The notes beneath the pieces were generated by a model. It searched no databases and was not told the DNA's origin. It was given only the letters and a program-made list of their open reading frames with translations. DNA of 64,000 bases from Pseudomonadota bacterium (GTDB lineage Bacteria; Pseudomonadota; Gammaproteobacteria; Burkholderiales; Chitinibacteraceae): the NCBI GenBank assembly GCA_018261735.1, contig JAGTRM010000016.1, forward strand, positions 1-64,000, in the 5' to 3' direction. Shown piece after piece: positions 1 through 64,000 of this stretch; the stretch's first letter is position 1; the number at the start of each line of letters is the position of its first letter. The position numbers and the translations under genes were made by a program.

Positions 1-93
1 GGCCCCAAGCCCTACACCGCCGGCACCTGGGGCCCGGCCGCCTCGTCCGCGCTGCTCTCGCGCGACGGGCTGTGCTGGCATGAGGAGGCCTGA
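1..93 (+). CDS. zwf: Glucose-6-phosphate 1-dehydrogenase, C-terminal end (partial)
   Basis: The window opens inside a gene whose last 30 codons are open and end in TGA at 91-93. The residues YTAGTWGP followed by GLCWHEEA match the extreme C-terminus of Zwf, where Y-x-AG-x-WGP is conserved. Zwf oxidises glucose-6-phosphate to 6-phosphogluconolactone with NADP. The next gene, pgl, encodes the following step, which supports the assignment. The ribosome-binding site of pgl (GGAGG, 84-88) lies inside these last codons, so the two are probably translationally coupled. Only about 30 residues are visible, so the call rests on the tail motif and the neighbour. Confidence 0.85.
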
Positions 94-94
94 G

Positions 95-796
95 ATGCCA
101 GACACCCGCACGCACCCGTGGCATCTCGCCGACACCCGCGACGCCCTCGATAGTGAACTAGCCCGTTTCGTCGCCGAGCGCCTGAACGAAGCCCTCGTGG
201 CACGCGGCACGGCCAGCTTGGCCGTTTCCGGCGGCCGCACCCCGGCCGGCTTCCTGCGCACACTCGGCGCCATGCCGCTGGACTGGTCGCGCATTCATGT
301 CACCCTCGCCGATGAGCGCTGGGTGCCAGCAGAACACGCCGACAGCAATGCACGCCTCGTCCGGGAAACGCTGCTGACCGGTCCGGCCGCTTCAGCCCAT
401 TTCATCCCGCTCGTCAGCGATGCCGACAACGCGGCAGCGGGCCAGCCGGAAATCGAACAACGCCTGTCAGTGCTGCCCTGGCCGCTGGATGTCGTGGTGC
501 TGGGCATGGGCGACGACGGACACACCGCCTCGCTGTTCCCGCAAGCGCCGGAACTGGAAGCAGCCATGACCACGCCGGCACGCTGTGCCGCCATCACGCC
601 GGTCACCGCGCCGCATTCGCGCCTGAGTCTGAGCCTTTCCGCGCTGACCTCGGCGCGCAGCCTGCTCGTGCACATCACCGGCGAAAGCAAGCGCCAGTTG
701 CTCGATGCCGCACTGGCGCAATCGGCCACGCCGCACTTACCGATTCGCCGCGTGCTCGATGCTGCTGCCGAAGCCCACGTATTCTGGACTCCCTGA
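95..796 (+). CDS. pgl: 6-phosphogluconolactonase
   Basis: This 233-residue cytosolic enzyme hydrolyses 6-phosphoglucono-lactone to 6-phosphogluconate, feeding the pentose phosphate or Entner-Doudoroff route. Family motifs are present: SGGRTP near residue 46, LADERWVP near 73 and GMGDDGHTASLFP near 138, the phosphate-binding and catalytic region shared with glucosamine-6-phosphate deaminases. An in-frame ATG at 80 exists, but the ATG at 95 has a GGAGG at 84-88 with six bases of spacing, so 95 is chosen. It starts two bases after the zwf stop and precedes hexR by about 50 bases, giving a zwf-pgl-hexR order. Confidence 0.95.
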   Translation: MPDTRTHPWHLADTRDALDSELARFVAERLNEALVARGTASLAVSGGRTPAGFLRTLGAMPLDWSRIHVTLADERWVPAEHADSNARLVRETLLTGPAASAHFIPLVSDADNAAAGQPEIEQRLSVLPWPLDVVVLGMGDDGHTASLFPQAPELEAAMTTPARCAAITPVTAPHSRLSLSLSALTSARSLLVHITGESKRQLLDAALAQSATPHLPIRRVLDAAAEAHVFWTP

Positions 797-847
797 AAAC
801 CGAACCCGAAAACCTTCCGGGCCATGCCCGTACCAGGAAATACAATC

Positions 848-1681
848 ATGCTAGAAAAAATCAGATCCTCCCTCGACAGCCTGAGCAAATCCGAACGTAA
901 AGTGGCCGAGCTGGCCCTGGCCCAGCCCAACCTGGTCGCCAACGCCCCCATTGCCCACATCGCCGAACTCTCCAACGTCTCGCAACCGACCGTCATCCGC
1001 TTCTGCCGCTCGCTCGGCTGCGCCGGCCTGCAGGATTTCAAGCTGCGACTGACCCGCAGCCTGGTATCCGGCGTACCTTACGTGCACTCGACGGTCATGC
1101 CCGGCGATTCCGCGCACGACATCGCCCGCAAGCTTTTCGACAGCAACATCTCGCACCTGATGCGCTGCCGCAACGAGCTCGACACCGACGCACTGGAGCG
1201 CGCGATCAACATCCTTGGCCACGCGCACCAGATCGACGTTTACGGCCAAGGACAATCCGGCGCGGTCGCCATCGACGCGCAGAACAAGTTCTTCCGCCTC
1301 GGCGTGCCGACCATGTCCTACACCGATCCGCACATGCACGGCATGTCGGCATCGATGCTGAAACCGGGCGATGCCGTCATCGCCATTTCCAATTCCGGCC
1401 GCACGCTCGACCTGATCCGCTCGGTGGAAATCGCCCGCGATGCCGGCGCCGATGTGATCGGCATCACCCACTCCAAATCGCCAATGGCCAAGCGCTGCTC
1501 GGTCTGCCTGTTCGCGGACACCATGGAAGATCCGGATCTCTACTCGCCAATGATTACCCGCATCGTGCATCTGGTAATCATCGACGTACTGGCGGTGGGC
1601 GTTGCGCTGAAACGCGGGCCGGAGCTCATCGACCAGCTTGAAAAGATGAAGCAAAGCCTCAAGGAAAAACGCACCCGTTAA
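848..1681 (+). CDS. hexR: HexR-type transcriptional regulator (RpiR/MurR family)
   Basis: The 277-residue protein has an N-terminal RpiR helix-turn-helix (about residues 1-75, with SNVSQPTVIRFCRSLGC) and a C-terminal SIS sugar-phosphate-binding domain (about 120-260, with GQGQSGAVA and ISNSGRTLD). In other proteobacteria HexR represses zwf, pgl, edd and eda and is released by 2-keto-3-deoxy-6-phosphogluconate; the position between pgl and pgi fits that role. The start at 848 (MLEKIRSSL) follows AGGAAA with suitable spacing and matches the usual family start; an upstream in-frame ATG at 824 is less likely. No HexR palindrome is obvious before pgi, so its operators may lie upstream of zwf, outside the window. 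Confidence 0.92.
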   Translation: MLEKIRSSLDSLSKSERKVAELALAQPNLVANAPIAHIAELSNVSQPTVIRFCRSLGCAGLQDFKLRLTRSLVSGVPYVHSTVMPGDSAHDIARKLFDSNISHLMRCRNELDTDALERAINILGHAHQIDVYGQGQSGAVAIDAQNKFFRLGVPTMSYTDPHMHGMSASMLKPGDAVIAISNSGRTLDLIRSVEIARDAGADVIGITHSKSPMAKRCSVCLFADTMEDPDLYSPMITRIVHLVIIDVLAVGVALKRGPELIDQLEKMKQSLKEKRTR

Positions 1682-1821
1682 GCAGTGACAATCGCACAGT
1701 TTGCTCACATTTTCGGTTGAAATAACAAATACTGATTGCTGAGTACCTGCAATTGTTGGGCTGCGTCACCATGCCGCAGCCCACCCCTCAAGGTACACTG
1801 CAAACCCTAATGAGACCTGCC

Positions 1822-3474
1822 ATGCCTAATCCTGCCAAGCTCCCCGCCTGGGCCGCACTGAAAACACACGTTACCGACATCGCCAAGCTGCATCTACGAG
1901 ACCTGTTCGCCAATGATGCGAAACGCTTCGAGGTATTCACGCTGGAAGCCTGCGGGCTGTTTCTGGACTACTCGAAAAACCGCATCACCCGCGAAACCAT
2001 GCCGCTTCTGTTCCAGCTCGCCCGCGAATCCGGGGTTGAAGCCAGGCGCGATCGCATGTTTTCCGGCGAAAAAATCAACAGCACGGAAAATCGTGCTGTT
2101 TTGCATACTGCTTTGCGCAACCTGTCCAATACGCCGGTCATGGTCGATGGCTCCGACGTGATGCCCGCGATCAACGCCGTGCGCGAGCGCATGATTCGCT
2201 TTGCCGAGACCGTGCGTTCGGGTGAATGGCGCGGTCATACCGGGCAAATAATCACCGATGTGGTGAATATCGGCATCGGCGGCTCGGATCTGGGCCCTTT
2301 GATGGCATGCCGGGCCTTGCATCGTTTCGGTCACCCGCGCTTGAAGATGCACTTTGCCTCCACCGTGGATGGTGACCAGATCAGCAGCATCCTCGCCCGG
2401 ATCAATCCCGCCACCACGCTGTTCATCGTGGCATCCAAAACCTTCACCACGCAGGAAACGCTGACCAACGCCCATACGGCGCGACGCTGGTTCCTGGATT
2501 CAGTTGGCGATGAAGCCGCCATCGCCAAGCATTTCGTCGCGGTCTCGACCAACGCCACGGCGGTAACGGCTTTCGGTATTGATCCGGCCAACATGTTCGG
2601 GTTCTGGGATTGGGTGGGCGGACGCTACTCACTCTGGTCCGCCATCGGGCTGCCTGTGATGCTTTGTCTGGGACCGGACAATTTCCAGGCGCTGCTCGCC
2701 GGTGCGCAAGCCATGGACCGGCATTTTGTCGAGGCACCGCTTGAAAAAAACCTGCCTGTGGTACTGGCGCTGCTCGGTATTCTAAATAGGAATTTTTACC
2801 ATTTCCCCTCGCTATTGATTTCACCCTACAATCAGGCCCTCGACCGATTTCCGTCCTACCTGCAACAGTTGGACATGGAATCAAACGGCAAGACGATCGA
2901 TCTGGATGGCCAGCGCATCGTGGATTACGAAACCGGCCCCATCGTATGGGGTGATTCGGGAATCAACGGCCAGCATGCCTACTACCAGTTGCTGCATCAG
3001 GGCAGCCAGGGCGTGGCGATTGACTTCATTGCCTCAATCGAGCACCCTGACGCCCCCCCGCCGCACGGGCCGATTCTGATGGCGAATTTTTTCGCCCAGA
3101 CCGAAGCATTCATGCGCGGGAAGACCGAATCGGAAGTGCGCGCAGAACTGACACAACAAGGATTAAGCGGCGAAGCCCTTGAAAAATTGCTCCCGCACAA
3201 GATATTTGAAGGCAACCGGCCGACCAACACGATTCTGATGCAAACGCTGACACCGGAATCACTTGGGGCCCTGATTGCCCTCTATGAGCACAAAGTATTT
3301 GTGCAAGGCTCGATCTGGAATCTGAACTCCTACGACCAATGGGGCGTGGAGCTTGGCAAACAGCTCGCCAAAACCATCGAACAAGAATTGATCGCGTCTG
3401 AACCGGCCACCCGCCACGACGCATCAACCAACGGTTTGATCAACCATTACAAACAGCGCCTGCTTGGCGCCTGA
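1822..3474 (+). CDS. pgi: Glucose-6-phosphate isomerase
   Basis: The 550-residue enzyme interconverts glucose-6-phosphate and fructose-6-phosphate; E. coli Pgi has 549 residues. Visible motifs are GIGGSDLGP at about 151, the PGI signature [12 protein letters not shown] at about 266, ESNGK at about 353 with the catalytic Glu, [12 protein letters not shown] with the catalytic His near 384, and the second signature [10 protein letters not shown] at about 504 with the catalytic Lys. The frame is open from a TTG at 1753, but homologues begin [10 protein letters not shown], so ATG 1822 is used; its ribosome-binding site is weak (TGAGA). It is the last gene of the hexose phosphate block, 69 bases before aceE. 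Confidence 0.96.
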
Positions 3475-3543
3475 TCAAACCGGAGAAAGGAAGCGCGCCC
3501 ATGCAGCGCGCCTTCGTCCACCCACTAAAGCAAGGTACAAACT

Positions 3544-6201
3544 ATGGCAGAGCAGCATCACGACCACGACCCGCAAGAAACGCGCGAGTGGCTGGATTCG
3601 CTTGGCAGCGTTCTGGAGAGAGAAGGCGCCGGCCGCGCGCAGTTCCTCGTTGAGAAAGTCATTTCGCAAGCCCGTGCCGACGGCATCGGCATCCCGTTCA
3701 ACACCACCACCGATTACATCAACACCATTCCGGCCAGCATGGAGGCCAAGAGCCCCGGCAACGCCCAGTTTGAAGAACGTATTCTTGCCTATACCCGCTG
3801 GAATGCCGCCGCCATGGTGGTGAAAGCCAACCGCGGCGAAGGCGAGCCCGGCGGCCATATTACGTCGTTTGCTTCTGCCGCCACCTTGTACGATGTGGGC
3901 TGGAACCATTTCTGGCACGCCCCGAGCGAACACCACGGCGGCGACCTGGTTTACTTCCAGGGACACTGCGCACCGGGCATGTACTCGCGCGCTTTCCTCG
4001 AAGGCCGCATCTCCGAAGACCAGCTCAACCAGTTCCGCCGCGAAGTGGGCGGCAAGGGGCTATCGTCCTACCCGCACCCGTGGCTGATGCCGGACTTCTG
4101 GCAATTCCCGACCGTATCGATGGGTTTGGGCCCGCTAATGGCGATCTACCAGGCCCGCTTCATGAAATACCTCGACGATCGCGGCTTCAAGCAAAAGGGC
4201 AACCGCAAGGTCTGGTGCTTCTGCGGCGACGGCGAAATGGACGAACCGGAATCGCTCGGCGCGATCTCGCTCGCCGGCCGTGAAAAGCTCGACAACCTCG
4301 TGTTCGTGATCAACTGCAACCTGCAGCGTCTGGATGGCCCGGTTCGTGGCAACGCCAAGATCGTGCAGGAACTGGAAGGCAACTTCCGCGGCGCCGGCTG
4401 GAATGTGATCAAGGTGCTGTGGGGCTCGAACTGGGATAGTCTGCTGTCCAAGGATGTGAACGGCATCCTGCAAAAGCGCATGATGGAAGTGGTCGACGGC
4501 GAATACCAGACCTACAAATCGAAAGATGGCGCCTACGTGCGCAAGCATTTCTTCGGCAAATACCCGGAACTGCTGGACATGGTTTCCGACATGTCCGACA
4601 GCGACATCTGGCACCTGACCCGCGGCGGCAACGACATGCCCAAGGTCTATGCGGCCTACAAGGTCGCCGTCGAACACAAGGGTCAGCCGACCTTGATCCT
4701 GGCCAAGACCGTCAAGGGCTACGGCATGGGTTCCGCGGGCGAATCGCAGAACGTGGCGCACCAGACCAAGAAACTGTCCGACGACGACATGATCTATCTG
4801 CGCGACCGTTTCAACGTTCCTCTGTCCGATGAAGAAGCCAAATCCTGCAAATTCTACCTTCCCGCAGCCGATGCGCCGGAACTCAAGTACATGCAGGAAC
4901 GCCGTGCCGCGCTGGGTGGTTACATCCCGTCGCGCAAGCCGGTCAACGAAGCCCTGCAAGTACCTGTTCTGGATGCCTTCAAGCAGATGCTCGAAGCCAC
5001 CGGCGAACGCGAAATGTCCACCACCATGGCTTTCGTGCGTATCCTGAACGTGCTGGTCAAGGACAAGAACGTAGGCCGCCGCATCGTTCCGATCGTGCCG
5101 GATGAATCGCGTACCTTCGGCATGGAAGGCATGTTCCGCCAGCTGGGTATCTGGTCGCACGTCGGCCAGCTCTACACCCCGCAGGATGCCGACCAGCTGA
5201 TGTTCTACAAGGAATCGAAGGAAGGCCAGATCCTGCAGGAAGGCATCAACGAAGGCGGCGCAATGGCCGACTGGATTGCCGCGGCCACCTCCTACGCCAA
5301 CCACGGCGTTTCGATGATTCCGTTCTACATCTACTACTCGATGTTCGGCTTCCAGCGCATCGGCGATCTGGCCTGGGCAGCGGGCGATCTGCGCGCACGC
5401 GGCTTCCTCGTTGGCGGCACGGCCGGACGCACCACGCTGAACGGCGAAGGCCTGCAGCATCAGGACGGTCACGGCCACCTGTTCGCCGAGTTCATCCCGA
5501 ACTGCGTTTCCTACGATCCGACCTTCCACTACGAGCTGGCCGTGATCGTGCAAGACGGCATGAAGCGCATGTACCAGGACCAGGAAAACATCTACTACTA
5601 CATCTCGGTGATGAACGAGAACTACAGCCACCCGGCCATGCCGGCAGGTGCCGAAGCCGGCATTCTGAAGGGCATGTACCTGCTCAACGAAGGCGCCAAG
5701 TCCGATCTGAAGGTGCAGCTGATGGGCTCGGGCACGATCCTGCGCGAAGTCATTGCCGCGGCCGACCTGCTCAAGAACGATTTCGGCGTCGATGCCGACA
5801 TCTGGTCCGCACCGAGCTTCAACGAACTGTACCGCGACGGCATTAGCGTCCAGCGCGACAACATGCTGCATCCGACCGCGCCGCAGAAGACCGCATACGT
5901 GACCGAATGTTTGCAAGGCCGCACTGGCCCGGTGATTGCCGCGACCGACTACAAGCGCACCTTCGCCGAGCAGATTCGCGCCTTCGTGCCGAGCCGCTTC
6001 GTCACCCTGGGCACCGACGGTTTCGGCCGCTCCGACAGCCGTGCCCAGCTGCGCAAGTTCTTCGAAGTGGACCGTTACAGCGTCACTGTAGCAGCCCTCA
6101 AGGCGCTGGCCGACGACGGCAAGATCGGCGCAGAGAAGGTGGCCGAAGCCATTGCCAAGTATGGAATCGACGCCAACAAGCCGGCGCCGTGGACTGTTTG
6201 A
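3544..6201 (+). CDS. aceE: Pyruvate dehydrogenase E1 component, homodimeric type
   Basis: This 885-residue thiamine diphosphate enzyme decarboxylates pyruvate and acetylates the lipoyl groups of E2. Length and sequence match the single-chain AceE type of gamma- and betaproteobacteria (E. coli 887). The thiamine diphosphate motif starts as GDGEMDEPES at about residue 228 and continues to the NCNLQRLDGP segment, with the transketolase-like middle and C-terminal domains following. The start is preceded by AAGG about eight bases upstream. It heads the complex operon with aceF and lpdA. Very long antisense open frames cover it, a by-product of its GC-rich codon use. Confidence 0.97.
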   Translation: MAEQHHDHDPQETREWLDSLGSVLEREGAGRAQFLVEKVISQARADGIGIPFNTTTDYINTIPASMEAKSPGNAQFEERILAYTRWNAAAMVVKANRGEGEPGGHITSFASAATLYDVGWNHFWHAPSEHHGGDLVYFQGHCAPGMYSRAFLEGRISEDQLNQFRREVGGKGLSSYPHPWLMPDFWQFPTVSMGLGPLMAIYQARFMKYLDDRGFKQKGNRKVWCFCGDGEMDEPESLGAISLAGREKLDNLVFVINCNLQRLDGPVRGNAKIVQELEGNFRGAGWNVIKVLWGSNWDSLLSKDVNGILQKRMMEVVDGEYQTYKSKDGAYVRKHFFGKYPELLDMVSDMSDSDIWHLTRGGNDMPKVYAAYKVAVEHKGQPTLILAKTVKGYGMGSAGESQNVAHQTKKLSDDDMIYLRDRFNVPLSDEEAKSCKFYLPAADAPELKYMQERRAALGGYIPSRKPVNEALQVPVLDAFKQMLEATGEREMSTTMAFVRILNVLVKDKNVGRRIVPIVPDESRTFGMEGMFRQLGIWSHVGQLYTPQDADQLMFYKESKEGQILQEGINEGGAMADWIAAATSYANHGVSMIPFYIYYSMFGFQRIGDLAWAAGDLRARGFLVGGTAGRTTLNGEGLQHQDGHGHLFAEFIPNCVSYDPTFHYELAVIVQDGMKRMYQDQENIYYYISVMNENYSHPAMPAGAEAGILKGMYLLNEGAKSDLKVQLMGSGTILREVIAAADLLKNDFGVDADIWSAPSFNELYRDGISVQRDNMLHPTAPQKTAYVTECLQGRTGPVIAATDYKRTFAEQIRAFVPSRFVTLGTDGFGRSDSRAQLRKFFEVDRYSVTVAALKALADDGKIGAEKVAEAIAKYGIDANKPAPWTV

Positions 6202-6220
6202 TATTTAGGTAACGTGTGAG

Positions 6221-6246
6221 CACTGGCGCCGAAATTGGCGCCAGTG
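6221..6246 (+). other. Intercistronic stem-loop between aceE and aceF
   Basis: A perfect 10-base stem (CACTGGCGCC, loop GAAATT, GGCGCCAGTG) lies 20 bases after the aceE stop and about 50 bases before aceF. No clean T-run follows, so it is more likely an mRNA-processing or stability hairpin, or a weak attenuator, than a full terminator. It could set the E1 to E2 ratio; that is inference. Confidence 0.5.
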
Positions 6247-6298
6247 TTCGATGCAAACGCAAACACAGCACCCTCGCTCCTCACAAGGACCATAATAA

Positions 6299-7597
6299 AT
6301 GAGTAACGTGATTGAACTGAAAGTCCCGGACATCGGCGGCAGCACGGACGTTGATGTGATTGAAGTAAGCGTCAAGGTTGGCGATCGTATCGAGGTTGAG
6401 CAATCCCTGGTTACGCTGGAAACCGACAAGGCCAGCATGGAAGTGCCCGCGACCGCCGCAGGCATCGTCAAGGAAATCAAGATGGCCGTGGGCAGCAAAG
6501 CCAGCGAAGGCGATGTGATCCTGCTGCTGGAAGTTGAAGGCGCAGCCGCGACCGAATCCGCCCCAGCGGCCGCTGCACCGGCAGCCGCGGCTTCGGCAAC
6601 CGCACCGGCACCGACCGCAGCCACGATCATCATTCCGGCAGCCGCCCCGTCCGCCGCCGAAACCGCACACAACGAAGGCTACCGCCAGGCGCACGCCAGC
6701 CCGTCGATTCGCCGTTTTGCTCGCGAACAGGGCATCGATCTTTCCAAGGTCGTGGGTTCCGGCCCCAAGGGCCGTATCCTGCATGACGATCTGCGCAAGT
6801 TCAAGAGCGGTGCAGCCACCGCAGCAGCACCGGTAGCTGCTGCACCGGCAGGCAGCGGCGTGGGACTCGACCTGCTGCCTTGGCCGAAGGTCGATTTCGC
6901 CAAGTTCGGCCCGATCGAAACCCAGCCGCTGTCGCGCATCAAGAAGATTTCCGGTGCCAACCTGTCGCGCAACTGGGTCATGATCCCGCACGTCACGTTC
7001 AACGACGATGCCGACATCACCGAACTGGAAGCCTTCCGCAAGGACATCAGCAAGGAATGGGAAAAAGAAGGCGTCAAGCCCTCCCCGCTCGCCTTCATCA
7101 TCAAGGCCGCCGTGGATGCACTCAAGGCCTTCCCGGAATTCAACTCCAGCCTCGATGGCGACAACCTGGTGCTGAAGAAGTACTACAACATCGGTTTTGC
7201 TGCGGATACCCCGAACGGGCTCGTGGTGCCGGTGATCAAGGATGCCGACAAGAAGGGCATCAAGCAGATCACCAAGGAACTTGGCGAACTCTCCAAACTG
7301 GCGCGTGAAGGCAAGCTCAAGCCGACCGACATGCAGGGCGCAACCTTCACCATCTCCAGTCTGGGTGGCATTGGCGGAACCGGTTTCACCCCGATCGTGA
7401 ATGCGCCGGAAGTCGCCATCCTCGGCGTGTGCAAGTCGCAGATCAAGCCAGTATGGAACGGTAAGGAATTCGCGCCGCGCCTGATGTGCCCGCTGTCGCT
7501 CTCTTTCGATCACCGCGTGATCGATGGCGCAGCCGGTGCGCGCTTCACCGTCTATCTGGCCAAGCTGCTGGGTGATTTGCGCCGCCTGATCCTTTAA
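6299..7597 (+). CDS. aceF: Dihydrolipoyllysine-residue acetyltransferase (PDH E2)
   Basis: The 432-residue core of the pyruvate dehydrogenase complex transfers acetyl groups from lipoate to CoA. Domains in order: one lipoyl domain (1-76, with lipoylated Lys44 in [10 protein letters not shown]), an Ala/Pro-rich linker (about 80-125), a peripheral subunit-binding domain (about 130-165, [11 protein letters not shown]) and the catalytic domain ending with [10 protein letters not shown], where His405 and Asp409 form the HxxxDG motif. E. coli AceF has three lipoyl domains; here only one is present, and a further one sits on E3 (lpdA). An AAGGA element precedes the start. Confidence 0.96.
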
Positions 7598-7601
7598 CGA
7601 A

Positions 7602-7696
7602 GTGAGGCGTGAAGGGTGAGGTGCAAGGAGCAAAACCGGCACCACATCTTCACGCAACAGGGGTTTACCCCTCACCCCTAACTCCTAACTCCTCAC
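7602..7696. repeat. GTGAGG-type imperfect inverted repeat between aceF and lpdA
   Basis: The 110-base gap holds a purine-rich left arm (7602-7621, GTGAGG-CGTGAA-GGGTGAGG) and a pyrimidine-rich right arm (7670-7696) made of TAACTCC units bounded by CCTCAC. The arms are imperfect reverse complements and the units resemble low-complexity GTGAGGAGT extragenic repeats. It may be a mobile short repeat fixed inside the operon, or an mRNA structure. Confidence 0.45.
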
Positions 7697-7707
7697 AGGA
7701 AAAAGAC

Positions 7708-9438
7708 ATGAGCAACGTAATCGAATTGAAAGTGCCTGACATCGGCGGCCACGACAATGTGGATGTGATTGAAGTTTTCGTTAAACCGGGCGACCAGGTT
7801 GCCGTGGATGATTCGCTGATCACCCTCGAAACCGACAAGGCCAGCATGGAAGTGCCTTCCACGGCAGCCGGCATCGTCAAGGAAGTCAAGGTCAAGGTCG
7901 GCGATAAGATCTCCGAAGGCGGCGTTGTCGTCTTGCTGGAAGCCATCGCCCAAGGTGCCAGTGCGGCCGCTCCGGCGACAGCGACAACTGCCGCTGCACC
8001 TGCCGCCGCAATCAATGGCGAACTGGTCGAGTGCGATGTTGTAGTGCTGGGTGCCGGCCCCGGTGGCTACACCGCAGCCTTCCGCTCCTCCGACCTGGGC
8101 AAACGGGTTGTCTTGGTCGAACGCCACCCGACGCTGGGCGGCGTTTGCCTGAACGTGGGCTGCATTCCGTCCAAAGCCCTGCTCCACGTAGCCAAGGTTA
8201 TGACCGATGCCGAGGAAATGAAGGAACACGGCCTCGAATTCGACAATGTACGCATCAATATCGACAAACTGCGCGGCTTCAAGGATGGCGTGGTTGCACG
8301 TCTGACCAAGGGTCTGGCGGGCTTGGCCAAGCAGCGCAAGGTCAACGTGGTGAATGGCGAAGGCAAGTTCACCTCGCCGCACACTCTGGAAGTGCGTGGC
8401 GCGGATGGCTCGGTCAAGACCATCAAGTTCCAGAACGCCATCATCGCCGCCGGCTCCACGCCGACCAAGATTCCGGGCTATCCGTACGACGATCCCCGCG
8501 TTATTTCCTCCACCGGCGCTCTGCAACTCAAAGATATTCCGAAGCGCATGCTGGTGGTGGGCGGCGGCATCATCGGGCTGGAAATGGCCTGCGTTTATTC
8601 CGCACTGGGCAGCAAGATCAGCGTGGTGGAACTCGGCGATGGCCTGGTTCCCGGCGCCGACCGCGATGTGATCAAGGTACTGGCCGACCGCATCGGCAAC
8701 CGCTATGAATCGATCATGACCAAGACCAAGGTCGCCAAAGTGGAAGCCAAGCCGGAAGGCCTGGAATGCACGTTTGAAGGCGACTGGGCACCGGCCGAAC
8801 CGCAAGTCTACGACCGGATTCTGGTTGCCGTGGGCCGCCGCCCGAATGGCCTGTTGATCGGCGCCGAAAACGCCGGCATCGCCGTGGACGAGCGCGGCTT
8901 CATCGGTATCGATAACCAGTGCCGCACCAACGTGCCGCACATCTACGCAATTGGCGACATCACCGGCAACCCGATGCTGGCCCACAAGGCCACGCACGAA
9001 GGCAAATGCGCCGCCGAAGTCATCGCAGGTCAGCCGTCCCATCTCGATTTCCGCGCGATTCCGGCCATTGCCTATACCGATCCGGAAGTAGCTTGGGTAG
9101 GTCTGACCGAAACCGAAGCCAAAGCCAAGGGCATTGCCTACGAAAAAGCTGTGTTCCCGTGGGCAGCTTCCGGCCGCGCGCTGGGCAACGGTCGCGACGA
9201 CGGTCTGACCAAGATCCTGATCGACCCGGAAACCAAGCGCATTCTTGGCACGGCCATCGTTGGCGTAAACGCTGGTGAGTTGCTCGGCGAAGCAGTGCTG
9301 GCTTACGAAATGGGTGCCGATATCGAGGATATCGCCATGACGGTCCATGCCCACCCGACCCTGTCGGAAACCGTGGCATTTGCCGCCGAAATGGCGCATG
9401 GCTCGATCACCGATCTGTATATCCCGAAAAAGAAATAA
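7708..9438 (+). CDS. lpdA: Dihydrolipoyl dehydrogenase with N-terminal lipoyl domain (PDH E3)
   Basis: This 576-residue flavoprotein reoxidises dihydrolipoamide on E2 with NAD. An extra lipoyl domain occupies residues 1-75 with Lys44 in [10 protein letters not shown], then an Ala/Thr linker, then the FAD/NAD disulfide oxidoreductase. The redox pair is Cys147/Cys152 in GGVCLNVGCIPSK, the NAD-binding motif is GGGIIGLEMA, and the C-terminal catalytic pair is His549/Glu554 in HAHPTLSE. A lipoyl-E3 fusion is known from Neisseria and some other bacteria. The start at 708 follows AGGAAAA; the open frame upstream to 7609 belongs to the repeat region. Confidence 0.96.
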   Translation: MSNVIELKVPDIGGHDNVDVIEVFVKPGDQVAVDDSLITLETDKASMEVPSTAAGIVKEVKVKVGDKISEGGVVVLLEAIAQGASAAAPATATTAAAPAAAINGELVECDVVVLGAGPGGYTAAFRSSDLGKRVVLVERHPTLGGVCLNVGCIPSKALLHVAKVMTDAEEMKEHGLEFDNVRINIDKLRGFKDGVVARLTKGLAGLAKQRKVNVVNGEGKFTSPHTLEVRGADGSVKTIKFQNAIIAAGSTPTKIPGYPYDDPRVISSTGALQLKDIPKRMLVVGGGIIGLEMACVYSALGSKISVVELGDGLVPGADRDVIKVLADRIGNRYESIMTKTKVAKVEAKPEGLECTFEGDWAPAEPQVYDRILVAVGRRPNGLLIGAENAGIAVDERGFIGIDNQCRTNVPHIYAIGDITGNPMLAHKATHEGKCAAEVIAGQPSHLDFRAIPAIAYTDPEVAWVGLTETEAKAKGIAYEKAVFPWAASGRALGNGRDDGLTKILIDPETKRILGTAIVGVNAGELLGEAVLAYEMGADIEDIAMTVHAHPTLSETVAFAAEMAHGSITDLYIPKKK

Positions 9439-9459
9439 GCAGCATACGTCTCAACGCAC

Positions 9460-9490
9460 AACGCCCCGGACACCCGGGGCGTTGTTGTTT
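9460..9490 (+). terminator. Rho-independent terminator of the PDH operon
   Basis: A perfect 10-base stem (AACGCCCCGG, loop ACAC, CCGGGGCGTT) begins 21 bases after the lpdA stop and is followed by GTTGTTTT. It closes the aceE-aceF-lpdA unit. Confidence 0.9.
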
Positions 9491-9868
9491 TCAGCACGAC
9501 TTATCTGACCGCAGCAGGTACGAGCGGGTGCGCATTGCGGCTATCTTGCACCTGCGCTTTACGATCAACAGAAATTCTTTCTCGGTCTGTCACATCTTCC
9601 CGATGATCCATCCGCAGCTATTGCCGGTTGGCACGACCCGCCACAAGGCGTTGGCCACATTGTCCGGGCAAATGGATGGTCCGGCCATTGGTCATCTCAC
9701 CTTACCAAATTGTCCAACATCAAAGTCTATTCAGGATAAAATAAAGTCTTGAATAAAGCAGGATTGGTCATATTATAATGCCAGCCAGTCGCCCATTTCC
9801 CCAGGCACTTGAAACAACAGCGCCGGTCAAACGGACCGTCGCACATCGTCTACACCAAGGAGCACCCC
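9491..9868 (+). promoter_or_regulatory. Gene-free leader and promoter region of kduI-kduD
   Basis: These 378 bases hold no convincing gene; a 74-codon open frame (9528-9752) has no ribosome-binding site or recognisable product. Near the right end is a likely sigma-70 promoter: TTGAAT at 9749-9754 and a perfect TATAAT at 9774-9779, 19 bases apart, followed by a leader of about 80 bases. The sequence around it (9735-9760) is AT-rich with the near-repeat ATAAAGTCT/ATAAAGCAG. Uronate genes are usually repressed (KdgR/IclR or GntR type), but I see no clear palindrome here. Confidence 0.6.
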
Positions 9869-10708
9869 ATGCAGATTGATATTCGCCAATCCTGTAACGC
9901 GGCCTACACCAAAACTCTGGATACAGAAGGTCTGCGTCGCGAGTTTCTGGCCGAGCAAATTTTCGCGGCCGACCAGATCACCATGACCTACAGTCATGTT
10001 GACCGCATTGTATTCGGCGGCATCATGCCGGTTAGCGGCGATCTTGCCATGCCGGATCTGGGCAAAACCTACGGTACCGCTTACTTCCTCGAACGGCGCG
10101 AACTGGGTCTGATCAATATCGGCGGTGCAGGCGTAGTGGTGGTTGACGGTGTTTCCTACGATATCGGCCACGAAGAAGCGCTGTACATCGGCAAGGGCGC
10201 CAAGGAACTCGTCTTCAAGAGCGTATCGAAAGACAGCCCGGCCAAGTTCTACTACAACAGCACCCCGGCCCATGCAGCCTACCCGATCAAGAAGGTCACC
10301 CTGGAAATGGCCAGCCCGCAAGTCATGGGCGATGCCAAGAGCTCCAATCGTCGCACGATCAACAAGTACATCGTTCCCGGCGTGGTTGATTCCTGCCAAT
10401 TGATCATGGGTCTGACCAAGCTGGAAGAAGGCAGCATGTGGAACACCATGCCTTGCCACACCCACGAGCGCCGCATGGAAGTTTATCTATACTTCAACAT
10501 GAGCCCGGATGCCGTGGTTTTCCACATGCATGGCGAACCCACCGAAACCCGCCACATCGTAATGCGCAACGAACAAGCCGTAATCAGCCCGAGTTGGTCG
10601 ATCCACTCCGGCGTCGGCACCCAGGCCTACACCTTCATCTGGGGCATGGCCGGTGAAAACCAGACTTTCCCGGACATGGACCATGTTGCCATGGCAGACA
10701 TTAAATAA
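9869..10708 (+). CDS. kduI: 5-dehydro-4-deoxy-D-glucuronate isomerase
   Basis: The 279-residue cupin isomerase converts 5-keto-4-deoxyuronate, the product of pectate or glycosaminoglycan lyases, to 2,5-diketo-3-deoxygluconate. Length matches E. coli KduI (278) and the sequence is typical ([10 protein letters not shown] start, [12 protein letters not shown], and the metal-binding [16 protein letters not shown] region). The start follows AAGGAG with six bases of spacing, so the upstream open frame from 9809 is discarded. It is the first gene of a two-gene unit with kduD, which performs the next step. Confidence 0.96.
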
Positions 10709-10725
10709 TTAGCGAACAGCACCCC

Positions 10726-10743
10726 GGGCCGGCGCGCCGGCCC
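10726..10743 (+). other. kduI-kduD intercistronic GC-rich hairpin
   Basis: GGGCCGG, loop CGCG, CCGGCCC, followed by TTCCTTTC, lies 17 bases after kduI and about 30 before kduD. The pyrimidine tail is too weak for full termination; partial attenuation or mRNA protection is plausible. Confidence 0.45.
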
Positions 10744-10775
10744 TTCCTTTCTATCCATATACAAGGAAACACGGA

Positions 10776-11549
10776 ATGAGCAATCCTTTCGACCTCTCGG
10801 GCAAAGTTGCCCTCGTGACTGGTGGCGCCCAGGGCATTGGAGCCGCAATTGCAGCCAAGTTGGCGGAAGCCGGCGCAAACGTCATCTGTGCCGACTTCGC
10901 CCCGATGGCCGCAGAATCCACCGCAGCCATGGAAGCCGCCATCGCCAAGACTGGCGGCAAATATTGGTACCTGCAAGCCAACCTGACCGCCAAGGGCGCG
11001 CCGCAACGCGTGATCGACGAAGCCGTCGCGCTGGCTGGCCAGGTTGATATTCTGGCCAACGTCGCCGGCACCATCCGTCGCGCACCGTTCCTGGAGCACA
11101 GCGAAGAAGACTTCGACTTCGTCATGCAGATCAACCTGTATGCCCCGATGTACCTGTCACAAGCCTTCTGCCGCCACGTCGTCGGCCGCGAAGGCCGCGG
11201 CAAGATCATCAACATCTGCTCGATGCTGTCTTACCAGGGCGGCATTCTGGTGCCGGGCTACACCGCATCCAAGCACGGCATCGCGGGCATCACCAAGTTG
11301 ATCGCCAACGAAATGGGCGCCAAGGGCATCAACTGCAACGGCATCGCCCCGGGCTACATCGCCACCGCCAATACCGCACCAATCCGGGCTGATGCGGACC
11401 GCAACAAGGCCATTCTGGACCGCATTCCGGTCGGCCGCTGGGGCGAGCCCGACGATCTGGCCGGCACTGCCGTATTCCTGGCATCCAGCGCCTCCGACTA
11501 CGTCAACGGCGCCATCATTAACGTGGATGGCGGCTGGCAGGCACGCTGA
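10776..11549 (+). CDS. kduD: 2-dehydro-3-deoxy-D-gluconate 5-dehydrogenase (SDR)
   Basis: The 257-residue short-chain dehydrogenase reduces 2,5-diketo-3-deoxygluconate to 2-keto-3-deoxygluconate (KDG), using NAD(H). The Rossmann motif TGGAQGIG lies at about 14-21, NVAG near 92, and the catalytic YxxxK is Tyr162/Lys166 in YTASKHG. Start MSNPFDLSGKVALVTGG with AAGGAA upstream. Together with KduI it links lyase-derived uronates to KDG, which would then need a KDG kinase and aldolase; neither is adjacent, but a DapA-family aldolase lies at 56.9 kb. Confidence 0.95.
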   Translation: MSNPFDLSGKVALVTGGAQGIGAAIAAKLAEAGANVICADFAPMAAESTAAMEAAIAKTGGKYWYLQANLTAKGAPQRVIDEAVALAGQVDILANVAGTIRRAPFLEHSEEDFDFVMQINLYAPMYLSQAFCRHVVGREGRGKIINICSMLSYQGGILVPGYTASKHGIAGITKLIANEMGAKGINCNGIAPGYIATANTAPIRADADRNKAILDRIPVGRWGEPDDLAGTAVFLASSASDYVNGAIINVDGGWQAR

Positions 11550-11568
11550 TCGCGCAGTAAACAGCAAC

Positions 11569-11607
11569 AATGACAAACGCCACCCTTGCGGTGGCGTTTG
11601 TCATTTT
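11569..11607 (+). terminator. Rho-independent terminator after kduD
   Basis: A perfect 16-base stem starts at 11569 (AATGACAAACGCCACC), loop CTTGC, and closes at 11590-11605, followed by TTTT. It ends the kduI-kduD transcript. Confidence 0.9.
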
Positions 11608-11960
11608 CACCAACACCAAAGTCAGCCCCCTTTCCCGCCTACGGAAAAAGATCAGGAAGAGGAGATTGCAAACCGAAACACCCTCTCTCCCGAACGGGAG
11701 AGAGGAACCACCCCTTTTGCGCCGCATTTCCCCGCTAGCTGGAAAGGGCATCGCCCCCCCATTTCCGGTAACAAATCTGTCATCACTACAGCTTCTCCAC
11801 CCCACAAAAGCCAAAACTGTGCACTTTTACCAACACTTTCACCAAAACAGCGCAAGGAAGGTTGCTCCGCAGGCAAGGGGTAAGGCATCCTTAGCCCAAG
11901 GTTTCGGTCATTAAGGCCAGGCCGGCATAGCAGAAGTACCCCTTCAAACAATTAAGGAGT
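11608..11960. repeat. Gene-free region with CCTCTCTCCC hairpin repeat, upstream of the porin
   Basis: No gene is supported in this stretch. At 11682-11705 it holds a perfect hairpin CCTCTCTCCC, loop GAAC, GGGAGAGAGG, of the widespread extragenic CCCTCTCCC/GGGAGAGGG type. The rest is a patchwork of low-complexity C-rich and A-rich segments without a clear consensus promoter, although the porin promoter should lie in its last 100 bases. Confidence 0.5.
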
Positions 11961-11968
11961 ATTACCCC

Positions 11969-13036
11969 ATGAAAAAGATCATTGCTCTGGCTGTTGCCTC
12001 TGCATTCATCGCTCCGGCTGCCATGGCCGAAGTCGTTGTTTACGGCTCCCTGCGTACCTCCGTTGAATACGCCAAGATGAGCGACACTTCCGCTGACTAC
12101 AGCAAAGTTCGCCTGGTTGACCAATCCTCCCGCCTGGGCTTCAAGGGCACCGACAAGCTGGACAACGGCCTGACCGTTCTGTGGCAAGCCGAACAGCGCG
12201 TACGCGTTGGCGCCAGCAATGCTGATGGCACCAACAATGCATCCGTAGGTTGGGGCGATCGCGACACCTTCGTTGGCCTGCAAGGCGGCTTCGGTCTGGT
12301 ACGCGCCGGCCGCTTCGATGACATCATCGATGCTTCCCGTGGCGACTTCTACGGCGCCCTGGGTGGCCTGGAAGAAACCAGCAGCATCAACTCCCGCTTC
12401 GTTCGTCGCGGCGCTGCCAAATCCAACAACACCATTGCCTACCATTCCCCGTCCTTCGGCGGCTTTGGCTTCAAGGCTCAGTACGTAATGGGCGAAAAGA
12501 CCGCCAGCACCAACAATAATGGTTATGCTGCTACCGCCTTCTACAAAGCCAGCCTGTTTGAACTCGGCGCTGGCTACAAGGGCATGAGCGATACCACCAG
12601 CTCCGCAGCCAGCACTGGTGGCGACAATGCCGACAAATACAAGTACTACGTGGTTGGTGGTTCCGTGATGCCTATCGCCGGCCTGAAGATCAGCGCTGCT
12701 GTGGATCAAACCAAGGTTACCGATAGCGGCACTACGACCAAGCAAGTCGGTTACGGCCTTGGCGCTCAGTACGACATGGGCAAGTACAGCTTCCAAACCA
12801 GCTACGGCAAGCTGAACGACAAGAAAGTTAACGGCGTCAAAGACAGCACTTCCGGTGCTTGGGGTGCAGAAGTTGGCATGACCTACGCTCTGAGCAAGCA
12901 AACCAAATTGCTGGCCGGTGTTTCCTACATCAAGAACGAATCGGGCGCCAGCCTGACCACCAACACCAGCGCATTTGCCGCTACCGCCGGTGCAGATCTG
13001 GCCAGCGTTTCCGTTGGTATCCGTACCGACTTCTAA
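11969..13036 (+). CDS. Outer membrane general porin (Neisserial/OmpC-like, porin_4 type)
   Basis: The 355-residue precursor has a clear signal peptide (MKKIIALAVASAFIAPAAMA, cleavage before EVVVYG) and the trimeric porin pattern: VYGSLRTSVEY first strand, SRLGFKGTDKLDNGLTVLW, a loop-3-like GLQGGFGLVRAGRFDD segment and a C-terminal aromatic residue (GIRTDF) recognised by the BAM machinery. It forms a passive channel for small solutes. GGAG precedes the start. It sits alone between two terminators next to the kdu genes, so a role in oligogalacturonide entry is possible but not shown. Confidence 0.93.
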   Translation: MKKIIALAVASAFIAPAAMAEVVVYGSLRTSVEYAKMSDTSADYSKVRLVDQSSRLGFKGTDKLDNGLTVLWQAEQRVRVGASNADGTNNASVGWGDRDTFVGLQGGFGLVRAGRFDDIIDASRGDFYGALGGLEETSSINSRFVRRGAAKSNNTIAYHSPSFGGFGFKAQYVMGEKTASTNNNGYAATAFYKASLFELGAGYKGMSDTTSSAASTGGDNADKYKYYVVGGSVMPIAGLKISAAVDQTKVTDSGTTTKQVGYGLGAQYDMGKYSFQTSYGKLNDKKVNGVKDSTSGAWGAEVGMTYALSKQTKLLAGVSYIKNESGASLTTNTSAFAATAGADLASVSVGIRTDF

Positions 13037-13067
13037 TCTGACTCTGTCAGCTTAGTTGTTCGATCTG

Positions 13068-13097
13068 AAAGGGCGGGTTTACCCGCCCTTTTTTTAT
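13068..13097 (+). terminator. Rho-independent terminator of the porin gene
   Basis: Stem AAAGGGCGGG, loop TTTA, CCCGCCCTTT, followed by a run of T; located 32 bases after the porin stop. A strong terminator, as expected for a highly expressed porin. Confidence 0.93.
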
Positions 13098-13166
13098 TTT
13101 CCGCGCCTGCTTTTCCTGCCAGAATAATTTCACCCACGCACACAAACCCCGCCTGCGTATCAGGAC

Positions 13167-13195
13167 TTGCACGAAGCGCCCAATACTTCAATAAT
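13167..13195 (+). promoter_or_regulatory. Probable argF promoter
   Basis: TTGCAC (13167-13172) and AATAAT (13190-13195) are 17 bases apart, about 55 bases upstream of the argF start. The -10 element is near consensus, the -35 is weak. No clear ARG box is visible. Confidence 0.5.
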
Positions 13196-13247
13196 GTTGT
13201 CTTTTCCAAAATCGTTGCAGTCACCGGCTCGCGACAGGATCTTGCCC

Positions 13248-14219
13248 ATGCGTCATTATCTGCAATTCAAAGATTTTTCCCGCGAAGAGTACGATTACCT
13301 CTTTGCCCGCGCCACCGAAATCAAGCGCCTCGTGAAATCGGGCCAGCTTTACCAGCCGCTGCCTGGCCGCGTGCTGGGTATGATTTTCGAAAAATCGTCC
13401 ACGCGCACCCGTGTTTCGTTCGAGGCCGGAATGTACCAGCTCGGCGGGCATGCGATGTTTCTGAATTCGGAAACCACCCAGCTGGGCCGTGGCGAGCCGA
13501 TCGAGGACATGGCCAAGGTGATGAGCCGCATGGTCGATATCGTGATGATCCGCACCTTCGAGCAAAGCATTGTCGAGCGCTTCGCCAAGGAATCGCTCGT
13601 ACCGGTGATCAACGGCCTCACCAACGAATATCACCCCTGCCAGATCATGGCGGACATCTTTACCTATGTTGAGCGCTTTGGCTCCATAGAAGGCAAGACC
13701 GTGGCCTGGATCGGCGATTCGAACAACGTTTCGCGCACCTGGCTGCAGGCGGCCAAGGTATTCAACTTCAAGCTGAAACTGGCCTGCCCCGAAGGCTACG
13801 ACATGGTGGTGCTGGATGGCCAGGAATATGGTCCGGAACTGTTCGAGGTATTCCGCGATCCGTATGCAGCCGTCGCAAGCGCCGATATCGTGACCACCGA
13901 CGTTTCGGTTTCGATGGGCTTCGAGCGCGAAACACTGCAACGCAAGAAGGACTTCATCAACTACAAGGTGACCGAGCAACTGATGAAGGCGGCCAAATCG
14001 GAAGCCGTTTTCATGCACTGTCTGCCAGCGCACCGCGGCGAGGAAGTCGACCCGGAAGTGATCGACGGCCCGCAATCGATTGTTTGGGACGAGGCGGAAA
14101 ACCGCATGCACGCGCAGAAGGCCGTGATTGAATACCTGCTGCTAGGCAAGATCGAGGACTGGGATGTTTTCCATCAAAGCGGAAAAACCGAGAACTGGGA
14201 CGTTTTTAACCGGCGTTAA
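13248..14219 (+). CDS. argF: Ornithine carbamoyltransferase
   Basis: The 323-residue enzyme makes citrulline from ornithine and carbamoyl phosphate in arginine synthesis. Motifs: the carbamoyl phosphate loop KSSTRTRVSFE, YHPCQIMAD, and HCLPAHRGEEV with the catalytic Cys. The start MRHYLQFKDF at 13248 matches the family; the open frame upstream to 13167 covers the promoter. Most betaproteobacterial versions end soon after YLLLGK; here the C-terminus carries an imperfect duplication, DWDVFHQSGKTENWDVF, from a 36-base repeat. argG follows, so the last two steps before argininosuccinate lyase are adjacent. Confidence 0.96.
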   Translation: MRHYLQFKDFSREEYDYLFARATEIKRLVKSGQLYQPLPGRVLGMIFEKSSTRTRVSFEAGMYQLGGHAMFLNSETTQLGRGEPIEDMAKVMSRMVDIVMIRTFEQSIVERFAKESLVPVINGLTNEYHPCQIMADIFTYVERFGSIEGKTVAWIGDSNNVSRTWLQAAKVFNFKLKLACPEGYDMVVLDGQEYGPELFEVFRDPYAAVASADIVTTDVSVSMGFERETLQRKKDFINYKVTEQLMKAAKSEAVFMHCLPAHRGEEVDPEVIDGPQSIVWDEAENRMHAQKAVIEYLLLGKIEDWDVFHQSGKTENWDVFNRR

Positions 14220-14322
14220 AACTCACCACAAAGGGCATGAAAGCTGCAGCGCTTTTTTTTAATTTTTCCGGTGGCTTTTGTGTGCTTCGTGGTTAATTCA
14301 TATTTTGATTGGATTTAAAAAA

Positions 14323-15543
14323 ATGAGCGATATCAAGCGTGTAGTGCTCGCCTACTCCGGCGGATTGGATACTTCGGTCATCCTAAAGTGGCTGCAGGAT
14401 GAATACAAATGCGAAGTGGTGACCTTCACCGCCGATCTAGGCCAGGGCGAAGAGCTGGAGCCCGCCCGTGCCAAGGCACTCAAGGCCGGCATCAAGCCCG
14501 AACACATTTTTATCGACGACCTGCGCGAAGAATTCGTGCGCGATTTCGTTTTCCCGATGTTCCGTGCCAACACCGTCTACGAAGGCGAATACCTGCTGGG
14601 CACGTCGATTGCCCGTCCGCTGATCGCCAAACGCCTGATCGAGATCGCCAAGATGACCGGCGCCGACACGATCAGCCATGGCGCCACCGGCAAGGGCAAC
14701 GATCAGGTTCGCTTCGAGCTGGGCGCTTATGCGCTGATGCCGGGCGTGAAGATCATCGCCCCGTGGCGCGAATGGGATCTGCTCTCCCGCGAAAAGCTGA
14801 TGGCCTACGCCGAAGCCGCCGGTATCGAAGTCGACATGAAGCACAAGAAAGGCGGCGCGCCTTATTCGATGGACGCCAACCTGCTGCACATCTCCTACGA
14901 AGGCCGCCATCTGGAAGACCCGAAGGCCGAAGCCGAAGAAAGCATGTGGCGCTGGACCGTGAGCCCGGAAGCCGCTCCGGATGCGCCCGAATACCTCGAC
15001 CTCGAATTCGAGAAGGGTGATCTGGTTGCGATCAATGGCGAACGCATGAAAGCGCACGAGTTGCTGGCCAAGCTGAACCAGCTCGGTGGCAAGCACGGCA
15101 TCGGCCGCCTGGATCTGGTGGAAAACCGTTACGTCGGCATGAAGAGCCGCGGTTGCTATGAAACCCCGGGCGGCACGATTTTGCTCAAGGCCCATCGCGG
15201 CATTGAATCGATCACGCTCGACCGTGAAGTGGCACACCTGAAGGACGACCTGATGCCGCGTTACGCCAGCCTGGTCTACAACGGCTACTGGTGGGCGCCG
15301 GAACGCGTGGCACTGCAGACGCTGATCGACCATACCCAGGCCAGCGTCAGCGGCTTTGTGCGCGTGAAGCTCTACAAGGGCAGCGTTTCAGTGGTGGCGC
15401 GCGATTCGGTCAATACCCTGTTCGACCAAACCATCGCCACCTTCGACGATGACGGCGGCGCCTACAACCAGGCCGATGCCGGCGGCTTTATCAAGCTGAA
15501 TGCGTTGCGGATGCGCATTGCTGCACGCAAGGCGGGGAAATAA
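14323..15543 (+). CDS. argG: Argininosuccinate synthase
   Basis: The 406-residue ligase joins citrulline and aspartate with ATP in arginine synthesis. The N-terminal ATP pyrophosphatase P-loop is AYSGGLDTS, followed by family-typical [18 protein letters not shown] and the C-terminal tetramerisation helix. The start [14 protein letters not shown] at 14323 is chosen over the longer frame from 14278, which has an unrelated N-terminus. The ribosome-binding site is poor (GGATTT). The 103-base gap from argF lacks a clear terminator, so both may be cotranscribed. Confidence 0.97.
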
Positions 15544-15556
15544 CGCCACCCGTATT

Positions 15557-15641
15557 TGTCATTCCGGCGAAGATAACCGAAGGGAATCCAGCGGCGTCAT
15601 GGGTGAAAACCTCTGGATTCCGGATCAAATCCAGAATGACA
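15557..15641. repeat. Nested inverted repeat of the GTCATTCC/GGAATCCAG class
   Basis: The 85-base element between argG and the DUF2788 gene has outer arms TGTCATTC (15557-15564) and GAATGACA (15634-15641) and inner arms GGAATCCAG (15583-15591) and CTGGATTCC (15613-15621). This resembles the dispersed extragenic palindromes with ATTCC/GGAAT arms known in Neisseria and other betaproteobacteria. No T-run follows, so it is not a classical terminator, but it can fold strongly. Confidence 0.7.
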
Positions 15642-15692
15642 GCATGAACGAGGCCGACCGATACTCAGGTCGGCCTTTGTACTGAGAGAAAA

Positions 15693-15914
15693 ATGCTCGA
15701 CGCCCTTCTGAACATGCCCGAAGCCGCATTTACCCGATTGACCGTGGCTATTTTCTGCACTGGTTTGATCGTGTTCATGGGTTTTATCATCTACCGGCTG
15801 GCCAAAGACTCCAAGGCCGGAAAAATCGGCACACTCGTGCTGTTTTTCGTGCTCGGGCTAGGCGTTTTCGGCTTTATCATCAAAACACTATTAACTGAAG
15901 TCCTGCAAAAATAA
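15693..15914 (+). CDS. DUF2788 family small membrane protein
   Basis: The 73-residue protein has two predicted transmembrane helices (about 17-36 and 46-66) separated by the polar loop RLAKDSKAGKIGT, a layout and sequence typical of DUF2788 proteins in betaproteobacteria. Function is unknown. It lies ten bases upstream of ppnP and is probably cotranscribed with it. GAGAGAAAA precedes the start. Confidence 0.85.
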   Translation: MLDALLNMPEAAFTRLTVAIFCTGLIVFMGFIIYRLAKDSKAGKIGTLVLFFVLGLGVFGFIIKTLLTEVLQK

Positions 15915-15923
15915 GGAATTACC

Positions 15924-16238
15924 ATGAGCCAATTCGATAACGTTTCCGTGCTGAAGCAAGCCAATGTCTATTTCGACGGCAAGTGCATCTCGCATACCGT
16001 GGTATTTGGCAACGGCGAAAAGAAAACCGTGGGTGTGATCCTGCCCGCCAAGCTGACCTTCAATACCGGCGCGCCGGAGATCATGGAAGTGGTGGCGGGC
16101 GCTTGCTGGGTAAAACTGGCCGGCACGGATGAAACAAAGCAATACGTGGCAGGCGAATCGTTCCATGTTCCAGGGAACTCCAGCTTCGAAATCGAGGTGC
16201 AAGGCGAGCCGTTCCACTACGTTTGCCACTTCGCCTGA
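15924..16238 (+). CDS. ppnP: Pyrimidine/purine nucleoside phosphorylase
   Basis: The 104-residue cupin-fold protein matches the PpnP (YaiE, DUF1255) family, which phosphorolyses several nucleosides to base and ribose-1-phosphate. Typical features are the length, [19 protein letters not shown], the GVILPA segment and the [13 protein letters not shown] cupin strand. AAGGAA precedes the start. It lies between the DUF2788 gene and the GT41 gene on the same strand. Confidence 0.9.
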
Positions 16239-16253
16239 GCCCCGGGTTGCATC

Positions 16254-18173
16254 GTGGGAAGTCCGAATAGGCAAGCGCGAGCAGGGGAATCCCTGGCCAT
16301 CAATGATGCCCTGGATCGCGCCACCAGCCTGATGCATCAGGGCGACATGCTGCAGGCAGCCTACGTCTGCCAAGCTGCATTGGCCAGTGCTTCTCGGCAC
16401 CCGCAAGCGGCTTATCTATACGGACGCATCCTTTGCAACATCGGCGACGCCGCAGAAGGCAAACCATGGCTAAAGATTGCTGTTGCTGCCATGCCAAAAA
16501 ATGCCGGGGTCATTACAGACTGGGCGACTTGTCTGTTGGCTTGCGGGGAAATAAATGGCGCGGAGAAGAATTACCGCAAGGCACTGGAAATCGACCCCGC
16601 TATTTCCAGCGCCTGGCGCAACCTTGCAGACATCCACAGTGCGCGCGGCGATTTCAACAAAGCCAGTCATGCCATTGAAAAATACCTTTCACATCAGCCG
16701 GAAGATGCTCCGGCCTGGGCCAAGCTTTGCGCTTTGCATGTACGGCTGAATCAATTCGGCACCGCATTGGCAGCCGCAAAAAAAGCTCTCGAGATCGATC
16801 CGCAATGCCATGCCGCCCTGTTCAACCTGAGCTGGGCGCATTTCCTGATCGGGCAGACCCAAGAAGGGCTGGAAGCGTTTGATAAGACCAAAGCTGCCGA
16901 TCGCAGCTTGTATGACTGGCAAACATTCCTTTTCCAGGCCAATGCAATTCAGGACATCGCCCCTGAAGCGTTGGCAGAATACCATCGCGATTTTTCAGCC
17001 AGGCTTGACGATAAATTCGCTGAATATCGCCCCCAGCACCGCAACACGGCAATTGCAGATCGTCCCATCCGGGTAGGATTCATTTCGGGCGACCTGCGCA
17101 ATCACCCTGTCGGATATTTCCTGACAGCCTTGTTCCAGCATCTGGACAAGGAAAATTTCTCCCTGTTCGCCTATTCAAACCATGCAATATTTGACAAGAC
17201 ATCAGAGAAAATAAAGCAGCATTGCCGGCAATGGCGAAGCATCGCGACGCTGAATGACAGCGCCGTGCACCAGTTGGTTCTGGATGATGAGATCGATATC
17301 CTGCTCGATCTTTCCGGACATTCAACAGACAATCGCCTGGCGGTTTTTGCAGCCAAAGCCGCCCCCGTTCAAGCGACTTATCTGGGCTATTTCGCCACAA
17401 CAGGACTGCACAGCATGGATTACATCCTGTGCAACAAGGATTTGATCCCTGCCAGTGAGCGCGGGCTTTACACGGAAACTCCCTGGTATCTTCCCGATGC
17501 GCATGTGTGCTACACCCCGCATGACAAATCGCCCGCGCCTTGCCGAATACCTCAGGATGATCGCAAGATCACCTTCGGCAGCCTGCAGCGGATGTCGAAA
17601 ATAAACCGCTCGGTACTGGAGGCATGGGCTGAAATACTGGAGGCCCTGCCCGACAGCAATTTGCTCATCATGAATAGAGAAGTTGAGGACCCCTTCGTTG
17701 CCTCGGCTTTGCAAGCATTTTTTACATCGCGCGGGATAGACCCCGCACGGATTGCCCTCAAAGGGGCCATGAACCATACCGACTATCTCGCCATGCACCA
17801 GCAGATCGATATTGTCCTGGACACTTTCCCCTATAACGGCACCACCACAACGATGGATGCCCTCTGGATGGGTGTGCCTGTGCTCACGCTGGCTGGCGAC
17901 CGCTATTGCGCCCACATGGCCGAAGCCGTGCTCAATCAAGCGGGATTACAGGACTGGGTTGCCAGGGACAGGGGCGATTACGTTCGATTGGCGGTAGACC
18001 ACGCCTCAAACCCTGAATACTTGACCCGGCAACGCGGCGGCATGCGCGAGCGACTGTTAAATTCCCCATTGCTGGATGCCCCGCTTTTCGCCCGGAATTT
18101 TGGTGATGCCTTGCGCGGAATGTGGCGAAAATGGTGTGAAGAACAGCCCAATCAACACGATTCAACTCACTAA
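16254..18173 (+). CDS. TPR-containing GT41 glycosyltransferase (SPINDLY/O-GlcNAc transferase-like)
   Basis: Up to 639 residues. The N-terminal third (about 15-230) has tetratricopeptide repeats (QAAYLYGRILCNIGDAAEG, YRKALEIDPAISSAWRNLA, AKKALEIDPQCHAALFNLS). The rest is a GT41 catalytic region: RVGFISGDLRNHPVGYF, DILLDLSGHSTDNRL, APVQATYLGYFATTG, DTFPYNGTTTTMDALWMGVP, TLAGDRY. Such enzymes transfer sugars from nucleotide donors to proteins (adhesins or flagellin in bacteria). The start is uncertain: GTG 16254 has no ribosome-binding site; ATG 16332 is an alternative. Third codon positions look less GC-rich than in neighbours, hinting at transfer. Confidence 0.85.
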   Translation: MGSPNRQARAGESLAINDALDRATSLMHQGDMLQAAYVCQAALASASRHPQAAYLYGRILCNIGDAAEGKPWLKIAVAAMPKNAGVITDWATCLLACGEINGAEKNYRKALEIDPAISSAWRNLADIHSARGDFNKASHAIEKYLSHQPEDAPAWAKLCALHVRLNQFGTALAAAKKALEIDPQCHAALFNLSWAHFLIGQTQEGLEAFDKTKAADRSLYDWQTFLFQANAIQDIAPEALAEYHRDFSARLDDKFAEYRPQHRNTAIADRPIRVGFISGDLRNHPVGYFLTALFQHLDKENFSLFAYSNHAIFDKTSEKIKQHCRQWRSIATLNDSAVHQLVLDDEIDILLDLSGHSTDNRLAVFAAKAAPVQATYLGYFATTGLHSMDYILCNKDLIPASERGLYTETPWYLPDAHVCYTPHDKSPAPCRIPQDDRKITFGSLQRMSKINRSVLEAWAEILEALPDSNLLIMNREVEDPFVASALQAFFTSRGIDPARIALKGAMNHTDYLAMHQQIDIVLDTFPYNGTTTTMDALWMGVPVLTLAGDRYCAHMAEAVLNQAGLQDWVARDRGDYVRLAVDHASNPEYLTRQRGGMRERLLNSPLLDAPLFARNFGDALRGMWRKWCEEQPNQHDSTH

Positions 18174-18190
18174 ATTTATGGAGAAAATTC

Positions 18191-18685
18191 ATGCCATCTT
18201 TTGACTTTACATCCGAAGCAGACATGGTCGCCATGAAAAACGCGATCGACGTGGCTTCGCGTCAGATTGACAATCGCTATGATTTCAAGGGCACCAGCGC
18301 CAAGATTGAACTCAACGAGAAAGACAAAACTCTCACGCTTTGGGGCGATTCGGACTTCCAGCTCGACCAGATCAAGGACATCCTTTTTCCCGCGCTCGAA
18401 AAAAAGGAACCCGAAAGCTCCAAGCGCCTGGACGGGCAAAAGCTGGAAAGCGTCTCTGGCAACAAGGTCAAACAAGTCTTCAAGATCAAGAACGGCATCG
18501 AAAGCGAACTGGCAAAGAAGATCGTCAAGCAGATTAAGGATGCCAAGCTCAAGGTACAGGCTGCCATCCAAGGCGATGCCGTACGCGTCACCGGCGCAAA
18601 GCGCGACGACCTGCAGGAATGTATTGCAATGATCCGCAAGACGATCACGGATTTTCCGATCAAGGCTGAAAATTTCCGCGACTGA
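18191..18685 (+). CDS. yajQ: YajQ family nucleotide-binding protein
   Basis: The 164-residue DUF520 protein matches YajQ (E. coli 163) throughout: MPSFDFTSEADMVAMKNAID, RYDFKGTSAKIEL and a C-terminal DDLQECIAMIR segment. Xanthomonas and other members bind cyclic di-GMP and act with a transcription factor in virulence control; others bind nucleotides. GGAGAAAA precedes the start. It ends a plus-strand block at a strong terminator and may share transcription with the GT41 gene 17 bases upstream. Confidence 0.93.
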   Translation: MPSFDFTSEADMVAMKNAIDVASRQIDNRYDFKGTSAKIELNEKDKTLTLWGDSDFQLDQIKDILFPALEKKEPESSKRLDGQKLESVSGNKVKQVFKIKNGIESELAKKIVKQIKDAKLKVQAAIQGDAVRVTGAKRDDLQECIAMIRKTITDFPIKAENFRD

Positions 18686-18704
18686 AAACATGCCACGCAA
18701 ACGA

Positions 18705-18732
18705 CAAGGCCCGGAAAACCGGGCCTTGTTTG
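18705..18732 (+). terminator. Rho-independent terminator after yajQ
   Basis: Stem CAAGGCCCGG, loop AAAA, CCGGGCCTTG, then TTTG, located between the convergent yajQ and ArnT-like genes. It serves yajQ well; the opposite strand lacks a good T-run. Confidence 0.88.
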
Positions 18733-20370
18733 TTATTGTTTGGCGTAGAGGAAAAAGCGCTCGCCACTCTCGCCCGAGCGGCTTCCCATCCACAATAGCC
18801 TGCGCTGCCCATCCGCAGGCTGCCCTTGCAACAATTGCAACGGGCACTGCTCCACCCCGGGGGCCCCGGATCCGCGTAAATCCAACCCGCTGAAATAGCT
18901 GAGCCCCCCCAATGACGCAACACCGCTCTGCGGGGCATAGATGCAGCCAGGGTAGTCTTTCGCCGCCATGCGCAAGCCAAGGCCAACTTCACGATAGGTT
19001 TTGGAAGCATCCAGCCACGGCTGCCAAAGGCTGACCAGCAAACCCCAGACCAGAGTCAACCCGCACGCCCAGGCAGTCACCGCGCGACGCCCCAGCGTGC
19101 GTTTGCCAAGCAGGACGCGCACCCAGGCTACGCTGATACCCGCGGCAAAAAATGCGCCAAGACCAAGAACCGGGATATAGGTGGGGCTTCGTCGATGCAG
19201 CGCAGACGAAATTTCGGCCGGCCAGCCCAGTTGCATCGCCAGCCACAACCCCCACAAGGCCACAGCCAGGACACCCAGTGTCGTGATGCCAAACCAGTAG
19301 AGCGACGAAGCGGCACTGTGCCGCAGGTCATCCACCCCGGCAGCCGCCAGCACTGCCAGGGGAACCAGCAGCAACAACGCCTGCGATTCACCGGGCTCCC
19401 CAGCAAAAAACAGCCAGAGCGCAACGAGTACCGACTGCACAATCAGCAATACCCAGCGTGACTGCCGGAGCGACTGGCGATAAAACCACAGCGACCACGC
19501 CGCCAGCGGCAAGCAGGGAAATGCGAACCAGACAATGATGGAGGGCAGATAGCCGGGCTCATGAAACAGCCGGAAGTGTGCAATGCCGCCATACAAACCC
19601 AGCGATTGATAATCCCACCAGAGGGTAAAAGCCTCTGGCGCCTGCTTGTACAACGAAAGCGGCCAAAGCAGGCCCAGTGGCAATGCAATGGCAAAGGCTG
19701 CTAGCAATGCGGCCAGATAGCCGCTTTTGCGCCAGGCAGAGAAAGGCACCAGCAGCAGGGCTGCTGCCATTGCCAACAGGGCCTCGCTCCAGGTCGAACC
19801 AAGCAGCAAAACCAGCCAGGCAAGCCCCAGCAAGCCTCCCGCCTGCAAGGGACGCCGGCGCGCCAATGCCAGCGCGTACAACTGCCAGGCAAATGCCGCG
19901 AAAGTGGCGGCAGCCGGGGAAACGTGATGCCCCCACAGCAACAACCCGATGCTGCCGATCAACACCACTACCGCAACCCTGCCCTGCCTGCGCCCGTGCA
20001 GTTCGCGACCGGCGAGCCCCACCCCCCACATCGCCAGGGCCATCCACACCCCGGTACTCAGGCGCGCAGCATCGTGCAAGGGCATGCCCAGCCAAGCGAG
20101 CGGCTGCGCAAACAATGCAGCACACCAGTAATACAGCGGGGCATGTTCCAGATAAGGCACGCCAGCCACCAGCGGTACTGACCAATCCGCGCCGCGCAAC
20201 AACTGGGCGATGATCGCAACACTCTGGTTCTCTACCGGCTTCCAGGGATCGTGCCCCCACAGGCCGGGCAGCAACCAGAAAACGCACAACAACAGCAACA
20301 ACCAAGGCTTTTCGTTTTGCGGCGGCGAGACGGCCGCAGCACGATCGGAGGACGGAACGTAGGTCAACAT
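18733..20370 (-). CDS. ArnT-like membrane glycosyltransferase (PMT/GT39-GT83 family)
   Basis: The 545-residue integral membrane protein has about eleven or twelve hydrophobic segments. The first helix (LLLLLCVFWLLPGL) is followed by the periplasmic motif GHDPWKPVENQ, in which the acidic residue and the Trp-Lys-Pro pattern match ArnT/PMT lipid-sugar transferases, and by LEHAPLYYWCAALFAQPL. Family members transfer sugars from undecaprenyl or dolichyl phosphate to lipid A or proteins. The acceptor is unknown. It is a single gene convergent with yajQ and upstream of rpmE's terminator in the opposite sense. Confidence 0.85.
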   Translation of the reverse strand: MLTYVPSSDRAAAVSPPQNEKPWLLLLLCVFWLLPGLWGHDPWKPVENQSVAIIAQLLRGADWSVPLVAGVPYLEHAPLYYWCAALFAQPLAWLGMPLHDAARLSTGVWMALAMWGVGLAGRELHGRRQGRVAVVVLIGSIGLLLWGHHVSPAAATFAAFAWQLYALALARRRPLQAGGLLGLAWLVLLLGSTWSEALLAMAAALLLVPFSAWRKSGYLAALLAAFAIALPLGLLWPLSLYKQAPEAFTLWWDYQSLGLYGGIAHFRLFHEPGYLPSIIVWFAFPCLPLAAWSLWFYRQSLRQSRWVLLIVQSVLVALWLFFAGEPGESQALLLLVPLAVLAAAGVDDLRHSAASSLYWFGITTLGVLAVALWGLWLAMQLGWPAEISSALHRRSPTYIPVLGLGAFFAAGISVAWVRVLLGKRTLGRRAVTAWACGLTLVWGLLVSLWQPWLDASKTYREVGLGLRMAAKDYPGCIYAPQSGVASLGGLSYFSGLDLRGSGAPGVEQCPLQLLQGQPADGQRRLLWMGSRSGESGERFFLYAKQ

Positions 20371-20418
20371 GGGCAGGGCCAGGCGAAAAAACCAAGGGGG
20401 ATAATGCCAGACGACAAC

Positions 20419-20447
20419 AAAAAAGGCAGCCCGAAGCTGCCTTTTTT
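20419..20447 (-). terminator. Rho-independent terminator after rpmE
   Basis: GGCAGC, loop of five, GCTGCC, flanked by six A on one side and six T on the other, so it can terminate in both directions. It lies 17 bases beyond the rpmE stop. Confidence 0.93.
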
Positions 20448-20463
20448 ACGTAATGACGGTGAA

Positions 20464-20676
20464 TTACTTCTTGCCGAACATCGCGTACTTGCTGTTGAAC
20501 TTCTCGATACGGCCGGCGGTATCGACGATCTTCTGCTTGCCGGTGTAGAACGGGTGGCATTCGGAGCAAACTTCGATGTGCAGGTTCTTGGACATGGTCG
20601 AGCTGGTCTTGAAAGTGTTGCCGCAAGAGCAGGTCACTTCGATTTCTTTGTATTGGGGATGAATATCGGTCTTCAT
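20464..20676 (-). CDS. rpmE: Ribosomal protein bL31 (zinc-binding C+ form)
   Basis: The 70-residue large-subunit protein carries the zinc ligands Cys16, Cys18, Cys37 and Cys40 (CSCGNTF and [10 protein letters not shown]), so it is the primary zinc-bound RpmE, not the zinc-free YkgM paralogue. A GGAAAC precedes the start. It lies downstream of rho on the same strand, a conserved order in betaproteobacteria. Confidence 0.97.
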
Positions 20677-20716
20677 GGGGGTTTCCTAGTTAAGGCGGCC
20701 ACTGGGTTGTGCAGCA

Positions 20717-20734
20717 GCTCTTTTACGAAAGAGC
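20717..20734 (-). other. Hairpin in the rho-rpmE gap, possible L31 leader or rho terminator
   Basis: The 93-base gap between rho and rpmE holds a 7-base stem (GCTCTTT, loop TACG, AAAGAGC on the plus strand). L31 leaders that bind the protein are known in several bacterial groups, but this one is too short and generic to be named with confidence. Confidence 0.35.
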
Positions 20735-20769
20735 GGGATTATCCGCCCTTTCTTCTTGCAAGGCAACCA

Positions 20770-22026
20770 TCAACGCCGCATTGAATCGAAGAAATCGGCA
20801 TTGGTCTTGGTGGCCTTGATCTTGTCGAGCAGGAATTCCATCGCTTCCATATCATCCATCGGGTAGAGCAACTTGCGCAGTACCCAGATCCGCTGCAGCT
20901 GATCCTGCGGAATCAACAGCTCTTCACGACGGGTGCCGGAGCGGTTGATATTGATCGCCGGGAACGTGCGCTTCTCGGCCATGCGCCGGTCGAGGTGGAT
21001 TTCGTTGTTGCCGGTACCCTTGAACTCTTCGTAGATCACATCATCCATGCGGCTGCCGGTATCGATCAGGGCCGTGGCGATGATGGTGAGCGAGCCGCCT
21101 TCCTCGATGTTGCGTGCCGCGCCGAAGAAACGCTTCGGGCGCTGCAGCGCGTTGGCATCGACACCACCGGTCAGCACCTTGCCGGAGGCCGGAACCACGG
21201 TGTTGTAGGCGCGTGCAAGGCGTGTAATCGAATCGAGCAGGATCACCACGTCTTTCTTGTGCTCGACCAGGCGCTTGGCCTTTTCGATCACCATGTCGGC
21301 AACCTGTACATGGCGGGTGGCCGGTTCGTCAAAGGTGGAGGACACCACTTCGCCTTTGACCGAACGCTGCATTTCCGTCACTTCTTCCGGGCGCTCGTCG
21401 ATCAACAGCACGATCAGCATCACTTCCGGGTGGTTGGCGGTGATGGCGTGGGCGATATGCTGCAGCATCACGGTCTTGCCGGTCTTGGGTGGCGCCACCA
21501 GCAGGGCACGTTGCCCCTTGCCGATCGGGGCCATCAAGTCGATCACACGGCCGGTGATGTTTTCTTCGGACTTGATTTCGCGCTCCAGGAACAGGCGCTT
21601 GGTCGGAAAGAGCGGCGTGAGGTTTTCAAACAGAATCTTGTGCTTGGCGTTTTCGGGCGGTTCGCCGTTGACCTTGTCCACCTTGACCAGTGCGAAATAG
21701 CGTTCTCCGTCTTTCGGGGTGCGGATCTCGCCTTCGATGGTGTCGCCGGTATGCAGGTTGAAGCGGCGGATCTGGCTGGGGCTGACGTAGATGTCGTCGG
21801 GGCCGGCCAGGTAGGAAATATCCGGGCTGCGCAGGAAGCCGAAGCCATCCGGCAACACCTCCAGCGTGCCGTCGCCATAGATGCTTTCGCCTTTTTTGGC
21901 CTGGTTTTTCAGGAGCGCGAAGATCAGGTCCTGCTTGCGCAGGCGGTTCGCGCCATCAATCTCGTTGGCAATGGCCATCTCAACGAGTTCGGTGATGTGC
22001 AGATTCTTTAGATTGGATAGATGCAT
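20770..22026 (-). CDS. rho: Transcription termination factor Rho
   Basis: The 418-residue hexameric RNA helicase has the N-terminal Rho helical domain (1-45), the CSD RNA-binding domain (about 50-120, [18 protein letters not shown]) and the RecA-type motor with Walker A APPKTGKT at about 178-185 and Walker [14 protein letters not shown]. Length and sequence match the short classical Rho (E. coli 419) without inserted domains. It is transcribed after trxA with its own promoter and an approximately 100-base leader, as in many proteobacteria where Rho regulates itself. Confidence 0.98.
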
Positions 22027-22130
22027 GGCTCGAATATGCCGTTAGAAATAACGAACGGATGGGAAATGATCGGAAAGGAAAAAACAGAAAACTGCAGCAG
22101 AGGAACCGCTACAAAGAGAATTTCCGCAAG

Positions 22131-22157
22131 ATTAAAGTGGAAAGTCGCGCCTGTCAA
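22131..22157 (-). promoter_or_regulatory. Probable rho promoter
   Basis: Reading the minus strand, a perfect TTGACA (22157-22152) is followed 15 bases later by TTTAAT (22136-22131). Transcription would start near 22124 and give a leader of about 100 bases before rho. Confidence 0.55.
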
Positions 22158-22169
22158 ACGCGATTTGCA

Positions 22170-22203
22170 AGGTTCCGCCCAAGAAGGCCGACAAGCGGAA
22201 CCT
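22170..22203 (-). terminator. Hairpin after trxA, probable terminator
   Basis: AGGTTCCGC and GCGGAACCT form a 9-base stem with a 16-base loop, 12 bases beyond the trxA stop. The following minus-strand sequence (TTGCAAATC) is a poor T-run, so termination may be partial and allow read-through to rho. Confidence 0.5.
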
Positions 22204-22215
22204 CGCCTAAATCCA

Positions 22216-22542
22216 TTACAGATTGCTATCGAGGAATGCGGTCAGTTGCGACTTGGACAAGGCACCGACCTTGGTGGCTTTCACTTCGCCGCCGACGAAC
22301 AGCATCAGGGTCGGGATGCCGCGAATGCCGTACTTGGGCGGCGTGGCCTGGTTTTCATCGATATTGAGCTTGGCAACCTTGAGCTTGCCGGCGTATTCGC
22401 CTGCCACTTCCTCCAGGATCGGGGCAATCATCTTGCACGGACCGCACCAGTCAGCCCAGTAATCAACCAATACGGCGCCGCCAGCTTGCAGGACTTCGGC
22501 ATCAAAGGTGGCATCGCTGACTTGTACGATATTTTCGCTCAT
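22216..22542 (-). CDS. trxA: Thioredoxin 1
   Basis: The 108-residue protein has the thioredoxin fold with the active-site WCGPC motif (Cys33, Cys36) and the conserved cis-Pro region [11 protein letters not shown]. It reduces disulfides in cytosolic proteins, including ribonucleotide reductase. GGAGAACACC lies before the start. Its position upstream of rho is a conserved proteobacterial order. Confidence 0.98.
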
Positions 22543-22686
22543 GGTGTTCTCCGGTTCGGCTACTTTGTTGGTTTGGATATTGAATTTTGCAGCAATCCTG
22601 GGGGATTGGGCAAAAAAAGGTCGTGCTACTGTGATCTTTTTATGTGGCCGTCACCTTGAATTTCAAGATGCGCCGCGCGGGTTTTT

Positions 22687-24042
22687 TCACATCGCCGCAT
22701 CGACCGCGTCGGCGAGCCGCTCGACCGCAGTGACCGTCATGCCCTCGATCGGTTGCTTGGGCCGGTTGGCCTTGGGAATGATCGCATGGGTAAATCCTAA
22801 CTTGGCGGCCTCGCGCAGCCGCTCCTGCCCGCGCTGAACCGGCCGCACCTCGCCCGCCAGACCGACTTCGCCGAACACCACCAGCTTTTCCGGCAGGGGC
22901 CGGTCGCGCAAGGACGACACGATCGCCAGCAGCACCGCCAGATCGGCCGCGGGTTCGGCCACGCGCACGCCGCCGACCGCATTCACGAACACATCCTGAT
23001 CGAAGGCGGCCACGCCTGCATGCCGGTGCAACACCGCCAGCAACAAAGCCAGCCGGTTCTGCTCGATGCCGACCGCCAGGCGGCGCGGCTGCGGGGAATG
23101 GGTATCATCGACCAGCGCCTGCACCTCGACCAGCAACGGACGCGTTCCTTCCTGTGTGACCATCACGCAGGAGCCGGCCACCGGATCGCGGTGCTGCGAG
23201 AGAAACAGCGCCGATGGGTTGGAGACTTCGCGCAGTCCCTTGTCGGTCATGGCGAACACGCCAAGCTCGTTGACCGCGCCGAAACGGTTCTTGATCGCGC
23301 GAATCAGGCGAAAGCTGGAATGCGTGTCGCCCTCGAAATAAAGCACGGCATCGACGATATGTTCGAGCACGCGCGGACCAGCGATCGCGCCATCCTTGGT
23401 CACATGGCCGACCAGCAGGATCGTGGTGCCGGTGCGCTTGGCAAAGCGGGTCAACTGCGCCGCGCATTCGCGCACCTGCGCCACACTGCCCGGTGCCGAG
23501 GTCAAGGCATCGGAATAAATGGTCTGGATCGAGTCGATGACCGCCACTTGTGGACGCTCACGCTCCAGTGCGCCGACGATCTTTTCCAGGCCGATTTCGG
23601 CATAGAGCGCCACCGACGAGGCTGCAAGATCGAGCCGCCGCGCACGCAGCGCGATCTGCTGCGGGGATTCCTCGCCCGAGACGTACAGCGTCTTGCACTG
23701 CAGCGCCAGACTGGTCAGCGCCTGCAGCAGCAGGGTCGACTTGCCGATGCCGGGATCGCCGCCGATCAGCACCACCCCGCCCGGCACCAGGCCACCGCCC
23801 AGCACACGGTCCAGTTCGTCAATGCCGGTGGGCGTGCGCGGCAACTCGGCAACGTCGACCTCGTGCAGCGGGCGGATCGCGCCATCGGCGGCCAGTGACT
23901 GGAAACGGCTGGCCGAGCGGGCTTCCTGCGCGGTTTCGATGAGGGTATTCCACTCGCCGCAACCGGGGCATTGCCCCTGCCACTTGGGCGAAGTTGCGCC
24001 GCAGCCCTGACAAACATAAGCGGTCTTGGATTTGATGGCCAT
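22687..24042 (-). CDS. radA: DNA repair protein RadA (Sms)
   Basis: The 451-residue protein processes recombination intermediates as a branch-migration helicase. It shows the N-terminal zinc finger (Cys11, Cys14, Cys25, Cys28), the Walker A motif GGDPGIGKST at about 94-103, the RadA-specific KNRFG motif (IKNRFGAVNELG) and a C-terminal Lon-protease-like domain. It lies between trxA and the flagellar operon on the same strand and begins 48 bases beyond the end of flgL. Confidence 0.97.
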   Translation of the reverse strand: MAIKSKTAYVCQGCGATSPKWQGQCPGCGEWNTLIETAQEARSASRFQSLAADGAIRPLHEVDVAELPRTPTGIDELDRVLGGGLVPGGVVLIGGDPGIGKSTLLLQALTSLALQCKTLYVSGEESPQQIALRARRLDLAASSVALYAEIGLEKIVGALERERPQVAVIDSIQTIYSDALTSAPGSVAQVRECAAQLTRFAKRTGTTILLVGHVTKDGAIAGPRVLEHIVDAVLYFEGDTHSSFRLIRAIKNRFGAVNELGVFAMTDKGLREVSNPSALFLSQHRDPVAGSCVMVTQEGTRPLLVEVQALVDDTHSPQPRRLAVGIEQNRLALLLAVLHRHAGVAAFDQDVFVNAVGGVRVAEPAADLAVLLAIVSSLRDRPLPEKLVVFGEVGLAGEVRPVQRGQERLREAAKLGFTHAIIPKANRPKQPIEGMTVTAVERLADAVDAAM

Positions 24043-24090
24043 AAATAGCGCGAGCCCCGCAGGGCTCGCATGATCTCGAGTCGGGAAGGG

Positions 24091-25341
24091 TCAAATATAC
24101 TTGAACAAGCTCAGGTCTTGCACCTTGGCAAAACTGCTGCGCGTGGCTTCCAGCAGCATTTGGTTCATGGAGAAATCACTGATGGCCGCCGCATAGTCGA
24201 GATCGGCCAAGCCGGAAATGGTTTTGCTGTACTGCAGCTGCAAGTCTTCGTTGGTGTTTTGCACCGATTCGGTTTCGCCCATGCGCGCGCCGATGGACGC
24301 CTGCACCCTGAGCACCTGGGAAAGCGCGTTATCCAGGCCTTGCATCACGCCATTGAGCTGGTTCTGGAAAGCGGCCTGGCCAGTGCCCGTGCTATCGGTT
24401 GCATACGACCCCAGGGCGTTCGAAAAATCGCCGAGCACGGCAAACATATCCCGGTTGGTGCTGGCATTCAGGGTAAAGGTGTCGCCCGCGGCTGGCGCGC
24501 CTTCAATCGAAAACTGGACACCGTAATCCACCACGGGCGGTCCGGGATTCTTCAGCGCAATCGTTCCGCCCGGTGTATAGGTGGCGCCGCTGACGATGGG
24601 CGTCGCGCTGCCGTTGAGGTAGATATCGTAGGTATTGGCTGCAGTGAACTGGATCGAAAAATCGCGCGGGCTCGGCACGTTATTGTTCCAGGCACTCACA
24701 GAGGTCACTTCGCCGCTGCTGACGACGCCCGATCCGCTGTTGCTACTGTCGGCCGCGGTGACGAAGGTGCCATTGCCGTTCCTGATAGCACGGAAGATCT
24801 CGTTGCCATTTTCGGAAATCGGAATCTGCCGGCCGGAGGAAATCTGGACCTTGCGCACGCCTTCGTCGCCGTTATAGCTCACGTCGCCAAGACTGTTCTC
24901 GGTAAAGGGCTTGATATCGCCCTGGAAGCCGGAAAACAGATAGATGCCATTGCCATCGGTGCTGTTGGCCAAGCCGAGCAACTCCTGATAGCGCCCTTGC
25001 AGCTCAGTATCGAGCATTTTCTTTTCCGCGGCAGTCTGCGTGGCATTGCCGGCATTGACCGCCAGGGTCTGGATATCCTGAATAACGCCGACAATCTGCG
25101 CCAGTGTGGCTTCGGTGGTGCTCAGTGCGGAATCCGCGGTCTTGCTGTTCACCGTATATTGAGTCGTGATCGATACCGTCTGACTGATGCCGAGGATGCG
25201 CGCCGAGGCAATCGGATCATCCGAAGGGGTCAGGATTTTGCGTCCGGTCGAGAGCTGCTCCTGCAAACGCGCCTGGTCGGCCGTATGCTTTTGCAGACCG
25301 CTGCGACTGATATTGAACAGCGTGTTAGTGGCGATACGCAT
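24091..25341 (-). CDS. flgL: Flagellar hook-filament junction protein FlgL (HAP3)
   Basis: The 416-residue secreted junction protein has the N-terminal coiled-coil region (MRIATNTLFNISRSGLQKH, SDDPIASARI) and the C-terminal flagellin-like helix (DLDYAAAISDFSMNQMLLEA) that pack in the axial structure. The Ser/Thr/Gly-rich centre forms the exposed domain. It follows flgK by 32 bases and ends the flg operon. GGAGCGCGATC precedes the start. Confidence 0.95.
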   Translation of the reverse strand: MRIATNTLFNISRSGLQKHTADQARLQEQLSTGRKILTPSDDPIASARILGISQTVSITTQYTVNSKTADSALSTTEATLAQIVGVIQDIQTLAVNAGNATQTAAEKKMLDTELQGRYQELLGLANSTDGNGIYLFSGFQGDIKPFTENSLGDVSYNGDEGVRKVQISSGRQIPISENGNEIFRAIRNGNGTFVTAADSSNSGSGVVSSGEVTSVSAWNNNVPSPRDFSIQFTAANTYDIYLNGSATPIVSGATYTPGGTIALKNPGPPVVDYGVQFSIEGAPAAGDTFTLNASTNRDMFAVLGDFSNALGSYATDSTGTGQAAFQNQLNGVMQGLDNALSQVLRVQASIGARMGETESVQNTNEDLQLQYSKTISGLADLDYAAAISDFSMNQMLLEATRSSFAKVQDLSLFKYI

Positions 25342-25373
25342 GATCGCGCTCCTTCTGTTTATTGCACTATCGA

Positions 25374-27596
25374 TTAACCGCCAATATTGGCAAGTTCGTC
25401 AAAAGCCTGTTGGGCAATCTGGATCAGCTTGCTCGCTGCGGTATACGCCTGCTGGTAGCGCAGCAGATTGGCCGCTTCTTCATCCAGATTGACGCCCGAG
25501 ACCGAATCACGCGCGGTCTCCGCCTGCGACAGCATGCTGGCCTGGGCTTCCGCCATGATGTTGACTTCGTTGGTCTTGGTGCCCACCGCTGCCACCATCT
25601 GGCCATAGGTTTGCTCGAAGGTGGCCGTGTTTCCGGACATCAGTTTGGTGGTCTGCAGCGCGGCCATCTTCTGTGCATTGCTGCCATCTTCCGTGCCGGA
25701 CAGGTTCGGCGTCACCACGAACTGGTCGCCAGTGGCGGGCTGCCCGCTCACTTTCAAGCTCCAGCCGTTGTAGCTGATGGGCGTACCGCTGGTAAACGTT
25801 TGATTCGCCGGGGCAATGGCCGTCGGCGGCGTTACGTTCAAATCATAAAGCGTGTAATGCGTTGCGTCGGTGAACTGGATGCCGACCGGGTTTTGCAATG
25901 CCGGGTTCGACGCCGCACTGGTCGTCACCGAAGAAGGCGAATCCACCTGCAAGGATTCAATTTTCCCGGTACCGGTATTGGTCGACTTGACCAGAGCACC
26001 ACTCAGCGGGTCGAAATTCTTGGTTTCAGCCCGCATCGGTGCCGCCGCCGCCAGCTGGCGCGAATCGCTGATGCGCACGCTCATGGAATCAATAAATCCC
26101 TGATAGGGCTTGATGGTGAAACGATCGCCGGCTTGCATCGCGCCGCCGGTCAGATCCAGCGTTACGCCATCCACGGTGACCGGCATCGTGGACGAAGTGG
26201 TTTTGTTGCCATCCGAGAGGCGGGTCAGCACATAATTGCTGCCGTCATAGCCCAATTCATAGTTGCTGGCCTGCAACTGGCTTACATCGCTGATATAGCC
26301 ATCCAGGCTGGCGGTGCCGCCATTGAGTGAATTGGGCGCGATATAACCGACATCGGGCGGGAACGACCAGCTGGTGCTTGCCGCGCCAGCCGGCGCACCT
26401 GCGGTCGTTTGCAGCGTGACACCCATGGCGGTATAGCCGGCAGTCATTTGCGCCGCTGTAATGGTCTGGCTGCTCTTGTCCGAAAGCCGCGTCAGCACAT
26501 AATCGGTACCGTTGTAGGCCAGGCTGAAATCACTGGTCGGGACCGTGCTGCCGGAGGAAGAAATACTGATGGTAGCGCCATTCAGCGCAACATCCAGGCT
26601 GCCCTGTCGGTTGTAGGAAAACAGGTCTTCACCCATTTTGCCGTTGAGATCGAGCCCGGCGCGTTGCTGGGCATTGAGCATCTGGGTCAAGCCGAGCGCG
26701 ACCTGCCCCAGGTTGTTCTGCGCCAGATCCAGCGAGCCGGTGCGAAAATCCAGCAAGCCACCGAGCGTTCCGCCAGCCAGCGAGTTTTCCGGCAGATAGA
26801 CCGTCGAGCCGTTCTGCTGATAGGCCACCGTGACACTTTGCGGATCGGCCGGCGAAGCCACCGCCGCCAGGGAAAAAATGGCCCCGCCAACCACCAGGTT
26901 CTGGCCGGTACCGATAAACACGTTGAGGCTGCCGTCGCTTTGCTCGAAAGTGGTGGCCTTCACCAGCGTGTTGAGCTCTTTCACGATCTGGTCGCGCTGA
27001 TCAAGCAAATCGTTGGGTGTCTGGCCGCTACCGCTATTCATCACGACCTGCTGGTTGAGATCGGCAATCTGCTTGGCATAGGAATTGATGCTGGCCACGG
27101 CATCAGTGATTTCGCCGTTGAGCGCATCGCGCTGGTCCGCCAATTGCTGATTGACCGAATCAAAACGATTGATCAGGGTCTGCGCGGAAGACAACATGGC
27201 TTGCCGCGCCGGCAGGTTGGACGGATTGGTCGCCACGTTCTGCACGGCGGAAAAATAATCTTCGATCGCCGGGGACACGCCGGCGCTGCTATCGGCAACG
27301 AGGTTGTCGATTTGCTTGATATGGCTCAGATAGCTGTCGTAATAGCTGGTCTTGGCCTGCGTGGTTTGCACCTGCTTGTTCAGGAACTGGTCATAGCTGC
27401 GCGAGATGGTGGTGACCTGCACTCCCATGCCGACAAAGCCGCTGCCGGTCACGGCGGGGTACTGCGCGCTTTGCTGGATGGTCTGACGGGAATAGCCGGC
27501 CGTATTGACGTTGGCAATATTATGGCCAGCGGTGGACAAGCCCAGATTGGCGGCTTTGAGGCCGGTGAGGCCAATCGAGAATACGGATGATCCCAT
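25374..27596 (-). CDS. flgK: Flagellar hook-associated protein FlgK (HAP1), enlarged
   Basis: The 740-residue hook-filament junction protein has the conserved N-terminus MGSSVFSIGLTGLKAANLGL with HNIANVNTAGYSRQ and the C-terminal ANLLRYQQAYTAASKLIQ helix. Typical FlgK proteins have about 460 to 660 residues. The extra length is in the middle, where two related modules appear: FSLAYNGTDYVLTRLSD (about 357-373) and YELGYDGSNYVLTRLSD (about 446-462), each followed by a GVTL-type strand. Secretion is by the flagellar type III system, so no signal peptide is present. GGAGCACCACC precedes the start. Confidence 0.94.
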   Translation of the reverse strand: MGSSVFSIGLTGLKAANLGLSTAGHNIANVNTAGYSRQTIQQSAQYPAVTGSGFVGMGVQVTTISRSYDQFLNKQVQTTQAKTSYYDSYLSHIKQIDNLVADSSAGVSPAIEDYFSAVQNVATNPSNLPARQAMLSSAQTLINRFDSVNQQLADQRDALNGEITDAVASINSYAKQIADLNQQVVMNSGSGQTPNDLLDQRDQIVKELNTLVKATTFEQSDGSLNVFIGTGQNLVVGGAIFSLAAVASPADPQSVTVAYQQNGSTVYLPENSLAGGTLGGLLDFRTGSLDLAQNNLGQVALGLTQMLNAQQRAGLDLNGKMGEDLFSYNRQGSLDVALNGATISISSSGSTVPTSDFSLAYNGTDYVLTRLSDKSSQTITAAQMTAGYTAMGVTLQTTAGAPAGAASTSWSFPPDVGYIAPNSLNGGTASLDGYISDVSQLQASNYELGYDGSNYVLTRLSDGNKTTSSTMPVTVDGVTLDLTGGAMQAGDRFTIKPYQGFIDSMSVRISDSRQLAAAAPMRAETKNFDPLSGALVKSTNTGTGKIESLQVDSPSSVTTSAASNPALQNPVGIQFTDATHYTLYDLNVTPPTAIAPANQTFTSGTPISYNGWSLKVSGQPATGDQFVVTPNLSGTEDGSNAQKMAALQTTKLMSGNTATFEQTYGQMVAAVGTKTNEVNIMAEAQASMLSQAETARDSVSGVNLDEEAANLLRYQQAYTAASKLIQIAQQAFDELANIGG

Positions 27597-27626
27597 GGTG
27601 GTGCTCCTTCGCTTTCTTTATCGGCC

Positions 27627-28541
27627 TCAGGCGGTTTTGCTTGAGCCGGACTGATGGGCGGCGAGACGGGTGGAGACACTGTCCGCCACCCGGGCAATCT
27701 TGTTGGCGTAATGCGGGTCGGTCGCATAACCGCCCGCCTGCAGCGCCTTGCCGAAGCTGGCGCTGTCCGAGCCCAATCCCAGTGCATCGCCGAAACGGCG
27801 CTTGAGCAGGCTGGCGTAATCCCCGAACGCGTCGGAATACGAAGCATAGACGCGGAATTTTTCCACCCGCTTTTGCATCTTGCCGTCAACGAACTCGGTG
27901 GTCGGCACATCCACGGTCTTGCCAGTCCAATCCTTGCCGGCCTTGATGCCGAACAGGTTATGGCTATCGCTGCCGTCGGCAGCCTTGATCGATTTTTTGC
28001 CCCAACCGGATTCGAGCGCGGCATGCGCCAGCACCAGCTTGGGCGAAAGACCCAGCCCCTTGGCCGCCACCTCTGCGGCGCCGGCCAGCTTGCCGAGAAA
28101 ATCCTCGGCAGCCCCCGCCGTGGAGGCGGCAGGTTTTGCCGCCGGCGTTACGCTTGTTGCCGCATTGACCGCCTCCGGCAAGACTGCGGTCTTGCGCACG
28201 GGCGGCCGGGTCAAGAGCGAGGGATCGCGCTGCACGCTGATCTGGCGCACGATGGCATCGGCCAGGCCCAGCCCGCCTTTCACGGTCGTCAACTGGGCAA
28301 ATTGCTGATCCTGCATCGAGCGGAACATGCCCATGGCGCTGCTGCTTTCCTCGCCCAAGCCTTGATTGGCCTGGCGCATCGATTTGAGCATCTGCTGCAG
28401 GAACAAGGCTTCGAACTGCTTGGCGACCGCGCGCGCGCCGGCTTCGGCATCGTTCCTGGCGGTGCGCCGCAAGGACTGCAAGCCTTGCGGATCAAGCGCC
28501 AGTGTTTGCGCGGCAAAGGATGATTGCGAGGAAATGGCCAT
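27627..28541 (-). CDS. flgJ: FlgJ, rod-capping protein with muramidase domain
   Basis: The 304-residue protein caps the growing rod and opens the peptidoglycan. The N-terminal rod-binding domain (about 20-110, VAKQFEALFLQQMLKSMRQ) is joined by an Ala/Pro linker to a glucosaminidase-type domain (about 150-300) with AHAALESGWGKK, where Glu is the likely catalytic acid, and NLFGIKAG. This is the dual-domain type of beta- and gammaproteobacteria. It is 140 bases downstream of flgI and 30 bases upstream of flgK. Confidence 0.94.
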   Translation of the reverse strand: MAISSQSSFAAQTLALDPQGLQSLRRTARNDAEAGARAVAKQFEALFLQQMLKSMRQANQGLGEESSSAMGMFRSMQDQQFAQLTTVKGGLGLADAIVRQISVQRDPSLLTRPPVRKTAVLPEAVNAATSVTPAAKPAASTAGAAEDFLGKLAGAAEVAAKGLGLSPKLVLAHAALESGWGKKSIKAADGSDSHNLFGIKAGKDWTGKTVDVPTTEFVDGKMQKRVEKFRVYASYSDAFGDYASLLKRRFGDALGLGSDSASFGKALQAGGYATDPHYANKIARVADSVSTRLAAHQSGSSKTA

Positions 28542-28618
28542 CGGCTCTCAGGGTCAATCAAAGGTTTGGCTGGATATAAAGCAAGGAGCATGCCGACAGG
28601 GAAGCGGCCCAATGAATT

Positions 28619-28642
28619 CGGCCCTGAACGATGTCAGGGCCG
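28619..28642 (-). other. Hairpin in the flgI-flgJ gap
   Basis: CGGCCCTGA, loop ACGATG, TCAGGGCCG form a perfect 9-base stem in the only large gap (140 bases) of the flg operon. Minus-strand sequence after it is not T-rich, so it is an attenuator or processing site at most. It separates the basal-body genes from flgJ-flgK-flgL. Confidence 0.45.
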
Positions 28643-28681
28643 ATCGCGGATAAACTCTGTTGAAGCCGGGTTCTGTTGACG

Positions 28682-29773
28682 CTAGATGATTTCCAGCTCC
28701 GCCTTCAGGCTGCCGGCCGCCTTCATGGCCTGGAGTATGGCCAGCAAGTCCTGCGGCGTGGCGCCCACGGCATTGAGGGCGCGCACGACATCGCGCAGCG
28801 ACGTGGCCTTGGGCAGGCGCACGATCGGCCCCTTGTCGGCCTGGATCATGATTTCGCTGTTCTGGACCGCACGGGTTCTACCCCCGCTCAGGGGCGCGGG
28901 CTGGGAGACGGCGTTCTCGGTGGAGATGGTCACCGTCAGGTTGCCGTGAGCCACCGCACACGCATCGACCGTCACACCCTGGTTCATCACCACCGAGCCG
29001 GTGCGGGCGTTGATGATCACCTTGGGCGAGACTTGCGCCGGCGTCACGTCGAGATTTTCCAGCCCGGCGAGAAAGGCCACGCGCTGATTGGAATCCTGCG
29101 GTGCCCGGACCTGGATCACCCGGCCATCCAGTGCGGCAGCAATCGAGCCGAACCGGCTGTTGATCGCATCAACCACGCGGTTGGCCGTAGTGAAATCGGT
29201 GCTGAGCAGCTCCAGCTGGACGAATTCGCCACTGCCAAGCTGGGTCTGCACCGCGCGTTCCACGGTCGCACCGCCCGGAATACGGCCGGTGGCCAGCTGG
29301 TTGATCGTGGTACTCGATCCGCCCGCCGAGGCGCCGGCGCCGGCGACAACGATATTGCCCTGCGCCATGGCGTAAATCTGGCCGTCGGCGCCTTTCAACG
29401 GCGACATCAAGAGCGTGCCGCCGCGCAGCGATTTGGCATTGCCGATCGAGGAAATGGTGACATCGATCGGCTGGCCGGGCCGAGCAAAGGCCGGCAGATT
29501 GGCCGTCACCGTCACGGCGGCGACATTCTTGAGCTGCAGATTACCGCCCGTGGGCACCTGCACACCCATGTTGGTCAGCATATTGACCACGGATTGCACG
29601 GTAAACGGCGTTTGCGTGGTCTGGTCACCACTGCCATCCAGACCCACAACCAGGCCATAACCCACCAGCTGGTTGTTGCGCACCCCGCCAAAGCTGGCGA
29701 GCTCCTTGAGCTTTTCCGCCCCGGCGGAAGCCGCCAGCAACAGCAGGCATAGCGAGACAAACAAGCGGCGCAT
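28682..29773 (-). CDS. flgI: Flagellar P-ring protein FlgI
   Basis: The 363-residue precursor has a signal peptide (MRRLFVSLCLLLLAASAGA) and the conserved FlgI start of the mature protein, EKLKELASFGGVRNNQL with VGYGLVVGLDGSGDQT. It assembles around the rod in the peptidoglycan layer. The start at 29773 has GAGGAG seven bases upstream; the longer frame from 29791 reads through that site and is rejected. It follows flgH closely. Confidence 0.95.
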   Translation of the reverse strand: MRRLFVSLCLLLLAASAGAEKLKELASFGGVRNNQLVGYGLVVGLDGSGDQTTQTPFTVQSVVNMLTNMGVQVPTGGNLQLKNVAAVTVTANLPAFARPGQPIDVTISSIGNAKSLRGGTLLMSPLKGADGQIYAMAQGNIVVAGAGASAGGSSTTINQLATGRIPGGATVERAVQTQLGSGEFVQLELLSTDFTTANRVVDAINSRFGSIAAALDGRVIQVRAPQDSNQRVAFLAGLENLDVTPAQVSPKVIINARTGSVVMNQGVTVDACAVAHGNLTVTISTENAVSQPAPLSGGRTRAVQNSEIMIQADKGPIVRLPKATSLRDVVRALNAVGATPQDLLAILQAMKAAGSLKAELEII

Positions 29774-29787
29774 GACGTATCTCCTCA

Positions 29788-30450
29788 TCACAGCGGCAGG
29801 ACGGACAGGAAGAAGCGCGCCAGCCAGGCCATGGAAAGGGAATCGGCAATCACCCCCTCGCCCACCTGCTCGATCCGTGCATCCGCCACCTTGGTGGAAG
29901 AAATGGTATTCCCTGCCTTGATCTCGCGCGGATTGACCACGCCCGTCATGCGCAGGTTGTTGATTTCGCCGTTGACATTGACCCGCTTTTCACCGCCGAT
30001 CATCAAGTTGCCATTGGGCAACACATCGACCACCGTGACTGCCAGCGTACCGGTAAAGGTATTGCTGTTGCTGGTCTCGCCCTTGCCGGCAGAGGTATTG
30101 CTGCCCGAGGCGGAGATGGATCCGGTCAGGAGTTTTTCGAGCGCACCGGACAGGTAAGGCATGGAACCGCTGCCGCTCATGCTGACGTCACTGGTACGGC
30201 TGGTGCCGGTATTGGACTTGTTGCTCGCCGACAGTTTCTCTTCAATGACGATCACCAGCGTATCACCTACGTTGCGGGCAACAGGCTCTTCGAACAGGTA
30301 GCGTGCCGAACCCGACTGGAAGATCGCGCCATTGTTCGACTGCATTGCCGGCAGCGGCTGCGGCTTGGCCGTGGTCGGCTGGGTCACCACGGTAGGGGCC
30401 ACGCAAGCCCCGAGCAACAGGGACAACACGGCAGGTACGAGACGTTTCAT
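29788..30450 (-). CDS. flgH: Flagellar L-ring lipoprotein FlgH
   Basis: The 220-residue outer-membrane ring protein has a lipoprotein signal with lipobox LLLGAC (MKRLVPAVLSLLLGAC), followed by the family motif GSARYLFEEPVARNVGDTL and IVIEEKLSASNKSNT. The start at 30450 is chosen because it gives a normal lipoprotein signal; the frame extends to 30462. The gap to flgG is short. Confidence 0.94.
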   Translation of the reverse strand: MKRLVPAVLSLLLGACVAPTVVTQPTTAKPQPLPAMQSNNGAIFQSGSARYLFEEPVARNVGDTLVIVIEEKLSASNKSNTGTSRTSDVSMSGSGSMPYLSGALEKLLTGSISASGSNTSAGKGETSNSNTFTGTLAVTVVDVLPNGNLMIGGEKRVNVNGEINNLRMTGVVNPREIKAGNTISSTKVADARIEQVGEGVIADSLSMAWLARFFLSVLPL

Positions 30451-30470
30451 GGCATCACCCATTTTCTTGA

Positions 30471-31256
30471 TTACAGCGAGGACAACTTCTGCAGCATCTG
30501 GTCTGACGTGGTAATGGCCCGCGAGTTGATCTCGAAAGCCCGTTGCGCCTGGATCATGTTGATCAGTTCTTCGGTCACGTTGACATTGGACGTTTCGACA
30601 AAGCCCTGGTTGATCGCGCCCAGGCCGTTGGTGCCCGGGGTGCCCACGGTCGGGGCGCCGGAGGCGGCCGTTTCCAGCAGCAGGTTTCCGCCGATCGAGG
30701 ACAAGCCCGGCGGGTTGATGAACGTGGCCAGCTGGATCGTACCCAGCGTCGTCGGTGCGGCGGCATTGTTGTTGACGATGGCCGTCACCGTGCCATCGCT
30801 CCCCACCGTCACCTTGGTCGTACCCGTCGGCACCTGCAGCGCGGGCTGCAGGGCATTGCCGCTGGCGGTGACCACATTGCCCTGGTTATCCACCTGGAAC
30901 GAGCCATCGCGCGTATAGGCCGTGCTGCCGTCGGGCAAGGCCACCTGGAAAAAGCCTTCGCCCTGGATGGCCAGATCGAGCGGGCCATCGGTCGATTGCA
31001 AGTTGCCCTGGCCAAAGTTCTTGACCGTCGCCACCGTGCGCACGCCGGTACCCAGCTGCAAGCCGGTAGGCAATTGCGTCTGCTGCGAAGTCGATCCGCC
31101 CGGCTGGCGCAGGTTCTGGTAAAGCAGGTCTTCGAATACCGCACGTTCGCGCTTGAAGCCGTTGGTGCTGACGTTGGCCAGATTGTGGGACGTCACGTCC
31201 ACATTCATCTGCATGGCATCCATGCCGGTCTTGGAAATCCAGAGCGAACGCATCAT
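30471..31256 (-). CDS. flgG: Flagellar distal rod protein FlgG
   Basis: The 261-residue rod protein has the family start [16 protein letters not shown], the flagellar rod signature [12 protein letters not shown] and the C-terminal [20 protein letters not shown]. Length matches FlgG (E. coli 260). It is exported by the flagellar type III system and forms the drive shaft with FlgB, FlgC and FlgF. AAGGA lies upstream. Confidence 0.97.
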
Positions 31257-31272
31257 GGTTCGTTAATCCTTA

Positions 31273-32013
31273 TCAGCCGTTAAGCGAGAGTATCTGTGTT
31301 GCCGAGCGCGAATTCTGGTCGGCGGTCTGCATCAATTTGATCTGCAAATCGTAATGGCGCTGGGTCGAGATCATGGCGACCAGCTCGTCCACGGTATTGA
31401 CATTGCTGCCCTCCACCGCGCCCGAAACCAGTTTCACATTCGCATCGACCGGGGCCGACTGGCCGCTGCGCAAGCGGAACAAGCCATCGCTGCCCTTTTC
31501 CAGCTCACCGGAAGGCGGGTTGACCAGCTTGATCTTGCCGATCTCGACCCGCTGGGACGGGTTATCCAGTGCAATCCCGCTGACCGTGCCGTCTTGCGCT
31601 ACCGTCACCCGGGTGTTTTCCGGCACCGTGAGCGGGCCGCTTTCGCCCTGCAGGATCTGGCCGCTGCTGTTTTTCATCAGCCCGCTGGCATCGATCTTCA
31701 GCCCGCCATTGCGCGTATAGGCTTCGCCGCTGGCGGTCTGTACCGCGATCCAGCCGGCATCGACGATTGCCACATCCAGATCGTTGCCGGTTTGCTGCAA
31801 CGGACCGGAACGCAGATCGGCACCGATGCTCTGCTCGACCACGAAGGCGCGTGTCGGCAAGCCCGAACCACCCACCACCGGCACGGCGCGAAATGCCGCC
31901 AGCTCGGCGCGAAAACCGGTCGTGGTGGCATTGGCCAAGTTGTGCGATACCGTGGCCTGGCGCAATTCGGCCTGCTTGGCACCGGTCATGGCCACGTAGA
32001 GAAGTCGATCCAT
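31273..32013 (-). CDS. flgF: Flagellar proximal rod protein FlgF
   Basis: The 246-residue rod component starts MDRLLYVAMTGAKQ, has the rod motif HNLANATTTGFRAE, and ends with the typical VDELVAMISTQRHYDLQIKLMQ. Length agrees with FlgF (E. coli 251). It lies between flgE and flgG. AGGAAAA precedes the start. Confidence 0.96.
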   Translation of the reverse strand: MDRLLYVAMTGAKQAELRQATVSHNLANATTTGFRAELAAFRAVPVVGGSGLPTRAFVVEQSIGADLRSGPLQQTGNDLDVAIVDAGWIAVQTASGEAYTRNGGLKIDASGLMKNSSGQILQGESGPLTVPENTRVTVAQDGTVSGIALDNPSQRVEIGKIKLVNPPSGELEKGSDGLFRLRSGQSAPVDANVKLVSGAVEGSNVNTVDELVAMISTQRHYDLQIKLMQTADQNSRSATQILSLNG

Positions 32014-32075
32014 TTTTTTCCTGAGAGGGTTCCCGGGTTACGTCGCGCTGCGACTAACCGGGATTGGCCGCGTTA

Positions 32076-33443
32076 TCAACCCAGATTAACCAGCGTCTGC
32101 AGAATGGTGTCCTGCGCCTTGATCGTCTGCGCGCTGGCCTGGTAGTTGCGCTGCGCGGTGATCAGGTTGACGAGCTCGGCCGTCATGTCGACGTTGGAAT
32201 CTTCCACGGCGGCTGCAGTCAACAAGCCGGTGTTGCCGGAACCCGGCGCATTGGGGATCGCCGAGCCGGAACCAAAGGTATTCGTCCAGCGGTTATCGCC
32301 CAGCGATTGCAGGCCCTGCGGATTAGTGAAGGTATAGAGCGCGATACGTGCCACGTTGCGGGTTTGGCCGTTGGAGTAGCTACCCTGAACCACCCCTTCC
32401 TTGCTCACCGACATGCCTACCAGCGAGCCATCCGTGTAACCATCTTGCGTGACGGTATTGACGTTGTAATTGCTGCCATATTGCGTGGCAGTATTAAAGT
32501 ACATCTGGAAATCGAGCCCGTTCGAGCCATTGGCCAGCGCGGTGGAATTCACGCGGAACCAGCTCTGGCTCGTGGTTACCGGGTTGATGTTGGAGGTATA
32601 GCCGGTGTAGGCGCCGCTCGAATCAAACGTTAGCGTGCCGCGCAACATCACATCCTGACTGGTGCTCGAAGTCCCCAGCGTGCCATCGGGCAATACGGGC
32701 TGGCCATCGAGCGCGTAGTAGACCGACCAGGTATTGCTGGTCGCAGTCGGCGGCTGGGAGGTGGCCGGAACGCCTGCCGGCGCGGTATAGGCACCCTTCA
32801 CGAAATACATGGTTTGCGTGTGCGGCGCGCCGAGCGAATCGTAAACCGTGGCCGAGGTGGAATAGTTGTAGGTGGCCGGATCCGCCATTGAAAAAGCGGC
32901 CGTTTTCAGGGTATCCGAGGAATTCAGGTTCAGGCCGATAGTCAGACCGGCCCCGGTCACGCCCGATCCGCCGGTTTCCTGGGCGCCGAAATTGGCGAAC
33001 TGGACCTTGATCGGCGTGACCGGACCGCTGGACGGCAGAAAATTCGTGGCATCATCTGCCTGCCAGCCTGTCAGATAACGGCCGTTATTGGTGACGATGT
33101 AACCATCCTTATCCAGCTGGAACTGGCCATTGCGGGTGTAGCTGGTTGCCTGTGTAGTCGGGTCGTCATACAACTGGTAAAAACCATTACCGCTGATGGC
33201 AAGATCAAGCGGGTTGCTGGTCGACGAGATATTGCCCTGGCCAAACTGCTGCGAAATGGTCGAAGTCTTGGCACCGATACCGGAGATTGTTGCGGCGGAA
33301 CCAAACGTGGCCGCATAGATATCGCTGAATTCCGCCCGCGAGGACTTGAAACCCACCGTATTGACGTTGGCCACGTTATTGCCGATTACATCCAAGTTCT
33401 TGGCCGCTGCATTCAGACCGCTCAACCCTTGCTGAAAACCCAT
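32076..33443 (-). CDS. flgE: Flagellar hook protein FlgE
   Basis: The 455-residue hook subunit begins MGFQQGLSGLNAAAKNLDVI, has the signature NNVANVNTVGFKSSR and ends with ELVNLITAQRNYQASAQTIK. The middle is the Ser/Thr/Gly-rich exposed domain, a little longer than the 402 residues of E. coli. AAGGAGCGGC precedes the start. Confidence 0.96.
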   Translation of the reverse strand: MGFQQGLSGLNAAAKNLDVIGNNVANVNTVGFKSSRAEFSDIYAATFGSAATISGIGAKTSTISQQFGQGNISSTSNPLDLAISGNGFYQLYDDPTTQATSYTRNGQFQLDKDGYIVTNNGRYLTGWQADDATNFLPSSGPVTPIKVQFANFGAQETGGSGVTGAGLTIGLNLNSSDTLKTAAFSMADPATYNYSTSATVYDSLGAPHTQTMYFVKGAYTAPAGVPATSQPPTATSNTWSVYYALDGQPVLPDGTLGTSSTSQDVMLRGTLTFDSSGAYTGYTSNINPVTTSQSWFRVNSTALANGSNGLDFQMYFNTATQYGSNYNVNTVTQDGYTDGSLVGMSVSKEGVVQGSYSNGQTRNVARIALYTFTNPQGLQSLGDNRWTNTFGSGSAIPNAPGSGNTGLLTAAAVEDSNVDMTAELVNLITAQRNYQASAQTIKAQDTILQTLVNLG

Positions 33444-33500
33444 TTTGCCGCTCCTTGTTCTTACCGCCAGCCCACGTGCAGCGGGTCAGCCGAATCCGAT

Positions 33501-34178
33501 TTACCGAATCTGTGTTACCGACGAAAGATCAACCGTCGACTTGTCAGCCAGCACCAGCTGCGTGTTGCCGCTATTGAGCGCCACGCTGCCCACCTTTTGC
33601 CAGGTCAGGGTATCCAGCGCCACGGCGCTGCCGTCACTGGCCTTGCCGTAAGCGCGGACGGAATACGTGCCGCTCGGCGCCGTGGTTCCGTCAGTGAGCT
33701 TGCCATCCCAGGAGAATGTGGTATTCCCCGCTGTCGAAGGCTGGCTGAATTCTTGCTGGCTCACCACATTCCCTTTCGAATCCAGCACCTGCACCATGCC
33801 CCCCTGCAACCCCGAGGTGACATTGGCCTGGAAATCGACGGCACTGCCGCTGAAATCCATCTTGGTGCCCGTCGCCAGCACCGACTTGCCTATGATGCCG
33901 GCCGCCTGCAGCGCTTGCTGCGAGCTGAAGCTTGTCGCCATCGTCGTCATCGCATCGTTCAGCTTGGAGAGCTGGGTCACCATGTTGATCTGCGCCATCT
34001 GCGAAGTGGTCTCGGCGCTATCCACCGGATTCATCGGATCCTGGTTCTGCAGCTGGGTCACCAGGAGTTTCATGAAACGGTCCTGCTGCACGTCCATGTC
34101 GCTTTTGGTGGTCGTCGTTTTTTTGTTCAGCGCGGTATAGTCAAACCCGGTCTGCTGGGTGCCGGAAACAGTTGCCAT
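33501..34178 (-). CDS. flgD: Flagellar hook-capping protein FlgD
   Basis: The 225-residue hook assembly scaffold shows the conserved N-terminal segment FMKLLVTQLQNQDPMNP and SQMAQINMVTQLSKLN, followed by the FlgD Ig-like domain with TFSWDGKLTDGTTAPSGTY. It is not part of the finished hook. A strong GAGGAG lies seven bases before the start. Confidence 0.95.
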   Translation of the reverse strand: MATVSGTQQTGFDYTALNKKTTTTKSDMDVQQDRFMKLLVTQLQNQDPMNPVDSAETTSQMAQINMVTQLSKLNDAMTTMATSFSSQQALQAAGIIGKSVLATGTKMDFSGSAVDFQANVTSGLQGGMVQVLDSKGNVVSQQEFSQPSTAGNTTFSWDGKLTDGTTAPSGTYSVRAYGKASDGSAVALDTLTWQKVGSVALNSGNTQLVLADKSTVDLSSVTQIR

Positions 34179-34190
34179 GTTCTATTCTCC

Positions 34191-34601
34191 TCAGGCTTGG
34201 CCTAGTGAAAGGGTGCGCATCAACAGGGTCTTGGCCGTATTCATGACTTCAACGTTGGTCTGGTAGGCGCGGGAGGCGGAAATCATGTTGGTCATTTCTT
34301 CCACCGCATTGACATTGGGCATCGCCACGTAGCCGTTGGCATCAGCTAGCGGGTGGCGCGGATCGAACACCAGCTTGGCCGGCGATTGATCCTCGATCAC
34401 ACCGGCCACCTTCACGCCCAGCGCATTCTTGCCGGTGCCCACCGGAGCGGCCTGAAACACCACCTGCTTGGCCCGGTACGGCTGGCCGTTGGAACTCGTG
34501 ACCGATTCGGCGTTGGCGAGGTTGGAGGCCACCGCGTTCAGCCGCGCCGACTGGGCATGCATGGCCGAACTGGAAATATCAAACACCCGGAACAAGGACA
34601 T
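34191..34601 (-). CDS. flgC: Flagellar proximal rod protein FlgC
   Basis: The 136-residue rod protein starts [18 protein letters not shown], contains [19 protein letters not shown] and ends with [21 protein letters not shown], all typical of FlgC (E. coli 134). It lies 16 bases after flgB and 12 before flgD. Confidence 0.96.
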
Positions 34602-34617
34602 CTTGGCCTACCCTCTC

Positions 34618-35025
34618 TCAGTTGCTTTTGATCGCTGCGCTCAAGGTTTCGATGCGCTTTTGCATAAAGGTCAACTCCGCCTGGTAGCGCAGGGCGTTGT
34701 CGGAGAACTCGACCATTTCCTTGTCCACATTGACCGTATTGCCGTCGATCGAGGATTGCGTCTCGCCCCGGTACAGCAGTGCTGAGGCGGGAAACACATC
34801 ACTGGACGAGCCTGATTGCAGATGGCGGCTGTTGCTGGTGGTCAAAGGCTGGGAACTCTTGCCGGCCAATGCGGCGCTGAAAGCCGAACTGAAATCGACA
34901 TCGCGCGCCTTGTAGCCCGGGGTATCGGCATTGGCGATATTGGCCGCGAGCAACTCCTGGCGCGCGGAGCGCAATTTGAGCGCGGTTTCCTGTACACGAA
35001 AGTAATCATCGATCCGGGCAAGCAT
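34618..35025 (-). CDS. flgB: Flagellar proximal rod protein FlgB
   Basis: The 135-residue rod protein starts MLARIDDYFRVQETALKLRS and has the motif ANIANADTPGYKARDVDF. It is the first gene of the operon, with GGAG seven bases upstream and a near-consensus sigma-54 promoter 31 bases upstream. Length matches FlgB (E. coli 138). Confidence 0.96.
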   Translation of the reverse strand: MLARIDDYFRVQETALKLRSARQELLAANIANADTPGYKARDVDFSSAFSAALAGKSSQPLTTSNSRHLQSGSSSDVFPASALLYRGETQSSIDGNTVNVDKEMVEFSDNALRYQAELTFMQKRIETLSAAIKSN

Positions 35026-35055
35026 GGCAAATCTCCTGATGGCCGGGACCTACCA

Positions 35056-35070
35056 GCAGAAAGCGTGCCA
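35056..35070 (-). promoter_or_regulatory. Sigma-54 (RpoN) promoter of the flg operon
   Basis: The minus strand reads TGGCACG-CTTT-CTGC, which matches the RpoN consensus TGGCACG-N4-TTGC at ten of eleven fixed positions, with the invariant GG and GC correctly spaced. It lies 31 bases upstream of the flgB start, giving a leader of about 20 bases. Sigma-54 promoters need an enhancer-binding activator; in polar flagellates this is the FlrC/FleR type. No sigma-70 promoter of equal quality is visible here. Confidence 0.8.
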
Positions 35071-35113
35071 GAGCTGGAACCCTGTAAATCCGTGTAAACA
35101 CGCGGGCCGCTCA

Positions 35114-35146
35114 TTGGCGGCAGGCAATTTTTGCCGCCGGCGGCAA
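35114..35146. promoter_or_regulatory. Tandem TTG-N8-CAA palindromes, candidate activator sites
   Basis: A perfect 16-base palindrome TTGCCGCCGGCGGCAA (35131-35146) and a related TTGGCGGCAGGCAA (35114-35127) lie 45 to 90 bases upstream of the sigma-54 promoter. The position fits upstream sites for an enhancer-binding protein. The binding protein is inferred, not known. Confidence 0.5.
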
Positions 35147-35171
35147 TGCGGCCTCGGCAAAGAAGCACCGC

Positions 35172-35220
35172 AAAAAAAAACAGGGTGGGTTCCCGGCTGC
35201 ATACCGGGAACCCACCCTGT
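35172..35220 (-). terminator. Rho-independent terminator after the SMP-30 gene
   Basis: A perfect 17-base stem (35180-35196 with 35204-35220, loop of seven) is followed on the minus strand by nine T. It ends the sugar-acid operon 17 bases after the SMP-30 stop and insulates the flg promoter. Confidence 0.96.
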
Positions 35221-35236
35221 TTGGATCAAGCAGTAT

Positions 35237-36145
35237 CTAGTCAGCCAGGCGCGGCTCGGCAATACCCTGTGCGCCCGGCCGAAACATCAGTACCCGGCCG
35301 GCATGCGGATCGGATTCCAGCTCGTGCTCGCCCCGGCACAACGAAGTGACCAGCATGGTCTGGCCATCGTCGCCGCCGAACGCGCACATGGTCGGCTTTT
35401 GCATCGGCAGCATGAACTTGCGGTCAAGCTTGCCTTGCGGGGTAAAGCGCATCAGGCTGCCGTCGTCCAGGCCGCAGATCCAGTAGCAGCCATCCACATC
35501 CACCGCCGCGCCGTCCGGCCGTCCGCCCGCTTCGCGCAGATCGGCGAACAGGCGTTTGTTGCCGATCCAGCCGCTGTCGGTGTCATAGTTGAAAGCCCAG
35601 AGCTTGCGCTTGTCGCGATGGGTGTCGGAGCAATAGAAGGTCTTGCCATCCGGGCTGAAGGCCGAACCGTTCGGGATCACGAACCCGGCAAACTCCGAGG
35701 CCTGCAGCCCCTGCTCGCGCGTGTAGCGGAACCAGCGCCCGGCCGGCTCGCCCAGCGCAATATCCATCACCATGGTGGAGACCCACAACCGCCCCTGCCG
35801 ATCGCAACGGCCATCGTTGAAGCGCATGCCGGGCAACGGGTGCTCGATCGAAGCCAGCCGCGTGATGCCGGCCGCCTCGTCATCGCCCAACTCCACGTCG
35901 AAGATGCCGCTCACGCAACTGCACACCATGTGACCGTCAGGCCGCAGCACCATGCTGCCGATCTTCTCCGGCAGGCTCCAGCGGCGCACCTTGCCGCTGG
36001 CTGGGTCAAGCCGGAACGCCTTGCCGGCCTGGTCGATCCACGACCAGCAACGCGCGTGCTGATCCCAGACCGGGCTTTCACCGACGTTGTTGCGGGTTTC
36101 CGGGCAGATCAACGCATCCGGCCCGATTGTTGTGATTTGCATCAT
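35237..36145 (-). CDS. SMP-30/gluconolactonase family sugar lactonase
   Basis: The 302-residue six-bladed beta-propeller matches the SMP-30/LRE family: NVGESPVWD with the metal-binding Glu, MRFNDGRCDRQGRLWVSTM with the Asn ligand, and NGSAFSPDGKTFYCSDT with the Asp ligand. Members hydrolyse aldonolactones (glucono-, galactono- or arabinono-lactone) to the acids. Its place at the end of the dgoK-dgoA-tctCBA unit suggests an aldonolactone, probably galactonolactone. The exact substrate cannot be read from sequence. GGAAAGGAA precedes the start. Confidence 0.9.
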   Translation of the reverse strand: MMQITTIGPDALICPETRNNVGESPVWDQHARCWSWIDQAGKAFRLDPASGKVRRWSLPEKIGSMVLRPDGHMVCSCVSGIFDVELGDDEAAGITRLASIEHPLPGMRFNDGRCDRQGRLWVSTMVMDIALGEPAGRWFRYTREQGLQASEFAGFVIPNGSAFSPDGKTFYCSDTHRDKRKLWAFNYDTDSGWIGNKRLFADLREAGGRPDGAAVDVDGCYWICGLDDGSLMRFTPQGKLDRKFMLPMQKPTMCAFGGDDGQTMLVTSLCRGEHELESDPHAGRVLMFRPGAQGIAEPRLAD

Positions 36146-36161
36146 TTTTCCTTTCCTGGGT

Positions 36162-37685
36162 TCAGGCTGCGCCGTTTTCGGCTGCCAATTGCAATCCGCG
36201 TTGCTGCCGTTTTTTCTGGTAGCGACGGAACACCGGGTAGAACAGGGTGCTCAGGGCGATCAACAAGAAGGCGGCGGTGATCGGGCGGGTATAGAGGAAA
36301 TCGTAGCTGCCACTGGAAAGCGACAAGGCGCGGCGGAAACTGCTTTCGGCCATCGGCCCCATGATCAGCGCCAGCACGATCGGCGACGGCGGGAAATCCC
36401 ACTTCTGCATGAAGTAGCCGATCACACCGGCAATCAGCATGATGCCGATGTCGAACATGCTGTTGTTGATCGCGTAAGTTCCCACCACGCACAGTGCCAG
36501 GATGGCCGGGGTCAGGATCGACTTGGGCATCTGCAGTATCTTGCCCATGAAGCGCAGGCACCCCAGACCCATAATCAGCATGACCACGTAGCAGAACAGC
36601 ATGCCGGCAAACAGGGTGAACACCAGATCACTGTGTTCCTTGAACAAGAGTGGCCCTGGCTGCAAGCCCTGCAGCGTCAGTGCCCCCAGCATCACTGCCG
36701 TGACTGCATCGCCCGGAATACCCAGCGTCAGCATCGGCAACAGCGCACCACCGGTACAACCATTGGCGCCGGATTCACACGCTGCCACGGCCGAGAGTTC
36801 ACCCTTGCCGAAATTTTCCGGCGTCTTGCTGAAACGCTTGGCCTCGTTGTAGGAAACAAACGCGGCAATATCGGCCCCGGCGCCCGGGATCGCGCCGATG
36901 AAGATGCCCAGCCCGGTCGAGCGCAACACGGTGCCCAGCATGCGCTTGTAGCTGCTCCAGGGCGGAATGATCCGGCCCAGCGCAGCCGCCTTGTTCTTGA
37001 GCACGCCGCTTTCTTCCATCGCCTTGAACGCTTCCGCAGCGGCAAACAGCCCGATCATCACCGGAATGAACGGCACGCTCATCAGCTCGGTAAAGCCGCC
37101 GGTAAAGCGCGGGAAGCCACCCATAGGATCGAGCCCCACGGTCGAGATCAGCAGGCCGACAAACCCGGCGATCAGGCCCTTGACCAGCGATTCGCCCGAA
37201 ATACTGGCGATGATGCTCAGGCCGAACACGGCCAGCGCGAACGTTTCCGAGGCGCTGAATTCCAGCGCCACGCTGGCCAGCAGCGGTGCCATGAATACCA
37301 GCACGATGATGCTGAGCGTGCCGCCGATAAACGAGGAGAACGTGGCGGTGCCCAGCGCAATACCGGCCTTGCCCTGGCGGGTCAGCTCGAAACCGTCGAT
37401 CGCCGTGGCGGCCGCCGCCGGCGTGCCGGGAATTTTCAACAGGATCGCGGTAATCGAACCACCATAGATCCCGCCGAAAAATACCCCTGAGATCATCAAC
37501 AGGCCGGAAACCGGGTCCATGCCGAAGGTAAACGGCAGCAGGATCGCCACCCCCATGGTCGCGGTCAGCCCCGGCATGGCACCGATCACGATGCCCACCG
37601 CGACGCCAACCACGGACAACAACAAGGCAAACGGTTGATGCAGCAAGGCCGCAAATCCGTTCATCAACAAATCAAGTTCTTGCAT
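36162..37685 (-). CDS. tctA: Tripartite tricarboxylate transporter large permease TctA
   Basis: The 507-residue membrane protein of about twelve helices matches TctA: MNGFAALLHQPFALLLSVVGVAVG, GAMPGLTATMGVAILLPFTFGMDP and the GIPGTPAAAATAIDGF-type segment. With TctB and the periplasmic TctC it forms a sodium- or proton-driven importer of organic acids. The start at 37685 has GGAG seven bases upstream; the longer frame to 37733 is rejected. The neighbours imply a sugar acid as substrate rather than citrate. Confidence 0.94.
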   Translation of the reverse strand: MQELDLLMNGFAALLHQPFALLLSVVGVAVGIVIGAMPGLTATMGVAILLPFTFGMDPVSGLLMISGVFFGGIYGGSITAILLKIPGTPAAAATAIDGFELTRQGKAGIALGTATFSSFIGGTLSIIVLVFMAPLLASVALEFSASETFALAVFGLSIIASISGESLVKGLIAGFVGLLISTVGLDPMGGFPRFTGGFTELMSVPFIPVMIGLFAAAEAFKAMEESGVLKNKAAALGRIIPPWSSYKRMLGTVLRSTGLGIFIGAIPGAGADIAAFVSYNEAKRFSKTPENFGKGELSAVAACESGANGCTGGALLPMLTLGIPGDAVTAVMLGALTLQGLQPGPLLFKEHSDLVFTLFAGMLFCYVVMLIMGLGCLRFMGKILQMPKSILTPAILALCVVGTYAINNSMFDIGIMLIAGVIGYFMQKWDFPPSPIVLALIMGPMAESSFRRALSLSSGSYDFLYTRPITAAFLLIALSTLFYPVFRRYQKKRQQRGLQLAAENGAA

Positions 37686-37713
37686 GGCAAATCTCCTGCA
37701 GAAAGGGGCGGCC

Positions 37714-38235
37714 TTATTCGAACAGGCTGCCAACCGGCAACGGCACGTTCAACCCGGTTGAAAACGTGAAATACAGCAAGGCGGTGATCACGATGGCCAG
37801 CAGCGGATTCCAGGCCTTGTGCTTCATGCCCAACAGCCACATCAGGAAAGACAGGTAGCCTGCCGTGACCAGTGCATAGCCGAGGTATTGCATGGCAAAC
37901 AGGCTGAGTGCCGATACCGCGATGCCAATGGCCGTCCGGCGATAGTTGGGCACTTCCGCCTCGGCATCCGGTTCGGTTACCGCTTCGGTTTTCGGTTGCT
38001 TGAGCTTGGCCAGGTTGCGCGCAATCAGCACGGCACACAGCACGATCAGGGCGCAGGAATACACCAGCGGAAAACGCGCCGAACCGATATCGGTCGCCAG
38101 GCCCGTACTCGGAAACTTTCGCGAGAACACGATCGCCGCGATGGCCAGCAACAGCACCAGCCCGCCGATGATGATTTCCATCCGGGCGGACCGGTCGGTG
38201 TTGCCGGTTCCGGCGGATTTTTGAGAATGAGTCAT
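37714..38235 (-). CDS. tctB: Tripartite tricarboxylate transporter small permease TctB
   Basis: The 173-residue protein has four hydrophobic segments (IIIGGLVLLLAIAAIVF, FPLVYSCALIVLCAVLIA, and two near the C-terminus), the TctB layout. It is placed between tctC and tctA as usual. The start at 38235 follows GGAG; a longer open frame to 38286 overlaps the intergenic terminator region. Sequence conservation in TctB is low, so the context carries weight. Confidence 0.88.
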   Translation of the reverse strand: MTHSQKSAGTGNTDRSARMEIIIGGLVLLLAIAAIVFSRKFPSTGLATDIGSARFPLVYSCALIVLCAVLIARNLAKLKQPKTEAVTEPDAEAEVPNYRRTAIGIAVSALSLFAMQYLGYALVTAGYLSFLMWLLGMKHKAWNPLLAIVITALLYFTFSTGLNVPLPVGSLFE

Positions 38236-38326
38236 GGGGTACACCCTCTCCTTCAGGCTTGCACCCTCCCCTCCAGCGCGTGGCAAGCACGCGCCGGACG
38301 GGATGGGAAGCCTGGTGTGATCCGGG

Positions 38327-38352
38327 AAAACGCACCCGGCGAACCGGGTGCG
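38327..38352 (-). terminator. Terminator or attenuator between tctC and tctB
   Basis: CGCACCCGG, loop CGAA, CCGGGTGCG gives a perfect 9-base stem 11 bases beyond the tctC stop, followed on the minus strand by TTTT. Partial termination here would raise TctC over the membrane subunits. Confidence 0.75.
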
Positions 38353-38362
38353 TGACAGGGGT

Positions 38363-39331
38363 TTACTTGGCGATGCCGAGCTTGGTCATCAGCGCCTTGA
38401 AGAAGGCGTTGTCCTTGTCCATGGCCACCTTGAAAGCCGGGCCGTCCAGATAGGCGTGGGACAGGTTCATCTTGGCCAGCGATTCCTTGAAAGCCGGATC
38501 TTCCGCGGTCTTCTTGGCGGCAGCACGCAATGCTTCCTGTACGTCTTTCGGCGTTTTCTTCGGCGCCACGATGCCACGCCAGGTCATGATGGTCAGGTCT
38601 ACGCCTTTTTCCTTCAGCGTCGGCACCTTGTCGAAACCGGCCTGGCGCTGATCGGCCATCACGGCCAGCAGCTTGATCTTGCCGGCAGCGACATGGCTGA
38701 CCACTTCGGCCGGACTCACCGTCACCGCTTCGATATGGCCGCCAAGCAGCGCGGTCACGGCCGGATTGGCGCCGTCATACGGAATATGGTTGAACTTGGT
38801 GCCGGTCTTGTCGGCCAGGGCTTCGGCGGCCAGATGCCAGATCGCGCCGGTGCCGGAATTGCCGATACGCACCTTGCCCGGATTGGCCTTGGCATAAGCC
38901 ATGAATTCCTCGTAGCTGTTCCACGGCGCATCGGCCTTGACCGAAATGGCGCTCGGCTCCGCATTCAGGCGGGCAATCGGAGTGAAATCATCGGTGGTGA
39001 ACTGCACCAGACCCATGTGCGGCAGCATGGCAATTTCCACGGTGCCGGTACCGATCTTGTAACCGTCCGGACGGGCCGTCACGATTTCGGACAAGCCCAC
39101 CGCGCCGCCGCCACCGGTCTTGTTGACCACGCCCATGGGCTTGGGCAGGTATTTCTTGGCGGCATCGGCAAAGGCACGAGTCACGAGATCAGTACCGCCG
39201 CCTGCGGCGAACGGAACGATCACTTCTACTTGCTTGGTGGGGTAATCCGCGGCATGGGCAGAGGCGCCCAGCAACAGGGAAGATGCACAGACTGCAGTCA
39301 ACAGACGGGCGATAAGTTTTTGCGATTTCAT
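38363..39331 (-). CDS. tctC: Tripartite tricarboxylate transporter substrate-binding protein TctC (Bug family)
   Basis: The 322-residue precursor has a signal peptide (MKSQKLIARLLTAVCASSLL, cleavage after AHA) and the Bug-family pattern: YPTKQVEVIVPFAAGGGTDL, NKTGGGGAVGLSEI and VTALLGGHIEAV. It binds an organic acid in the periplasm and delivers it to TctAB. The start at 39331 follows GGAGG. Bug proteins bind many carboxylates; here the dgo genes point to galactonate or a similar aldonate. Confidence 0.94.
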   Translation of the reverse strand: MKSQKLIARLLTAVCASSLLLGASAHAADYPTKQVEVIVPFAAGGGTDLVTRAFADAAKKYLPKPMGVVNKTGGGGAVGLSEIVTARPDGYKIGTGTVEIAMLPHMGLVQFTTDDFTPIARLNAEPSAISVKADAPWNSYEEFMAYAKANPGKVRIGNSGTGAIWHLAAEALADKTGTKFNHIPYDGANPAVTALLGGHIEAVTVSPAEVVSHVAAGKIKLLAVMADQRQAGFDKVPTLKEKGVDLTIMTWRGIVAPKKTPKDVQEALRAAAKKTAEDPAFKESLAKMNLSHAYLDGPAFKVAMDKDNAFFKALMTKLGIAK

Positions 39332-39436
39332 CTCAACCTCCAGGTTAAATACAAAACGACTTGGCATCCGGAAAGCAATTCAACCCTCGGCCATACCGGC
39401 TCATTGGGCCTATCCCGAAATACGCTTAAACACAGG

Positions 39437-39458
39437 CCGGCCTTGCTGCAAAGGCCGG
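39437..39458 (-). terminator. Hairpin after dgoA, possible weak terminator
   Basis: CCGGCCTT, loop GCTGCA, AAGGCCGG lies about ten bases beyond the dgoA stop in the 135-base gap before tctC. The minus-strand tail is CCTGTGTTT, too weak for a confident terminator. Confidence 0.5.
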
Positions 39459-39466
39459 AATCCGTG

Positions 39467-40114
39467 CTATGCCGCGTGCTGCGTGCGCCACGCAGTCACA
39501 AAGCATTCGGCCCGCCCGGCCAGTTGTTCGAGAGCGATTCCGGGCGAATACAGTGCGGAGCCCAGGCCGAAACCATTGACCCCCGCGTTGAGAAAAGGCA
39601 GTTGGTTATCCGGCGTGATACCGCCCACCGGGTATAGCCGGGTGGCTTTGGGCAGCACCGCGCGCATGGCCTTGATAACGGCAGGCGTAACCAGTTCGGC
39701 CGGGAACAGTTTGAGTGCGTCGGCCCCAGCCTCAAGCGCGGCAAAGGCCTCGGTCGGTGTCACGACACCGGGCAAGCTGATCAGCCCATACTGTTTGGCT
39801 GCGGAAATCACGGCCACATCGGCATGCGGCATCACCACCAGATCGGCGTCGATGCTGACCAGCCGTTCGACATCCATCACGCGCAGCACCGTGCCGGCAC
39901 CGACCAGGGCATCGGCCGGCAGGCAGGCGCGCATGCGGGCGATGCTGTCGAACGGCTCGGGCGAATTGAGCGGCACCTCGATCAGGCGAAACCCAGCGTC
40001 ATACAGCGTGTGGGCAACCGGTTCGGCCTCGGCCGGGGTCACTCCGCGCAGAATGGCCACCAGCGGCAGACTGGCCTGGGCAGCTTCGAAACGGGCAAGA
40101 CGGGTGTTATTCAT
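39467..40114 (-). CDS. dgoA: 2-dehydro-3-deoxy-6-phosphogalactonate aldolase
   Basis: The 215-residue KDPG/KDPGal-type aldolase cleaves 2-keto-3-deoxy-6-phosphogalactonate to pyruvate and glyceraldehyde-3-phosphate. The RGVTPAEAEPV segment, Glu46 in IEVPLNSPEP and the Schiff-base Lys135 in ALKLFPAE are visible; LNSPEPFDSI is typical of DgoA rather than Eda. Start at 40114 follows GAGGAAA. It lies ten bases after dgoK. Confidence 0.93.
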   Translation of the reverse strand: MNNTRLARFEAAQASLPLVAILRGVTPAEAEPVAHTLYDAGFRLIEVPLNSPEPFDSIARMRACLPADALVGAGTVLRVMDVERLVSIDADLVVMPHADVAVISAAKQYGLISLPGVVTPTEAFAALEAGADALKLFPAELVTPAVIKAMRAVLPKATRLYPVGGITPDNQLPFLNAGVNGFGLGSALYSPGIALEQLAGRAECFVTAWRTQHAA

Positions 40115-40124
40115 CCGGGTTTCC

Positions 40125-41129
40125 TCACAAACTGGCTTCAACAACGGGTTGTTCGAGCAGCCCGAGCACCCGGGCCACTTCCCACAGACCGCGCGGCGCG
40201 GGGTTGTCGAGCGTGGCGGCAACCGGTACGCCCAGCGCGGCAAACGCCTGGGCATAGCGCTGGCACAACACGGCATCGCCGATCAACAGCAGCGGGCCTT
40301 GCGCCTGCAGCGTCGTGGAAGACTTGGCGAGGCCGGACACCAGTTCATGCCCGATCAAGAGGCCGGAGAGGTAATCCTTGAGTTGGCCATGCGCCAGGCG
40401 CCGGGTGAGCCCCAGCGTGCGGGCGGCAAAAATCTGGTGGGCAAAATCACCGGGCAGGCTGGTCCGGGCGGCTTGAACGCCTTGCAGGAAAGCAGCCTGC
40501 GAGTCTGAGGGCTCCGGCGCATGGGCATCGGCTATCAAGCGCCCCAGGATCGAATGCTTGACCAGCACTGCAAACAATTCGCCGGTCATATAACTGGCAA
40601 AACGCACGATCCGGCCGTTCTCCACCTGCACCCATTTCGAATGCGTTCCCGGCAGGACCATGGTGGCGCGCTGCCCCAATGCCGGGTTCTGTGCCAGTGC
40701 GCCCGCGATCTGTATTTCCTCGCCGCGGATCACGTCAGGCATCACGCCCGGCTCATCCAGCAATACGCCCGGCGCAATGTGGATATCGCGCCCCAGCCCG
40801 CTGGCGACCGCCACCGTATGTGCGGCAAGTGAGCCCACATCGGCCGGACAACGCACATACGGCGCTTCTTTCCAGCCCTGTGCGCTGCCCACCATACCGC
40901 CGGCCACCACCGGCAGATGCGGCCAGCGTGCCAGCCAGTCCGATGCGATTCCGGCAAACACCTGCTCGAATCCGGCCGCGCCCGGCATAGGCAACGATTG
41001 CAGGCCCTGGGGCGTGCTGCGGGTCTGCAGCACTTCGCCATCCTCGCCCAGCAGGAATGCCCGCAGGCTGGAAGTTCCCCAATCCAGCGCCAGCAAAACC
41101 GGCGCCTTGTGTTCATTGTTGGCATTCAT
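40125..41129 (-). CDS. dgoK: 2-dehydro-3-deoxygalactonokinase
   Basis: The 334-residue sugar acid kinase phosphorylates 2-keto-3-deoxygalactonate. It has the N-terminal ASKHA-like motif LLALDWGTSSLRAFLL and the DgoK-typical MVGSAQGWKEAPYVRCPA and LPGTHSKWVQVENG. Length agrees with the family. It overlaps the upstream iclR gene by four bases, implying coupling, and is followed by dgoA. Confidence 0.94.
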   Translation of the reverse strand: MNANNEHKAPVLLALDWGTSSLRAFLLGEDGEVLQTRSTPQGLQSLPMPGAAGFEQVFAGIASDWLARWPHLPVVAGGMVGSAQGWKEAPYVRCPADVGSLAAHTVAVASGLGRDIHIAPGVLLDEPGVMPDVIRGEEIQIAGALAQNPALGQRATMVLPGTHSKWVQVENGRIVRFASYMTGELFAVLVKHSILGRLIADAHAPEPSDSQAAFLQGVQAARTSLPGDFAHQIFAARTLGLTRRLAHGQLKDYLSGLLIGHELVSGLAKSSTTLQAQGPLLLIGDAVLCQRYAQAFAALGVPVAATLDNPAPRGLWEVARVLGLLEQPVVEASL

Positions 41130-41980
41130 GCGTTTGTTTTCTCCATTCCAAGCGCTTCAGAAATCTTGTTCGCAGCAGCCAGCACCACCGGGCCAAGCTC
41201 CAGCATGCGTTCCTTGGGCATGTACGGCACGGCGCTGGCATTGCTGACCGCGGCCACTACCTTGCCGCTGACATCGCGAATCGGCGCACCCACGCAACGG
41301 ATGCCCAGTTCGTTCTCTTCCAGATCCATCACCCAGCCCTGGGCACGGTACTGCTGCATGGCCGCTTCATATTGCGGCCACGGGCTCAAGAGCGAGCGCT
41401 CTCCGGCTTCCAGCTTGATCGCGACTGCTTCGTCGTAAAGCTCGCCCCAGCCTGCGGGCGAAAACCCCAGCATCAACGCCTTGCCCACGCCCGTAGAAGC
41501 CAGCGGCATGCGCTGCCCTGCCCGGGAACGCATCTCCAGCCCCTTGGTGCCCGGTACTTTCTCCAGGTAGAAAACCTGCGTGCCTTCCACCGTGCCCAGA
41601 TGCACCGTATCACCGGTCTGCGCCGCCAGCTCCTCCAGAAACGGCCGGGCCAGCGCTCCGAGCGGGCGCTGTTCCTGCGCCTTGGTTCCCAGATAGATCA
41701 GCCGAAAACCCAGCGAATAACCTTGGTAGGGGATGTGATGCAGATAGCCCTCGCTCACCAGGCTGCTGAGCATGCGGTGCGTGGTACTGCGAGGCGTTCC
41801 CAACTGCGCGGCAATGCCTTTCACATCGGTAATGCCCTGTGCCACCAATTCCAGCAAAGCCAATCCGCGCAACAGCGTTTGGGTGCCTTGCGGCCTCTCT
41901 TCCCTACCTGTTGCCGCTTCCGCCTTCGTGGCTGGCAAACCGGACTGGGAATGCTTTATTGTTTCGACAGGTGTTTTCAA
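41126..41980 (-). CDS. IclR family transcriptional regulator of the dgo-tct operon
   Basis: The protein has up to 284 residues. The winged helix-turn-helix (about 33-95: TQTLLRGLALLELVA, IAAQLGTPRSTTHRML) is followed by an IclR effector domain (GKALMLG, CVGAPIRDVSGKVVAAVS). The start appears to be TTG at 41980, as no ATG lies nearby; GGCGAG is about seven bases upstream. It is the first gene of the unit with dgoK and dgoA and probably represses it in the absence of the sugar acid. It is a close paralogue of the IclR protein at 44.4-45.3 kb. Confidence 0.92.
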   Translation of the reverse strand: MKTPVETIKHSQSGLPATKAEAATGREERPQGTQTLLRGLALLELVAQGITDVKGIAAQLGTPRSTTHRMLSSLVSEGYLHHIPYQGYSLGFRLIYLGTKAQEQRPLGALARPFLEELAAQTGDTVHLGTVEGTQVFYLEKVPGTKGLEMRSRAGQRMPLASTGVGKALMLGFSPAGWGELYDEAVAIKLEAGERSLLSPWPQYEAAMQQYRAQGWVMDLEENELGIRCVGAPIRDVSGKVVAAVSNASAVPYMPKERMLELGPVVLAAANKISEALGMEKTNA

Positions 41981-42003
41981 TTTGCCACTCGCCTATTAAT
42001 TGG

Positions 42004-42022
42004 ATGATTTGAAAAAAATCAT
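42004..42022. promoter_or_regulatory. Candidate IclR operator upstream of the dgo operon
   Basis: ATGATTT-N5-AAATCAT is a perfect interrupted palindrome, with further flanking arms ATTGGA (41999-42004) and TCCAAT (42030-42035), 24 to 55 bases upstream of the regulator start in an AT-rich region. Its size suits an IclR dimer or tetramer. Confidence 0.5.
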
Positions 42023-42178
42023 TAAAATTTCCAATGAAAAAATTGAAACCAACCGTCCGATCTATTCGCACATCAATATCAATTAGAAATACCGGCTTCA
42101 AAGAATCGCAACCCAGACGTGTATTTCGCCAATTCCGGGTGCACCTCCTCCCAAAGGCACACCCGGACAGTGACACCC

Positions 42179-43156
42179 TTACTTGGCATTCACCAGTTCT
42201 TGAACCAGTGCCTTCAATTCCGGCGTACTGGCGTATTTATCCCAGACCGGCTTCATTGCTTTGGAAAATTCTGCCCGATCCACATTCGATACAAACTTCG
42301 TTCCGCCGGAGGTCACCATCTTTTTCGAATTGGTTTCTTCCGCTTCCCAAAGACCCACGTAATACGGCACGGACTTCTTGGCCGCTGCACGCAAGGTCGC
42401 TTGCTCTTCCTTGGTCATGGTATCCCAGACCTTTTTCGAGAAGACCAGCACTTCCGGTGCCATCACGTGCATGGTTTCATTGAAATACTGCGCACTTTCG
42501 AAATGCTTGGCGGTGTAATAGGCATTGATATTGTTTTCGGAGGCGTCGATCAGGTTGGTTTTCAGGCCGGTATAGATTTCCGCATATGGAATTGGAATCG
42601 GGCTCGCCCCCATCGCCTTGATCAGGTCGACCCACATATCCGATTGCTGGATACGAATTTTCATACCGCGGACATCGGCCAGCGTGCGAATCGGTTTCTT
42701 GGAATAAATGGAGCGAACACCGCTTTCATAGAAAGCCAGGCCGATATATCCGGCTTTTTCAAAAGACGCCAGCACCTTGTCACCCACCGGGCCATATACC
42801 GCATTGCGGAAATGATTGATATCGCGGAACAGGAATGGCAGCGACAGGATCATGGATTCGGGCACGATGCTGTGAAATGCCGCGGTATTGACCCGCACCA
42901 TATCGATCGCACCGATCTTGACCTGCTCGACGGTATCTTTTTCCGAGCCGAGCGAACTATTGCCGAAGACCTTCACGTCCCATTTGCCCGAGGTCGCCTT
43001 GGACAACTCATCGCCCAGATGGCGGACCGCCATCACGGTCGGATACGCCTTGTCATGTACATCAGCCGAACGCAAGGTTTTCGCCATCGCCCCGCTACTG
43101 CCGACGCCCATCAGAGCTGCCATCACCAAGCCGCACACCATATTTTTTTTGAACAT
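42179..43156 (-). CDS. TRAP transporter substrate-binding protein, DctP family (orphan)
   Basis: The 325-residue precursor starts MFKKNMVCGLVMAALMGV with a signal peptide ending at AMA, and shows TRAP features: LGDELSKATSGKWDVKVFGNSSLGSE, the RSIYSKKPIRTLADVRGMKIR region with the carboxylate-binding Arg, and EIYTGLKTNLIDASENN. The start follows GGGGGAAG. DctP proteins work with the membrane proteins DctQ and DctM, but neither is next to it: on one side is the dgo regulator, on the other a divergent SDR gene. It may use transporter subunits encoded elsewhere. Confidence 0.92.
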   Translation of the reverse strand: MFKKNMVCGLVMAALMGVGSSGAMAKTLRSADVHDKAYPTVMAVRHLGDELSKATSGKWDVKVFGNSSLGSEKDTVEQVKIGAIDMVRVNTAAFHSIVPESMILSLPFLFRDINHFRNAVYGPVGDKVLASFEKAGYIGLAFYESGVRSIYSKKPIRTLADVRGMKIRIQQSDMWVDLIKAMGASPIPIPYAEIYTGLKTNLIDASENNINAYYTAKHFESAQYFNETMHVMAPEVLVFSKKVWDTMTKEEQATLRAAAKKSVPYYVGLWEAEETNSKKMVTSGGTKFVSNVDRAEFSKAMKPVWDKYASTPELKALVQELVNAK

Positions 43157-43328
43157 TTCAACTTCCCCCATTAAGCACTGCGATATGGATAAAACACCCT
43201 GAACCCAGGCAACACCACCTTCCAGCCTGTTCGTAGAGCCCGGCTCCGGGGAAATCGCGTTCGCTGCACACCAGACCAACAAACCGTATCCCGCAATCGG
43301 CCTTGCTCACACTTCGGATCAGTACATT

Positions 43329-43428
43329 CAAAAATGTCTCACATATTTTTGATGTTGACCAAATAGTAGTTACACACTTAACATTGTGTCAAATAGTTTT
43401 TACGCGTCCATATAGTGAGATATTCTCA
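43329..43428. promoter_or_regulatory. Divergent control region between dctP and the SDR gene
   Basis: The 323-base gap (43157-43479) is AT-rich and holds several elements. A plus-strand promoter TTGACC (43355-43360), 18 bases, TAACAT (43379-43384). Direct repeats CAAATAGT-NN-TTAC at 43360-43373 and 43390-43403, exactly 30 bases apart, on the promoter. An inverted repeat CAAAAAT-N9-ATTTTTG (43329-43351) and a palindrome TGAGA-TAT-TCTCA (43416-43428). These are likely operators; one of the two IclR proteins is the obvious candidate. Confidence 0.6.
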
Positions 43429-43479
43429 AAAGGACAAACCCTCAGGCCTTTACCGGCTGTTCACCGCAAGGAGCAAAAA

Positions 43480-44256
43480 ATGTTCAATGATTTGAAAGAC
43501 AAGCGCGTACTGATCACTGGATCGACACAAGGCATCGGGTTGGCCACCGCCCGCACCTTTGCGCGCTATGGCGCCAAGGTGGGGATCACCTCGCACGTGG
43601 TGACCGAAGGCATCGAGCAATCACTGGAAGAGCTGCGGCAATTGGGCGGCGAAGGCGCGTTCTTTCAAGGCAACCTGTGCGATTCCAAGGCCTGCGAACA
43701 ACTGATCGAACAGTTCGTTGCCAAGTTTGGCGGGATCGATGTGGTGATCAACAACGTGGGGGGCCTCGTCGGGCGCAAGCCGATCAGCGAGATCGACGAC
43801 GATTTCTTTGACCAGGTCTTCGATCTGAATGCCCGCTCGGCCCACATGGTGACCAAGTATGCGATGCCACATCTGAAGGCAGCAGCACAAGCCAGCGGCA
43901 AGACTTCCTCGGTCGTGCTGGTCGGCTCGTTTGCCAGTTACATGGGGGGCGGACCGGGCGCATCGTTGTACGCCGCCGCCAAGGCCTGGATTCACACGAT
44001 CCAGAAGAACTGGGTCACCTCGTATACCAAGGATGGCGTGCGCTTCAATGTGGTCGCTCCGGGCACGGTGGATACGGCTTTCCATGCCGACAAGAATGAC
44101 GCAGTGCGCGCACAGATCAACGCCACGATTCCGATGGGGCGCTTTGCCACCGCGGAAGAAGTTGCGCCTTCCTTCCTGTTCCTGGCTTCGCATGCCTGCA
44201 GCGGCTATATCACCGGCCAGATCATCAACGTGAATGGCGGCCAGTACATGCCCTGA
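43480..44256 (+). CDS. SDR family NAD(P)-dependent dehydrogenase, sugar or sugar-acid type
   Basis: The 258-residue short-chain dehydrogenase has TGSTQGIG near the N-terminus, NNVGG, and the catalytic Tyr164/Lys168 in LYAAAKAW, preceded by the Ser of VGSFASYMGG. The start at 43480 follows AAGGAG with six bases of spacing. The ending GGQYMP is typical of the family. Context between a TRAP binding protein and an IclR regulator suggests oxidation of a sugar or sugar acid, perhaps feeding a lactone or ketoacid into the dgo route; the substrate is not readable. A hairpin (44283-44309) follows without a T-run. Confidence 0.9.
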   Translation: MFNDLKDKRVLITGSTQGIGLATARTFARYGAKVGITSHVVTEGIEQSLEELRQLGGEGAFFQGNLCDSKACEQLIEQFVAKFGGIDVVINNVGGLVGRKPISEIDDDFFDQVFDLNARSAHMVTKYAMPHLKAAAQASGKTSSVVLVGSFASYMGGGPGASLYAAAKAWIHTIQKNWVTSYTKDGVRFNVVAPGTVDTAFHADKNDAVRAQINATIPMGRFATAEEVAPSFLFLASHACSGYITGQIINVNGGQYMP

Positions 44257-44411
44257 TCGCCGAGTACGTACTTGGGGTTCATGGCGGCGAAGGCGGAACC
44301 TTCGTCGCCAGCCAGAATCGACCGCCACCTTCGTGCAATACCCGGCCAACGGGCCTGAGCGGGCCAAGCCCGGCCCTGCAAGGGCTTGCCATCCTTTACA
44401 ATGCAAGGAGA

Positions 44412-45317
44412 ATGACTAACGCAATCCGAATGCGATCAAAGACTGAAAACGGGAAAAGCATGAATGCCGGGATAGAAAAAAATCAATCTCCTGCCACCGA
44501 AATGCAGGAAATGAATGAGGGACAAGCCGGGAAAACTCCGATCGCAGGCACGCAAACCCTGTTACGGGGGCTGACACTGCTCGAACTGGTTGCCGAAGGA
44601 ACCAGTGATGTGAAAAGCATCGCGGCGCATCTGGGCACCCCGCGCAGTACCACCCACCGCATGCTCAACAGCCTCGTCAACGAAGGCTATCTGCATCACA
44701 TCCCCTACCGCGGCTATTTATTGGGCCCCAAACTTATCCAGCTGGGCATGACCGCCCTGGCGCAACGCCCGCTTGTTCCCATTGCGCGACCTCACCTGGA
44801 AGCGCTCGCAGCCAGCACCGGCGATACCGTTCACCTCGGCCAGGAGGATGGCGATTACGTTTTGTACCTCGACAAGATCGCCGGCACGCGCGGTCTTGAA
44901 ATGCGCTCGCAGATCGGGCAGCGCAAGCCGATTGCATCCACCGGCGTAGGCAAGGCCCTGATGCTGGGGATATCCCCGGAGCGATGGCAACATCTTTACC
45001 AGGCCGCCTGGGCAGACCAGCAGCAGAAAGGGGCATCACCCATGCTCCCACCCTGGCCGCAATACCGAGATGCCCTGTATGCCTATGTGCAACAAGGTTG
45101 GGTATATGACCTTGAAGAACATGAGCTGGGAATCCGCTGCATCGGCTCCGCCATCCGGGATGTCAGCGGCAAAGTCGTGGCGTCGGTGAGCGTGGCCAGC
45201 GCGGTTCCCTACATGACTGAAGAGCGGATGTCTCAGCTCGGGCCGGTCGTCCTGGAGACAGCCAGGGCAATCTCGCGCGATCTCGGCTGGAAGGATGCCA
45301 TCACGCGCTCCCTGTAA
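44412..45317 (+). CDS. IclR family transcriptional regulator (paralogue of the dgo regulator)
   Basis: Up to 301 residues, with the winged helix (TQTLLRGLTLLELVA, IAAHLGTPRSTTHRML) and effector domain (TGVGKALMLG, IRCIGSAIRDVSGKVVASVS). Long stretches are identical to the regulator at 41.1-42.0 kb. The start is unsettled: ATG 44412 has AAGGAG only one base away, and ATG 44430 and 44460 are alternatives with the same domain content. It follows the SDR gene on the same strand and may control the dctP-SDR pair. Confidence 0.92.
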   Translation: MTNAIRMRSKTENGKSMNAGIEKNQSPATEMQEMNEGQAGKTPIAGTQTLLRGLTLLELVAEGTSDVKSIAAHLGTPRSTTHRMLNSLVNEGYLHHIPYRGYLLGPKLIQLGMTALAQRPLVPIARPHLEALAASTGDTVHLGQEDGDYVLYLDKIAGTRGLEMRSQIGQRKPIASTGVGKALMLGISPERWQHLYQAAWADQQQKGASPMLPPWPQYRDALYAYVQQGWVYDLEEHELGIRCIGSAIRDVSGKVVASVSVASAVPYMTEERMSQLGPVVLETARAISRDLGWKDAITRSL

Positions 45318-45376
45318 CCGGTTTTCGACCTGCACAAGAAAAGCATCGGGAAGACATGGCGCGGCGGCGACATCCC

Positions 45377-47170
45377 TCAGGCAGCCCTGCTCTCCGTTGT
45401 AATTTGACGAGCATCCCGGCCGACCACCATGCGGCGCTCGACAAACAGGCTGGAGCCCGCCTGCTGCTTGGCCATTTTCTTGGCCGCCGCTGCGGCAACG
45501 GCAATTTCGTGGTGGCTGCAATAGCTTCCGGGCTCCACCGCCACCGCCCCCAGCGACAGGCTGATCAGCGGGTGCCACTGGCTGTTGCCCTGCCGATCCA
45601 GCGCGCTATAACCGCCGGCCTTGAGGTGTTCGGGCAGGAAGAATTCAGGGATGCGGGCATCGAACTGACTCAGCACCTCGACACAGCGTTCGCGCCAATC
45701 CTGCGCAAGAAACAGCATCAGAAAATCGTCACCGCCGATGTGGCCGACAAAATCGAGATTGGGATCGGCCGCATTCTGCAAGATGGCGCCCAGCGCCTGG
45801 ATGACCTCGTCGCCCTTGTCGTAGCCATAAATATCGTTGTAGGGCTTGAAGAAATCCAGATCGGCGTAGACCGCCACGAAATGCTTGTCGGAGGCCAGCA
45901 GCCGGTGGATTTCCTCCTGGATCGGCACATTGCCCGGCAGCAGCGTCAGCGGATTGGCATGGCGTGCAGCCCGAATCTGCATATCGGTAATCATCCGCAT
46001 CAGGTCATGGCCGGCGCCCATGCCCAGATAGCGTCCGCCCTCGGTGATGATGAAGCCATCGGCCAGATAGCGCCGGTCACAGGAAGTCACCAGGCGGGAG
46101 AGCTCTTCCAGGCTGATGCCGTGTTCAACGATCAGCGGTGTCGGATCCATCAGCATCGTGCACTGGCGCTGGCCGTAAAGTTCACGGTTGAACGGCCGGG
46201 CAAAACGTTCCAGCACTTCATGCCGCTTCAGCAGGCCCAATGGCGCCTCCTGTGCATCCAGCACCGGCAAGGCGTGCAATTCCGGCGTATCACTGAACAG
46301 CTTGTAAATCTGGTCATTCACCTGTGTTTCCGGCACGGTCGGCGTCTCGATCAGCAGGCTGCGCGCCGTATACTGGCCGCCACCTTCATGCCGGCCGGCA
46401 GCATGCAGTGCCGCCAGTTCCAGCTTGCGTGGCGGGTTGGCCTGAGGCCGGGCCAGATGGTAGCCCTGCACCAGATCGATGCCGAGACGGCGCACCGATT
46501 CCAGCTCATGCGGGGTTTCGATCCCCTCGGCGATCACCCGCGCGCCGGTGTTGAGCGCGATATGGTGGATCGAGCGGACGAACTGGCGCTTTTGCGGATC
46601 GCCGGCAATGCCCTGGATGAAATACTTGTCGATCTTGACGAAATCCGGCTGCAGCTCGGACCACAGGCGCAGGCCGGAAAACCCCTCGCCCAGATCGTCC
46701 AGCGCGATGCGAAAGCCCATGTCCCGGTAATGCAACAACGCTTCGCGCAGTTGCCCAAAATTGTCGGTCGGATGGATTTCCGTCAGTTCGATCACCACGC
46801 GGCGCGGCGACAAACCCGACTCGCGCAGGATTTCCAGCGTGGCGCCGGAGCGGAACGAGGGCAAGGTGATGCAGGCGGGGGAAATGTTCAGGAACAGGCG
46901 TCCGGGCAGCCCGGTTTTCACAAAGCCGCGGATCACCGCGCGCCGGCAGGCAAAATCGAGTTCGGGCAGCAGACCGCAGCGGTCAGCGGCCGCAAACAGG
47001 TTCAGCGGCGAATGCAGATAACTGCTGGAAGGGCCGCGAATCAGCCCTTCATAGCCGAAAATTTCACCCGCACCCAGTGCGGCAATCGGCTGAAACAGCG
47101 GGGTCAGCAGATCCTCCTGCAACAGGCGTTCGAGTTCACTTTTTTGCAGCTCCGAAGATATTGGCGCCAT
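45377..47170 (-). CDS. EAL domain protein with CBS-like middle and C-terminal GGDEF-like domain
   Basis: This 597-residue protein has the phosphodiesterase domain first (about 15-255): an EGL variant of the EAL motif at 41-43, NIS at 95-97, DDLGEG at 158-163, K179ID and AEGIET at 214-219. A middle region (about 270-395) resembles two CBS modules. The last domain (about 400-597) is GGDEF-like with GGDDF at 479-483. Catalytic EAL residues look intact, so it may degrade cyclic di-GMP; whether GGDDF makes it or only binds GTP is unclear. The start at 47170 has GGGA upstream. No transmembrane segment is seen. Confidence 0.88.
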   Translation of the reverse strand: MAPISSELQKSELERLLQEDLLTPLFQPIAALGAGEIFGYEGLIRGPSSSYLHSPLNLFAAADRCGLLPELDFACRRAVIRGFVKTGLPGRLFLNISPACITLPSFRSGATLEILRESGLSPRRVVIELTEIHPTDNFGQLREALLHYRDMGFRIALDDLGEGFSGLRLWSELQPDFVKIDKYFIQGIAGDPQKRQFVRSIHHIALNTGARVIAEGIETPHELESVRRLGIDLVQGYHLARPQANPPRKLELAALHAAGRHEGGGQYTARSLLIETPTVPETQVNDQIYKLFSDTPELHALPVLDAQEAPLGLLKRHEVLERFARPFNRELYGQRQCTMLMDPTPLIVEHGISLEELSRLVTSCDRRYLADGFIITEGGRYLGMGAGHDLMRMITDMQIRAARHANPLTLLPGNVPIQEEIHRLLASDKHFVAVYADLDFFKPYNDIYGYDKGDEVIQALGAILQNAADPNLDFVGHIGGDDFLMLFLAQDWRERCVEVLSQFDARIPEFFLPEHLKAGGYSALDRQGNSQWHPLISLSLGAVAVEPGSYCSHHEIAVAAAAAKKMAKQQAGSSLFVERRMVVGRDARQITTESRAA

Positions 47171-47329
47171 CGTCCCATTCCCAAGAATACAGGCCGAGAA
47201 TAAGTCGATCGTGTGACAGTGAAGTGAAAAAAAGCCTACGCAGCCTGTAACTATTTGATCCAAGCAGCCACGCTATCCAATTTCAGCCCCGGCAAAGTTG
47301 CTTTCTTCACCGGGGCAACAGCTTGATGA

Positions 47330-48313
47330 TCAGCGGTTCACATCCACCACCACCCGTCCGCGCACCTTGCCTTCCAGCAATTCGGCCGCCACGGCAATCG
47401 CCTCGGCCAGCCCGATTTCGCGGGTCAACGCAGCAAGTTTGGTCAGATCGATATCGCGCGCCAGCCGTTGCCAGGCGGCCTCGCGCACGCTCAACGGGGC
47501 CATCACGCTATCAATGCCGTACAGAGAAATGCCGCGCAGGATGAAAGGCATCACCGTGGAAGGGAAATCCATGCCTTGCGCCAGACCGCAGGCCGCCACC
47601 GCACCGTTATAGCGCGTCATGGCGCAGGCATTGGCCAGCGTATGGCTGCCCACGGTATCGATCACGCCAACCCAGCGCTCCCGGCCCAACGGCTTGCCGG
47701 GCGAGGCAAGTTCGTTGCGGTCGATGACTTCGGCCGCACCCAAAGCCTTCAGGTGCTCCGCATCGTCCATCCGACCGGTCGAAGCAATGATCGAGTAACC
47801 CAGCTTGGCCAGCAAGGCAATGGCCACGCTGCCAACGCCACCATTCGCGCCGGTCACCAGAATGGCGCCATCGGTGGGTTTAAGACCATGTTTTTCCAGC
47901 GCCATCACGCACAGCATCGCGGTATAACCCGCGGTGCCGATCGCCATGGCCTGGCGGGCAGTGAAATCCTCCGGCAGCGCAACCAGCCATTCGCTTTTGA
48001 CCCGCGCCACCTGCGCCAGCCCGCCGCAGTGCGTTTCGCCCACGCCCCAGCCATTCAGCAACACGCGGTCGCCCGCCTTCCAACGAGGATTACCGCTTTC
48101 GATCACCGTGCCGGCGAAGTCGATGCCCGGCACCATCGGGAAGCGGCGCACCACCGGCGCCTTGCCGGTCATGGCCAGACCATCCTTGTAGTTGAGCGTC
48201 GACCACTCGACCCGGACGGTCACGTCGCCTTCCTGCAACACGGATTCATCGATTTCCTGGCAGCTTGCCCGGTAACCGGCGTCGTCCTTGGTAATCAGAA
48301 TGCCTTTGAACAT
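47330..48313 (-). CDS. acuI: Acrylyl-CoA reductase (NADPH), AcuI/YhdH family
   Basis: The 327-residue medium-chain dehydrogenase without zinc matches AcuI/YhdH: LNYKDGLAMTGKAPVV, PGIDFAGTV, VLVTGANGGVGSVAIALL and IDTVGS. The family reduces acrylyl-CoA to propionyl-CoA, detoxifying acrylate from DMSP or 3-hydroxypropionate metabolism. It sits 57 bases downstream of a TetR gene of the AcuR type, the arrangement expected for acuR-acuI. AAGGAAG precedes the start. Confidence 0.92.
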   Translation of the reverse strand: MFKGILITKDDAGYRASCQEIDESVLQEGDVTVRVEWSTLNYKDGLAMTGKAPVVRRFPMVPGIDFAGTVIESGNPRWKAGDRVLLNGWGVGETHCGGLAQVARVKSEWLVALPEDFTARQAMAIGTAGYTAMLCVMALEKHGLKPTDGAILVTGANGGVGSVAIALLAKLGYSIIASTGRMDDAEHLKALGAAEVIDRNELASPGKPLGRERWVGVIDTVGSHTLANACAMTRYNGAVAACGLAQGMDFPSTVMPFILRGISLYGIDSVMAPLSVREAAWQRLARDIDLTKLAALTREIGLAEAIAVAAELLEGKVRGRVVVDVNR

Positions 48314-48335
48314 AGTAAAAACTTCCTTTCAAAAA

Positions 48336-48345
48336 ATTAGACCAA
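48336..48345 (-). promoter_or_regulatory. TTGGTCTAAT box upstream of acuI
   Basis: The minus strand has TTGGTCTAAT 23 bases before the acuI start. The identical decamer occurs before acuR at 49021-49030. A shared site in front of both genes is most simply an AcuR half-operator. Confidence 0.55.
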
Positions 48346-48370
48346 CTGAATAAAAATACACCAACAAAAA

Positions 48371-49012
48371 TCAGGGCCGCGGCAAGGCCAGTAAAAACAG
48401 CGTCAAGAATGCCCGCATCGGACCGGTAGATCTGGCCAGGCGGGCGCGCAGCACGGCGCCTTCCCAGCCTATCCAGAAAGCATGGGCCAGTGCCGCGCAA
48501 TCGGCATTTTTCGCCAACTCGCCCGCAGCCACGGCCGCTTCCAGGCATTGCGCCAGACGCCGTTCCCAATCCATGAAAATCGCTTCCAGACGGACCCGCA
48601 ACGCGGGATCCAGACAGCTGACTTCCTGGCCCAGATTGCCGACCAGGCATCCGCGCGTGAAATCATGGCGCTCGACACCGCTACAGGCGTCGTCGACAAA
48701 AGCAGCCAAGCGCGCCAGAGGCAGCAGGGCATCATTGGAAAATTGCCGGTCAAGCTTGCGGGCAAAGTAATCGGCATAGGCATCGAGAACGGCGCTGACA
48801 AACGCATCCTTGCTCTCGAAATAGTGATAGAACGAGCCCTTGGGCACATCGACGCGCTTGAGTACATCGTCGATCACCGTCGCGCTCACACCCTGCTGGG
48901 TGAAGAGTTCGATCCCGCAGCGAATCAGCAAGGCGCGCGTATCGGCGTACTCCAGCCCGTTGCGGGCCGGGCGACCGCGCGGGCGGCGGGGAAGTGAGGG
49001 GTTCGTGGACAT
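48371..49012 (-). CDS. acuR: TetR family regulator, AcuR-like
   Basis: The 213-residue repressor has a TetR helix-turn-helix (about 25-70: RTLLIRCGIELFTQQGVSAT-like region, VDVPKGSFYHYFESKDAFV) and a ligand domain with CLVGNLGQEVS, typical of the AcuR group that senses acrylate. It is followed by acuI. No ribosome-binding site precedes the ATG; a TAATAT element ends six bases before the start, suggesting a leaderless transcript. The start has no in-frame alternative nearby. Confidence 0.88.
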   Translation of the reverse strand: MSTNPSLPRRPRGRPARNGLEYADTRALLIRCGIELFTQQGVSATVIDDVLKRVDVPKGSFYHYFESKDAFVSAVLDAYADYFARKLDRQFSNDALLPLARLAAFVDDACSGVERHDFTRGCLVGNLGQEVSCLDPALRVRLEAIFMDWERRLAQCLEAAVAAGELAKNADCAALAHAFWIGWEGAVLRARLARSTGPMRAFLTLFLLALPRP

Positions 49013-49020
49013 GGCGAAAT

Positions 49021-49030
49021 ATTAGACCAA
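49021..49030 (-). promoter_or_regulatory. TTGGTCTAAT box and probable -10 of acuR
   Basis: TTGGTCTAAT on the minus strand directly overlaps TAATAT, the likely -10 element, whose start point would fall at the acuR ATG. Binding here would block transcription, fitting autorepression. Confidence 0.5.
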
Positions 49031-49085
49031 TCACTTATAAATTGATAGAAAAATGGCTCGCGTATCCACGAGCCAAGGTTCTGCT

Positions 49086-49376
49086 TTACTTTTTGAACCG
49101 GGAAACAGCCGATTCCACAGCTTCGCTGATCGCGCCCCAAGCCATATCCATCCCGGCGCGCATGTCTTCCCAGGCATTTCCGCTCGCATTTTGCAGCGCT
49201 TCAAGCTTTACTCGGGCCTCGATCTGCTTGTTGCGCAGCATCTCGATTTCTTCGCTGTATTTTGTCTTGAGCTCCGCTTCGGCCAAGGCCGATTGCACCA
49301 CCAGCCGGTCGATTTCGGCATTCCATTCATCCAGCTTGGCCTGCAATTTTTGAATATATTCTTCACGCGTACCCAT
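49086..49376 (-). CDS. Small coiled-coil stress protein (sll1863-like family)
   Basis: The 96-residue charged protein is nearly all coiled coil: MGTREEYIQKLQAKLDEWNA, a heptad region to about residue 70 with ARVKLEALQ, and the C-terminal AWEDMRAGMDMAWGAISEA. This pattern fits the sll1863-type family seen in many proteobacteria and tied to stress responses; the molecular role is unknown. The start at 49376 has GAGGAG upstream. It is a single gene divergent from the sensor kinase. Confidence 0.78.
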   Translation of the reverse strand: MGTREEYIQKLQAKLDEWNAEIDRLVVQSALAEAELKTKYSEEIEMLRNKQIEARVKLEALQNASGNAWEDMRAGMDMAWGAISEAVESAVSRFKK

Positions 49377-49611
49377 GGTTGCACTCCTCAAAAGGGTTAA
49401 ACGTTCGGCTCTGTTAACAGACACCCTCTTTATCACAGTAGTTCATGGAACTGCATGGCAGCAATGACAAAATCCGCCGATCGTGAAACCCTGCGAATCA
49501 GGGGATGCATTTGCCTATTTACGTTTTATTTACACTCCAGGCCAGAGTCTCTACGCCATTTTTGCCTGTTACCACCTACTGTTACACCATGCAGACAACC
49601 CGGAGCGGATC

Positions 49612-51129
49612 ATGTCCGATGCCTCACTAGAAATCGTCCGTCCAGCACTGCCCAAGGCAGCACGCTATGCCTTGGCCATCGGCGCCTGTGCGCTGGTCAC
49701 CCTGATCACGCTGCCTTTTCGCGACATGCTGGATCTCGCCAATGCCGTGATGCTGTTTTTGCTCGTGGTATTTCTGGTGGCCCTCAAGCTCGGGCGCGGA
49801 CCGGCGGTGCTGGCCGCTTTTTTGAGCGTGGCGCTGTTCGATTTCTTTCTGGTCCCGCCGCATTTCACCTTTGCCGTCAACGATGTTTTATACCTGATCA
49901 CCTTTGCCGTGATGCTGGCCATCGGCCTGCTGACCACCGAGCTCACCGCCAACTTGCAGGAAGAAGCCGAACGGGTGCGTCACCATGAACAGGAAACCCG
50001 GGATCTGTACGAACTGGCCCGCAGCCTGACCGGCGCCGCGACACTACTGCAGGTCACCGAGGCCATGCAGGCCTATTTGGTTCGCAGTGGCTTCCGTGCC
50101 CGCCTGTTCCTGTTGGACAACGCCAGGAAACTGGACACCCAAGGCTGTAGCGTGCTGGAAAAACAGCTGTTGAACCTTGCCATGGCCAATGCCGAAATGG
50201 TGACAGGGGAATCCGAAACCGCCAGCGCACCACCGCTCTTTCTGCCGCTCCAGGCGCCGATGTGCGTGCGTGGCGTGATGGCGGTTTATCCCGAAACCAC
50301 CACGCTGTCTCCGTCCGGCAACCGGCGCGAATTCTTCATGACGCTGGCCTCCCTGATCGCGATTGCCGTGGAGCGGCTGCACTATGTCGAGGTTGCGCAA
50401 AGAACCCAGATCCAGATGAGCGCGGAAAAATTGCGCAGCTCGGTGCTTTCCACGCTTTCGCACGATCTGCGCACGCCGCTGACCACGCTGGTCGGCCTCG
50501 CGGATACGCTGGCCGAAACTCCCGAGCTGCCCGCCTCCGCCCGCGATAACGCCAGCCTGATCCGTGACCAGTCGCAGTCCATGTGCAACCTCCTGACCAA
50601 CCTGCTCGATATGGCCCGCCTACAATCGGGCAAGGTGACCCTGCGCCGGGAATGGCAATTGTTCGAGGATGCCATCAGCGCCAGCCTGCACCTGCTGAAA
50701 CCCTCGCTGGGCGCACGCCCGCTCGTGGTCGAGCTGCAGAAAAACCTGCCGCTGGTGGAATTCGATGCCGTGCTGATCGAGCGGGTGCTGTGCAACCTGA
50801 TCGAGAACGCCGCCAAATATTCGGGGACCACTCAGCCGATCGAGATTCGTGCCTTTGTCGAAGAAAGCGAAGCCTGCATTGCGGTGTGCGACCACGGCAG
50901 CGGCTTCCCGGCCGGACAGATCGATCATCTGTTCGAGTTGTTTGAACGCGGTGAAGCAGAATCGGCCAAGCCCGGTGTCGGGCTGGGGCTGGCAATCTGC
51001 AAGGCCATCGTCGAGGCGCATGGCGGCCGCATCCACGCCGTCAACCAGGCCACGGGCGGCGCCTGCGTCACCGTGCGCTTGCCGCTGGGCGAAGCCCCGG
51101 TGATTGAAGAGGAAGAAGAACATGGCTGA
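49612..51129 (+). CDS. KdpD-like sensor histidine kinase lacking the N-terminal KdpD domain
   Basis: This 505-residue kinase has a DUF4118 membrane domain with four helices (about 15-115, including FLLVVFLVALKLGRGPAVLA and LFDFFLVPPHFTF), a GAF-like region (about 140-255), a HisKA dimerisation domain with His284 in SHDLRTP, and an ATPase domain with NLIENAAKYS and GVGLGLAICKAIVEAHGG. This equals the C-terminal part of KdpD; the KdpD sensor and universal stress domains are missing. Start at 49612 has GGAG six bases upstream. It overlaps the regulator gene and precedes kup, suggesting potassium sensing. Confidence 0.9.
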   Translation: MSDASLEIVRPALPKAARYALAIGACALVTLITLPFRDMLDLANAVMLFLLVVFLVALKLGRGPAVLAAFLSVALFDFFLVPPHFTFAVNDVLYLITFAVMLAIGLLTTELTANLQEEAERVRHHEQETRDLYELARSLTGAATLLQVTEAMQAYLVRSGFRARLFLLDNARKLDTQGCSVLEKQLLNLAMANAEMVTGESETASAPPLFLPLQAPMCVRGVMAVYPETTTLSPSGNRREFFMTLASLIAIAVERLHYVEVAQRTQIQMSAEKLRSSVLSTLSHDLRTPLTTLVGLADTLAETPELPASARDNASLIRDQSQSMCNLLTNLLDMARLQSGKVTLRREWQLFEDAISASLHLLKPSLGARPLVVELQKNLPLVEFDAVLIERVLCNLIENAAKYSGTTQPIEIRAFVEESEACIAVCDHGSGFPAGQIDHLFELFERGEAESAKPGVGLGLAICKAIVEAHGGRIHAVNQATGGACVTVRLPLGEAPVIEEEEEHG

Positions 51130-51811
51130 TTCGCCCATCAACATTCTGCTGATCGAAGACGAGCCGCATATCCGGCGCTTTGTGCGCGGCGCGCTGGAAG
51201 GCCAGGGCTGGAAGGTGGTCGAAGCTGAAACCGGCCAGCGCGGCCTGATCGATGCCGGCACCCGCCGCCCCGATCTCCTGGTGCTGGATCTGGGCCTGCC
51301 GGACATGGACGGCGTGGAGCTGATCCGCGATTTTCGCAGCTGGTCCGAAGCCCCGGTGCTGATTCTGTCCGCCCGCAGCGATGAAACCGACAAGATCGAG
51401 GCGCTGGATGCCGGTGCGGATGATTACCTGACCAAGCCGTTCGGTGTGGGCGAGCTCGTCGCGCGGGTGCGAGCGCTGATCCGGCGCCATATCCGCCAGC
51501 AGGAGGCCTCGCCCACGATCGCCTTCGGCCAGATCGCCGTCGATTTCTCCCGCCGCGAGGTGCTGCGCAACGGCGAACCCGTGCATCTGACTCCGATCGA
51601 GTACCGCCTGCTGACCGCACTGATCGCCAGCCAAGGCAAGGTCATCACCCACCGCAGCCTGATGCGCGAGGTCTGGGGACCGAACCATAGCGAAAGCAAC
51701 CACTACCTGCGCATCTACATGAGCCGGTTGCGCCAGAAGATCGAAGTCGATCCGGCCCAACCCCTTCATCTACTGACGATATCCGGTGTCGGTTACCGTT
51801 TCCAGCCCTGA
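51122..51811 (+). CDS. KdpE-like response regulator (OmpR/PhoB family)
   Basis: The 229-residue regulator has a receiver domain (NILLIEDEPHI, phosphoacceptor Asp56 in VLDLGLPDMDG, LSARSDE, TKPFGVGEL) and a winged-helix DNA-binding domain (HLTPIEYRLLTAL, YLRIYMSRLRQKIE, GVGYRFQP). It resembles KdpE, the activator of kdpFABC. The start overlaps the end of the kinase gene by eight bases. In this operon it would most simply control kup. Confidence 0.93.
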   Translation: MADSPINILLIEDEPHIRRFVRGALEGQGWKVVEAETGQRGLIDAGTRRPDLLVLDLGLPDMDGVELIRDFRSWSEAPVLILSARSDETDKIEALDAGADDYLTKPFGVGELVARVRALIRRHIRQQEASPTIAFGQIAVDFSRREVLRNGEPVHLTPIEYRLLTALIASQGKVITHRSLMREVWGPNHSESNHYLRIYMSRLRQKIEVDPAQPLHLLTISGVGYRFQP

Positions 51812-51827
51812 TTTTTCAAGGACGATC

Positions 51828-53705
51828 ATGAGCGAATCCCATCATAAAGGCCACACTTCCGCCCTCGCGCTGGCCGCGCTGGGCGTGGTTTACGGCGACA
51901 TCGGCACCAGCCCGCTTTACACCATCAAGGAAATATTCGCCAATCCACATTACCCGGTTCCGATCACGCACGACAACATCCTCGGCATGCTCTCCATCGT
52001 GCTCTGGTCACTGCTTATCGTGGTGGCACTGAAGTATGTCGTGTTCATCATGCGCGCCGACAACAAGGGTGAAGGCGGCATCATGGCACTGATGGCGCTG
52101 GTGCTGCACCACGCCAAAACCAAATCGCAGATCGCTTTCCTGATGATGCTCGGCCTGTTTGGCGCGGCGCTGTTCTACGGCGACAGCGTGATCACCCCGG
52201 CCATTTCCGTGCTTTCTGCCATCGAAGGCCTGGAAATCGCCACGCCGGCCTTCAAGCCCTATATCGTTCCGCTTTCGCTGTTCGTGCTGTTTATCCTGTT
52301 TATCGTGCAAAAGCACGGCACGGCGCGGATGGGCAGTTTTTTTGGCCCGGTGATGATCTTGTGGTTCGCCACCCTGGGCACACTGGGCATCATCGCCATC
52401 ACCCGGCAACCGCAAGTCCTGGAAGCGCTCAGCCCTCACCATGCACTGCGCTTCTTCCTGAGCAATCCGCTGCTCGGTTTTCTCTCGCTCGGCTCGTCCA
52501 TTCTGGCCGTCACGGGCGGCGAGGCACTGTATGCCGACATGGGCCACTTTGGCCGCAAACCGGTTCAAATTGCCTGGTTCGGTCTGGTATTGCCGGCGCT
52601 GGTGCTTAATTACTTCGGCCAGGGCGCATTGCTGCTCAGCGATCCGAAAGCCATCGCCAACCCGTTCTACCTGCTGGCGCCCAGCTGGGCACTGTATCCG
52701 ATGGTGATTTTGGCGACAGCCGCCACCATCATCGCTTCTCAAGCGGTGATTTCCGGCGCGTATTCGATGACCCGCCAGGCCATCCAGCTCGGCTATGCCC
52801 CGCGCATGGATATCCAGCACACTTCGAAAGATGAAATCGGCCAGATCTACCTGCCCGGCGTGAACTGGACGCTGATGTTCGCCGTGGCGATCCTGGTGGT
52901 CGGCTTTGGCTCATCCGGCAAACTGGCCGCTGCCTACGGCATCGCCGTGACCGGCACCATGGTCATCACCACCATCCTCGCCTTCATCGTCGCCCGCTAC
53001 CAGTGGCACTGGAGCAGACTGAAGTGCCTGCTGATCCTGGGTGGATTTCTGCTTGTGGACATCACCTACTTCAGTGCCAACGCCGTCAAGATCATTGACG
53101 GTGGCTGGTTCCCGCTGGCGCTGGGGCTGGTGGTTTTCCTGGTTATGACCACCTGGAAACGCGGCCGGGAACTTGTTCACGATCGTTTGGCTTCCGAGGG
53201 CATGCCGCTGGCGCAGTTCGTTGAAATCATGGCCCCGGCGGTTCCCCGGATACAGGGCACGGCGATTTTCATGACCTCCGATCTATCCAGCACACCGCAT
53301 GCGCTGCTGCACAGCCTCAAGCACTACAAGAGTTTGCACGAGCGCGTGATCATGCTGTCCGCAGAAACCACCGATATTCCGCATGTACCGCCGCAGGAAC
53401 GCGTGGCGGTCCAGCAGATCGGCGAGCAGTTTTACAAGGTCAAGATGGTCTTCGGCTTTATGGATGAACCCGATGTGCCCGCCGCGCTGGAATACTGCGC
53501 CGCACAAGGGCTGGAGCTGGACATGATGGATACTTCGTTCTTCCTCGGACGCGAAACGCTGATCCCGAAGGTCGGCGCGGGACTGATGATCCGCTGGCGC
53601 GAAAAGCTCTTCGTCACCATGTTCCGTAACGCCGGATCGGCCGCATCGTACTTCATGCTGCCGCCCAACCGGGTGGTTGAACTGGGTTCGCAGCTGGTGC
53701 TGTAA
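51828..53705 (+). CDS. kup: Potassium uptake protein Kup
   Basis: This 625-residue inner-membrane K+/H+ symporter starts MSESHHKGHTSALALAALGV and has the Kup hallmark GVVYGDIGTSPLYT, the GEGGIMALMALVL segment, GDSVITPAISVLSAIEG and about twelve membrane helices, followed by a soluble C-terminal domain. The start at 51828 follows AAGGA; 17 bases separate it from the regulator, so kinase, regulator and transporter likely form one operon. Confidence 0.96.
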   Translation: MSESHHKGHTSALALAALGVVYGDIGTSPLYTIKEIFANPHYPVPITHDNILGMLSIVLWSLLIVVALKYVVFIMRADNKGEGGIMALMALVLHHAKTKSQIAFLMMLGLFGAALFYGDSVITPAISVLSAIEGLEIATPAFKPYIVPLSLFVLFILFIVQKHGTARMGSFFGPVMILWFATLGTLGIIAITRQPQVLEALSPHHALRFFLSNPLLGFLSLGSSILAVTGGEALYADMGHFGRKPVQIAWFGLVLPALVLNYFGQGALLLSDPKAIANPFYLLAPSWALYPMVILATAATIIASQAVISGAYSMTRQAIQLGYAPRMDIQHTSKDEIGQIYLPGVNWTLMFAVAILVVGFGSSGKLAAAYGIAVTGTMVITTILAFIVARYQWHWSRLKCLLILGGFLLVDITYFSANAVKIIDGGWFPLALGLVVFLVMTTWKRGRELVHDRLASEGMPLAQFVEIMAPAVPRIQGTAIFMTSDLSSTPHALLHSLKHYKSLHERVIMLSAETTDIPHVPPQERVAVQQIGEQFYKVKMVFGFMDEPDVPAALEYCAAQGLELDMMDTSFFLGRETLIPKVGAGLMIRWREKLFVTMFRNAGSAASYFMLPPNRVVELGSQLVL

Positions 53706-53728
53706 CGCGCGTCGCGCGTCCAGAGATA

Positions 53729-53769
53729 CAAGCGCCAGGCAGGCCAGACGGCCCCTGGCGCTTGTTTTT
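53729..53769. terminator. Terminator between the convergent kup and nadC genes
   Basis: CAAGCGCCAGG (53729-53739) pairs with CCTGGCGCTTG (53754-53764), with an inner GGCC-AGAC-GGCC helix, followed by TTTTT. It serves kup; on the other strand the flanking sequence has only a few T. Confidence 0.88.
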
Positions 53770-53774
53770 ACATT

Positions 53775-54620
53775 TCAGATTTTAAAGCGCATCGACAGAT
53801 CGACCGCAGTCACATCCTTGGTCAGCTTGCCGATCGAGATGCGGTCGACGCCGGTTTCGGCGATCGCGCGGATCGTGGCCAGCTCGATGCCGCCCGAGGC
53901 TTCCAGCACCGCCTTGCCGCGCGCGCGCGCCACCGCCTCGCGCATGTCGGCGTTGCTCATGTTGTCGAGCAGGGCCGAGGTAGCACCTGCTGCCAGCGCC
54001 TGATCGAGCTCGTCCAGGTTTTCCACTTCGATCTGGATGCTCACGTGGCCGGGTGCCAATGCGCGCGCCGCCTGCAGCGCCGCTGCAATCGAACCGGCGG
54101 CCATGATGTGGTTTTCCTTGATCAGGATGCCGTCGTACAGACCGATGCGCTGGTTGCAGCCGCCGCCGACCAGCACCGCGTATTTCTGCGCCCGGCGCAA
54201 TCCGGGCAAGGTCTTGCGCGTATCGTGGATTTTGGCGTTCGTTCCGGCCACGGCATCGACGTAACGGCGGGTTTCGGTCGCCACGGCCGAGAGCAGCTGC
54301 AGGAAGTTGAGCGCAGAACGTTCGGCGGTGAGCAGGCTGCGCGCAGCGCCACTGATTTCGCACAGCACCGTTCCGGCTGCGACCAGGTCGCCTTCGGCCA
54401 CGTTCCAGCGCACCTGTACGGCCGGATCGACCAGGCGAAACACCTCGTCGAACCAGGGCAGGCCGGCGATCACCGCCTGCTGGCGCGCAATTACCGTCGC
54501 CGTGCCGCTACGCTCGGCGGGAATCAGTCGCGCGGTCCAGTCGTTGTCGCCGATATCTTCAGCCAGCGCAGTGGCCACATTGGCGGCAATGATATGCCGC
54601 GGGGGCAGGGAAATAGTCAT
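53775..54620 (-). CDS. nadC: Nicotinate-nucleotide pyrophosphorylase (carboxylating)
   Basis: The 281-residue quinolinate phosphoribosyltransferase makes nicotinate mononucleotide in NAD synthesis. Motifs: [42 protein letters not shown] and [21 protein letters not shown], then EVENLDEL. Length fits the family. It begins three bases after the stop of the phosphomannomutase gene, so the two are translationally coupled. Confidence 0.96.
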
Positions 54621-54623
54621 GGT

Positions 54624-55979
54624 TCAATCCAGTTCGGGCATCGGCAACGGCGCAATCGCCGCAGCCAGTTCATTGTGAATGCGCGCGAGCGCGGCGGCAT
54701 TATCTGCCTCGATGCGCAGCGTTAAAACCGGGGTGGTGTTCGAGGCGCGGATCAGGCCAAAGCCGTCCGCATATTCGATGCGCAAGCCGTCGACGACGGA
54801 TACCCGCTCCGCGCTGGGAAAGCATGCCGTGGCGGCAATACGATCGATCACAACACGGCCTTCCTCGGCCAGCGCGACTTGCAACTCAGGGGTGATCAGC
54901 GATTGCGGTAAGCGCGCGAGTTCGGCATCCAGATCGGCGCCCTCGGCCATCATCTGCAGCAGCTTGGCGCCGGCAAACAGCGCATCGTCCACGCCCCAGC
55001 CGGCAAAGGCAAAATGGCCGGACAACTCGCCCGCCAGCAGCGCGCCCGTGGCTTTCAGCGCGCGTTTCATGTGCGAATGACCGGTCGGAATCGCTTCGCT
55101 GCTGCCGCCGTGCTGCGCCACCCAGCGCGCAACCAACCGGCTCGATTTCACGTCAAAAAGTACATGGCCCGGCCCGTTCGCCAGCGCGACTGCGGCAAAC
55201 AGCATCAGCAGGCGGTCGCCCGGAACGATCTGGCCGCTGCGCGTCACCGCGCCCAGGCGGTCGCCATCGCCGTCGAACGCCAGGCCGACATCCGCCGACT
55301 GACGGATCACCTCGGTCTGCAGATCGGCCAGATTGGCGGGAAGTTGCGGATCGGGATGGTGGTTGGGAAAACGGCCGTCGACCTCGCAAAACAGCGACAC
55401 CACCTGGCAGCCCATGCGCCGGTAAAGTCGCGGCGCAAAGGCCCCCGCTACGCCGTTGCCAGCATCGACCACCACTTTGAACGGGCGCGCCAGCGGTATC
55501 GCAGCACCGATCGCGGCAAAATAATCCTCGGTGACATCCTGCGGGTAAACGCGCCCGCGCCCGGAGGCAAACTCGCCGGCTTCGATCCGCGCACGCAGGT
55601 TCTGCAAGGCTGCGCCATCGATGGTCTCACCACCGAGCATCAGCTTGATGCCGTTGTATTGCGGCGGATTGTGGCTGCCGGTCACCACCGCGCCGCAGCC
55701 ATCCGCCTGCCGGTTCGCAGCGAAATACAGCAGGGGCGTGGCGGCCAGGCCCAGGTCGAGCACGTCGATGCCGCTCGCCAGCAAGCCGGCGATCAGCGCC
55801 TCGACCAGCGCCGGGCTGGAAAGCCGGCCATCGCGCCCGACAGCAAAGCGCATGAAGCCACGTTCGCGCGCAAGGCTGCCGGCCGCCTGTCCGATCAGGC
55901 GCGCCGCAGCCGGCGTGAGCCGGTCCACCGTGGCACGCACATCGTAGGCTTTGAAAATAGAGGTATCGATCTCGGGCAT
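54624..55979 (-). CDS. Phosphomannomutase/phosphoglucomutase
   Basis: The 451-residue alpha-D-phosphohexomutase interconverts hexose-1- and hexose-6-phosphates. It has the four-domain layout with FKAYDVRATVD at the N-terminus, the phosphoserine loop VTGSHNPPQYNG, the magnesium loop AFDGDGDRLGAV, the sugar-specificity loop GELSGHFAF (GE-S-GH pattern) and the phosphate-binding RASNTTPVLTLR. This fits the AlgC/ManB group that supplies mannose and glucose units for exopolysaccharide and LPS. nadC follows directly. Confidence 0.93.
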   Translation of the reverse strand: MPEIDTSIFKAYDVRATVDRLTPAAARLIGQAAGSLARERGFMRFAVGRDGRLSSPALVEALIAGLLASGIDVLDLGLAATPLLYFAANRQADGCGAVVTGSHNPPQYNGIKLMLGGETIDGAALQNLRARIEAGEFASGRGRVYPQDVTEDYFAAIGAAIPLARPFKVVVDAGNGVAGAFAPRLYRRMGCQVVSLFCEVDGRFPNHHPDPQLPANLADLQTEVIRQSADVGLAFDGDGDRLGAVTRSGQIVPGDRLLMLFAAVALANGPGHVLFDVKSSRLVARWVAQHGGSSEAIPTGHSHMKRALKATGALLAGELSGHFAFAGWGVDDALFAGAKLLQMMAEGADLDAELARLPQSLITPELQVALAEEGRVVIDRIAATACFPSAERVSVVDGLRIEYADGFGLIRASNTTPVLTLRIEADNAAALARIHNELAAAIAPLPMPELD

Positions 55980-56031
55980 GAACCGAATGGTAGCGGAAGA
56001 CAGCTATCCATGTCTGCGCCCCGGGGCACTC

Positions 56032-56811
56032 TCAACCGAAATCGGCCGGGCCGTGAAACCCCAGCACCCGCGACAGCGCAATGCCGGCGGCACGCACCAG
56101 GATGGCCAGTTCCTCCAGGCGGGAATCCGGAATCTGGAAACCAACGCCCGAGACACTGACCGCGGCCATGACTTCGCCACGCGCATCGCGCACCGGCGCG
56201 GCGAGGCAGCGCACTTCCGCCAAGTCTTCGCCATTGTCGATCGCCCAGCCCCGGGCGCGCGTTTCGGCCAGTTGCCGTTTCAATTCGGTTCGGGTGGCCG
56301 GCGTGGTCGGGGTATACACCGGCAGGGCTTCGTCGGAAAAAATCAGTTCAAGTTCCGCGTCGCTTTTCCAGGCCAGCAAGGCCTTGCCCAGTGCCGAGCA
56401 ATGCAGTTTCACCCGGCGCCCCTCCCAGCTCTTGACGATGATCGACTGCGTGCTTTCCAGCTTGGCGAGGTAAATCGCCTCGCGCTCCTGCAACACGCCC
56501 AAGTGGCAGGTCAGATGCGTCTTGTCGCGCAACTCGTACAGGATGGGCATCGCTTCGCGCTTGATGTCGAACCCGGCCACGGCCTGGTTGCCCAGTTCGT
56601 ACCAGCGCAACCCCAGCCAGTACTTGCCATCGTGATCCTGGCGCAGCAGGCCATGCGCCACCAGCGCCGCCAGCAGGGTATGCGTGCTGCTCTTGGGCAG
56701 ATCGAGCGCCTGATGAATCTGGCTGAAGCTCGCCTGCCCGACCGTGCCCAGGTAATCGCAAATGCGCAGAGTCTTGTCGAGGGCGGGAACCTGGGTAGTC
56801 AGCGCATTCAT
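56032..56811 (-). CDS. IclR family transcriptional regulator of the DapA-family aldolase gene
   Basis: The 259-residue protein has the IclR winged helix (about 8-70: LDKTLRICDYLG, ALDLPKSSTHTLLAAL) and effector domain (VKLHCSALGKALLAW, CLAAPVRDARGEVMAAVS). It is distinct from the two IclR proteins near 42-45 kb. It lies 54 bases downstream of the aldolase gene on the same strand, and a perfect palindrome upstream of that gene is its probable target. Confidence 0.93.
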   Translation of the reverse strand: MNALTTQVPALDKTLRICDYLGTVGQASFSQIHQALDLPKSSTHTLLAALVAHGLLRQDHDGKYWLGLRWYELGNQAVAGFDIKREAMPILYELRDKTHLTCHLGVLQEREAIYLAKLESTQSIIVKSWEGRRVKLHCSALGKALLAWKSDAELELIFSDEALPVYTPTTPATRTELKRQLAETRARGWAIDNGEDLAEVRCLAAPVRDARGEVMAAVSVSGVGFQIPDSRLEELAILVRAAGIALSRVLGFHGPADFG

Positions 56812-56865
56812 GTCGGGTCCCTGTTAGAAGAAGGCGGCATGATGCCATGCCGCCCGGCAAAACAC

Positions 56866-57765
56866 TCAAGCAATGCGAGCCAGCAACTCCGCCACTTTCT
56901 GTTGCCCCGCCTCGGACAGCGGACGCGATGGCGGCAGCACGGCGGTGGAAATATCCACGCCCGACTGGCGGATCGCTTCCTTGATCACACCGTAGAAAGG
57001 CGTATCGATGCTGTAGATCGACGCCAGCTTGCCGATCTGGCGGTGAAATGCCATCGCAGTCGCATAATCGTTCTTGCGGAAAGCCTGGTACAGGCCGCAG
57101 AGGATGTGCGGGGCGAAGTTGGAACAGGCCGGGATCGCGCCATCGCCGCCGAGCGCCAGCGTGTTGAGCAGATGCTCGTCAAAACCGCAGAACACCATGA
57201 AATCCGGGCGCTGGTATTTGACATCAACAATGATCTGCCGGGTATGGCTGACGCTGACCACCGAATCCTTGATCCCGACAATATTCGGGCATTCAAAGGC
57301 GAGCTTCTGGATCAGCTCGACTTCCAGCTCCTGCCCGGTCATGGCCGGATAGTTGTAGAGCATCTGCGGCAGGTCGACACTGGCGGCGATCTGCTTGTAA
57401 TGCTGGTACAGCGCATCCTGGCTCAGCGGCGCATAGTAGGGATTGACGATCAGCACCGCATCGGCGCCAACTTCCTTGGCATGCTGGGCGTAACGGATGG
57501 TTTCCTGCGTGCCCGGCATGCTCACGCAGAACAGCACCGGCACCCGGCCATTGACATGCTTGACTGCGAAGGCGGCGATTTCCTCGCGCATCGCCCGGTC
57601 CATATGATGGAACTCGCCGGCACTGCCCAGCACCAGCACGCCATTGACGCCACTATCGATCAGGTGATCAAGCAAGCGCCCCATGCCAATCGGATCGAAC
57701 TTGCCATGGGCATCAAAAATCGTCGGGACCGGCGGAATCACGCCGTGAAAAAGCGGTTGGGTCAT
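56866..57765 (-). CDS. Dihydrodipicolinate synthase family aldolase (probable 2-keto-3-deoxy sugar acid aldolase)
   Basis: The 299-residue class I aldolase has the DapA fold: GSAGEF (47-52), Tyr137 in YNYP and the Schiff-base Lys166 in GIKDS. DapA itself has GTTGE and YNVPxR, so lysine synthesis is unlikely; YagE/YjhH-type KDG or KDX aldolases and N-acetylneuraminate lyases are closer. With an IclR partner, cleavage of a non-phosphorylated 2-keto-3-deoxy acid to pyruvate is likely. KDG made by KduI-KduD would be a suitable substrate, but this is inference. The start at 57765 follows AGGA. Confidence 0.87.
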   Translation of the reverse strand: MTQPLFHGVIPPVPTIFDAHGKFDPIGMGRLLDHLIDSGVNGVLVLGSAGEFHHMDRAMREEIAAFAVKHVNGRVPVLFCVSMPGTQETIRYAQHAKEVGADAVLIVNPYYAPLSQDALYQHYKQIAASVDLPQMLYNYPAMTGQELEVELIQKLAFECPNIVGIKDSVVSVSHTRQIIVDVKYQRPDFMVFCGFDEHLLNTLALGGDGAIPACSNFAPHILCGLYQAFRKNDYATAMAFHRQIGKLASIYSIDTPFYGVIKEAIRQSGVDISTAVLPPSRPLSEAGQQKVAELLARIA

Positions 57766-57834
57766 GGTGGCATCCTGTACGGTTACAAAGGGAAATGGGG
57801 CTGAACACGATGGGCGCGCAGGCCTGCAGTCAAT

Positions 57835-57860
57835 CAACAGTTCCACACAAAGAACTGTTG
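57835..57860. promoter_or_regulatory. Perfect palindrome, candidate IclR operator
   Basis: CAACAGTTC-N8-GAACTGTTG has 9-base arms without mismatch, 70 bases upstream of the aldolase start. The rest of the 346-base gap (57766-58111) between the divergent aldolase and rubredoxin genes has no convincing gene. Confidence 0.65.
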
Positions 57861-58111
57861 TTCAGCCATAAAAACCACCTTATTCCCGACCCGCAATCCG
57901 CGCAACCCCGGGAAAACAAATGCCCGCCAACCCGGGCGCCAGATACGGTTTTGCCCGCTTTGCCCGGCCGTTACCGGGCCAAAACCGTGGGCTCACGCCT
58001 CTGCGGCGCGCATGAAAAGTTCCACCTGTTGATCTACACGCCTGTATTCCCTCAGGAAACCCGCCACAGAAAGCGCAGTCTCATACAATGGAACAACAAG
58101 GAGAATCCATC

Positions 58112-58276
58112 ATGAACAAATGGCGCTGCCTGGTATGTGGATACATTTACGACGAGGCCGCCGGGCTGCCCGAGGAAGGCATCGCACCCGGCACGACTTG
58201 GGCCAGCTTGCCCGACGACTGGATTTGCCCGGAATGTGGCGTAAGTAAATCGGATTTTGAAAGGGTTGAGGAATAG
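58112..58276 (+). CDS. Rubredoxin
   Basis: The 54-residue iron protein has the two CxxC knuckles, Cys6/Cys9 (CLVCGY) and Cys39/Cys42 (CPECG), with the usual YDEAAG, PGT and LPDDWICP segments. It carries electrons to oxidoreductases or hydroxylases; the partner is not adjacent. The start at 58112 follows AAGGAG. Confidence 0.96.
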   Translation: MNKWRCLVCGYIYDEAAGLPEEGIAPGTTWASLPDDWICPECGVSKSDFERVEE

Positions 58277-58356
58277 GAAAGAGTTCGGGAGTCATCGCAA
58301 GGATGCCCCGTTGTCACCCACGCAGAATCGCTGGCAACACCCCCCCAAAGAAGCTG

Positions 58357-59427
58357 TTACGCCAGCGCAGCTTCCACTTGCCGGCGCCCATCCGGCGTCG
58401 CCATCACCACGAGCACCAGCCCAGGGGCAAGCCGGAAATCATTCGCGGGGTTGAAGTGCCAGTTGGCGCCCTCGCGGATGGCGACCAGAATGAAATCCGC
58501 ACTTTCCAGCGCCAGCTCACCCAGCGAACAGGCAGAAAACGCCGTCGGCAACGGAATCTCTTCCATGCGGATATTGCGCTCGCTGCGCATCATGTCGTCC
58601 AGAATGCCCACCACGTGCGGGCGCACCATCATCGAGACAATGCGCAACCCGCCGGTGAAATCGGGCAGCACCACCGCATCCGCCCCGGCCTTGCGGATCT
58701 TGACCGAGTTCTGCACCTCGTGGCTGCGCGCCACGACGCGAACCTGCGGGTTCAGCTGCTTGGCGGTCAGCGACACCATCAGATTCTTGGCATCGTCGCT
58801 GATCACGGCAAACACGCCGGCGGCGCGCTCGATCCCGGCCAGCATCAACATGTCGTCGTCCGTGCCGTCGCCATGCAGCCAGAAAAGTCCCGGTTCCCGG
58901 CTGGCATGCTCCTGCAACACCAGGGAGTTGAATTCGATCACCACCACCTTGCGGCCGGTCACCATCAGTTCGCTGGCCACGTTGCGTCCGACCCGGCCAA
59001 AGCCGCAGACAATGAAATGGCCGTTGAGATTGTCGATCTGCTTCTGCATGCGCCGTCTCCGGAAACTGTGGTCAAGATCCGCCTCGAGGAAAAAGACGGA
59101 AAAACTGGTGAACAGAAAAGTAAGAGTACCGAAACCGCCGATCGAGATCAGGCCGACAAACAGCCGCATCCCGATGCCGTTGACCGGCACGACTTCGCCA
59201 TAGCCGACCGTGGTGACCGTGATGATGGTCATGTACAGCGCATCGGACAGGCTGCGCGGTTCCGGATCGGCCAGATAGAACCCTATCGTCCCGACCACCA
59301 TGAACCCGACCAGCACGATGGCTGCCATGGCAATCCGGTGCAGGATGCGCGTGAGCTGGTCCGAACGCTCCAGCTCGAACCTGCGCCTGAAAGGCGCCCG
59401 GACATAAGGGGGAATCTTGATTTTCAT
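58357..59427 (-). CDS. Ion channel with RCK (TrkA-N) domains, potassium-selective
   Basis: The 356-residue protein has two membrane helices (about 32-51 and 88-112) around a pore with the selectivity filter TTVGYGE (72-78), the mark of potassium channels. The cytosolic part has a TrkA-N Rossmann domain (HFIVCGFGRVGRN at 138-149) and a C-terminal TrkA-C-like domain. It resembles prokaryotic two-helix RCK channels such as MthK-type proteins. With kup and the Kdp-like pair it is the second potassium element in this region. Its stop lies 80 bases from the rubredoxin stop, convergent. Confidence 0.92.
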   Translation of the reverse strand: MKIKIPPYVRAPFRRRFELERSDQLTRILHRIAMAAIVLVGFMVVGTIGFYLADPEPRSLSDALYMTIITVTTVGYGEVVPVNGIGMRLFVGLISIGGFGTLTFLFTSFSVFFLEADLDHSFRRRRMQKQIDNLNGHFIVCGFGRVGRNVASELMVTGRKVVVIEFNSLVLQEHASREPGLFWLHGDGTDDDMLMLAGIERAAGVFAVISDDAKNLMVSLTAKQLNPQVRVVARSHEVQNSVKIRKAGADAVVLPDFTGGLRIVSMMVRPHVVGILDDMMRSERNIRMEEIPLPTAFSACSLGELALESADFILVAIREGANWHFNPANDFRLAPGLVLVVMATPDGRRQVEAALA

Positions 59428-59514
59428 CTCAATGGATTCGACGGTGAAGCAAACGGTAACTGGAAGATAGCAAAAAGGGGCGAGAACGCCCCTTTTCCCT
59501 GCCTTGGATAACCC

Positions 59515-61119
59515 TTATTCCAACCCGCGACTGGCCAGATAGTCCTCGTAGCCGCCCACGTAGTAGTTGTAGGTGCCATCGCCGTTGAGTTCCAGCACTT
59601 GCGTGGCCAAAGAGCTTACGAACTGGCGGTCGTGCGAAACGAAAATCAGCGTGCCCTTGTAGAGCTCCAGTGCCAGGTTCAGCGATTCGATCGATTCCAT
59701 GTCCATGTGGTTGGTCGGCTCATCCATGACCAGCACGTTCGGCGTTTGCAGAATCAGCTTGCCATAGAGCATGCGGCCCTTTTCGCCGCCGGACAGCACC
59801 TTCACAGACTTCTTCACATCGTCGCCCGAGAACAGCAGGCGGCCGAGAATGCCGCGGATCACCTGGTCATCGTCGCCCGGCTGGCCCCATTGCTTCATCC
59901 AGTCGAACAGCGTGATGTCCTCGTCGAAATCTTCTTCGTGATCCTGGGCAAAATAGCCGATCTGCGCTTTTTCCGCCCATTTGACCGAACCGCTATCGGG
60001 CCGGAGTGCGCCGACCAGAAGCTTGACCAGCGTGGATTTACCCACGCCGTTGCCGCCGATCACGGCCAGTTTCTGGTTGGCCTCGAAAATCAGGTCCATG
60101 CCCTGGATCAACGGCTTGTCGAACGATTTGGACAGGCCCTTGGCCTCGAAAGCCTGGCGGTGCAGCTTGATCTTGTCGTCGTACTCAAAGCGGATGTACG
60201 GATTCTGGCGCGAGGACGGCTTCACCTCGACCATGTTTTCCTTGATCTTGTCCGCAAGCTTCAGGCGCGAAGTGGCCTGGCGCGATTTGGACTTGTTGGC
60301 GGCGAAGCGCTGGGCAAACGCATGCAGCTCGGCCACTTTTTCCTTGGCCTTGGAATTGTTCGACAGCAGCTTTTCGCGTGCCTGGGTGGAGGCCAGCATG
60401 TAATCGTCGTAGTTGCCCGGATAAATGCGGATCTCGCCATAGTCGACGTCGGCGATGTGCGTGCAGACCTGATTCAAGAAGTGGCGATCGTGCGAGATGA
60501 TCACCATGGTGGAATTGCGCTCGTTCAGCGTATTTTCCAGCCAGCGGATCGTGTTGATGTCCAGGTTGTTGGTCGGCTCATCGAGCAGCAGCACATCCGG
60601 ATCGCTGAACAGCGCCTGCGCCAGCAACACCCGCAGCTTCCAGCCCGGCGCCACTTCGCTCATCGGACCGTTATGCTGCTCGATCGGAATCCCCACGCCC
60701 AGCAGCAGCGCGCCGGCGCGCGCTTCGGCGGTGTAGCCGTCGTACTCGGCCACTTTGCCTTCGAGCTCGGCGGCGCGCATGTAATCGTCTTCGGTCGCTT
60801 CCAGGTTGGCATAGATCGCATCTCGTTCGTGGATCGCATCCCACAGCTCGCCATGCCCTTGCATGACCACATCGATCACCCGCACATCTTCATAACCGAA
60901 CTGGTCCTGGCGCAATTTACCCAGACGCACGCCCGGATCAAGGCTGACATTGCCCGCGGTGGGCTCAAGATCGCCGCCCATAATCTTCATGAAGGTGGAT
61001 TTGCCGCAGCCGTTCGCACCAATCAGGCCGTAACGGTTGCCGTCGCCGAACTTGACCGAAACCCGCTCGAACAAAGGTTTCGCCCCAAACTGCATGGTAA
61101 TGCTATAAGTACTGATCAT
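59515..61119 (-). CDS. ABC-F family ATPase, YbiT-like
   Basis: The 534-residue protein has two ABC ATPase domains without membrane helices: first Walker [10 protein letters not shown] (34-42), [11 protein letters not shown], then a linker rich in charged residues ([12 protein letters not shown]), second Walker [10 protein letters not shown] and [12 protein letters not shown]. Length and motifs fit the YbiT group of ribosome-associated ABC-F translation factors. The start [12 protein letters not shown] at 61119 is chosen; the frame continues to 61605 but covers the divergent aminotransferase gene. Confidence 0.93.
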
Positions 61120-61215
61120 TTGTGCATCAACTCGCTGGAAACTGCGCTGCCACATTGGAAAGGCTTCAGCCGGGCAGCTAAACTGGCGGATTCTAACATA
61201 AAGCACCCCTGCCCC

Positions 61216-62400
61216 ATGCTGCGCCACGCCCCACGCATCGCCCAAATCGAACCCTTCCACGTCATGCGCATTCTGGAAGAAGCCCGCCGCATGGAAGCCG
61301 CCGGGCGCGAGGTGATCCACCTGGAAGTGGGCGAACCGGATTTCCCCACGCCGCCGCTGATCATCGAAGCCGGCATGCGAGCGCTGGCCGAGGGCAAAAC
61401 CTTTTACACAGGCGCCGCCGGCCTGCCTGCGCTGCGCGAGGCGATTGCCGGTTTCTATCAGTCGCGTTTTGGTCTCGATATCGACCCGGCGCGCATCATC
61501 GTCACGCCCGGCGCCTCCGGCGCGCTGCAACTGATCCTGGCACTGCTGGTCGGGCGCGACGATGAAGTGCTGCTCACCGATCCGGGCTACCCGTGCAACC
61601 GCCATCTAGTGAGCCTGCTCGAAGGCAAGCCCGTGAATATTCCCGTCGATGCCGACAGCCGCTTCCAGCTCACCCCGGCGCACATCGAGCAATACTGCAC
61701 GCCCAAAACGGTCGCCGCGCTGGTGGCCTCGCCCGCCAATCCGACCGGCACCGTGCTGGAGCCGGCCGAAATTGCCGCGCTGGCTGCGGCCTGCCGCCAG
61801 CGCGGCAGTGCGCTGATCGTCGACGAAATCTACCAGGGGCTGGTTTACGACCGTCCGCACGAAACCGCGCTCGCCGTGGCCGACGATATTTTCGTGGTCA
61901 ACAGCTTTTCCAAGTTCTTCCAGATGACGGGTTGGCGCTTGGGTTGGCTGGTGGCCCCGCCCGAACACATCCCGGCGCTGGAAAAACTGGCGCAAAACCT
62001 GTTCCTCGCCGCGCCCACGCCCGCGCAGCATGCGGCGCTGGCCGCGTTTCACCCGGACACGCTCGCGCTGCTGGAGCTGCGCCGGCAAACGCTGGACCAG
62101 CGCCGCCAGTGTCTCGCCGCGCGGCTGACCGAGTTGGGCTTCATCCTGCCCGCCAGCAGCCAGGGCGCGTTTTACCTGTGGGCCGATGTCAGCGCATTCA
62201 CGCGCGATGCCGCCGATCTGGCCGAACGCCTGTTGCGGGAACAGGGCGTGGCCGTCACCCCGGGACTGGATTTCGGAACCGACGACCGCCGTCATCAATA
62301 TCTTAGATTTGCTTACACAAAAGACATTGCAATCATTAATAAATCTTGTGAACTTATTGCTACAATGCTTGCCAATTATCGCTCTGCACCTATTCCCTGA
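61216..62400 (+). CDS. Class I/II pyridoxal phosphate aminotransferase
   Basis: The 394-residue fold-type I aminotransferase has the N-terminal [15 protein letters not shown], the PLP-phosphate loop PGASGALQL, the PANPTG motif, and the Schiff-base Lys233 in [15 protein letters not shown]. It resembles aspartate/valine-pyruvate type enzymes; the amino donor cannot be settled. No ribosome-binding site precedes ATG 61216. The last 100 bases are sharply richer in A and T than the rest. It diverges from the ABC-F gene over 96 bases. Confidence 0.9.
62357..62366 (+). promoter_or_regulatory. Possible extended -10 promoter inside the aminotransferase 3' end
   Basis: TGC-TACAAT is an extended -10 element in the AT-rich tail of the gene, 47 bases upstream of the next start. 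No -35 is evident. It could serve the downstream gene. Confidence 0.35.
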
Positions 62401-62412
62401 GTTCCCGACGCC

Positions 62413-63984
62413 ATGTTTGATTTCAAAAGCCTGATCCAGACACTCTTTGCCCCGCGGGATACCGGCCCTAACGTGCGCGATTTGCGTTCCGCCACGGAAA
62501 TGCTGGGCGAATTGCCTGAAAGCGACAGGCTGATGGCGCAGGTGGAAATCATCAAGGCCCTGCAGCAACTCAACCAGAACCTGCGCATCAACACCAAGGA
62601 ACGCTGCCGGACCATCCCCTATCTGGATGAAAAAGCGCGCAAGCTGCAAGACCAGCTGATCGGCATTTATCACGGCACCATCATTGACGAGCACGCTCCC
62701 CGCGCCCAGTTGCTGCTGACCATCACCGCATTCTGGAAAGAGATGGGCACGGCCTACCAGCTCTGCCTGAAACAAGCGCTGCACGCTTCCAGCAAAAGCA
62801 CGGACAACCTGCTGCCCCTGTTCACCCTGCGCGCCATGCGTTACTACTGCGAACATACGAAATGGGCTTACCTGCGCTACATGCCGCTCGATGACAAAAC
62901 CTGGCGCCGGATCAACCGCCTTTATTTCTTTGCCGACCAACAAGGCTTTGCTGACGGCATGTTGGCGCCCTATGCGGATAGCCCGCACAGCAGCATCCGG
63001 CGCGAATACATGAAAATCTTGATGCTGACGCTGGCCGCCCCGGAAAAAATGCAGCCGGACCAGGTTGAATTGGTCGCACACTGGCTCGAAAAATGGGTCG
63101 GCCGAATCGACCTGGAAGAAATCATCCGCCCGCACCGCCAGCTCTTTGCCATCAACATCGCCGGCTCCAGCCCGCCCCAGCGCCTGCGCCGCGACATGGT
63201 CGGCGCCAATTGGCGCTACTGGTTTACCGATACCCTGGTCCAGCACCTCAAGGAAACGCTTGTCCGCCTGCAACAGGGCGCTGCTGCCAGCGATGTTGGC
63301 TTGCCGGCACGCACCAGCTTGCCGGCCAACCTGGAATTGATGCAACGCTTGGGCGATCTCTGGTCGCGCGATAAACCCGCCCCGGCCCGCAGGCATGATC
63401 GGCAGACCAGCAATAAAAACATCCGGGTGCTGCGCGGGCTTGATGCCATCATCGCCCACTTGGCCAAGCATGCCCCCCATTCCGGTTCCGTCAATATTTC
63501 GAACGAACTCACCCAGGCGCTGGCTGCCGACCAGGCTCGCTGGACCGTGGAAAACGAGAGCCTGCGTGGCATCGGCGTTCAGTTCCGGCATGCGCGCGAC
63601 GATAAACTGCAAACCGGCGAAATCGTCGGCATGCTGCCGGAAGAGACCGACAGCCCGCTATCCATCGGCATCGTCCGGCGCCTGACCAAGCAAAGCGATG
63701 GCCAAATGAATGCCGGCATCGAAACCATTACCGTCTCGCCGCTGGTGGTCGATATCCGCGCCAAACCGGAAAATCCATCCTGCCGCGCCATTTTTTCTCC
63801 GGAAGACAGCTCAACGCGGCAAGGTCGTCTCTTGCTGGTTCCGCAGGCGTATTTCGGTGAAAACCTGGATTGTACCCTCGCGGCACAAGGCAAGACTTAC
63901 CGCATCCGCCTTTCCAAAGCGCAGGAACACACCACCGATGCAATCCTGGCCGGATTCTCGGTGCTGGCCAAAGGGCACGCCTAG
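62413..63984 (+). CDS. Conserved protein of unknown function with C-terminal PilZ-like region
   Basis: This 523-residue protein has no signal peptide or membrane helix. The N-terminal two thirds are mostly helical with charged residues (VRDLRSATEMLGELPESDRL, YYCEHTKWAYLRYMPLDDKTW). The C-terminal part is beta-rich, with GIGVQFRHARDD, GEIVGMLPE, IGIVRRLTKQ and NAGIETITV, a pattern also found in PilZ-like cyclic di-GMP receptor-like modules, though the RxxxR and DxSxxG signature is not obvious. I do not recognise a specific family. The start follows the aminotransferase stop by 12 bases. Confidence 0.75.
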   Translation: MFDFKSLIQTLFAPRDTGPNVRDLRSATEMLGELPESDRLMAQVEIIKALQQLNQNLRINTKERCRTIPYLDEKARKLQDQLIGIYHGTIIDEHAPRAQLLLTITAFWKEMGTAYQLCLKQALHASSKSTDNLLPLFTLRAMRYYCEHTKWAYLRYMPLDDKTWRRINRLYFFADQQGFADGMLAPYADSPHSSIRREYMKILMLTLAAPEKMQPDQVELVAHWLEKWVGRIDLEEIIRPHRQLFAINIAGSSPPQRLRRDMVGANWRYWFTDTLVQHLKETLVRLQQGAAASDVGLPARTSLPANLELMQRLGDLWSRDKPAPARRHDRQTSNKNIRVLRGLDAIIAHLAKHAPHSGSVNISNELTQALAADQARWTVENESLRGIGVQFRHARDDKLQTGEIVGMLPEETDSPLSIGIVRRLTKQSDGQMNAGIETITVSPLVVDIRAKPENPSCRAIFSPEDSSTRQGRLLLVPQAYFGENLDCTLAAQGKTYRIRLSKAQEHTTDAILAGFSVLAKGHA

Positions 63985-64000
63985 ACAATAAAGGGCGCCC

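Follow-up and report, generated by a model that had tools for sequence, protein, structure and literature searches.

Of the K+ uptake systems of E. coli, Kdp is described as inducible, and Kup and Trk as constitutive (PMC5716572). A locus in which a two-component system of the KdpD/KdpE type lies directly upstream of kup raises the question of whether a K+ importer usually taken to be constitutive could be under dedicated, K+-responsive control. Such a locus is found in the window analyzed here, a stretch of 64,000 nucleotides from a bacterium of the Chitinibacteraceae (Burkholderiales; contig JAGTRM010000016.1).

Gene content of the locus and K+ systems of the genome

The first gene (49612..51129, forward strand; ATG at 49612, stop at 51129) was identified by Pfam and profile searches as a short KdpD-like histidine kinase. 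Its product is composed of a four-helix DUF4118 membrane domain, a linker with a weak GAF match, HisKA and HATPase_c, and neither the KdpD domain (PF02702, the Walker A/B serine kinase) nor Usp was matched at the same Pfam threshold (E ≤0.001) at which DUF4118, HisKA and HATPase_c were. In agreement with this, the kinase scored 412.8 against the NCBIfam KdpD model (PRK10490, cut-off 1123) and aligned to profile positions 402-893 of 895 only, while retaining the catalytic His, the kinase motifs and the KdpD-type membrane region. The GAF domain is one proposed K+ site. GAF_3 reached 23.7 bits in the window kinase, under the cut-off of 27, and passed it in the short relative L119 (41.1) and in the full KdpD of the same genome (39.5).

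The second gene (51122..51811, forward strand; ATG at 51122) encodes an OmpR/PhoB response regulator of the KdpE family, as its score of 334 bits exceeds the cut-off of 325 of the NCBIfam KdpE model (PRK10529); the regulator of a trk-linked relative falls just below it (324.6). Residues matching R193, R200 and T215, the DNA-contact residues given for E. coli KdpE (PMC3264566), are retained in the alignment. The third gene (51828..53705, forward strand) is kup, coding for a K+:H+ symporter: K_trans (PF02705) is matched end to end, K_trans_C (PF22776) is present in full, and the score of 600.4 against TIGR00794 lies over the cut-off of 539.6, although it remains below that of the stricter PRK10745 model (796 versus 883). 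Kinase and regulator frames overlap by 8 bases (51122-51129), and 16 nt separate the regulator stop (51811) from the kup start (51828). Moreover, dN/dS values against the sister genome are 0.042 for the kinase, 0.032 for the regulator and 0.065 for kup. As judged from these sequences, the three genes are a tight operon under purifying selection. A sequence-only reading of this DNA had proposed a DUF4118 kinase lacking the KdpD and Usp domains, a KdpE-like regulator and an operon with kup, and the domain searches, profile scores and coordinates agree with it on each.

The same reading had pointed to a potassium channel some 5 kb away, and a K+ channel-like gene (Ion_trans_2, TrkA_N and TrkA_C; 58357..59427, reverse strand) does lie 4.65 kb beyond kup, as a neighbor outside the operon. 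A channel is also near kup in the sister genome G001 (L035), and none was seen in the 4.2 kb past kup of F. citricus (L036), a stretch maybe too short to show one.

It had further been held that a separate, full KdpD-KdpE pair controlling kup would speak against a dedicated system. A full pair does exist: contig C47 carries kdpABC, with a KdpF identified by eye, together with KdpE and a full-length KdpD of 889 aa that has both the KdpD and the Usp domain, these Kdp proteins being 49-70% identical to their E. coli counterparts. Control of kup by this KdpE is thus a possible rival, weighed below. A split KdpD with its missing half elsewhere was ruled out, as the single PF02702 match in the genome lies inside the full KdpD. 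The genome also has a second kup besides that of the cassette and no TrkH was found in it, so Kdp and two Kups seem, on gene content, to account for K+ uptake.

Distribution and neighborhood of the short pairs

We assembled a set of 80 loci from relatives, comprising 66 short kinases and 14 full KdpDs. Where the regulator was on the contig (n = 64; L084 and L134 were set aside because their contigs end before any regulator), kup follows the short pair in 55 cases and trkH or trkA in 9, so the synteny that had been proposed for inspection shows the arrangement not to be a lone oddity. Among the full KdpDs, 12 of 14 lie downstream of kdp genes and none upstream of kup; in L143 and L145 no kdp gene was found upstream on the same strand, L145 having kdpA on the opposite one. 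The kinase-regulator-kup order occurs in at least eight named betaproteobacterial families, and it was also recovered in a scan of the order based on an even draw of 399 genomes, in which matches with E ≤1e-60 were classed as short kinases if the open frame was below 600 aa, G101 being added. With a readable N-terminus and surroundings (n = 30), 22 of these pairs precede kup, 3 adjoin kimA, 1 (L165) has kup after three fix-like genes and 4 have no K+ gene that could be found. Set aside before counting were L172 and L173/L174, whose kinases are truncated where the contig begins (L173 and L174 group with full KdpD), L170 (a kinase fragment) and G047 (another kinase type). The two sets overlap in some genomes, and their counts are not additive.

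The proposition that a K+ importer is always adjacent holds for 64/64 pairs of the 80-locus set, but only for 26/30 of the order scan, L165 included. In the clade members L159, L160, L161 and L171, the neighbors are fix-like or ferredoxin-reductase-like and no K+ gene could be found, which counts against reading the locus as a K+ uptake cassette. That full KdpD never occurs with kup was likewise refuted, by locus L158 (genome G227), where kdpABC, full KdpD, KdpE and kup are consecutive. No KdpB over the cut-off was detected in 19 of 31 genomes carrying a short pair. In a scan of 369 genomes of the class, short kinase, regulator and kup with the operator described below were found in two outside the order (L194, L195), L196 and L197 being broken full KdpDs adjoining kdpABC. 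Other classes of the phylum gave 13 short-frame matches; in the 11 that were read (L204-L214), no kup, trk or kimA match directly adjoins the pair, with L204, L212, L213 and L214 ending within 0.8 kb past the regulator and L205 having trkAH about 2.3 kb from the pair. Operator scores of these 11 are all 8-9.

Short kinases and short regulators each separate from full KdpD and KdpE on the trees; being unrooted, these show a split and no direction of change between loss and gain of the N-terminal module. The idea that linked Kups form one clade was unsupported; 5 label changes are required on the Kup tree, which also came with a warning of long branches.

A predicted KdpE-type operator upstream of the operon

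A predicted KdpE-type operator, TTTACG-TTTTA-TTTACA, lies at 49518..49534 on the forward strand, 77 bp before the kinase start. It matches exactly the family pattern TTTAYR-N5-TTTAYR, the E. coli KdpE half-sites being TTTATA-N5-TTTACA (PMC3264566). The family pattern, which was broadened after these sequences had been seen, reaches at least 11/12 in 64 of 66 short-operon upstreams (L082, whose upstream is too short, was set aside), compared to 0/66 on the reverse strand and 0.7/66 in shuffled sequences; the exceptions are L134 (10) and L144 (9), and with the narrower first pattern L078 also scores 9. The E. coli site as printed reaches at least 10/12 in 33/66 upstreams, compared to 1.0 for shuffled sequences and none on the reverse strand, and the best half-site spacer is 5 (60/62). 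Read backwards, the family pattern still gives at least 11 in 6/66 and 10 in 49/66 upstreams, and the E. coli form 10 in 10/66 and 9 in 44/66, because of the T-runs in these upstreams. As positive control, the kdp operons of this genome (two sites), E. coli, L118 and L158 score 11-12; those of L106, L127, L128, L130 and L147, with short or cut upstreams, score 7-10. By contrast, 0/6 unlinked kup genes reach 10/12 on their own strand. An operator in every version of the cassette was rejected, since KimA-linked L156, L157 and L164 score 8-9, L161 scores 8 and L167 scores 7.

Within the genome, exact sites number seven: two before kdpFABC, one before the kup cassette and four elsewhere. The backwards-pattern control also gives seven, so it is the positions of the sites, and not their number, that are informative. 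In relatives, a TATAAT-like hexamer (at least 4/6), a putative -10 element, occurs 10 bp past the operator in 40/64 cases, compared to 0-7 at any other offset from 17 to 60. The window's own hexamer at this place (49545..49550, forward strand) is GAGTCT, which at 2/6 to TATAAT is poor and counts against the cassette reading; at the corresponding place after the two kdp sites of the genome, the hexamers are GAATCT and AAATCT. The first half-site is mostly TTTAC in kup and trk operators and TTTAT in the kdp operators of this genome, a pattern reversed in L158.

Proposed control of kup and known systems compared

We consider it likely, from these comparisons, that the three genes make up a K+ uptake cassette under autoregulation, in which a dedicated K+-sensing pair would induce its own operon, kup included. 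The short kinase would sense K+ shortage, presumably like KdpD, via its retained membrane and kinase parts, and phosphorylate the KdpE-like regulator, which would bind the direct-repeat operator at 49518-49534 and activate the operon, lifting kinase, regulator and Kup together. The KdpB-inhibiting N-terminal module may be missing because the target of the cassette is not KdpFABC. We infer that K+ is the signal, that the regulator activates rather than represses, and that the set-point lies at higher K+ than that of KdpDE, the last from several truncated E. coli KdpDs reported to respond to K+ limitation but to fail at repression when external K+ is higher (PMC2714519). The same source holds the N-terminal domain necessary for full KdpD function in E. 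coli, which counts against the cassette reading, as do the weak GAF in the window kinase and the operator-less KimA-linked pairs.

Could the KdpE of contig C47 drive the kup operon instead, or as well? Cross-talk between full KdpDE and the short pair, the latter tuning both operons, is a tentative alternative that we hold possible, as the kdp and kup operators belong to one type and are followed, at equal offset, by related sequence, the two regulators are 58% identical with a similar first receiver helix, and in L158 kup follows full KdpDE and is preceded, within the intervening gap, by an operator of its own. However, in the 19 of 31 genomes without KdpB over the cut-off the short pair probably stands alone, and both kinase and regulator split from the full pair on the trees; the TTTAC versus TTTAT difference also speaks against a shared regulon, weakly, since L158 shows the opposite.

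It appears rather unlikely that the short kinase reads another cue (turgor, salt, pH, membrane energization or redox) and that kup is raised for that. The absence of Usp, the weak GAF and the clade members beside ETF/fix-like or ferredoxin-reductase-like genes agree with such a role, as does a report, cited in PMC8886135, that E. coli takes up K+ mainly through Kup when hyperosmotically stressed at low pH. Nevertheless, the partners seen in the 80-locus set are K+ importers only, of two unrelated families, with kimA as a third in the order scan, and the membrane domain of the kinase is that of KdpD. Finally, a decaying kdp-operon leftover with kup as chance neighbor, to which the alignment with only the C-terminal half of KdpD might point, was rejected as hardly credible: dN/dS values for kinase and regulator are low, the kinase motifs are retained, arrangement and operator are conserved across families, and a kdp operon is present elsewhere in the genome.

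Altogether, the spread over families, the operator before these operons and before none of six unlinked kup genes, and the genomes without KdpB lend strong comparative support to the dedicated two-component system for kup that had been proposed from the sequence. Taking all loci jointly, we lean towards a betaproteobacterial lineage of KdpD/KdpE pairs without the serine kinase that switches the transcription of 'housekeeping' K+ importers and would have been re-plugged into unrelated transporters (mainly Kup, Trk at least twice, and KimA) with the KdpE operator retained before most kup and trk operons. If so, KdpD architecture would track its target, the serine-kinase module being kept with a KdpB partner and absent with Kup, Trk or KimA, and these bacteria would not run their low- and medium-affinity K+ uptake constitutively. 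A conserved K+-type pair and operator before kup or trk makes the constitutive assumption testable in named isolates such as Formivibrio citricus (L069), Azonexus hydrophilus (L104/L119), Propionivibrio (L073/L105) and Noviherbaspirillum (L075); Azonexus hydrophilus carries the trk version.

A 2024 study reported that the N-terminal module of E. coli KdpD inhibits KdpFABC via serine phosphorylation of KdpB (PMC11018627), and the short kinases offer natural examples of kinases that lack the module and whose partner is something other than its substrate. By the counting rule given there, the accompanying KdpD survey took in species with a Kdp pump and counted full-length KdpD, if present, as the sole one, so that a short paralogue like the window kinase would be left out. 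Among the matches listed in open-access literature, no description of the short pair-kup arrangement was found. In G047 (L040), a DUF4118 kinase, a regulator and kup are ordered as in the window, the kinase sharing 28% identity and branching outside the clade in the tree; this is perhaps an independent joining. The Kup of the window belongs to the same transporter family as E. coli Kup (TrkD), whose gene lies between ravA and rbsD with no two-component genes in the 6 kb viewed, and scores 9/12 for the operator on its own strand and 10 on the other. In the split KdpD of Deinococcus, as here, a kinase chain without the N-terminal module lies with a response regulator in an operon of its own, but in Deinococcus a separate gene encodes the remaining half and the system acts on kdp, whereas here the neighbor is kup (PMC5716572, PMC11018627). 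With the E. coli KdpD/KdpE-kdpFABC system the locus shares a DUF4118, HisKA and HATPase_c sensor, a KdpE-family regulator, a KdpE-type operator and a neighboring K+ importer; it differs in that the N-terminal domains KdpD, an atypical serine kinase, and Usp are absent, and in that the pair lies upstream of kup, and not downstream of kdpFABC, with a symporter as its proposed target.

The short pair and its host genome

In the window, a histidine kinase gene (49612-51129, forward strand; 505 aa with DUF4118, HisKA and HATPase_c domains) is followed, with an 8-base overlap, by a response regulator gene (51122-51811, forward strand; 229 aa) and then by kup (51828-53705, forward strand), which starts 16 nt past the regulator gene, in agreement with the sequence-only reading that the pair precedes kup. 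The domain scan also bore out its claim that the kinase keeps DUF4118 and the kinase core: neither KdpD nor Usp domains were found, and the GAF signal was weak. Against the NCBIfam KdpD model the kinase scored 412.8 bits (cut-off 1123), with the C-terminal half of KdpD alone aligning, and the regulator passed as KdpE (334, cut-off 325). Alignment with the E. coli proteins showed that the kinase retains the four-helix region and the SHDLRTPLT box, and the regulator the DNA-contact residues of KdpE; the phospho-acceptor histidine and ATP-binding regions are kept across five short kinases. All six aligned kinases have an aspartate at the position of D424 in E. coli KdpD, a residue proposed for extracellular K+ sensing. 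Relative to the sister genome, dN/dS was 0.042 for the kinase, 0.032 for the regulator and 0.065 for kup.

The closest named relatives of the window genome belong to Formivibrio (Chitinibacteraceae). A search for kdpFABC elsewhere in this genome recovered a separate kdpABC with KdpE and a full-length KdpD (KdpD, Usp, DUF4118, GAF, HisKA and HATPase_c domains), KdpA to KdpE being 59, 70, 52, 49 and 58% identical to their E. coli counterparts. A second kup lies on a different contig. There was no match for TrkH/KtrB, a family detected in 11 of 14 control genomes, nor for KimA, searched without a positive control; as the genome is 94% complete, these absences are provisional.

Gene order and descent in relatives

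Named genomes were scanned with an alignment of the five short kinases, and the kinases at the best 80 loci among the matches listed were compared with references of both kinds, 66 being called short and 14 full. Leaving out two short loci whose contigs end before any regulator, the gene after the regulator was kup at 55 of 64 and trkH or trkA at nine (TrkH and TrkA identity being checked with Pfam in one locus). Visible kdp genes lie upstream of 12 of the 14 full kinases, and kup comes after none of the 14. Since this set is skewed to near relatives, short kinases were also read in 399 genomes drawn evenly from the order, where kup came next in 22 of the 30 pairs with readable N-terminus and surroundings; the arrangement recurs in both samples. 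In the same draw, kimA adjoins three pairs, upstream in L156 and L157 and downstream in L164 (the L156 protein having KimA as its only PDB match, 7e-59, and the others being called by similarity to it), one pair (L165) is followed by three fix-like genes and then kup, and no K+ gene was found beside four (L159, L160, L161 and L171). Moreover, KdpB over the family cut-off is present in 12 and absent in 19 of 31 short-pair genomes, and therefore the short pair often occurs without the Kdp pump.

The short pairs of L160, L165 and L171 stand upstream of fixABC-like electron-transfer genes, and those of L156 and L157 between kimA and such genes, a possible link between K+ signalling and electron transfer; for these calls the ETF domain was checked in L160 alone and the rest read by eye. 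Another short-pair branch (L159:5304-8285 and L161:3540-6614) has a ferredoxin-reductase-like gene next and no K+ gene in the stretch. In two genomes of the class (L196 and L197), a full-length kdpD beside kdpABC is split into several frames, and in L196 kdpB is likewise in two pieces.

The kinase tree (138 rows) separated 84 short kinases from the full ones as a single group (SH-aLRT 100), with trk-linked kinases in two separate places inside it (7 and 2 rows). A second tree of 77 rows, including more divergent members, placed all 26 full KdpDs, that of E. coli included, beyond one branch (99). The regulator tree (78 rows) showed the same split (94, just below the starred level), which suggests that the two partners were inherited together. 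All three are quick trees without bootstrap, none of which fixes the direction of change. Outside the short group falls the divergent DUF4118 kinase of L040 (G047:C12; 28% identical), which is likewise followed by a regulator and then kup, perhaps an independent joining. In one genome (L158:1163-12620, G227:C2), kdpABC, one other gene, full KdpD, KdpE and kup stand in a row, with a separate 12/12 operator (L158:10644-10660) within the 77 nt that directly precede the kup frame, a possible intermediate. Short KdpD-like and KdpE-like pairs from other classes (L204-L214) had no kup, trk or kimA match directly adjoining, although four of these stretches end early, and lacked the operator.

A predicted KdpE-type operator

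The binding site of E. coli KdpE consists of two half-sites, TTTATA-N5-TTTACA (PMC3264566). A predicted operator of this type, TTTACG-TTTTA-TTTACA, lies at 49518-49534, 77 bp upstream of the kinase start; farther upstream, a 115-aa protein is encoded on the reverse strand (49086-49436), with no Pfam family over cut-off and only a sub-threshold coiled-coil match. Among 66 upstream regions (the window and 65 loci), the family form TTTAYR-N5-TTTAYR was found at 11/12 or better in 64 (reverse strand 0, shuffles 0.7). The unchanged E. coli site reached at least 10/12 in 33 (shuffles 1.0, reverse strand 0) and at least 9/12 in 65 (shuffles 5.7, reverse strand 4). Owing to T-runs, patterns read backwards likewise outscore the shuffles (the E. 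coli form reaches 10 in 10 of 66 regions and 9 in 44 of 66, the family form 11 in 6 of 66), and therefore the spacing and offset of the operator matter. Across the 62 upstreams left after dereplication, 60 hits were obtained with a spacer of 5, 47 with 3, 19 with 7, 7 with 9 and 0-3 with the others, the odd spacers probably arising from the T-run of the second half-site. In addition, a TATAAT-like hexamer (at least 4/6) stands ten bases past the operator in 40 of 64 regions, compared with 0-7 at each of the other offsets between 17 and 60; the operator would therefore overlie the -35 region, as with activators of the OmpR/PhoB type. In the window this hexamer is GAGTCT (2/6 only), related to the GAATCT and AAATCT that stand equally far past the two sites of the genome's own kdpFABC operon. 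These two sites lie 300 bp apart (L002:1781-1797 and 2081-2097, G000:C47) with similar sequence after each, perhaps a duplicated promoter.

The window genome holds seven exact sites, as many as the backwards control (5+2); two precede kdpFABC and one the kup operon of the window. Each of the nine trk-linked operons reaches 11 or 12. Unlinked kup genes (the genome's own second kup and five others, E. coli included) have no site of at least 10 on their own strand, and E. coli kup scores 10 on the opposite strand.

Proposed role and comparison with KdpDE

Judging from sequence, it is most likely that K+ shortage would be sensed by the short kinase through its retained KdpD parts, that the kinase would phosphorylate its KdpE-like partner, and that the latter would activate the operon from the predicted operator, raising Kup. 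Searches of the open-access literature did not turn up any description of a KdpD-like pair sharing an operon with kup or trk, which is weak evidence of novelty.

The N-terminal domain of full KdpD phosphorylates serine 162 of KdpB, inhibiting KdpFABC at high K+ (PMC11018627). There is no evident need for this activity where the cassette makes Kup or Trk, which would account for short kinases lacking it. Several truncated E. coli KdpDs keep the response to K+ limitation and lose repression at higher external K+ (PMC2714519); the set-point of the short pair may likewise lie at higher K+, suiting the lower affinity of Kup. Overall, the pair is placed with KdpDE: its regulator is KdpE by the curated cut-off, while its kinase misses the full KdpD definition and its output gene differs.
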